This document shows, in pieces, positions 1-32,963 of a stretch of DNA of 32,963 nt (position 1 is its first letter; each line of letters starts with the position of its first letter). The notes beneath the pieces are model-generated. The model saw nothing but the letters and a program-made list of their open reading frames with translations. It was not told the origin of the DNA and ran no database searches. This DNA is from Candidatus Solincola sediminis (GTDB taxonomy: Bacteria > Actinomycetota > Geothermincolia > Geothermincolales > RBG-13-55-18), in assembly GCA_001767605.1 (NCBI GenBank), contig MELM01000045.1:28825-61787 (forward strand), in the 5' to 3' direction. The position numbers were made by a program, and so were the translations under genes.

Positions 1-2139
1 ACTTCCCGCCGTTACGGTTTCGTTCACACCAGCATCGATAATGAAAACCAATGGGTCTCGCAGAACCTGTGGCGCGACGCCTTGGGCTACTGGTTGGGAG
101 TGGACGGTTGGAACGCCGGGCTGCAGACCCGCCTGGACCAGTACATGAACCTGGAGCGCTACTATGCCCAAAAGAAAAACGGAGGCTTCTGGGACGTCTG
201 CGCCTATAACGACTACTATTTCCTGGGAACCAGCGAAGCCAGCGGCCTTGGCTTCGGCGATTCCAATGCCGCCGCCGATTACCTCAGCCAGGCACAAATG
301 GAGGCGGGCGGCATGCGAGGCGCTTATTCTCTCGATTCCGCTTACCAGCAATCGCTTGGATACTATCCACGCGGGACCGCGGCCTTCAGCCTTATCAGCG
401 CACTGGGACGCCTGAGGCTCGACCGTCCCTCGGACTTCCTTTTGTACGACCCGGGCCAAGCCGGCCGTATTCCGGTTTTTTCATGTGCCGATTGGTCGAC
501 GCAGACCGTCCCGGTTATGGTCTTCGACTCGGCCGGAAACCTGCAGGGGATAGACAATCCTACGGCTACTTTGCCCGCATATAGAAACCGCAGTTCCTAT
601 AATCCGATATCGAATGTGAAAGCGGAGCCTTTCTCCTGTTCGCCGGGAAGCGGCAACCGTGAGAAAGTCACTTTGACCTATAGCGCACCTTCCGGTTCGG
701 TAACCGGAGCTCAGGTCCTTCAGGGAACCACATCGGTAAAGTCGATCACCCCTGCCCCATCCGGTTTTCAATGGAACGGACTGAATAACCTGGGACAGCG
801 GGCGCCCGACGGAGTATACAGAATGTACCTTCAGACCCAATCGGCTGACCCCGCCGTCCTGACGCCGCCCGATATTGTAGACGTGGGCGTAAATACGGAT
901 GTCCCCTCCCCTGCCAGAACCTGGTATCTGGCGGAGGGATATACGGGGAGTAACGCGAGCGGCGGCGAATTCGATACATGGGTGCTGGTAGAAAATCCCA
1001 ATGACCAGCCGGCGAATATCGTTGCTACCTTCATGCAACCCGGAGGCTCCAGTATCCAGCGAGCTTACGGGATCGCGGCCCATGCCCGCTTTACCATCCA
1101 CGTCGATGACCTCCTCTCGTATGCGGAGGTTTCAACCAGAATCGACGCCGATCTTCCGGTGATAGCGGAGAGGGCGATGTATTTCAACGGAAAGAAGGCC
1201 GGCCATGACAGCGTAGGCGTAAACCAGCCTTCCAACAAATGGTATCTGGCCGAGGGCTACACCGGTGGCAACTTCGACGAATGGGTTTTGATACAGAACC
1301 CGGCGGATGTGCCGGCAACTGTCGGCGTGCAGTTCCAGACCCAGGAAGCGGGCGTTGTAGACAGACAGTACGGAATCGATCCCCATGCGCGTTTCACCAT
1401 CCATGTAGATGATATCCTGCCCGACGCCCAGGTGAGCACCTATATCGAGTCGGATCAGCAGGTAGTGGTTGAGAGAGCGCAATACTTAAATGATATGCGA
1501 AGCGGCACCTGCAGTATCGGGGCGGCGTCGCCCTCTTACAGTTGGTACTTTGCCGAAGGTTATACCTCGGATGGATTCGAGGAATGGCTACTCGTGCAGA
1601 ATCCTCAGGATACGACGGCGCTCGTCGACCTCGCCTTCATGCAGCTGGACGGCACCAACAGCGGAGTGCAGTTCACGGTTCCGCCCCGCAGCCGTTATAC
1701 CGTGCCGGTTGACCAGTATCTCCCCGAGGCCCAGGTCTCGGCCAGGTTCACCTCGAGCGTTCCCGTTGTCGCCGAACGTGCGATGTACTGGAAGGATCGC
1801 AGTGACGGCCATGACACCATCGGCACTCCGTGTCCCGAATACGATTGGTTCTTCGCCGAGGGTTATACCGCGGAAGGCTATGAGGAATGGCTTCTCATCC
1901 AGAACCCCGCCTCAACTCCGGCTTCCGTCAGCATTGATTTCATGTTCCCCGGCGGCTCCACCAAGAACATAGTTGTCACGGTCCCCGGCCGTTCCCGATT
2001 CACTCTCAACGTGGGCGGAATCGTTGGTGCCACCGAGGTAAGCCTGAAGCTTGCCTCGGACCTGCCCGTCGTCGCCGAAAGGGCCATGTACTTTCAGGAA
2101 CGCGCCGGCGGCACCTGCTCGATCGGCGCCATGCAATAA
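1..2139 (+). CDS. Partial (5' truncated) secreted/surface protein; FlgD-like segment followed by four ~100-aa tandem 'WYLAEGYT..F.EWxLxQNP' repeats
   Basis: Frame 1 is open from base 1 (TSRRYGFVHTSIDNENQ...), stop TAA at 2137-2139. Repeat units start near 922, 1240, 1543 and 1846. Confidence 0.85.
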   Translation, partial: TSRRYGFVHTSIDNENQWVSQNLWRDALGYWLGVDGWNAGLQTRLDQYMNLERYYAQKKNGGFWDVCAYNDYYFLGTSEASGLGFGDSNAAADYLSQAQMEAGGMRGAYSLDSAYQQSLGYYPRGTAAFSLISALGRLRLDRPSDFLLYDPGQAGRIPVFSCADWSTQTVPVMVFDSAGNLQGIDNPTATLPAYRNRSSYNPISNVKAEPFSCSPGSGNREKVTLTYSAPSGSVTGAQVLQGTTSVKSITPAPSGFQWNGLNNLGQRAPDGVYRMYLQTQSADPAVLTPPDIVDVGVNTDVPSPARTWYLAEGYTGSNASGGEFDTWVLVENPNDQPANIVATFMQPGGSSIQRAYGIAAHARFTIHVDDLLSYAEVSTRIDADLPVIAERAMYFNGKKAGHDSVGVNQPSNKWYLAEGYTGGNFDEWVLIQNPADVPATVGVQFQTQEAGVVDRQYGIDPHARFTIHVDDILPDAQVSTYIESDQQVVVERAQYLNDMRSGTCSIGAASPSYSWYFAEGYTSDGFEEWLLVQNPQDTTALVDLAFMQLDGTNSGVQFTVPPRSRYTVPVDQYLPEAQVSARFTSSVPVVAERAMYWKDRSDGHDTIGTPCPEYDWFFAEGYTAEGYEEWLLIQNPASTPASVSIDFMFPGGSTKNIVVTVPGRSRFTLNVGGIVGATEVSLKLASDLPVVAERAMYFQERAGGTCSIGAMQ
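922..2139 (+). repeat. Four protein-level tandem repeats, ~303-318 bp each
   Basis: WYLAEGYTGS / WYLAEGYTGG / WYFAEGYTSD / WFFAEGYTAE, each followed by EWVL-QNP, a xRxT(I/V)xVD-like segment and PV(V/I)AERAMY. Confidence 0.85.
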
Positions 2140-2177
2140 AACCTACACAAAGGTGTCAGGCACCTTTGTGTAGGTTT
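2139..2177. repeat. Palindromic repeat copy 1 (AAACCTACACAAAGGTG-TCAGG-CACCTTTGTGTAGGTTT); likely bidirectional terminator
   Basis: 17-bp perfect arms and 5-nt loop between convergent genes; touches both stop codons. Confidence 0.9.
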
Positions 2178-2469
2178 AGCGGTGGTCGAGGAAGCGGGTG
2201 GCTTTTAAGCGGGACGAGGGGTCATAGATATCCGGGGATTGCACCCACTCGACCTTCGGTGTGATCCCCGCTGACTGCCGGACTCGTTCGATCACTTCGT
2301 TTTCGACATCCTTGCGCGTACGTCCGGCCACCGAAAGGCGGATGATTAGCATATCGGGGCTTGATGGATTGTCGCGGTCTTCTTTTTGGACGACCAACTG
2401 GTATTCGGCCACGCCCTTTATGCCCGCTAACTGGTTTTTGACAGCCTCGGGGTCGATTGCATCTTCCAT
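2176..2469 (-). CDS. Standalone phenylacetate-CoA ligase C-terminal-like domain protein (97 aa)
   Basis: ATG start. '...EYQLVVQKED...DMLIIRLSV...VIERVRQSAGITPKVEWVQ...KATRFLDHR' resembles the PaaK C-terminal lid subdomain. Confidence 0.6.
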   Translation of the reverse strand: MEDAIDPEAVKNQLAGIKGVAEYQLVVQKEDRDNPSSPDMLIIRLSVAGRTRKDVENEVIERVRQSAGITPKVEWVQSPDIYDPSSRLKATRFLDHR

Positions 2470-2490
2470 ACCCTTATTATATGCCCCTAA

Positions 2491-5118
2491 TCATTTCTTA
2501 ATGTCGCAAATTAAGAAGGTAAAGTCATCCTCCATCCTCTTGCCGCAGAAATGGTTGAGCACGTCCACAAGGTCCTCCATAAATGCACCCGCTGTTCTCG
2601 AACCGGCACTCTTCAAATAACGACGCAAGCGGTTCTCGCCGAAGGTGCGGCGTCTCGAATCGCGGCATTCGATGACCCCGTCGGTGTAGATGAAAAGGCG
2701 GTCACCCGGCTCCAGCTGGAATTCCTCCACATCGAGGTCCGGATCCTCGAAAGCGCCCAGGATAGTCCTCTTTTTCGAACCGAGAGTAAGCAGGTTGCTT
2801 CCTCCCCTTATCAAAATGGGGTCGTAATGGCCCGCATTCACGTAGCGTATTTTGAAGGTATTTAGATCCAACTGGCTGAAGAAGACGGTCAGGAATCTGT
2901 CCTCCATGCGATGAGGGACTATGGCACGATTAGCCCGGCGCAATACCTCGGCGACGTCGATTCGGTAGGCAGCCTCCGCCCTGATAGCACTCATGGCCAG
3001 GGTTGCAAGAAGAGCCGCAGGTACCCCGCTGCCCGCCGCATCCCCGATTACCAGGGCCAGCTGGCCGTCTTCCTCCCAAAAATCGTACCAGTCGCCCCCG
3101 ACCAGACGCGCCTGCTCCTGATGTGCAAGAATCCGGACCGTCTTGTTTTCGAGGAACCCCTGCGGCAGCAGGGCGCTCTGAATATGAGCCGCAATATCCA
3201 GTTCCTTATCGACAAGATCCAGGTGTTGGAGCCTCTTCTGTTCCGTGGTGTCGCGGAAAACACATATCACGTTTTCTATCTGGCGTTTCTTGTTCCTTAT
3301 TACCGAGAAGGAACCGCTTATCCAAACACTACTCTCGTCCGGACGGGCATACTCCATTTCCCAACGCCCTATCCGGTCACCCCTGAAGGCCCGATCAATA
3401 GGACATCCTTCTCGCCCGCATACCCCCGCCTCAACCGACGTCTCACCAAAAAGTATTTCATGGGCATGCCTGCCCAGTGCCTCGTCTTCCTTCCAGCCGA
3501 AGAGATCCTCCGCGGCCGGATTAAACAGATTGATAGTGCGATCGCGATCTACGAGGAAAATGGCTTCCGGGTTCGCGGAGATTATGGTCTCGCTCCTCTC
3601 ACGCTCCACGAAGACCCGCTCACTCGCCTCCAGTTCCTGCAGCCGCCTTTCACGATCCCTGATTCTCTGACGAAGCCTGGTCTGTTCGATCGCTACTGCC
3701 GCTTGATCGGCGACGGCTTTTATCATCTCGAGATCTTCGGGGCTGAAGGTCCTCTTTCGCTTCGAGTCCCCGAGGATTATCATCCCGATCACCTGGCCCT
3801 TGGAAGCGATGGGAACTAGTAAGCCGGAGAGTATATGAAGAACGCGCGCATTTTCATGATTCACCCTCGGATCTGATTGAGCATCCTCCACAATGCTTAT
3901 TTCGCCGTCAAGGACGGTTCTTCTCGTGATTTCATCGATCTCTTCCGGGTGCTGCCGGAGCTCCCGCAGCCGCCGGTTCGATTTCATCGAGACCCCCTGG
4001 CCCCACTCGAATTTGAGCTCGTTTTTCTCCCTCTCATATGAGAAGAGCAGCACGCGGTCGGCCTCGGCCACCTCGGCCATCTTCTTAACCACAACAGCCG
4101 AAGCCTGGTTTAAGTTAAGTGCGGCGGCTGCTTCCTCGGCCAGCTCCTTCATGACTTGAGCCTGGCGCCTTCTCATCCTCTCCAGGCCGAACAGCCGCGC
4201 ATTTTCGATGGCAACTCCCGCTTGGGGTGCGAAGGCCGCAAGGAGGGCCATGTCCAAGCGGTTGTAAGTACGTGCTTCGACGTCATACAGCTCAAGCCCA
4301 CCTATGGATTTCTCGTCCTTCATGATCGGGCAGGATAATACTGACCTCACCCTTCCCGTTACGGCGGCCGGCAGGGAGAAACCGCGCAGGCGCTCGTCCA
4401 CCGCTGTCACCGGAGCCTTCTCTGTTATGGCTTCAGCCAGGAGGGAACGGGACAATTCAACTTTTCGACCCTTAACCCATGGCGGATTGAGCCCCAATTG
4501 CGATACCAGTTCCAACTCGTTTCCCGTCTTCTCAATCAAGTAGACTGCTCCCATCGGGGTCTGCATGATTCCCGACGCTACTTCGAGTATCTCATGGAAG
4601 ACGCGATCGAGATCCATGGTCGAGGTTATTGTGAGTCCTACCTCCAGTAAGCCGTGCAGCTCCTGCAGTTGGCGCCTGATCATCTCATCCTTTGTTTCGA
4701 TATAAGAGGCGCTCAGTGCGGCGATGAGATTGGCATTCAGATCACTCAGCATACTGATAACGTTCGCCCAATCCTGGGATGAGAGGTCACGATCGCTTAT
4801 CTGCGGAATGATGCGGTTCCAAATGATGACTTCGACCAGAAAAACCGCGCGAACAAGGTCACCGAAAGGGATAGTCTGCAATGAACGATTGCGGCCGAGC
4901 AGGCGCCCGAAGGCATAGAATTCCTGGCGGTCGACCGATTCGCCGGCCAGGAAACCCGTGATCCGGAGAGCAAGGTTCTCCAATAAATCACGGATGTCTT
5001 TCTTGGCGTCCTCCGAGATGCCCGCATAAGTCGGCAGGTTTTTCTCAAAGGCATCTTGCATCTCTTTTACGAGTGTGCCGATCTTCAGGGATAGCTGCCC
5101 CGATATCTCTCTCAGCAT
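2491..5118 (-). CDS. GAF-GAF-PAS-SpoIIE (PP2C-type) serine phosphatase, RsbU-like
   Basis: 875-aa ORF with two GAF-like regions, a PAS segment (ISANPEAIFLVDRDRTINLFNPAAEDLFGW) and a C-terminal PP2C/SpoIIE domain (VGGDWYDFW, GDAAGSGVPAALL, YVNAGHYDPILI, YTDGVIE). Confidence 0.88.
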   Translation of the reverse strand: MLREISGQLSLKIGTLVKEMQDAFEKNLPTYAGISEDAKKDIRDLLENLALRITGFLAGESVDRQEFYAFGRLLGRNRSLQTIPFGDLVRAVFLVEVIIWNRIIPQISDRDLSSQDWANVISMLSDLNANLIAALSASYIETKDEMIRRQLQELHGLLEVGLTITSTMDLDRVFHEILEVASGIMQTPMGAVYLIEKTGNELELVSQLGLNPPWVKGRKVELSRSLLAEAITEKAPVTAVDERLRGFSLPAAVTGRVRSVLSCPIMKDEKSIGGLELYDVEARTYNRLDMALLAAFAPQAGVAIENARLFGLERMRRRQAQVMKELAEEAAAALNLNQASAVVVKKMAEVAEADRVLLFSYEREKNELKFEWGQGVSMKSNRRLRELRQHPEEIDEITRRTVLDGEISIVEDAQSDPRVNHENARVLHILSGLLVPIASKGQVIGMIILGDSKRKRTFSPEDLEMIKAVADQAAVAIEQTRLRQRIRDRERRLQELEASERVFVERERSETIISANPEAIFLVDRDRTINLFNPAAEDLFGWKEDEALGRHAHEILFGETSVEAGVCGREGCPIDRAFRGDRIGRWEMEYARPDESSVWISGSFSVIRNKKRQIENVICVFRDTTEQKRLQHLDLVDKELDIAAHIQSALLPQGFLENKTVRILAHQEQARLVGGDWYDFWEEDGQLALVIGDAAGSGVPAALLATLAMSAIRAEAAYRIDVAEVLRRANRAIVPHRMEDRFLTVFFSQLDLNTFKIRYVNAGHYDPILIRGGSNLLTLGSKKRTILGAFEDPDLDVEEFQLEPGDRLFIYTDGVIECRDSRRRTFGENRLRRYLKSAGSRTAGAFMEDLVDVLNHFCGKRMEDDFTFLICDIKK

Positions 5119-5168
5119 CTAGCGAGACCACCTTTAACGAGGTTCAACACTAAAAGTATAACCCAACC

Positions 5169-5201
5169 CCTACACAAAGGTGTCAGGCACCTTTGTGTAG
5201 G
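5169..5201. repeat. Palindromic repeat copy 2 (loop TCAGG)
   Basis: cctacacaaaggtgtcaggcacctttgtgtagg, identical core to copy 1. Confidence 0.95.
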
Positions 5202-5238
5202 CTCTTTGATTCGGGCATCACGGGACCAGAGATATAGC

Positions 5239-5271
5239 CCTACACAAAGGTGCCTGACACCTTTGTGTAGG
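5239..5271. repeat. Palindromic repeat copy 3 (loop CCTGA, inverted relative to copy 2)
   Basis: cctacacaaaggtgcctgacacctttgtgtagg; forms an inverted doublet with copy 2, 37 bp apart. Confidence 0.95.
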
Positions 5272-5292
5272 TAGGGGCCTTGTATGGGCATG

Positions 5293-5862
5293 TTATTGTT
5301 TGCGGCGGGCGCGGCGGATTCTGCTCCTTCTATCGACCCAGAGAATGGCGACCAACGCCAGCAGTATGACAACGATAAGCAGCTTGCCGTATTGAAACGG
5401 GTGGGGTATAGGGTGGCCCGCTTCCAGCAGTTCGATAGATGTCGCCCTGATATCCGTATCGCCTTCATGTTCGGGATCGGCCCTATTGAAGATGCCTGTT
5501 ACCCGCACCGTGTCGCCCTTGTTTTTGTACCCTCCCAGGATATGTATCTGCCGCAATTCTCCGGCCGGCGCCCATACCCCTATGCCCCAGTTAGAGTAGC
5601 CGGCGAAATCCCCGCCCTCCTCCAGGCTCTTTACGCTGTAGGCATCATCATTCACGGTCACCCAGCCGTAGTCACCTTGCACTAGAAGGTCGCCGACGGC
5701 TTCCCCGGTTATCACCACTTCCTGGCCGTCGTATTGCTCCATGTTCGCGACCAGCTCTTCCACGCTGACCTCATGAGCTGCAAGGGCGGAGCCGGACATC
5801 ATCAGGAAGGCCGCCGCAAGGCCCGCCAATACAAGCACTATCGAGGCAACTCGGCGGCTCAT
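5293..5862 (-). CDS. Membrane-anchored OB-fold-like extracytoplasmic protein
   Basis: ATG at 5862 with RBS GAGGAGG overlaps the trkH stop (ATGA). N-terminal signal/TM, 'YDGQEVVITGEAVGDLL...GWVTVND...VRVTGIF' OB-like pattern, C-terminal TM plus basic tail. Confidence 0.65.
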   Translation of the reverse strand: MSRRVASIVLVLAGLAAAFLMMSGSALAAHEVSVEELVANMEQYDGQEVVITGEAVGDLLVQGDYGWVTVNDDAYSVKSLEEGGDFAGYSNWGIGVWAPAGELRQIHILGGYKNKGDTVRVTGIFNRADPEHEGDTDIRATSIELLEAGHPIPHPFQYGKLLIVVILLALVAILWVDRRSRIRRARRKQ

Positions 5863-7382
5863 CGCTTTTTCCTCCTCGCGCCCCTGCCGCGTAAGATAGC
5901 GCCGCCGAAGCTGAATAGGGCTATCACCGAGATAAATTCCAGGCGGCCGGCCCACATCATGAATATGTAGTAGACTTTCATCAAGGCGGGCATCAGGGGG
6001 CCGGTCAACCCGGCCGAGAGGCCGGTATTGCTACCGGCTGATACGGAATCGAAGATGGCAACCGACGGATCGTAGCCATACATGATACCGATTACACCAC
6101 CCAGGGCATAGATCACGACATAGCAAACCAGCACGAACAGGACCCCTTTTACCAGCGCATCATCGAGCCATACATCATGCACATGATGAACTTTCTCCGC
6201 CACCACAGCCGACTCCGGAGAAGCGAGCCTCCTTATCTCCCCTCTTATGTACTTGAATACAATCCCCATGCGGAGCCCCTTGAATCCGCCGCCCGTCGAC
6301 GCGGCGCTGGCCCCTATGGCCATCACCAGTATCAGTGCCCACATCGCAATCAGCCCGAACTCGTTAACGAAGGAGATGGAAAATACGGTGCCGTTTCCCG
6401 TAGTCGTATGGGCTGAAGCCAGGTTGTACAGACCTTTGCTGAAAAACTCGCCAAAATTGGTAAATAGTCCTATTTTTCCGAATCCTAAGGAGAGCATGAC
6501 GGTACCGAGTAGCATGGTCGTTGTGAAAGAGCGGGTCTCGACGTTGCGGTATATCTCGCGCCTGTTGCCCGTCCATACTTCATAGTGCAGCACGAAATTG
6601 AAGGAACCTATGACGAAGATAACCAGGGTCAGAATTTGCACCCAGAAACTGTGGTAATAGAGGAGGTTAAGGCTCTGGGGGGCGAAGCCTCCGGTCGACC
6701 AGGCTCCCATGAAGAGCCAGACGGAATGAAGGCCGCCACGAGCTACGGGCATCCCCTCCTTCAGAAGCGCGAGCCAGATGAACAAGCTCCCCACGACCAG
6801 GTAGGTGAGGCTTATCATCCAGATGGCGCGTGCGGTATTAATCACGTTGGGGAGAAGCTTCTCCTCCTTGCCCTCGCTCGCATAGATTTTGAAAGCGCCG
6901 GCTGTCCCCGCGAAAAGGAAGGTGAGCGCGATGACAATAATTCCCTGTCCACCGGCATAGGTGAGCAGGTGCCTCCACATGTTGAGACCGTGGGATGCAT
7001 GGTCGAGGTCCTGCAAAAGGAACAGGCCGGTTGTCGTGTAACCGCTCATGAGATCGAAGCAGGCATCCAGAAACGACTTGAAATGCCCTGATAGAATGTG
7101 AGGGATGGCCCCGAAAATCATGGCAGCGAGCCAGCCGCCGGAAGCAACGATCAGGCCGTGAAGCCAGGTCAAGTCCTTCTTGACGTGACAGGTTATCTCC
7201 ATGAAGAGCCAGAAGGCCACGCAGGCGAGGATGCCGATCAGGAAGTCGAGAGCCGTATCCCATTCGGTCGAAAGTAGAGCCACGACCAGGGGGACGGTCA
7301 TAATCAAACCGACGCCGAGGATGACCCGACCTATGCCCCAACCTATAAGCTTTACGTCTTCGCGAGCCGGTCTGAGTATCAT
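5859..7382 (-). CDS. trkH: Potassium uptake protein TrkH/KtrB family
   Basis: 507-aa polytopic protein; 'SGYTTTGLFLLQDLD', 'SAHTTTGNGTVF', 'SAGSNTGLSAGL' selectivity-filter-like segments; flanked by trkA genes. Confidence 0.92.
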   Translation of the reverse strand: MILRPAREDVKLIGWGIGRVILGVGLIMTVPLVVALLSTEWDTALDFLIGILACVAFWLFMEITCHVKKDLTWLHGLIVASGGWLAAMIFGAIPHILSGHFKSFLDACFDLMSGYTTTGLFLLQDLDHASHGLNMWRHLLTYAGGQGIIVIALTFLFAGTAGAFKIYASEGKEEKLLPNVINTARAIWMISLTYLVVGSLFIWLALLKEGMPVARGGLHSVWLFMGAWSTGGFAPQSLNLLYYHSFWVQILTLVIFVIGSFNFVLHYEVWTGNRREIYRNVETRSFTTTMLLGTVMLSLGFGKIGLFTNFGEFFSKGLYNLASAHTTTGNGTVFSISFVNEFGLIAMWALILVMAIGASAASTGGGFKGLRMGIVFKYIRGEIRRLASPESAVVAEKVHHVHDVWLDDALVKGVLFVLVCYVVIYALGGVIGIMYGYDPSVAIFDSVSAGSNTGLSAGLTGPLMPALMKVYYIFMMWAGRLEFISVIALFSFGGAILRGRGARRKKR

Positions 7383-7537
7383 TTGACCATCAATATAATG
7401 AGGTACATGATCCCCAGTACCGCCACGGAAATAGCGCCGACAGCCGCCGATTCGATGACTATTCCCAGGGAATAATCAAGATAGTTGCGCCAGAGGCTCC
7501 GGCCCCTCTCCTTCTTCTCTTCCCGGAACGTAAACAT
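7379..7537 (-). CDS. Unannotated 52-aa single-TM protein between trkA and trkH
   Basis: My translation: MFTFREEKKERGRSLWRNYLDYSLGIVIESAAVGAISVAVLGIMYLIILMVK*. RBS AAGGAGCGAAG before ATG; stop overlaps trkH start (ATGA). Missing from the ORF track because it is short. Confidence 0.75.
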   Translation of the reverse strand: MFTFREEKKERGRSLWRNYLDYSLGIVIESAAVGAISVAVLGIMYLIILMVK

Positions 7538-7546
7538 CTTCGCTCC

Positions 7547-8215
7547 TTATTTTGAGGTCAGGATATCCTTCAACTTGTCTTCCTGCTCGACCGAAGTTAT
7601 GGCTATCACCGAATCGCAAGGCTCCAGGCTGTCGCCGCCATGCGGGACTATCGCCTCCTCACCCCTTATTACCGATACCAGCACACAACCCTTGGGCAGA
7701 CCCAAGTCCTTGATGGGAATACAACAGGCCTTGCTGCCCGCCTCCGGTATATCCAACTCGATTATCGCCAGCTTTCCCTTCTGCAAGGTATACAGGGTCA
7801 TGATATCGCCTAAGGTCGTTTCCCTCTCGACGAGTTCGCCGATTACAGTGGTGCTGGAGATGGCGTCGATTCCCATCAGGTTGAAGATGCGCTCGTTCTT
7901 GGGATTATTCACCCTGGCAACCGCTCGGGGAATATCGAAGGAGATTTTGGCAAGCTGGCAGGCTACCAGATTATCGTCGTCATCTCCGGTTACCGCCGCG
8001 AAAACATCCGCCCGTTCCACATGGGCTTCCTCCTGATAGCGCAAGTCACAGGCGTCGCCGTTTATAACCAGGGCATTGATGGAAGTCGAGATGCTTTCAC
8101 AGATCGCCGGGTTCTTTTCGATGATGGCCACCGCGTGACCCTTCTCCAGCAGGTTGCCAGCCAGGAAAGAACCTACTTTGCCTCCCCCACTGATTACTAT
8201 GTAAATATTCCTCAC
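7547..8215 (-). CDS. trkA: TrkA/RCK family potassium channel regulator
   Basis: Rossmann 'YIVISGGGKVGSFLAGNLLEKGHAVAIIEKN', 'AAVTGDDDDNLVACQLAK', 'RVNNPKNERIFNLMGID' and a C-terminal TrkA-C-like region; GTG start overlaps upstream stop (GTGA). Confidence 0.9.
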   Translation of the reverse strand: MRNIYIVISGGGKVGSFLAGNLLEKGHAVAIIEKNPAICESISTSINALVINGDACDLRYQEEAHVERADVFAAVTGDDDDNLVACQLAKISFDIPRAVARVNNPKNERIFNLMGIDAISSTTVIGELVERETTLGDIMTLYTLQKGKLAIIELDIPEAGSKACCIPIKDLGLPKGCVLVSVIRGEEAIVPHGGDSLEPCDSVIAITSVEQEDKLKDILTSK

Positions 8216-9567
8216 CTCCCGTTTCCGGAACGGCCCCTTGCGTATCGCTCGATCTTCTGCAGCCTGCCTGGAGCCGCAAGAGCGATAATCCGGTCGTCCT
8301 TTTGGAACCGTTCATCCCTCGAGGGAAAGACGAGCTTCCCGTCTCTTTCTAAATAACCCACTCTCATCCTGAGATTTTCCTCACCCCAGGCTACTTTTTT
8401 TCCAACCAGTTTCTCCGGACAAATGAAATCTACGAGGCTCCGCGTGTTGTTGCAGCAGGCCGCCAGGACTCTTGCTTTTGGCCTGAGGATCTTTTCCAAC
8501 ATTCCTCGCGTTACAAGCGCCGTGCCGCAGACATAGTCCATGCCCAAGGCCTCGAATGTTTCCGTTTTATCGGGATTATAGAGCCTGGCAATGACCTTTG
8601 GCACGCGGAAGATATGCTTCACCACCTCCGCTGTCATCAAGTTGGTGTTGTCGTAGTTGGTTACGGAGGCGAACATATCCGCTTCGTTTATTCCCGCTCG
8701 GTTCAGGGTTTCCTCATCGAAGGAATAACCGGCTATTGCCTCCCCGCTGAATGTCTTCGAGAGTCTGTGGAAGGAGGACTCGTCTTTATCTATGACAGTC
8801 ACGCCATATCCATCCTGCGATAGCATATCCGCCAGTTGGGCGCCGACCCTGCCGCAACCCGCGATTACAACCTTGGCTCCTTCGCTGACCTGGCTCGATA
8901 GCTGCTTATCTCCGGTATCCTTTACACCCCAGAAGAAAGATAGAATTCGTGTCGTTCCTTCCTTGACGGCCATCACCAATCTATCGCCGGGATTAAGCCG
9001 AGTATCATCATCCCATTCGATGTTCTTATTCCCACTGAAGAGGCTGAGCACTTTATGTTTGTTAATATCATGGACACTGGAAATCGCTCTGTCCCGCGAT
9101 GCGTTATCAACGGTGAGTTCAACGATTTCCACTCCCAATTCCGGATCTTCGTTTAGAACTATGAGATTTCCTTGCAGGAGCTTATCCATGATTCGTTCAG
9201 CGAGGAGGGTAGTTCCGCAAACATAGTCGATTCCCATTTTATGGAAGGTCTGTTTCTTATCCGGATTGTAGAGGCGGGCGATGACGGTAGGGACTTTAAA
9301 AATATTCGAAGCTATCTCGGCGGTCATCATGTTCGTGTTGTCGTAATTGGTTACGGCCGCCAGCGCATCCGCGGTTTCGATGCCCGCTTCCTTCAATAAT
9401 TCCTCATCAAATGCAACTCCCTGCATGGTGATGCCGTTGAAAGTTCCTCCAAGGCGATTGAACGAGTTGGGGTTTCTGTCAATAACGACTACATTATGTC
9501 CTTCGTACGCCAGAAACTGGGCAAGATGGGCGCCGACCCTTCCACAGCCCGTTATGATGATATGCAC
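8212..9567 (-). CDS. trkA: TrkA with two tandem RCK modules (451 aa)
   Basis: Both halves carry GCGRVGA.LA, VTNYDNTN.MTAE, IARLYNPDK and GxDYVCGTxL. Confidence 0.92.
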   Translation of the reverse strand: MHIIITGCGRVGAHLAQFLAYEGHNVVVIDRNPNSFNRLGGTFNGITMQGVAFDEELLKEAGIETADALAAVTNYDNTNMMTAEIASNIFKVPTVIARLYNPDKKQTFHKMGIDYVCGTTLLAERIMDKLLQGNLIVLNEDPELGVEIVELTVDNASRDRAISSVHDINKHKVLSLFSGNKNIEWDDDTRLNPGDRLVMAVKEGTTRILSFFWGVKDTGDKQLSSQVSEGAKVVIAGCGRVGAQLADMLSQDGYGVTVIDKDESSFHRLSKTFSGEAIAGYSFDEETLNRAGINEADMFASVTNYDNTNLMTAEVVKHIFRVPKVIARLYNPDKTETFEALGMDYVCGTALVTRGMLEKILRPKARVLAACCNNTRSLVDFICPEKLVGKKVAWGEENLRMRVGYLERDGKLVFPSRDERFQKDDRIIALAAPGRLQKIERYARGRSGNGR

Positions 9568-9585
9568 TCCTAGATTTCTCCTTAT

Positions 9586-9620
9586 GGTTCCAGAAGGGGG
9601 TCAGGTCCCTTTGTAGAACC
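9586..9620. repeat. Degenerate relative of the 33-bp palindrome
   Basis: ggttccagaagggggtcaggtccctttgtagaacc; imperfect arms, shared GTCAGG centre and CCTTTGT side. Confidence 0.6.
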
Positions 9621-9621
9621 C

Positions 9622-10281
9622 TTATTCCATCAGGGCGGAGAGCGGTGATTCGCTTCCCTTCTCCCTGATGATGATCAAGTTGTCATCGGCCCTGAGCTCA
9701 ATGTCGCCGGACGGGACGACGACCTCGTGTTCACGAAAAATAAGTACAAGGAGCAGTCCCGGCGGAAACTGCAGCTCCTTTATCTTGCGACCCACTACCT
9801 TCGAGCCTTCCGCAATCGCCAGCTCCACCATCTCCACGTTCTCTTCCTCGAAATCGAGCAGGCTGAGCAAGTGATGGTGGGGAAGGTGGTGCTCCACCAA
9901 CGAGTGGATCGTGGAGACATTACTGACCGTCGGCTTGATTCCCAGCATATCGAAGGTCGATTGATTTCTAGGGTCGTTCACCCTGGCTATAACATTGTGC
10001 ACCGCGTATTTGTCCCTGGCGAGCTGGCTTATGATGATATTATCCTCATCGTCCCCGGTCACAGCGATGACGTAATCAGACCTTGTGATTCCGGCTTTCT
10101 CCAGCACCCGGGTCTCGGTTCCGTCACCGAAGATGGCCGCGTAGCCGAATTCCCGGTCCAGGTCCTCGTACTTGTGGCGCTCGCTCTCGACCAGGGCCAC
10201 CTCGTAGCCATCTCCAATCATGGAACGGGCAAGATTGGTGCCGATCTTACCGCCACCGACTATGAGAACGAAGAGCCGCAT
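9622..10281 (-). CDS. trkA: TrkA/RCK family protein
   Basis: 'LFVLIVGGGKIGTNLARSMIGDGYEVALVESE', 'AVTGDDEDNIIISQLARDKY', 'ARVNDPRNQSTFDMLGIKPTV'; ATG 10281 or TTG 10284. Confidence 0.9.
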   Translation of the reverse strand: MRLFVLIVGGGKIGTNLARSMIGDGYEVALVESERHKYEDLDREFGYAAIFGDGTETRVLEKAGITRSDYVIAVTGDDEDNIIISQLARDKYAVHNVIARVNDPRNQSTFDMLGIKPTVSNVSTIHSLVEHHLPHHHLLSLLDFEEENVEMVELAIAEGSKVVGRKIKELQFPPGLLLVLIFREHEVVVPSGDIELRADDNLIIIREKGSESPLSALME

Positions 10282-10697
10282 CAAGATACCTCCAAGTCGC
10301 CTTCGCAGATCGCCTCATGCATGGCCTCTACCGTCAGCTTTACCGGGCATATAACGTCGAAGCCCCGCCCGGCATAGAAATCCGCCCGGTTGGGATCGAA
10401 AACCCGCACCACGACGCAGGGTACCTTGAATTGTTCACGGGCTATCTGCGCGACTACCAGATTGGTGTTGTCACCATCGGTTGCGACCAGGCAGATATCG
10501 CAATCTTCTATACCCGCCCGCTTCAGGATCTCGATATCCAGGCCGACTCCTTTGAGGAACCTTCCCTTGAAACCAAGCCCGAGGTTCTCCGAGGTCTCCT
10601 CCAGCTCGTCTATAACGTTCACGGTGTGCCCTTCCGCGGCATATCGCAGGGCGAGGCCCGAACCGACTCTGCCGCAACCTATGATCAGTATGTTCAT
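10281..10697 (-). CDS. TrkA-N-only protein (no TrkA-C domain)
   Basis: ~138 aa; 'NILIIGCGRVGSGLALRYAAEGHTVNVID', 'VATDGDNTNLVVAQIAR'; ends directly after the Rossmann domain. Confidence 0.85.
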   Translation of the reverse strand: MNILIIGCGRVGSGLALRYAAEGHTVNVIDELEETSENLGLGFKGRFLKGVGLDIEILKRAGIEDCDICLVATDGDNTNLVVAQIAREQFKVPCVVVRVFDPNRADFYAGRGFDVICPVKLTVEAMHEAICEGDLEVS

Positions 10698-10707
10698 CAC
10701 ACGCTCC

Positions 10708-11232
10708 TTAAGACCCTTGTTTACCCGATAATATTGCTACCGTACAATCGGCGTTTTCCTTGACATATCTCGCGATCTTTTGGGTTGCGGCCTCCATCGC
10801 ACCGCTCGCACCAAGATCCATGATTAAGAGATCGAACCCTTGTTCCGCCTGTGTATCCAGGATGACTTTACTGGCCATGCGTGCTTTCTCCAACCTCGGG
10901 ATCAGTCTCTTTCCGAATCTCCTCCCGACGTAGGAAGCCAGTTCAAGCTCACGCAAGGCGACCGCCACTTCATCCTCGGCCGTCACTTCGAGTGGGCGAT
11001 CCACCCCTATCTCGATGACATACAGGGTCTCCACCATCCCCTTGCGGCCGGCCATCCTCACCGCCATGTTCACCGCCCGGTGACTGAAGTTGCTCTGCAC
11101 CACGGCCAATAGCACTTTAGCGTAAGCTCCTTCGGCCTCGTGCCGTGCTTCATGTCTATTATTAATAAAGAACAACACAAGCAGGCACAGCACACCGACT
11201 CCCAATCCTGAACCAAGGCCGGCCCAGAACAC
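10708..11232 (-). CDS. Universal stress protein-type domain with N-terminal TM helix
   Basis: N-terminal 'GLGVGVLCLLVLFFINN' then 'KVLLAVVQSNFSHRAVNMAVRMAG ... FDLLIMDLGASG...'. Confidence 0.75.
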   Translation of the reverse strand: MFWAGLGSGLGVGVLCLLVLFFINNRHEARHEAEGAYAKVLLAVVQSNFSHRAVNMAVRMAGRKGMVETLYVIEIGVDRPLEVTAEDEVAVALRELELASYVGRRFGKRLIPRLEKARMASKVILDTQAEQGFDLLIMDLGASGAMEAATQKIARYVKENADCTVAILSGKQGS

Positions 11233-11234
11233 TA

Positions 11235-12347
11235 TTACTCACCGCCCTCTTCACGCGGGTCCTCGCCTATTACATGCACATCAACCTCTTTCAGCTCCGA
11301 CATGATCCTGTAGAGTAGGGTATTGCGGCCACGGCTCAAGGGGTTTAGTGTTCGAGGCCTCCCCATAAAGATCTGGCTCACTTTCTTCTCCCTGGCGACA
11401 GCAATTATGCCGGATGCCGCATCGGGTGAGGACAGTTCTACAAAATCGGCCCCAAGAAGCTGAGACAGGTCGTGGAGTGATTTTATCCGCTCGCGCTCCT
11501 CTTCTGAATATTCTCCGTCGCCCTCACGCCTCCATGTCAAGGGCCTCTTTATATATGCAACTACGAGATCAGCATTGAGGCGCTTAGTCATCCTCCAGGC
11601 TCGGCGGATAAGGCGCTGGGCGTTGGTCTCCGGCCGCACGCATACCATGATCCTCTCGGCTGTCACCGGTGCCGCTAACTGTTCCTCCGAGCTTGCTATC
11701 TCCTCGACTTCGTCCGCGACTTCGCGCAGGGCCAGCTCCCTCAAGGCGGTGAGATTGGCCTTTTGAAAAAAGTTGCCAAGTGCCGCTTCCACCTTGCCCG
11801 GTGCGTATATTTTGCCGCCCTTCAGTCTCTCGATCAGTGCTTCCGGACTTATGTCTATCAGCCTCACTTCTTCAGCCCTTTCCAGTAAATAGTCCGGAAA
11901 GGTCTCACGTATCTTCACTCCGGTGAGTTCAAATACGAGGTCATTCAAGCTCTCGAGATGCTGGATATTTACGGTAGTCCAGACGCCTATTCCATGATCG
12001 AGAATGGTTTCGATATCCTGGTAGCGCTTGCGGTGGACCGACCCCGGTACGTTGGTATGGGCCATCTCATCTACCAGCGCTAACTGCGAATGGACGGCGA
12101 GCACGGCGTCCAGGTCCATCTCCTCGAAACTCGCGCCCCGATATTCCATATTTTTCCGCGGTATCACCGGGATATCGTCGATCATCCGTTCGGTATCGGC
12201 CCGGCCGTGACTCTCGATATATCCCACCCTGACATCCACACCGCTCTTCAATTGCTGTTGGGCTTCGGAAAGCATGGTATAGGTCTTACCGACTCCGGCG
12301 GCGGAGCCCAGGAATATGGTGAGCTTCCCCTTGGCATTATTTTCCAA
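11235..12347 (-). CDS. kdpD-like: KdpD N-terminal sensor region (KdpD domain plus USP-like domain) lacking TM and histidine kinase domains
   Basis: Walker A 'GSAAGVGKTYTML', 'DVRVGYIESHGRADTERMIDDIPVIPRKNMEYRGASFEEMDLDAVL', 'LVDEMAHTN', USP-like 'ERIMVCVRPETNAQRLIRRAWRMTKRLNADLVVAYIKRP'; ends at 370 aa. Confidence 0.9.
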   Translation of the reverse strand: MENNAKGKLTIFLGSAAGVGKTYTMLSEAQQQLKSGVDVRVGYIESHGRADTERMIDDIPVIPRKNMEYRGASFEEMDLDAVLAVHSQLALVDEMAHTNVPGSVHRKRYQDIETILDHGIGVWTTVNIQHLESLNDLVFELTGVKIRETFPDYLLERAEEVRLIDISPEALIERLKGGKIYAPGKVEAALGNFFQKANLTALRELALREVADEVEEIASSEEQLAAPVTAERIMVCVRPETNAQRLIRRAWRMTKRLNADLVVAYIKRPLTWRREGDGEYSEEERERIKSLHDLSQLLGADFVELSSPDAASGIIAVAREKKVSQIFMGRPRTLNPLSRGRNTLLYRIMSELKEVDVHVIGEDPREEGGE

Positions 12348-12350
12348 AAG

Positions 12351-12935
12351 CTACGTCCCCATGATTCTAAATGCTTCCAGGACGGTGTCAGCCGCTTGCT
12401 CAATGCTTATGGACGTCGTATTGATCACCAGATCATGCAGCAGCGGATCGTTCCAGTCCGCCTCGAAGAGATAATTGTGATAGGCGGTGCGCGCATAATC
12501 GGAATTTATGACCATGCGCCGCGCTTCATGCCCGCCGGCTTTCCCCTTCAGCTTGTATTGCTCCGCGATTCGTGGGATGCGCACCTCAAGTTCGGCCACG
12601 AGATGTACGCGGAATATCCTGGAATCGCCCTGCATTATGATATGCGCCCCCCTGCCAAGGATTACCACCCGGCCCTCACCAACAACTTCCCTTATCACAT
12701 GGCTCATTGAATCGATATACTTCTCCGACCTTTCCCTGAAGGTTATCCGGTCCTGCAGGCTCAAGCGCTGCTCGAAAACCCGTTCGATCTTTCTCTCGTC
12801 GGTGCCGCTCTTCCTGGCCGCCTCCGTGATTAATTCCTTACCCACCAGCCGCCATTCCAGCCGCTCTGCGACTATTTCCGCAATTCTGCGTCCCCCACTC
12901 CCCATCTGGCGCGAGATGGTTATCGCCGTCTTCAC
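12351..12935 (-). CDS. Cytidylate kinase-like family protein
   Basis: 'AITISRQMGSGGRRIAEIVAERLEWRLVGKELI'; GTG 12935 overlaps kdpC stop (GTGA) with AGGGGAGG upstream. Confidence 0.8.
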   Translation of the reverse strand: MKTAITISRQMGSGGRRIAEIVAERLEWRLVGKELITEAARKSGTDERKIERVFEQRLSLQDRITFRERSEKYIDSMSHVIREVVGEGRVVILGRGAHIIMQGDSRIFRVHLVAELEVRIPRIAEQYKLKGKAGGHEARRMVINSDYARTAYHNYLFEADWNDPLLHDLVINTTSISIEQAADTVLEAFRIMGT

Positions 12936-13507
12936 TGTCGGACCTCCCCTAGCATCTTCCAAATCTCTACATTCAATTCAAGCACATTGACCCTCGGTTC
13001 GCCGAAAACCCATAAGAAACGGCCTCTTTCGTACTTTGCGATTAAAGCCCTCAAGGCATCCTCCAAAATGCCGGTGCTCTCTGCGATCCTCGACACCTGC
13101 AGGTAAGCCGACCGTAATCCTATCTCGGGGTCGAGCCCGGAAGCCGATGCGGTTACCATTTCCGCCGGAACGTCTTCCGGCTTTATTCCAGGATTTTCCA
13201 GAAGGATCTGGTTGAGTCTCTCTTCAGCCCGGAAGACGAGCTCAGGATTGGAGGGTCCCAGGTTCGAGGCTCCACTCGCCATGGCATCGTACCCGCCCGC
13301 CGAGAGGCGGCCGTGAAAGTACTCAGGCGACGAGAACTCCTGCCCTATATTCCTCGCCCCAACGACCCGGCCATCCACCTCGATCATATCTCCGTCCGCC
13401 TTGGAGGGAGTCAGGCGGGCTATGCCTGAAAAAGCGAACGGATAAACGAGGCCGAGGAGCAGCACGGCCAGCATTATTATCTTCACTATTCGCTTGGCGT
13501 CGTCCAT
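12932..13507 (-). CDS. kdpC: Potassium-transporting ATPase subunit C
   Basis: 191 aa; 'GQEFSSPEYFHGRLSAGGYDAMASGASNLGPSNPEL', 'VPAEMVTASASGLDPEI'. Confidence 0.95.
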   Translation of the reverse strand: MDDAKRIVKIIMLAVLLLGLVYPFAFSGIARLTPSKADGDMIEVDGRVVGARNIGQEFSSPEYFHGRLSAGGYDAMASGASNLGPSNPELVFRAEERLNQILLENPGIKPEDVPAEMVTASASGLDPEIGLRSAYLQVSRIAESTGILEDALRALIAKYERGRFLWVFGEPRVNVLELNVEIWKMLGEVRQ

Positions 13508-13519
13508 CTCGGTCTCCTA

Positions 13520-15571
13520 TCAGAAGTGAAACAACCGCAGCAGCATATCTATCAGCTTTATCCCTATAAACGGGGCGATGAGGCCTCCGATTCCATATAT
13601 TAGAATATTTCGCCGCAGGATGGCCGATGCGCCCAGCGGCCTGTACTTGACCCCTTTCAAAGCCAGAGGCACCAGGGCAATGATTATGAGGGCATTGAAG
13701 ATGACGGCCGAGAGAATAGCGCTGTGATGGCTGTAGAGGCGCATGATGTTAAGCGATGCCAGACCCGGAATGTAGGCCATAAAGAGGGCCGGAATAATCG
13801 CGAAGTACTTCGACACGTCGTTGGCAATGCTGAAGGTGGTAAGGCTGCCCCTGGTTATCAGGAGTTGCTTCCCTATCTCCACCACTTCGATCAGCTTGGC
13901 CGGGTCGGAATCGAGGTCCACCATGTTACCGGCCTCCTTGGCCGCCTGCGTACCGCTGTTCATGGCCAGGCCGACATCGGCGATGGCGAGAGCAGGAGCG
14001 TCGTTGGTGCCGTCACCGGTCATAGCCACCAACTTGCCCTGCCCCTGTTCGTTGCGGATTAAGCCCATCTTATCCTCGGGTTTCGCCTCCGCTACGAAAT
14101 CATCCACCCCTGCCTCACCGGCTATGGTCTTCGCCGTAAAAGGATTGTCACCGGTAATCATCATGGTCTTGATACCCATGGCCCGCAAACGCTCGAAGCG
14201 CTCGCTGATACCCGGTTTTACGACGTCCTTCAACTCGACGAGGCCGATTATATCCCCGTCGCGGGCAACGGCCAGCGGCGTCGACCCCTGACTGGCTATG
14301 AACTGGACGGATTCCTCGTAATGAGAGGGAAGAACATGGCCGGCCGCGACTGCGTATTTGGCGATGGCGTCCGCCGCACCTTTGCGATAACTGTTATCCG
14401 CACAATCCAACCCGCTCATACGCGTCTCGGCAGTGAATTCGACTACGACGCAGTTCTCGGGCTTCGTGACCTCGATGCCGAGTTTTTTACCCAGGGTGAG
14501 TATCGATTGACCTTCGGGCGTGCCGTCACCAAACGAGGAAAGCATGGCCACCTCTCCTACTTCGTCCTCGTTGTGCCCTTCGAAGGGGCTGAACTCGTTG
14601 GCGAAACGGTTCCCGAAGGTTATGGTTCCCGTTTTGTCGAGAAGGAGGGTGTTGATATCACCTGCCGCCTCAACCGCGCGGCCCGACATCGCGAGCACGT
14701 TGTATTGAGTAAGGCGGTTGATGCCCGCGATACCTATCGCGGAGAGCAGGCCGCCGATAGTGGTGGGGATAAGGCACACCAGCAGGGCTACCAGCGAGGT
14801 GACGTCGGGACGGGCCTCGAGGTAGCCGCCCAAGGGGCTCAAGATGAAAACCACTACCAGGAATATTATGGTAAAAGCCACCAGCAGGATCGAGAGGGCG
14901 ATTTCGTTGGGGGTCTTCTGGCGCTGGGCGCCCTCGACAAGGCTTATCATCTTGTCCAGGAAGCTCTCTCCAGGATTGGCAGAGATTTTGATCTTAATCT
15001 GGTCGGAAAGCACCATTGTCCCGCCGGTAACCGAACTAAAATCGCCACCCGCCGCCCTTATCACCGGGGCCGACTCCCCGGTAATGGCCGATTCGTCCAC
15101 GCTGGCTATGCCTTCGATCACCTCGCCGTCCCCGGGAATCACATCGCCCGCTTCGGCTACTACAACCTGGCCTTTCCTCAACTCGCCCGCCGAGACCATC
15201 TTTATTTCACCGTTGTCTTGAAGCAGCTTGGCGGTCGTTTCCACCCGGGTTCGCCGCAGCGTCTCGGCCTGGGCCCTGCCCCGACCCTCGGCCACCGCTT
15301 CGGCGAAGTTGGCGAAAAGGACCGTGAACCACAACCAGAGGGATATGAGGGCGGCGAAAGCGACGCTTCCTTGCCCTCCCTCAACTCCGTTGATCGCGTA
15401 CCTGATAAAAAAATAGGTGGTTATGACAGCGCCGATTTCCACGACGAACATCACCGGATTACGGATAAGATTCATGGGATTGAGTTTCTTGAAGGAGTTG
15501 ATGACGGCCTCCTTTATAAGGGCCGCATCCATCAGCTTGCCCGCTTCGGCTTTGCCCTCGTTCCCTGCCAT
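13520..15571 (-). CDS. kdpB: Potassium-transporting ATPase subunit B
   Basis: P-type motifs '[11 protein letters not shown]', '[31 protein letters not shown]', '[18 protein letters not shown]'. Confidence 0.97.
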
Positions 15572-15592
15572 ATTGGTCTTCTTTTCCTTTGG

Positions 15593-17287
15593 TTATCCGA
15601 ATAACGCGAAATGCTCGGCCAGGGGCCCCAGGGCCAGGACCGGGAAGAATGTGAGAGCCCCGATTATTATTATGATTCCGATAAGTAAGCCCGCGAACAG
15701 CGGCGTATCGGTGCGGAAGGTCCCCTCCGATTCCGGTAAGATCTGTTTTTCGGCCAGCGAGCCCGCCACGGCCAGTATAGGGATGAAGATGGCGTAACGG
15801 CCTATCAGCATGGCCACTCCGGTAGTGACATTGAAATAGGCGGAAGAGACGGCCAATCCTCCGAAGGCACTGCCGTTATTGGCGGTTGCGGAGGTGAAAG
15901 CATAGGCCATTTCCGTTATGCCATGTGGCCCACTGTTTAGTATTGCGTTTCGGGCGGATGGTATGGCCAGGGATAGCGTTGTAAAGCCAAGGATGCACAA
16001 GGGATGGATGAGGAGGGCGATAACGCCCAATCTCACCTCGCGCGACTCTATCTTCTTGCCCGTGAACTCGGGAGTCCGCCCGACCATCAGGCCGGCCAGA
16101 AAAACCGTAAAGATTATATATATCAGAATATTTATGAGGCCGGCGCCGGAGGAGCCGAGAACGGTGTTGAGCATCATGCAGCCGATGAGGATCATGCCAC
16201 CTAATGGAGTATAACTGTCGTGCGAGCTGTTCACGCTTCCCGTGGCCGCGGATGTCGTGCTTGCGCCGAACAAAGCGGAATCATCTACACCGTAGCGTGT
16301 CTCCTTCCCCTCCATATTGCCCGCTGTCACATCGACGCCCGTCTCCTCCAGGATCGGGCTCGCCCTCGACTCGAACCACATCGTCAAGCCGGCGAAGATT
16401 ATGAATAAAAGAACTATGGCCGCGAAAATAACCCAGCCCTGCCGGCGATTCTGCAGGTAGAGGCCGAGGACATATATCATGGAGGCCGGGACAAGCAGCA
16501 TCAATAATATGAGGATGATATTGCTAACCGGGCTGGGGTTCTCGTAGGGATGGGCGGAGTTGGCATTAAAGAAGCCGCCGCCGTTATTCCCGATGTGTTT
16601 GATCGCCTCCAATGTCGCTACAGGCCCCCTCGCTATCTCCTGCTGCTCACCCTCGAGTGTTAGGACCCGGGCCGGGCCCTTCAGGGTTTGAGGAACCCCG
16701 AGTGGAATGAGGACTAGGGTAAAAAGCAGCGCCAGGGGAAGGAGTATACGCAGGATAGCCCGGATGAAATCGGCGTAGAAATTACCCAGGAAGGGATTTG
16801 CCCGCCTCGAGAGCCCTCGCATGAATGCTATTGCCATGACAATGCCGGAAGCGACCGAAGTGAACATACAAGTGGTTATGACTATCATCTGGGAAAGATT
16901 GGAAGCCTGCGTTTCCCCGGCATAGGCCTGCCAGTTGGTATTGGTCCCGAAGCTCACCGCCGAGTTGAAGGCCAGATCGGGGCGCATGCCCGGCGCTTGT
17001 GCCGGGTTAAGTGGCAAATGCCCCTGCAGCCTGAATATCAGGTAGGCGAAGAAAATGATGGCGAAGTCGAGGGCGATCATACGCAGAATGTAGCCGGTCC
17101 ACTTGTATTCCTTATCTTTGTCGATCGACAGGAAGCGGAAGATAAACCGCTCCACCGGTCCGAGTATGGGATCGAGGAAGGTGTGCTCACCCTCGAAAAC
17201 ATGAAAAATGTAAGTCCCGAGCGGTTTGATCATGAGGCCGATGATGACGGCCACGATTGCGATTTCGGCCCAGCCTCTGTAAGTCAT
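15593..17287 (-). CDS. kdpA: Potassium-transporting ATPase subunit A
   Basis: 'AVSFGTNTNWQAYAGE', 'HIGNNGGGFFNANSAHPYENPSP', 'SATANNGSAF'. Confidence 0.97.
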   Translation of the reverse strand: MTYRGWAEIAIVAVIIGLMIKPLGTYIFHVFEGEHTFLDPILGPVERFIFRFLSIDKDKEYKWTGYILRMIALDFAIIFFAYLIFRLQGHLPLNPAQAPGMRPDLAFNSAVSFGTNTNWQAYAGETQASNLSQMIVITTCMFTSVASGIVMAIAFMRGLSRRANPFLGNFYADFIRAILRILLPLALLFTLVLIPLGVPQTLKGPARVLTLEGEQQEIARGPVATLEAIKHIGNNGGGFFNANSAHPYENPSPVSNIILILLMLLVPASMIYVLGLYLQNRRQGWVIFAAIVLLFIIFAGLTMWFESRASPILEETGVDVTAGNMEGKETRYGVDDSALFGASTTSAATGSVNSSHDSYTPLGGMILIGCMMLNTVLGSSGAGLINILIYIIFTVFLAGLMVGRTPEFTGKKIESREVRLGVIALLIHPLCILGFTTLSLAIPSARNAILNSGPHGITEMAYAFTSATANNGSAFGGLAVSSAYFNVTTGVAMLIGRYAIFIPILAVAGSLAEKQILPESEGTFRTDTPLFAGLLIGIIIIIGALTFFPVLALGPLAEHFALFG

Positions 17288-17296
17288 TTCGCCGTC

Positions 17297-17380
17297 CTAA
17301 AATTTCTCCGGCCGGATGAGTGCATAGAAGAGATATACGAGAATCGCCAATGCTATCAACGCGACCACCAATTCTTCCAT
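17297..17380 (-). CDS. kdpF: KdpF small subunit (27 aa)
   Basis: My translation: MEELVVALIALAILVYLFYALIRPEKF*; immediately upstream of kdpA with KdpF-like 'Y-ALIRPEKF' end. Missing from the ORF track. Confidence 0.9.
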   Translation of the reverse strand: MEELVVALIALAILVYLFYALIRPEKF

Positions 17381-17388
17381 CCCCACAC

Positions 17389-17472
17389 CTACAGTTTTTC
17401 ACACGCTTTAAGCAGGAGAAAAAATGAAGCAAGAGCGGCCAGCAACACCACGGCGAACAACAGATCGAGCAT
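17389..17472 (-). CDS. Candidate 27-aa membrane peptide upstream of kdpF
   Basis: My translation: MLDLLFAVVLLAALASFFLLLKACEKL*; GGGAG upstream; single hydrophobic helix. Confidence 0.7.
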   Translation of the reverse strand: MLDLLFAVVLLAALASFFLLLKACEKL

Positions 17473-17539
17473 CAGGATACTCCCGCTTCTCTCTTACAAC
17501 CTCATAAATAATGCATGCCGACCAGGCCCTTAAACGCTT

Positions 17540-17568
17540 ATTATATCTCCGCGAGCAGTGCATGTTAA
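17540..17568 (-). promoter_or_regulatory. Predicted sigma-70-type promoter for the kdp/trk operon
   Basis: On the minus strand TTAACA (17568-17563), 17-bp spacer, TATAAT (17545-17540). Confidence 0.6.
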
Positions 17569-17675
17569 ATACTGATTTGATGGCAGGAATGAGAACCGCT
17601 TATTGTATCGACCCGCCTCGAGTCTTAATATGCAATAAATGGATAAGGAGCAAAGAAACAGTAAGAGGCCGATTT

Positions 17676-20480
17676 ATGGATAGCAGCATTTTCACGACTT
17701 CCGAAAACGAGATATTCGATCTTCTCCATACCGACCAGGCGGGACTTACGCTTCAGGATGCAAAGAAGCGCCTGGAGGAAGTCGGCAGAAACGTGATCGA
17801 GAAAAAAGCCGGCGTTCCTCTCTGGCGCAAAATGATTACCAACTTCACACACTTTTTCGCGATCATGCTCTGGCTCGCCGCGGTACTCTCCTTCATAGGG
17901 GATATGCCTGAACTCGGCTATGCTTGCATTGCAGTCATAATCATTAACGGCATCTTCACTTTCTGGCAGGAGTTCAAAGCCGAGAAGGCTATCGAGAGCC
18001 TGCAGAAGATACTCCCCAAGAAAGCACGCGTGTTACGCGCGGGCGAGGAAATGGAAATAGACGCGGAAGAGCTCGTTCCGGGTGATCTTGTGGTCTTCGA
18101 AGCGGGCAACAGCATCAGCGCCGACACCCGGCTTATAGAATCGCGGGAGATGCGGGTAAATAATTCGGCTCTGACCGGTGAGTCGGAGCCGCAGATGAGA
18201 ATATCCGAGGCGCTGGGAGAAGAAAAAAGTTCCCTCGCCGACCTTCCCAATATGGTTTTCGCAGGAACCAGTGTCACCGCGGGAAGCGGAAGAGGCGTGG
18301 TCTATGCAACCGGAATGAATACTGAACTGGGAAGGATCGCTTACCTCACTCAAGAGGTAAAAGAGGACCTGAGCCCGCTGCAAAAGGAAATGGGAAAGGT
18401 TACCAAAATCCTGGGGGGTATTGCCACGGGCCTGGGTGTCCTCTTTTTCTGCCTCGGGGCTTTTGTTATGCATATGGGAAGGGCCAGCTCATTCATGTTC
18501 GCTATCGGAATTATCGTCGCAAATGTCCCGGAAGGCCTTCTGCCGACGGTGACCCTGGCGCTCGCCATGGGAACTCAACGAATGGCCAAGAGGCACGCCC
18601 TCATCAAAAAACTATCGTCCGTCGAGACGCTGGGGAGCACAACGGTTATCTGCACTGATAAGACCGGGACTTTGACCACCAACGAGATGACGGTTCGTGA
18701 GATATGGGTGGCCGACCGCGACGTAAATGTTGAGGGTGTCGGATACGAACCGAGCGGAGAATTCAGTATCGGGGGAAAGCCCCTGGACGAAGAGGACGAC
18801 CGCAGCCTTTCCCAATTGCTGCGCATCGCGAGTTTCTGCAACAATTCACGCCTGATCCAGCCTGGCGAAGGCGAGGATCAATGGAGCATTCTTGGCGATC
18901 CTACCGAGGCGGCCTTGCTCGTTTCCGCCTGGAAATTCAAATACGATTACGAGACGGAGCTGCGCCTGCATCCTCGTTATTACGAAATACCTTTCGATTC
19001 GAGACGCAAGCGAATGACGACCGTGCACAGCGTGGTTGTTGGGATGGAGGCCATGGTAAAAGGAGCTCCCATGGAAGTCCTCTCGTTATGCAACAAGTTA
19101 TGGACACCGCAGGGAGTACGGGATCTTACAGAGTCCGATCGCGGGAAAATCGCCGCCAAGAATGATGAGTACGCGCTGCAGGCTTTACGGGTCCTCGCTT
19201 TCGCCTATCGCGACGATATTCCCGTTCAGAAACATTATGAGGTTGAGGAAGTCGAGAGGGATCTGGTTTTCGTCGGCCTGGCCGGAATGCTCGATCCCCC
19301 CAGGCCTGAAGTCGCGAAAGCCATAGAAGAATGCCGCACGGCGGGCATTAAAGTGATCATGATCACCGGGGACTATGGAATGACGGCTGAATCGGTAGCC
19401 CGGCGGATCGGGCTCGTGCGGGGCAAATCGGTCCGGGTGGTCACGGGTCTCGACATAGATGAGATGAACGATGAGGAGTTGCTGGCCGCACTCGAAGAGC
19501 CGGAGGTTATTTTTGCGCGGGTTGCTCCCGAACACAAGATGCGGGTTGCACTCGTGTTGAAGAGCAGGGGAGAGATAGTGGCCATGACCGGAGACGGGGT
19601 AAACGATGCCCCCGCGCTCAAAGCGGCCGACATCGGTGTGGCCATGGGCATCACCGGGACCGACGTCGCCAAAGAGGCGGCCGAGATGATACTTACCGAC
19701 GATAATTTCGCCTCTATCGTTAGCGCAATCGAGGAAGGCCGGGCTGTCTATGCCAACCTGAGGCGCTTCGTCACTTACATTCTTGCGAGCAACATCCCCG
19801 AAATCCTGCCCTTCCTTATCTTCGTCATCGCCAAGGTACCTCTACCTCTCACTGTAATGCAGATCCTCGCAGTAGATCTTGGAACCGATCTTCTGCCCGC
19901 CCTCGCACTGGGAACCGAGAAGCCCGAACCCGGTCTGATGAAAAAACCACCAAGACCCCGAAGCGAGCGGCTACTAAACTTGCCGCTTTTCGGCAGGGCA
20001 TACGGCTACTTGGGGATGGTAGAAGGAATCTTGAGCCTGGCCGCCTTCTTTTTCGTGTACCTTATAAACGGCTGGCGCCCCTCGATGGGGGTCTCCGCCA
20101 TGGCCGCAAGCGGAAGCCTTTACGTTATGGCGACTACGGCCTGCCACCATACTATCGTCACAACTCAGATGGGAAACGGCTTCGCCTGCCGCACGGAGAG
20201 GGAATCCATCTTCAAGGTGGGATTCACAACCAATACTTTTTACCTCTGGGGCATTCTTTCTGAGATAATAATTCTGCTCATGTTCCTTTATGTGCCGCCC
20301 TTCCCGAGCTTCTTCGGCTTCGCGCCGGTGAATGGGTGGGTCTGGCTGTTTATGTTCGCCTGCGCCCCCGCTCCATTGGTGGCAGATGAGATCAGGAAGG
20401 CGATAGTCAGGCGCCGGCAAACGAGAACCATGCCCAAGGGAGATATCCATGGGGGATTATCCAAGGAAACGCCGGCCTGA
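17676..20480 (+). CDS. P-type cation-transporting ATPase, P2C-like (Na+/K+-ATPase alpha-like motifs)
   Basis: ATG 17676 after AGAGG. 'GIIVANVPEGLLPTVT', 'SSVETLGSTTVICTDKTGTLT', 'SNIPEILPFLIFVIAKVPLPL', 'AVDLGTDLLPALALGTEKPE'. Confidence 0.92.
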   Translation: MDSSIFTTSENEIFDLLHTDQAGLTLQDAKKRLEEVGRNVIEKKAGVPLWRKMITNFTHFFAIMLWLAAVLSFIGDMPELGYACIAVIIINGIFTFWQEFKAEKAIESLQKILPKKARVLRAGEEMEIDAEELVPGDLVVFEAGNSISADTRLIESREMRVNNSALTGESEPQMRISEALGEEKSSLADLPNMVFAGTSVTAGSGRGVVYATGMNTELGRIAYLTQEVKEDLSPLQKEMGKVTKILGGIATGLGVLFFCLGAFVMHMGRASSFMFAIGIIVANVPEGLLPTVTLALAMGTQRMAKRHALIKKLSSVETLGSTTVICTDKTGTLTTNEMTVREIWVADRDVNVEGVGYEPSGEFSIGGKPLDEEDDRSLSQLLRIASFCNNSRLIQPGEGEDQWSILGDPTEAALLVSAWKFKYDYETELRLHPRYYEIPFDSRRKRMTTVHSVVVGMEAMVKGAPMEVLSLCNKLWTPQGVRDLTESDRGKIAAKNDEYALQALRVLAFAYRDDIPVQKHYEVEEVERDLVFVGLAGMLDPPRPEVAKAIEECRTAGIKVIMITGDYGMTAESVARRIGLVRGKSVRVVTGLDIDEMNDEELLAALEEPEVIFARVAPEHKMRVALVLKSRGEIVAMTGDGVNDAPALKAADIGVAMGITGTDVAKEAAEMILTDDNFASIVSAIEEGRAVYANLRRFVTYILASNIPEILPFLIFVIAKVPLPLTVMQILAVDLGTDLLPALALGTEKPEPGLMKKPPRPRSERLLNLPLFGRAYGYLGMVEGILSLAAFFFVYLINGWRPSMGVSAMAASGSLYVMATTACHHTIVTTQMGNGFACRTERESIFKVGFTTNTFYLWGILSEIIILLMFLYVPPFPSFFGFAPVNGWVWLFMFACAPAPLVADEIRKAIVRRRQTRTMPKGDIHGGLSKETPA

Positions 20481-20490
20481 GGCCGTGATT

Positions 20491-20661
20491 CTTAGTACAG
20501 CGTTTTGTAAATACGGTCACGCACCGAGAGCGCCGGGGCGCCGCGCCGGCAAGGCGCGCGACTGAGGCATACTCTGCGAGTATGTCGCAGGGAGCGGAAC
20601 GAAGCTGGCGTGGATGCAGCGGCGGTCGAATGCGACCGTATTTATGAAATGCTGTACTTAG
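20491..20661. mobile_element. 171-bp MITE-like/REP-like non-coding element with 28-bp terminal inverted repeats
   Basis: CTTAGTACAGCGTTTTGTAAATACGGTC ... GACCGTATTTATGAAATGCTGTACTTAG, 24/28 complementary; internal CATACT-ctgcg-AGTATG hairpin and GC-rich inner region. Confidence 0.7.
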
Positions 20662-20702
20662 GGAAAGTTGGAGATGTTAAGCCGAACTAGGAGATGAGGT
20701 TT

Positions 20703-21353
20703 ATGCACGTCGTGATTATGGGGTGTGGAAGAGTGGGGTCCCGACTGGCAAGACGCCTCACTAAGCGAGGGCACAGCGTAGCCGTGATCGATAAGGACCC
20801 GAGAGCTTTTCATTTGTTGGATGTGGATTTCAAAGGGACCAAGGTCGAAGGGGTAGGGTTCGATGCCGATGTCCTGGAAAAAGCCGCCATAAAAAAAGCC
20901 GACGTCTTTCTGGCGGTCAGCAGTGGGGACAACTCGAATTTTGTTTCATGCAAGATCGCCAAGGACATCTATAGGGTACCGAAGGTACTGGCCCGAATCT
21001 ACGATCCGAGGCGGGCGCAGATCTATCGTCGTATGGGAATACCAACTGTGGCCCCGGTCGCCTGGGCGACCGCCAAAATATCGGATTTGATCTTCTTGAA
21101 GCAATCTTATTCCAGGGATACCTTCGGCAGCGGAGAGGTGGAACTCATCGAGTTCGAACTCCCGCCCAACCTTACCGGCCGGCTGGTCCGCGATTTTGAA
21201 GTGGCCGGAGAGATTCATATAGGTTCGATAGAGAGGGAAGGAGCCGCTTTCATCCCGGTGCCCGGCACTGCCCTCATTAAAAACGACTTGCTGAATGTTA
21301 TGGTTTTGAGATCGAGCATACCCAAGTTCAAAAAGATGTTCTTCATGGATTGA
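20703..21353 (+). CDS. trkA: TrkA/RCK family protein
   Basis: 'HVVIMGCGRVGSRLARRLTKRGHSVAVIDKD', 'AVSSGDNSNFVSCKIAKD'; alternative ATG at 20694. Confidence 0.9.
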   Translation: MHVVIMGCGRVGSRLARRLTKRGHSVAVIDKDPRAFHLLDVDFKGTKVEGVGFDADVLEKAAIKKADVFLAVSSGDNSNFVSCKIAKDIYRVPKVLARIYDPRRAQIYRRMGIPTVAPVAWATAKISDLIFLKQSYSRDTFGSGEVELIEFELPPNLTGRLVRDFEVAGEIHIGSIEREGAAFIPVPGTALIKNDLLNVMVLRSSIPKFKKMFFMD

Positions 21354-21371
21354 ATCCGAACGGAGGTTGAA

Positions 21372-22049
21372 ATGAAAATATTGATAACCGGGGGAGGAAT
21401 AGTCGGATCCTTTCTTGCCAATGTTCTCTCCGACAAGAACGAAGTGACCCTGGTAGAAAAGGATCCCGAAAAGATCCACGCTCTTATAGAGCGAACCCAT
21501 GCCGTGAGGATCATCAACGAGGATGGCTGCGAACCCTGGGTCCTGGAGTTCGCCGGCGTGAAGGAAAGTGATATAGTGCTGGGCGTTACCGGCGACGATG
21601 AAGACAACCTCGTCATCTCTTACCTGTCCAAATTCGAATACGAAGTGCCCCGCATAATCGCCAGGGTGAACAATCCCAAGAATCGCTGGCTCTACCAGAA
21701 GGATTTCGGCGTGGATATCGAAGTCAGCGCCTCCGATATCATAGCGACCATAGTGGAGGAAGAGACGACCCTTGGCGAGGTCATAACGGTTATGAAACTG
21801 AAATCGGGCGATATAGGGCTTGTGGAGATTACCGTGCCCGAGGACAGCCGAGCCGTGAATCAAACATTATCGGATCTCGAATTGCCGGGAGAGACCCTGG
21901 TCGTGACTATCGTCCGTAATGACGCAATGAGAATTCCAACGGCAGATACGGTGCTGATAAAAGGTGACAGGGTCCTGGCGATGACCAGCTTAAAGAATAA
22001 AGAAGCCCTTGAGAACATCCTCGGCCACAGCACCGGTGGAAGTCGTTAA
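21372..22049 (+). CDS. trkA: TrkA/RCK family protein
   Basis: 'MKILITGGGIVGSFLANVLSDKNEVTLVEKD', 'GVTGDDEDNLVISYLSKFEY'; RBS GGAGG. Confidence 0.9.
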   Translation: MKILITGGGIVGSFLANVLSDKNEVTLVEKDPEKIHALIERTHAVRIINEDGCEPWVLEFAGVKESDIVLGVTGDDEDNLVISYLSKFEYEVPRIIARVNNPKNRWLYQKDFGVDIEVSASDIIATIVEEETTLGEVITVMKLKSGDIGLVEITVPEDSRAVNQTLSDLELPGETLVVTIVRNDAMRIPTADTVLIKGDRVLAMTSLKNKEALENILGHSTGGSR

Positions 22050-22064
22050 GTAAGCGACATTCCT

Positions 22065-22592
22065 TTAATCGTCATCGTCCTCGTCTTTGTCTTCATCCCT
22101 TGACTGAGGTTTTGCATCAGGCGGCGTCGGGGTCTGTGGACTGGGAGCAGTGACGACATCCGGCGCAGTGCCAGGCGTCGACGGTGCCGGATTGCCCGGC
22201 TGACCCGGTGAAGGCCCGGTTACGACATCCGGCGCAGTGCGAGGCGTCGACGGTGCCGAGGCCCCGCCGGGGCTCGGTGCGGTTGTGATGTCAGGTGAAG
22301 CCGCGCCGGCAGGCCCGGTCCCCGCCGGGCTGGCTGAAGGAGTGACATCAGGATCCAGATTCGTCTCGGGATTGGCCGGGGTCGGAGAGGTCGTTAAGTC
22401 TTCCTGATTTTCGCCCGCCTGTGGGGTAGCGGATGATACCGCGGAATTACCACCCTCGCTGCCCGCCTTCATATGTCGCGCATCCGGATCCAATCCGAAA
22501 GCCAAGGTCAAAGCCATCAGGTATACGGCGATCCCTGTGGCAATAGCAATCAAGGGGCGGCCCTTGTTCTGGGGCTTATTAGGGTCTTTCAT
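22065..22592 (-). CDS. Pro/Ser/Thr/Ala-rich membrane-anchored protein with acidic C-terminus
   Basis: ATG 22592 (MKDPNKPQNKGRPLIAIATGIAVYLMALTLAFGLD), RBS AGAGGGGAG; low-complexity PSTPGTAPDVVT repeats; DEDKDEDDDD tail. Confidence 0.7.
   Translation of the reverse strand: MKDPNKPQNKGRPLIAIATGIAVYLMALTLAFGLDPDARHMKAGSEGGNSAVSSATPQAGENQEDLTTSPTPANPETNLDPDVTPSASPAGTGPAGAASPDITTAPSPGGASAPSTPRTAPDVVTGPSPGQPGNPAPSTPGTAPDVVTAPSPQTPTPPDAKPQSRDEDKDEDDDD
22153..22258. repeat. 69-bp-period in-frame tandem repeat inside the Pro-rich gene
   Basis: acgacatccggcgcagtgccaggcgtcgacggtgccg (22153-22189) and the near-identical copy at 22222-22258. Confidence 0.8.
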
Positions 22593-22717
22593 GTTGCTCT
22601 CCCCTCTGCTCAGCCTGATTCTATCGGCACAATGTAGGTAATAACGGCTTACCTGTGAGGCCCTTACAAGCATAGGCAAAACAGCAGGTAGGCGGTATTG
22701 ATCTTTATCAAGCCCGC

Positions 22718-23830
22718 TTAGAAGGCTGGCTGCGGTGCGAGGGGTAGCTCTTGCCTGTGTGCGCGGCGCCGGAAATGAGCCAGATCGACAAAAGCTTCGA
22801 GCCGGGTGGCTACACCCGCCTTTCCGGTCATTTCATCGATAACAAGGGAGAGCACGGGTATTCCCAGATCCTGCGAAACCATGGGAAGGATGCTCTTGGC
22901 GATGGTTTCCGGCATACATGTGAAGGGCATGAGGTGAACGACCCCGTCAAAACCGTGGCGGTGAAAGAGCACTGTGTTCCCCACCGAGTGCAGCCCTTCT
23001 CCCCCCACGGCATGGGTGAGGTAGGGTCTCGCTGCTTCCTCGGACTCGCTGTCATGATGGCCGGCGATGGGTTTGTTTCCCGACGGCCTCAGCCAGTCAG
23101 TGAGGTAGATATTACGCTCGACATAAGCTCCCAGATAACCGAGCTGTTCCTCTACTTGCAGGTTGAAAAACGGTTCGAGGACCAGATAAAACTCTCCGAT
23201 GATTCCGATCTTGATCGGCTGCCTCTCCGTCTTGGGTACCGAGTGCAATAACTCGAACCCTTCCCGCTCGACCCGCCTCAGCCTGTCGTAGCCATCGCAC
23301 TGGAATACCATCTCGTAGCATTCCTTGAGGGCCGACGTGGTTGCGCCCTTATCCCTGTCGAGGTAGCGCTGATGCAAGGCCTGCTGCTCGAGCCGGTCTA
23401 TGAGGTAGGCCTTCGAAAGGGCAATTTTTACCGCGCGGGCGAGCGAAGTCCAGGAGGCGCTTTGCTTCAGCCGCCGTAATTGCCTCATGAGCAGGGGCAT
23501 TTTCCCCAGGTGAAAAGTGAGTGGTACCATTTCGAATTCATAGCCGGCATCTTCCAGGATGCGTCTCTGGGTCTCGGCGTAGTACCCGAAACGACAAGGC
23601 CCTCGGCCGGCGACCATTATCAGTGTATCGGCACCCGCCTCGATGGCCTCGATGAAGTTACCCAAAGTCGTTTTTAGGGGAAAGCAAGCGAATTCCGGGC
23701 CGTAGCGCGCGCCGAGTTCCAGGGTCCGCTCCGAGTTTGGCGGTGCCGGCACGTATTCCAGCCCCAGTTCCTCGAATACGCTGGCGAGAACCACCTCCAG
23801 GCTTCCCATATGCGGCCAGCTTATTTTCAT
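22718..23830 (-). CDS. HgdB/BcrBC-like (DUF2229-type, acyl-CoA dehydratase activase-related) protein, subunit 2
   Basis: MKISWPHMGSLEVVL...; conserved-Cys segments 'FACFPLKTTLGNFIEAIEAGAD', 'GRGPCRFGYYAETQ', 'MPFTCMPETIAKSIL'; ATG overlaps upstream stop (ATGA). Confidence 0.78.
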   Translation of the reverse strand: MKISWPHMGSLEVVLASVFEELGLEYVPAPPNSERTLELGARYGPEFACFPLKTTLGNFIEAIEAGADTLIMVAGRGPCRFGYYAETQRRILEDAGYEFEMVPLTFHLGKMPLLMRQLRRLKQSASWTSLARAVKIALSKAYLIDRLEQQALHQRYLDRDKGATTSALKECYEMVFQCDGYDRLRRVEREGFELLHSVPKTERQPIKIGIIGEFYLVLEPFFNLQVEEQLGYLGAYVERNIYLTDWLRPSGNKPIAGHHDSESEEAARPYLTHAVGGEGLHSVGNTVLFHRHGFDGVVHLMPFTCMPETIAKSILPMVSQDLGIPVLSLVIDEMTGKAGVATRLEAFVDLAHFRRRAHRQELPLAPQPAF

Positions 23831-24819
23831 ACCGCGACCACCACCCGGTTGTCGGCTTCGGCCCTGTCCTTCTTGCGCCGCAACATATCGACGAAGGCTT
23901 CGATGCGCGTGAGGAAGCCCCCCTCGCCCGTATGCTCGTCCATAACCAGAGTCATCATGGGTACGGTATCCATCGACCTTATCTCCTGCTCGCACAGGAC
24001 GCGGATTATCGAATCCGGGCCGCAGGGGAAAGAGATCATGAAGATGATCCCATCCACCAGCTTGTAGCGCCCGCAAGCGAGGATCGCACCCGCGATTTCC
24101 TGTTCGTAGCTCCAGTAGATTTCCTGCGGCAGCTTCTTTAGTTCGAGCTCTCGCAGCGTCTCCGGCACCATGTCGGCGGTCATGACGTCTACGCCCATCG
24201 CACCCAACCTCTCCAGAAGAGACATGGTGGTGAAGGTATCATAAACATTGTAATGATGGCCTATAACACCCACCCTCAGTTCCCGTCCCTCGCACAGCCG
24301 CTGCTCCGATCCGCCCTCCAATGCCTGCTTGTGATCGACTCCCATGGTTAATTTTTCCAGATACGATCCATGTTCCTTCCAAGCCTCGATTCCGGATGAG
24401 ATTATCTTCGCCGGATTACGGGTGAAGCGGCGCCCAGTCGAATAAACGGCGCGATAATTGGTCCACAGGCCGAAATGGAAATCTATGGTAGGCGCGATAA
24501 TGTCTACTTTTTCCCCGACGGCGCTCTTAGCCATATCCGGCAATCCCAGCATCTTGGGGCAGGTGTGCGTATTCTTCTTCACGCTGACCAGCCTCGGTAC
24601 GAACAGGGCGTCGACCTTGTCCTTCAGGGCAAGAACGTGCCCGTAGAATACCTTCACCGGCAGGCAGCTCTCATTCTCCGCTTTGCTCACCCCCGAGGTG
24701 AGTATGGATCGGGTAGTCTCTCCCGATTCGACTACCTCCGCTCCCAATGCATTGAGAAAAGAGTTCCACAGCCGGCCGTAACGAAAATAGAGCAATCCCC
24801 CAGGGATTCCAACCTTCAT
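23827..24819 (-). CDS. DUF2229-type acyl-CoA dehydratase activase-related protein, subunit 1 (no ASKHA ATPase domain)
   Basis: MKVGIPGGLLYFRYGRLWNSFLNALGAEVVES; 'ESCLPVKVFYGHVLALKDKVDALFVPRLVSVKKNTHTCPKMLGLPD', 'SFPCGPDSIIRVL'. Confidence 0.78.
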   Translation of the reverse strand: MKVGIPGGLLYFRYGRLWNSFLNALGAEVVESGETTRSILTSGVSKAENESCLPVKVFYGHVLALKDKVDALFVPRLVSVKKNTHTCPKMLGLPDMAKSAVGEKVDIIAPTIDFHFGLWTNYRAVYSTGRRFTRNPAKIISSGIEAWKEHGSYLEKLTMGVDHKQALEGGSEQRLCEGRELRVGVIGHHYNVYDTFTTMSLLERLGAMGVDVMTADMVPETLRELELKKLPQEIYWSYEQEIAGAILACGRYKLVDGIIFMISFPCGPDSIIRVLCEQEIRSMDTVPMMTLVMDEHTGEGGFLTRIEAFVDMLRRKKDRAEADNRVVVAV

Positions 24820-24842
24820 TTGACACCCCACGTCTCAGAGAT

Positions 24843-25085
24843 TCAGGAAGCCTTATTCATAATCAAATCAACGGCATCTCGAACCGTCTCGACCTCAGCC
24901 GCCTCTTCATCGCTTACTTTAAAACCGTATTCCCTCTCCATCTCCAGGAGAAGTTCAACCAGATCGAGGGAGTCTGCGTCCAGGTCCTCCGCGAACCGCG
25001 ACTCTTCATCTATATCATCCTCCGATATTTCGAGTGCTTCCGCCAGGGCTCCGCGGACCTTGGCAAGAACTTGCGCCCTGTCCAC
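24843..25085 (-). CDS. acpP-like: Acyl carrier protein
   Basis: 'DRAQVLAKVRGALAEALEISEDDIDEESRFAEDLDADSLDLVELLLEMEREYGFKVSDEEAAEVETVRDAVDLI'; DSLD phosphopantetheine motif; likely GTG start. Confidence 0.92.
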   Translation of the reverse strand: MDRAQVLAKVRGALAEALEISEDDIDEESRFAEDLDADSLDLVELLLEMEREYGFKVSDEEAAEVETVRDAVDLIMNKAS

Positions 25086-25096
25086 AGGTGCTCCGC

Positions 25097-25402
25097 TCAG
25101 ATTCCCACCGGCACGACCCGGCGCCGAACCAGATATCTTCCCAGGAAATAAGCGCCGGCACCCATAAACGGCAGGGCTGAGAAGATCGCTCCTCCAATAA
25201 TCATGCCCTTCCTGCCGCTGGTATAAGCTTTTGGTTCCCATTCACTCCAGAGAAACTCGTCGCCACCCAGGTCATGGCAGAGCTCCTCCAGTTTCTTTGA
25301 AAAGACCGGATCGGGCTCCATGGGTACCAGGAAGTGCCTGAGCATCCACAAGGTCTCACGATAACCGACTCTTCCTGCCCTTGGCTTCGTTGTTCCGTTC
25401 AT
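25097..25402 (-). CDS. 101-aa C-terminally membrane-anchored protein, candidate anti-sigma partner
   Basis: ATG overlaps sigma-factor stop (ATGA); soluble N-terminus, one TM 'GMIIGGAIFSALPFMGAGAYFLG'. Confidence 0.5.
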   Translation of the reverse strand: MNGTTKPRAGRVGYRETLWMLRHFLVPMEPDPVFSKKLEELCHDLGGDEFLWSEWEPKAYTSGRKGMIIGGAIFSALPFMGAGAYFLGRYLVRRRVVPVGI

Positions 25403-26013
25403 TCCCGTTCCTCCCTCTCGGAAAGCCTGCTGCGCAGGCCGGCGAGCGATCGATGCACGAGCACTTTGACCGCTCCGGCGCTTTTTCCCATGACCTCGCC
25501 TATCTCCCGGTGCTTCATACCTTCGGCAAAGCGTAATATCAGGGCCTGTTGCCTCTCGGCCGAGAGCCCCCGCATAGCCTCACGCAATTCTCGGATGTCG
25601 TCCCGGCTCTCCGCCGCCTCTTCCGGAGTTGGAGAGGAATCTTGAATGCTGTCGGCGGCATCCAGCACGACGCTGCGCCGCCTTCCGGCATTGCGATGCC
25701 AGTTGGCGACCAGATTGTGCGCGATGCGCAGCAACCACGCCGAGAAGGGAATTCCACGGTCCTGGTAACGATCGAGATGGATGAGGGCGTGGAGAAACAC
25801 GCTCTCCGTTATATCCTCGGCGTCTTCGATGTTGCCCACCCTGTAGTAGATGTATGTGTACACTTTCTTGAGGTATTTGAGGTAAAGGGCATCGAAAGCT
25901 TCCCTTTTCTCCTTCGCCTGCGCCACAAGAGCGCCATCCTCATATAAAGTCATCTCGCTCCCACCACCAGCTGCAGTCATATGGCTGCTTGCTCCCTTCG
26001 AGGTTATTTCCAT
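25399..26013 (-). CDS. ECF-type RNA polymerase sigma factor
   Basis: 'AFDALYLKYLKKVYTYIYYRVGNIEDAEDITESVFLHAL', 'PFSAWLLRIAHNLVANWHR', 'ALILRFAEGMKHREIGEVMGKSAGAVKVLVHRSLAGLR'; start may lie downstream (MTLYEDG...). Confidence 0.92.
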   Translation of the reverse strand: MEITSKGASSHMTAAGGGSEMTLYEDGALVAQAKEKREAFDALYLKYLKKVYTYIYYRVGNIEDAEDITESVFLHALIHLDRYQDRGIPFSAWLLRIAHNLVANWHRNAGRRRSVVLDAADSIQDSSPTPEEAAESRDDIRELREAMRGLSAERQQALILRFAEGMKHREIGEVMGKSAGAVKVLVHRSLAGLRSRLSEREERE

Positions 26014-26105
26014 TCTTCCAACCGTCTATTATAAACACGTTATGCGCATGGTTGTTACTGTATGGGTGTGGTACATTCATTTAAAAGGTCGAAGAGGAGG
26101 TAGCC

Positions 26106-26360
26106 ATGGGCAACGTTCCCGGTTCTTATTGTCCCTTTCGGGCATCGGCCATAGCCGGAGCCCTATCCCCGTGTAACGATGAATGCGCCCTCTACATCCC
26201 GACTGGCAAAATGCCCGACCAGAAAAGCTGCGCCCTCTCCATCCTTGGGGTCTACGCCCTGCAGAGAATAATATTCAAGCAACAGGAAGGGGCGGATAAG
26301 CCCGCGCCCGGCGGAGGGCTTTCAGAAAACGAGGGCGTACCACCACAAAGCCGCGAATAG
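26106..26360 (+). CDS. 84-aa small Cys-containing protein
   Basis: RBS GAGGAGG at good spacing; Cys pattern 'YCPFR...PCNDECALY...SCAL'. Confidence 0.65.
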   Translation: MGNVPGSYCPFRASAIAGALSPCNDECALYIPTGKMPDQKSCALSILGVYALQRIIFKQQEGADKPAPGGGLSENEGVPPQSRE

Positions 26361-26386
26361 CCAAGACAAATCTTCATGTCTATACT

Positions 26387-27133
26387 GTGGATATGAAAGA
26401 CGAGTCCAAAATGCAGAAACCTTCTGGCAACCTGCCAGGTCATATCGCAATTATCATGGATGGAAACGGCCGCTGGGCGACCGGCCGCAATCTTCCCCGG
26501 GTGGCCGGACACAAGGCCGGAGAAGAAGCCATAACCGATATCATCAGGGTAGCCTCCGAATGGGAGCTCGGCGCGCTCAGTCTCTTCGCCTTCTCGACCG
26601 AGAACTGGGACCGGCCCGATAACGAAGTCCAGTTCCTCATGAGTTTCAACCGCAACCTCTTAAACAACCGCATCGACGAATTCCACGAACGTAACATTCG
26701 CATCAAACACCTGGGAAGAAGGGATCCTATCCCCGATTCCACCCTGGAGGCAATCGACAATGCCATGGAGAAGACCATGAATAATACCGGGACGACCGTG
26801 TGCATAGCCTTCAATTACGGCGGCAGGGCCGAGATCGTCGATGCGGCAAGGAAACTCTATGCGGATGTCTCGGCCGACAAGGTCAAGCTGGAGGACATGG
26901 ACGAGGTGAAGTTCCGTAACTACCTCTACATTCCCGATGTCCCGGATCCCGATCTCCTGATCCGAACCGCCGGCGAGATGCGCATCAGCAACTTCATGAT
27001 ATGGGAACTCGCCTATAGCGAGATCTATATGACCGAAGTCCTTTGGCCCGATTTCCGCCGAGAGCACCTGGCCAGGGCGATCGAGGAATATCAATCGAGG
27101 GAAAGGCGCTTCGGGAGCATTCGAGAGGAGTAG
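26387..27133 (+). CDS. uppS: Isoprenyl transferase / undecaprenyl diphosphate synthase
   Basis: 'GHIAIIMDGNGRWATGRNLPRVAGHKAG', 'FSTENW', 'PDPDLLIRTAGEMRISNFMIWELAYSEIYMTEVLWPDF'. Confidence 0.96.
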   Translation: MDMKDESKMQKPSGNLPGHIAIIMDGNGRWATGRNLPRVAGHKAGEEAITDIIRVASEWELGALSLFAFSTENWDRPDNEVQFLMSFNRNLLNNRIDEFHERNIRIKHLGRRDPIPDSTLEAIDNAMEKTMNNTGTTVCIAFNYGGRAEIVDAARKLYADVSADKVKLEDMDEVKFRNYLYIPDVPDPDLLIRTAGEMRISNFMIWELAYSEIYMTEVLWPDFRREHLARAIEEYQSRERRFGSIREE

Positions 27134-27139
27134 GGGCGG

Positions 27140-27904
27140 GTGGCCGCCACCTATAAGGAAAAAGCGATCGTCCTGCGCGCTTACGATCTCGGCGAAGCCG
27201 ACCGCATCGTAACCCTTTTTACCGAAGGCCGCGGCCCCGTGCGAGCGGTGGCTAAAGGAATCAAGCGAACCGGGAGCAAATTCGGAGCCCGCCTGGAACC
27301 CTTCACCCTATTGGATGTGATCCTCCATGAAGGCAGGAATCTCGACACTATCGTGCAGACAGAGATAATCAACGCCCACGCCCCGATCCGAGCAGACTAC
27401 GGCAAGTACCTCTTCGGGGAAGCCATGCTCGAGATGATCGAGAAATCCCTGCGGGAGAATCAGACGATTCCGCGTCTCTTCCCCGCCTTGTGCGTAACAT
27501 TGGACGTACTCGAGGGTGAGGTCGCCGACCCGTCCCTCCTCCTGGCCGCTTTCGATTTGAAGGTCTGCGCCCTTATCGGTTACCATCCCCACCTCGCGCA
27601 ATGCCTGAATTGCGGCCGGGAAACTGCCGGCGAGAAGGTGTGGCTGAATTTGATCGGAGGCGGAGTCGTTTGCGTAAATTGCCGTGCGGGTTTGGACGAC
27701 CTGATTCCCCTTGCGCCGGCGGCACTCGTTCTCATGAACCAATTAATGGCGCTCGACATGGCTGCGATATCATCATCACGCGTGAGTCCGGCTCTCGCCG
27801 TCGAAATACTATCCATAGCCTTCCGCTTCTCCGAAGCGTTTCTGGAGCGCCCGCTTCGCTCGCGCGCCGTCGTTTTGAATTATCTTGAAAAAGGGGCTTT
27901 GTGA
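27140..27904 (+). CDS. recO: DNA repair protein RecO
   Basis: 'EKAIVLRAYDLGEADRIVTLFTEGRGPVRAVAKGIKR', zinc-finger-like 'CLNCGRE...CVNCRAG'. Confidence 0.94.
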   Translation: MAATYKEKAIVLRAYDLGEADRIVTLFTEGRGPVRAVAKGIKRTGSKFGARLEPFTLLDVILHEGRNLDTIVQTEIINAHAPIRADYGKYLFGEAMLEMIEKSLRENQTIPRLFPALCVTLDVLEGEVADPSLLLAAFDLKVCALIGYHPHLAQCLNCGRETAGEKVWLNLIGGGVVCVNCRAGLDDLIPLAPAALVLMNQLMALDMAAISSSRVSPALAVEILSIAFRFSEAFLERPLRSRAVVLNYLEKGAL

Positions 27905-28356
27905 AAATCGCTACCGCCACCAGGCAGGATATGGAAGAGATACTTACGCTACAACGGCTCGCCTACCAGGGGGAAGGAGAACGCTACGGGGATTTCACCC
28001 TGCCTCCCCTGCTGCAAACGCTGAACGAGATAATGGCCGACTTCGACACGCAGCTCTTTCTGAAAGCCGTAATCGACAGTGAGATCGTCGGTTCGGTACG
28101 AGCATATGAAAAATACGGCACCTGCTATGTCGGGCGCCTCATAGTGCATCCCGATTTTCAAAACCGGGGAATAGGCACGCACCTTATGGATGAGATAGAA
28201 AGCCGCTTTGCGTACGTTGAGAGATACGAATTGTTCACGGGGCAGGCTAGCGAAATGCCGCTTCATATCTACGAAAAGAGGGATTATAAACCGTTTCGAA
28301 TAAAGAAGCTACATGAAGGCCTGACGCTGGTTTATTTGGAGAAGCGGGTTTTGTGA
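27901..28356 (+). CDS. GNAT family N-acetyltransferase
   Basis: 'VGRLIVHPDFQNRGIGTHLMDEIESRF', 'YEKRDYKPF'; GTG start overlaps recO stop (GTGA). Confidence 0.9.
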   Translation: MKIATATRQDMEEILTLQRLAYQGEGERYGDFTLPPLLQTLNEIMADFDTQLFLKAVIDSEIVGSVRAYEKYGTCYVGRLIVHPDFQNRGIGTHLMDEIESRFAYVERYELFTGQASEMPLHIYEKRDYKPFRIKKLHEGLTLVYLEKRVL

Positions 28357-28374
28357 AAATCTTTTGCGTTTCTA

Positions 28375-28403
28375 TAGACACGGCCTGAAATAAGTGATAT
28401 TCT
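28375..28403 (+). promoter_or_regulatory. Predicted promoter for the ncRNA candidate
   Basis: TAGACA (28375-28380), 17-bp spacer, TATTCT (28398-28403). Confidence 0.5.
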
Positions 28404-28408
28404 AAGAG

Positions 28409-28526
28409 TTGGCCCCAAGGAGCTGGAAGAAAGTCCAGACGGTGGATCCGGAGAGAGTAGCTGAAAGGCGAGATTCGAAGGGTAAACCGAAAAGGCTCTC
28501 CAAAGGTTAATTGGGGCTTCTTCTTT
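28409..28526 (+). ncRNA. Candidate structured ncRNA, family not identified
   Basis: Closing stem GCCCCAA (28412-28418)/TTGGGGC (28511-28517); hairpin CTGGA/TCCAG (28423-28427/28434-28438); stem GGAGAG/CTCTCC (28450-28455/28496-28501); pyrimidine-rich T tract TTCTTCTTT at the 3' end. Confidence 0.55.
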
Positions 28527-28529
28527 GCC

Positions 28530-29258
28530 TTATTTCCAGTTGTATAACCCCAGGTACTCTTGCAATATCTCGATGGCCGAGCTTGTGCCTATGCGGCTAG
28601 CTCCCGCCTTAACCATGGCTACTACATCGGCGAGCCTGCGAATGCCCCCCGACGCCTTGACGCCGAAACCCGGTCCGACCGCTTCCCGCAGCAAAGCAAT
28701 GTCCTCAACGGAAGCGCCGCGGGGACCGAATCCCGTGGAGGTCTTGACCGCGTCGGCGCCTGCCTCTATCGCCAATCCGGCAGCCCGCCGCATCTGCTCA
28801 TCGGTCAAGTATCCGGTCTCGAGGATTACCTTCACAACTACGTGACCCTCGCCTCTTCCGGCGTCGAAGCGCCGCGCCATGGCTACGACTGCGGCAATAT
28901 CCTCGCTTACTCGATCGAAGCGTCGGGAACGAAGGGCGGAAATATTCATTACCATATCGAGTTCCCTCGCTCCGTACTGCAGGGCGAGGACCGCCTCGTT
29001 CTTCTTGGCGTCGGTCGAAACGAATCCGAAGGGGAATCCGATCGGCGCTCCCGGGATTACTCCACTTGTGGCGAGTTCGAGGCGGGCCATCGCCACATAA
29101 TAAAGGGGGACGAAGGCGCACCGGAACTTGGCATCGGCCACCTCGCGAAAGAATTCGAGATAATCATTCTCACTCGCTTCCGGTTTCAGCATCGTGGAGT
29201 CGATTATGCGGGTGAAATGGCCGGGAGTGGGAAAAACTTCCAGAGCGGCATCCGTCAT
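28530..29258 (-). CDS. deoC: Deoxyribose-phosphate aldolase
   Basis: ATG 29258 with GGAGG; 'IDSTMLKPEASENDY', 'IGFPFGFVSTDAKKNE', 'VKVILETGYLTDEQ', 'ADAVKTSTGFGPRGASVEDI', 'GVKASGGIR'. Confidence 0.93.
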   Translation of the reverse strand: MTDAALEVFPTPGHFTRIIDSTMLKPEASENDYLEFFREVADAKFRCAFVPLYYVAMARLELATSGVIPGAPIGFPFGFVSTDAKKNEAVLALQYGARELDMVMNISALRSRRFDRVSEDIAAVVAMARRFDAGRGEGHVVVKVILETGYLTDEQMRRAAGLAIEAGADAVKTSTGFGPRGASVEDIALLREAVGPGFGVKASGGIRRLADVVAMVKAGASRIGTSSAIEILQEYLGLYNWK

Positions 29259-29275
29259 GTCCGGGCCTCCGTTAT

Positions 29276-30625
29276 CTATAGAAGAGCGATTCCGATCAGG
29301 AAATATACGGCTAGTCCTAACACATCCATGAGCGTGGTCAGGAAGGGTTCCGAGGCCATTGCCGGATCTCGACCTGACACCTTCAACAGTAGAGGAAGCA
29401 GGGATCCGACCAGCGCCGAAAACATAGTTGCGATCACGAGAGCCAGTCCCACGACCCAACCGAGCCGGGCATCACCTTTCATTGACCAGGCGAAGAGCGA
29501 TATGACGACGCCGCTCAGTACCCCTATGCCCAATCCTATCAATGCCTCCCCGGCGATGCTGCGCCGAAAACGCCTTCTCTTGCCCGGATCGGTGGTGATT
29601 TCCACCGTCATGCGAGTGGCGCTTTGCAGAGACACCGTGGCACCTATCGTGAGGATGACAGGTATAAAAAAGACCAGGGCGATATTATCTCGTATCCTAC
29701 CTGAAAAAGCGCGCAGAATGCCTCCGGCTACCAGCAGCTCGATGGTGAGCGCAATGAGCACCCAGGGAAGGCGTCCCAGCAAGACACCGATAAAGGGATG
29801 CCTTTCTTTTTGCTCCTCGATTTCGAAAGTCCCCGCCAGGCCGTAGATATCCTCCTTGGCTTCCTCCTCGAGGACATCCATCACATCATCAACCGTGACA
29901 ATCCCGAGCAGGCGATCTTCGCCGTCTACTACCGGAATGGCCAGAAGATCGTAACGATCGATTAGGGCCGCCACCCTCTCCTGGTCCTCTTCGGGGGCGA
30001 CCGTCATAAGCTGCCCGTGCATTATCTCTTTAACCGGCCGATTGAGATCGGCCACGATCAATTCCCTGAGCGAGCTCACACCGGTCAACCGGCTCGCCTC
30101 GTCCTGGAAATATACGTAATAGATCATCTCGACACTCTCGGGGGCCTCCCTCAACCTCTCGAGCACTTGCCCTACCCGCATCTCCTGGGAAAGGCGCATG
30201 GCATCGGGCGTCATCAAACCTCCGGCGGTGTCCTCTCCATGCGCCATCAGTCGCCGCAGTTGACCAGCCTTGAATGGGCTCATGGAAGCAAGAATGCCAT
30301 CGGACGTTTTATCCGGGAGATCGGCAAGGAGGTCTACGGCATCATCGGGAGGCATCTCGGAGATAATTCTGGTTGCGAGGCTGCGTGCCAGGCCTTGCAT
30401 TACCTCGACTTGGCCCCCCTCGGACATCTCCGGAAGAGCGTCCGCAGACTCCTCGACGTCCCAAACCTTGAAAATACGCAGACGGTCGTCATAAGGAAGC
30501 GTTTCGAGGACCTCTGCCGCATCTGCCGGCTGAAGGCCATCAAGCAGGGCGAGCGATGCGCTCATCTTGCCCTCCTCGAGCAAACCCTTCAGGCTTTCGC
30601 CCAGCAGCCTCGTTCTCTCTTCCAA
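29276..30625 (-). CDS. mgtE: Magnesium transporter MgtE
   Basis: MgtE N-domain, two CBS-like segments ('MTVAPEEDQERVAALIDRYDLLAIPVVDGEDRLLGIVTVDDVMDVLEEE') and C-terminal TM domain. Confidence 0.94.
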   Translation of the reverse strand: MEERTRLLGESLKGLLEEGKMSASLALLDGLQPADAAEVLETLPYDDRLRIFKVWDVEESADALPEMSEGGQVEVMQGLARSLATRIISEMPPDDAVDLLADLPDKTSDGILASMSPFKAGQLRRLMAHGEDTAGGLMTPDAMRLSQEMRVGQVLERLREAPESVEMIYYVYFQDEASRLTGVSSLRELIVADLNRPVKEIMHGQLMTVAPEEDQERVAALIDRYDLLAIPVVDGEDRLLGIVTVDDVMDVLEEEAKEDIYGLAGTFEIEEQKERHPFIGVLLGRLPWVLIALTIELLVAGGILRAFSGRIRDNIALVFFIPVILTIGATVSLQSATRMTVEITTDPGKRRRFRRSIAGEALIGLGIGVLSGVVISLFAWSMKGDARLGWVVGLALVIATMFSALVGSLLPLLLKVSGRDPAMASEPFLTTLMDVLGLAVYFLIGIALL

Positions 30626-30628
30626 GAT

Positions 30629-31525
30629 CTAGTAACCCAATCTCTTTAACATCTCAGGCCGCTTGGACCAGTCCTTTTCCACTCTAACCTGCAGTCTGAG
30701 GAAAACCTGATCGCCGAGAAGCGGCTCGATCTCCTGCCTGGCCCTGCTGCCTATCTCTTTGAGCATCTTTCCGCCTTTGCCGATAATGATCCCCTTCTGC
30801 GAATCCCTCTCTACATATATGCTGGCCTCGATATCCACCAGGTCCTTGTCCTCTCTCTTCTCCATGTCGTCAACCACCACCGCAACGCTGTGAGGCACTT
30901 CCTCCCGGGTGAGCTGCAGGACCTTTTCGCGGATTAATTCACCAATTATGAAAGACTCGGGCTGCTCCATTACCATATCTTCGGGATAATACCTGGGTCC
31001 ATGTGGCAAAAGCTCTACGATTCTTTCGATCAGCGCATGTACGTTCTCCGATGTCTTGGCCGATATCTCTATCACATCACTGAATTCCCCCAGGTTTTGC
31101 ACGACCTTCTTCTCCGCTTCTACTTGGTCCCCGGTCAGACGATCTATCTTGTTGAGCACCGCGATAGCCGGTGTTTCCAGTTCAGCCAGCTCCTTGGCTA
31201 TGAAAAGGTCACCCTTTCCCACCGTCTTCGTGCCGTCCAGGATGAAGACAGTGACATCGACTTCATCGAGCGTCTCGCGTACCGCTTTGTTCAGCCGCTC
31301 TCCCAAAGCGTTCTTCGCTTTGTGAAAACCGGGCGTGTCCACGAAAATCATCTGGGCATCATCCCTCGTAAGGATGGCGCGTATCTTATTGCGTGTCGTC
31401 TGCGGTTTTTCGGAAATGATTGCCAACTTGCGATGTAGCAGGTTGTTGAGAAGAGTGGATTTACCAACATTGGGCCGGCCGATTATGCCGACAAAACCCG
31501 ATTTATAATCGTCCCCGGTCTCCAA
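30629..31525 (-). CDS. era: GTPase Era
   Basis: 'GIIGRPNVGKSTLLNNLLHRKLAIISEKPQTTRNKI', 'DTPGFHKAKNALGERLNKAV', KH domain 'IIIGKGGKMLKEIGSRARQEIE'. TTG 31525 with GAGGAGG is a better start than the ORF-track start at 31555, which lies in the palindrome. Confidence 0.95.
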   Translation of the reverse strand: METGDDYKSGFVGIIGRPNVGKSTLLNNLLHRKLAIISEKPQTTRNKIRAILTRDDAQMIFVDTPGFHKAKNALGERLNKAVRETLDEVDVTVFILDGTKTVGKGDLFIAKELAELETPAIAVLNKIDRLTGDQVEAEKKVVQNLGEFSDVIEISAKTSENVHALIERIVELLPHGPRYYPEDMVMEQPESFIIGELIREKVLQLTREEVPHSVAVVVDDMEKREDKDLVDIEASIYVERDSQKGIIIGKGGKMLKEIGSRARQEIEPLLGDQVFLRLQVRVEKDWSKRPEMLKRLGY

Positions 31526-31546
31526 GCAGACCTCCTCTTCAGTAAG

Positions 31547-31579
31547 CCTACACAAAGGTGCCTGACACCTTTGTGTAGG
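31547..31579. repeat. Palindromic repeat copy 4 (loop CCTGA)
   Basis: cctacacaaaggtgcctgacacctttgtgtagg, between rodA and era. Confidence 0.95.
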
Positions 31580-31601
31580 TGATGCTTTTGTAGATTTTAC
31601 G

Positions 31602-32777
31602 TTATATCTGGGAAAAGCGTCGCATGTAAATGTTGGTCAGAAGACCTATTGCGGCCAGATTTACGATAAGGCTCGACCCCCCGTAGCTTATAAAGGGTAA
31701 GGGGATGCCGGTTATCGGCATGATTCCTATGGTCATGCCCACATTCACGACCAACTGGAAGACGAACATGATCACGATCCCAAAAGCGATCATGCTGCCA
31801 TAGAAATCGCGGGCGCTGTTGGCGATGCGAACTCCCCTCCATAACAGGAGACAGAAAGCCCCTATCAATATCAGAGCTCCGAGCAGACCCATCTCCTCCC
31901 CCAGGACGGCGAAAACGAAATCGGTGTGGTGGGCCGGTATGAAGTTGAGGTTGGTCTGGGTCCCGTGCATCAATCCCTTGCCTACAAATTGACCTGAGCC
32001 GATGGCTATCTTCGACTGCATGAGCTGGTAACCGACGCCCTGGATGCTCGAGCTTTGCTTCAGGAAAGCGGTGAAGCGGTCGACCTGATAAGGCTGGAAT
32101 ATGTGAAATATGAAGCCTATGGCGAAGCTGGCCGCTCCCATCCCCACGAAGCTAACCCAGTACCTCATCCGGCAGCCGACCAGGAAGAGCATGCCCAGGA
32201 GGATGGCGGAGAGGACAAGGGTAGTTCCCAGATCAGGTTGCAGGAAAACGAGAAACAGATAGGGCCCGGCCCAGACGACGGGCAGGATGAAGCTACGGAA
32301 GGAATCGGGTTCGGCCTTGTTATCCGAAAAGAAGTTGGCGAGAACCAGAATCAGCACCAGCTTACAGTACTCCGATGGCTGGAAATTTATGGGACCGAGG
32401 GATATCCATCGCTGCGAACCCATAGCCGCTTCAGTCACGAAAACGACAAGAAGTGCGAAGAGGAATCCGCCGTAGATGAAGGGGGTCGCCACCTTTAGCC
32501 TGCGGTAATCGAAACTCAGGAGCACACCCATGAGTATCAGTCCGATGAACAGGCTGATTATCTGGCGCAGGACGAAATAGGTGGGATTTCCCGGGTGGTC
32601 TCCGTGGGTGGCACTGTATTGGATGAGCAAGCCGAAGGCGATAAGAAAGATGGTTATCGCCAGAAGTGTCAGATCGATATGGCGGACCGGGAGGCCGCTC
32701 AGGCGGCGGGCCACCTCGTCGGTTTGCTTGCGCTCGGTTACCTTGGGAGCGAGAACCCTTCCCAACCTTTCCGGCAT
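31602..32777 (-). CDS. rodA: Rod shape-determining protein RodA (FtsW/RodA/SpoVE family)
   Basis: 391 aa; 'GLLIQYSATHG', 'QRWISLGPINFQPSEYCKL', 'LQPDLGTTLVL', 'FIPAHHTDFVFAVLGEEMGLLG', 'GIMPITGIPLPFISYGGSSL'. Confidence 0.95.
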   Translation of the reverse strand: MPERLGRVLAPKVTERKQTDEVARRLSGLPVRHIDLTLLAITIFLIAFGLLIQYSATHGDHPGNPTYFVLRQIISLFIGLILMGVLLSFDYRRLKVATPFIYGGFLFALLVVFVTEAAMGSQRWISLGPINFQPSEYCKLVLILVLANFFSDNKAEPDSFRSFILPVVWAGPYLFLVFLQPDLGTTLVLSAILLGMLFLVGCRMRYWVSFVGMGAASFAIGFIFHIFQPYQVDRFTAFLKQSSSIQGVGYQLMQSKIAIGSGQFVGKGLMHGTQTNLNFIPAHHTDFVFAVLGEEMGLLGALILIGAFCLLLWRGVRIANSARDFYGSMIAFGIVIMFVFQLVVNVGMTIGIMPITGIPLPFISYGGSSLIVNLAAIGLLTNIYMRRFSQI

Positions 32778-32786
32778 GAGCTTCTC

Positions 32787-32963
32787 CTACTCGGTCGGTG
32801 TTACGACGCCCGGTTGCGACGGTATGCCGAACAGTTGCTCGAGAATGCGACGGGCGACGGGCGCGGCGGCCATACCGCCATGCCCGCCCTCCTCGATCAT
32901 TACCACCACGACGTATTTCGGATCATTGGCGGGCGCGTAACAGACGAACCAGGCGCATGGCTG
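32787..32963 (-). CDS. mrdA: Partial penicillin-binding protein 2 (C-terminus)
   Basis: My translation: ...QPCAWFVCYAPANDPKYVVVVMIEEGGHGGMAAAPVARRILEQLFGIPSQPGVVTPTE*; runs off the window and abuts rodA. Confidence 0.85.
   Translation of the reverse strand, partial: QPCAWFVCYAPANDPKYVVVVMIEEGGHGGMAAAPVARRILEQLFGIPSQPGVVTPTE

Follow-up and report, generated by a model that had tools for sequence, protein, structure and literature searches.

A bacterial P2C-type ATPase without a beta subunit and the conserved pair of RCK genes downstream of it

The window, that is, the whole stretch of 32,963 nucleotides that was analysed, comes from a 2.55-Mb genome of Candidatus Solincola sediminis in 63 contigs, which is 92% complete. 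At positions 17676–20480 of the forward strand it encodes the catalytic subunit of a P2C-type ATPase, here called the window pump. The reading frame of 934 amino acids is intact with no internal stops, and the motifs required of a P-type core (TGES, DKTGT, KGAP and GDGxND) are all present, with TGES at residue 167, DKTGT at 328, KGAP at 462 and GDGVND at 639. Two genes follow on the same strand, RCK1 (20694–21353, 219 amino acids, with a TrkA_N (RCK) domain) and RCK2 (21372–22049, 225 amino acids, with TrkA_N and TrkA_C). Both keep the GxGxxG motif, and the two trkA genes noted after the pump in the original prediction are confirmed. The pump and RCK1 are separated by an inverted-repeat stretch of 183 bp (20486–20668), whose 28-nt arms (20491–20518 and 20634–20661) are 86% complementary. 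It forms a strong predicted hairpin (z −6.4), occurs once within the window and had no counterpart in the other pump loci compared, among them that of the nearest relative (L017). Its appearance suggests either a small mobile element that was inserted here or a structured element.

On the other side, the pump diverges from kdpA (15593–17287), kdpB (13520–15571) and kdpC (12932–13507), all on the reverse strand. The position beside a divergent kdp operon was therefore described correctly in the original prediction, but it is a local feature that was not seen in relatives, and kdp was ruled out as a functional partner on the ground that it is not conserved beside the pump. No riboswitch was detected in the intergenic region between kdp and the pump, the window giving no Rfam matches. 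Codirectional with kdpABC is a gene for a KdpD-like protein lacking the kinase part (11235–12347, reverse strand; best model NF038185, below its cut-off), and a Usp gene adjoins it. Further away, at 5859–10700 of the reverse strand, a TrkH gene and, after it, several RCK genes in a row, one of them double, form a separate K+ system. The window thus combines genes of three K+ transporter types, Trk, Kdp and P2C.

The membrane motifs of the window pump are IGIIVANVPEGLL in M4, YILASNIPEILPF in M5 and LAVDLGTDLLPAL in M6. The corresponding motifs of pig alpha1, checked against PDB 3wgu, are IGIIVANVPEGLL, YTLTSNIPEITPF and LCIDLGTDMVPAI, while those of SERCA1a, checked against PDB 1iwo, are AVAAIPEGLP, YLISSNVGEVV and LWVNLVTDGLPA. 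Both the match to the Na,K-ATPase alpha motifs and the contrast with SERCA-type pumps at M4 and M6, as given in the original prediction, were right. The resemblance is not due to chance, as the match to Na,K-ATPase alpha1, the best relative of known structure, covers the whole protein with an E-value of 2e-166. Among the NCBIfam models, TIGR01106 (IIC) scores highest with 640.8 bits, followed by the PMR1-type (618.4) and SERCA-type (590.5) models, all three under their own cut-offs. Since the score lies below the cut-off of 946.1 bits for animal alpha subunits, the window pump counts as P2C only in a broad sense.

P2-type ATPases were gathered from Actinomycetota, from the phyla of the Caproiciproducens, Chloroflexi, Methanosarcinales and Jordarchaeia genomes and from named genome contigs, and were aligned with pig alpha1 and SERCA1a. 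A FastTree phylogeny of 217 rows gathers the P2C-like sequences into one clade, which a long internal branch sets apart; the pig pump lies in its archaeal part and the window pump in a bacterial part. A second tree of 63 rows was obtained by an IQ-TREE quick search after removing all ion-site columns. It again placed the window pump with pig Na,K-ATPase and the methanogen homologues, away from P2A (SH-aLRT 99), so the P2C grouping is not an artefact of shared motifs. The outcome that the original prediction had named against itself, placement within the P2A Ca2+-ATPases, was thus not obtained. Among the bacterial P2C lineages, the deep branching order is weakly resolved. P2C ancestry of the window pump is considered very probable.

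The AlphaFold model of the pump is of good quality (pLDDT 83.9). Foldseek searches with it gave the best E-value for Na,K-ATPase, while the TM-score was higher for SERCA (5ncq); ranking P2C against P2A by TM-score was dropped, as it is probably confounded by conformation. The model is uninformative on partners.

The closest named relatives are Actinomycetota, namely the isolate Ch49, whose pump is 79% identical, and Candidatus Geothermincola (71%). Within the family, two genomes (G000 and G007) carry the type of the window pump, with 79% identity to each other, and the others (G002–G005 and G008–G014) carry a type at 57–58%. The window pump type is nearer to members of other families of the class than to these same-family pumps, and such a split within one family suggests gene transfer or old paralogy.

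No beta-subunit-like gene had been noticed, and the profile search extended this result: in 19 genomes, the source genome among them, nothing matched PF00287 at E ≤ 1, so a beta subunit encoded elsewhere in the latter was ruled out by this profile. In addition, the SYGQ assembly motif is not among the common motifs at its place in the clade of the window pump.

The gene order downstream of the pump is conserved. The bacterial clade that contains the window pump comprises 74 pumps, and an RCK sequence lies directly downstream on the same strand in 67 of the 71 that could be assessed, typically as a pair. The same arrangement was found in none of 27 archaeal P2C pumps, none of 16 pumps of a second, actinobacterial and mixed P2C branch, and none of 74 P2A-type and other pumps. 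P2C pumping as such therefore does not depend on the pair, which is missing beside the archaeal and second-branch pumps. Of the four exceptions, L146 and L147 are tandem pump genes adjoining another pump gene that owns the pair, and the other two clade members (L033 and L234) have no pair nearby; five further P2C loci outside the 74 also carry one. The median distance between pump and RCK gene is 56 bp, and at some loci the two genes overlap. The unit was found in Actinomycetota, Bacillota (Caproiciproducens, Erysipelotrichaceae) and Chloroflexi/Chloroflexota, in one Desulfovibrionales genome and, among the genomes of the archaeal set, in at least one (L157). Distance matrices of pumps and RCK proteins were correlated (Mantel r of 0.60 and 0.77), with none of 2000 permutations reaching as high, which shows co-inheritance and not contact. 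The pump, RCK1 and RCK2 are thus a unit inherited together across phyla. No pump–RCK or RCK1–RCK2 fusions were found, the double-RCK proteins listed not being in pump-linked position. Clade-specific insertions were also considered as an RCK docking site, and were set aside as unconvincing, being short (around residues 400–402 and 517–521), together with a YG at 567–568.

Profile searches identified TrkA_N (PF02254) in RCK1 (E 7e-25) and RCK2 (E 1.5e-21), and TrkA_C in RCK2 (E 2.2e-14); RCK1 is long enough to hold a TrkA_C domain, yet gave no Pfam match. Among solved structures, T. maritima TM1088A/B and Vibrio TrkA come closest. In the RCK tree, RCK1 and RCK2 each have an ortholog clade of their own, and the TrkH-linked RCK proteins, including those at 7547–10284 of the window, fall outside both. 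The trkA neighbours named in the original prediction are the conserved part of the neighbourhood, and they are not of the TrkH-linked type. The only other members of the two clades are pairs elsewhere in Actinomycetota, several of them adjoining KimA-type K+ importers; this exclusivity is provisional, as it comes from a limited RCK comparison set. The six membrane proteins tested that adjoin those pairs are all APC-superfamily permeases (Pfam AA_permease_2), and one of them, compared with the PDB, matched the K+ transporter KimA with an E-value of 4e-146. The RCK pairs most closely related to the pump-linked ones (L269, L270 and L279–L282) adjoin KimA-like permeases. The presence of related pairs beside KimA-type permeases points to K+ import. 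Two TrkA proteins of M. tuberculosis, CeoB and CeoC, have been described as a Trk system (PMC8358298). Compared by description, outside the RCK tree, they are an example of the actinobacterial "Trk" systems consisting of two TrkA proteins only, which the KimA-side pairs may explain.

No TrkH/KtrB protein (PF02386) was found in 18 of the 57 genomes carrying the unit, and the identification of the pair as a Trk system was rejected for these genomes. Ten of them were checked for TrkA_N domains, and apart from the pump-linked pair they contained no full-length free-standing TrkA_N protein, the other matches being one 121-aa fragment (G061) and domains within longer proteins. Given the absence of TrkH/KtrB, the pair does not belong to a Trk or Ktr system in these genomes, where the transporter gene tied to it is the pump.

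These data can be read as follows. The window pump would spend ATP to import K+, with Na+ as the most likely counter-ion, and would operate without a beta subunit, while RCK1 and RCK2 would be a dedicated pair that binds nucleotides and gates the pump, as RCK rings gate Trk/Ktr channels. Taken as a whole, this reading of a K+-importing, probably Na+-exporting, beta-less ATPase gated by its own RCK pair is held with slightly better than even confidence. A role of the unit in K+ homeostasis is probable, while direct gating of the pump by the pair is proposed tentatively, at a little under even chances. Equally tentative is the more specific proposal that a heteromeric RCK1/RCK2 assembly binds the P2C pump and is switched by a nucleotide or second messenger, the pair being a portable regulator common to the ATPase and the KimA-type permeases. 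Several observations count against the preferred reading: the pair is missing beside archaeal and second-branch P2C pumps and near L033 and L234, no pump–RCK fusion was found, the 183-bp palindrome sits between the pump and RCK1, and closely related RCK pairs serve loci without a P2C pump.

The last of these also belongs to the main competing explanation, in which the three genes are merely co-regulated for K+ homeostasis and the pair gates a KimA-type permease or another K+ carrier without touching the pump. Related pairs do adjoin KimA-like permeases in genomes without an adjacent P2C gene, and no precedent for RCK gating of a P-type ATPase was found in the open-licence literature. However, mere co-regulation fits poorly with same-strand adjacency in 67 of 71 cases across phyla against 0 of 117 in the controls, and with the genomes lacking TrkH, as judged by TrkH/KtrB and TrkA_N searches, in which the pair lies beside the pump and nowhere else. 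This explanation is therefore regarded as rather unlikely, though it is the strongest of the alternatives.

Regarding the transported ions, the window pump has, in pig numbering, E327, Y771, A774, S775, N776, P778, E779, D804, G806, T807 and D808, as well as Q923, M924, N926, C930 and E954. The K+-site residues E327, S775, N776, E779, D804 and D808 are all identical to those of pig alpha1. In the third Na+ site, Y771, Q923 and E954 are kept and three positions are replaced (T774A, W924M and D926N). The term animal-type used in the original prediction holds for the K+ sites and for the P2C clade, but not for the degenerate site III, the score far below the alpha-subunit cut-off or the position in a bacterial branch. 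N926 was found in all 27 aligned archaeal P2C proteins and in the majority of the bacterial ones. The published statement that methanogen pumps conserve every residue of the Na+ and K+ sites (PMC10654040) therefore fails at D926 for the set studied here. With the acid of site III missing, the animal stoichiometry of 3Na+:2K+ is less likely than another one, such as 2:2.

Exchange of K+ for H+ rather than Na+, or with Na+ serving only partly, has to be weighed at this point. It would agree with the incomplete site III (D926N, W924M) and with the histidine found at S775 in other branches of the family, where the H,K-ATPase has its lysine (PMC9463140). Non-gastric H,K-ATPase becomes a Na/K pump when four residues are exchanged (PMC9463140), and the window pump has three of the four, Ser775, Pro778 and Cys930, the fourth, Trp924, being absent. 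These three residues favour Na+ over H+, and no basic residue is found at 775, so that H+/K+ exchange appears improbable for this protein. The window pump is best read from these residues as a putative Na+/K+ exchanger moving fewer than three Na+ per cycle. The earlier claim of a Na+ and/or K+ pump is kept in its general part, a monovalent-cation pump being the best reading given the P2C placement, whereas specificity for Na+ and K+ goes beyond the sequence and is a prediction.

Natural variation at these positions was observed in the family. Some pumps carry His at S775, usually Leu at N776, and Glu at D808, the changes co-varying (AHLxPE with DLGTE); the His775/Glu808 carriers are L035, L086, L117, L120b, L134, L141, L142, L144, L146b, L147–L149, L156, L204–L206, L224, L225 and L235. 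The variant appears in several places of the tree, with five changes, but several independent origins were not retained as a conclusion since the AU test did not exclude a single clade (p 0.089). The variant may have arisen naturally as a switch to the H+ type. Two loci, L146 (G074) and L147 (G030), have tandem pump genes, one of the Ser775 and one of the His775 type, with a common RCK pair. Four P2C-like proteins from the phylum of the Jordarchaeia genome (L187, L188, L189 and L198) have His775 with Ile at 807 or a related change, reading DLGID or DIGID where others have DLGTD, and no RCK pair was seen adjoining them where the flank was long enough. Beta-less bacterial P2C pumps thus vary naturally at S775, N776, D808 and D926, which offers a way to study Na+ versus H+ selectivity without engineered variants.

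That the protein is a P2A-type Ca2+ pump whose likeness to Na,K-ATPase arose by convergence in a few motifs is highly improbable. Full-length similarity to LMCA1 (E 7e-160) and SERCA (E 1e-141) is nearly as strong as that to alpha1, and the NCBIfam scores are close, but the tree without ion-site columns still puts the window pump in P2C. Moreover, the P2A hallmark, an Asn at pig D804 (N796 in SERCA) that is present in 81 of 82 P2A-like sequences, is replaced by Asp in the window pump, which also differs from them at P778, G806 and E954. Just as improbable is a pump running in reverse to make ATP from ion gradients, which has been speculated for methanogen P2C pumps (PMC10654040) and for which that speculation is the only argument; a K+-regulator pair suits regulated K+ import better, and no sequence feature favours reversal.

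Returning to the preferred reading of an RCK-gated K+ importer, the conserved K+-regulator pair indicates a likely job, K+ import, for such pumps, and two proteins to co-express with them. The function of the prokaryotic relatives of the animal sodium pump has been stated to be open (PMC10654040). If the pair gates the pump, this would be, to our knowledge, the first RCK-controlled P-type ATPase. A bacterial P2C-like ATPase is not new in itself, with 44 prokaryotic sequences reported (PMC9609216) and the archaeal ones discussed (PMC10654040), and the beta-less state is also known. In the open-licence literature searched, no paper tying RCK/TrkA proteins to a P2C ATPase was found, nor were the conserved pair, its distinct clades, its sharing with KimA-type loci or the TrkH-less genomes found described.

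Compared with known systems, the window pump shares with the animal Na+,K+-ATPase alpha subunit (TIGR01106; PDB 3wgu, 8jbk) the clade, the fold, the M4, M5 and M6 motifs, the K+-site residues, Q923 and E954, and differs in D926N, W924M and T774A, in having neither a beta subunit nor SYGQ, in scoring below the cut-off and in its link to RCK genes. Like the methanogen P2C pumps, it belongs to the P2C clade, carries N926 and is beta-less, whereas it lies in a separate bacterial branch, and none of the 27 archaeal pumps examined is followed by an RCK pair. The gastric and non-gastric H+,K+-ATPases are also P2C members that import K+, but they have Lys at 775, where the window pump has Ser and some of its relatives have His. 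RCK1 and RCK2 belong to the same RCK fold family as the TrkA/KtrA subunits of TrkH/KtrB channels, with the GxGxxG nucleotide motif, but they form their own ortholog clades, are not adjacent to TrkH and occur also in genomes lacking TrkH/KtrB. Finally, the KimA-side pairs of other Actinomycetota fall in the same RCK1 and RCK2 clades, although their neighbour is an APC-superfamily permease, usually divergent, and not an ATPase.
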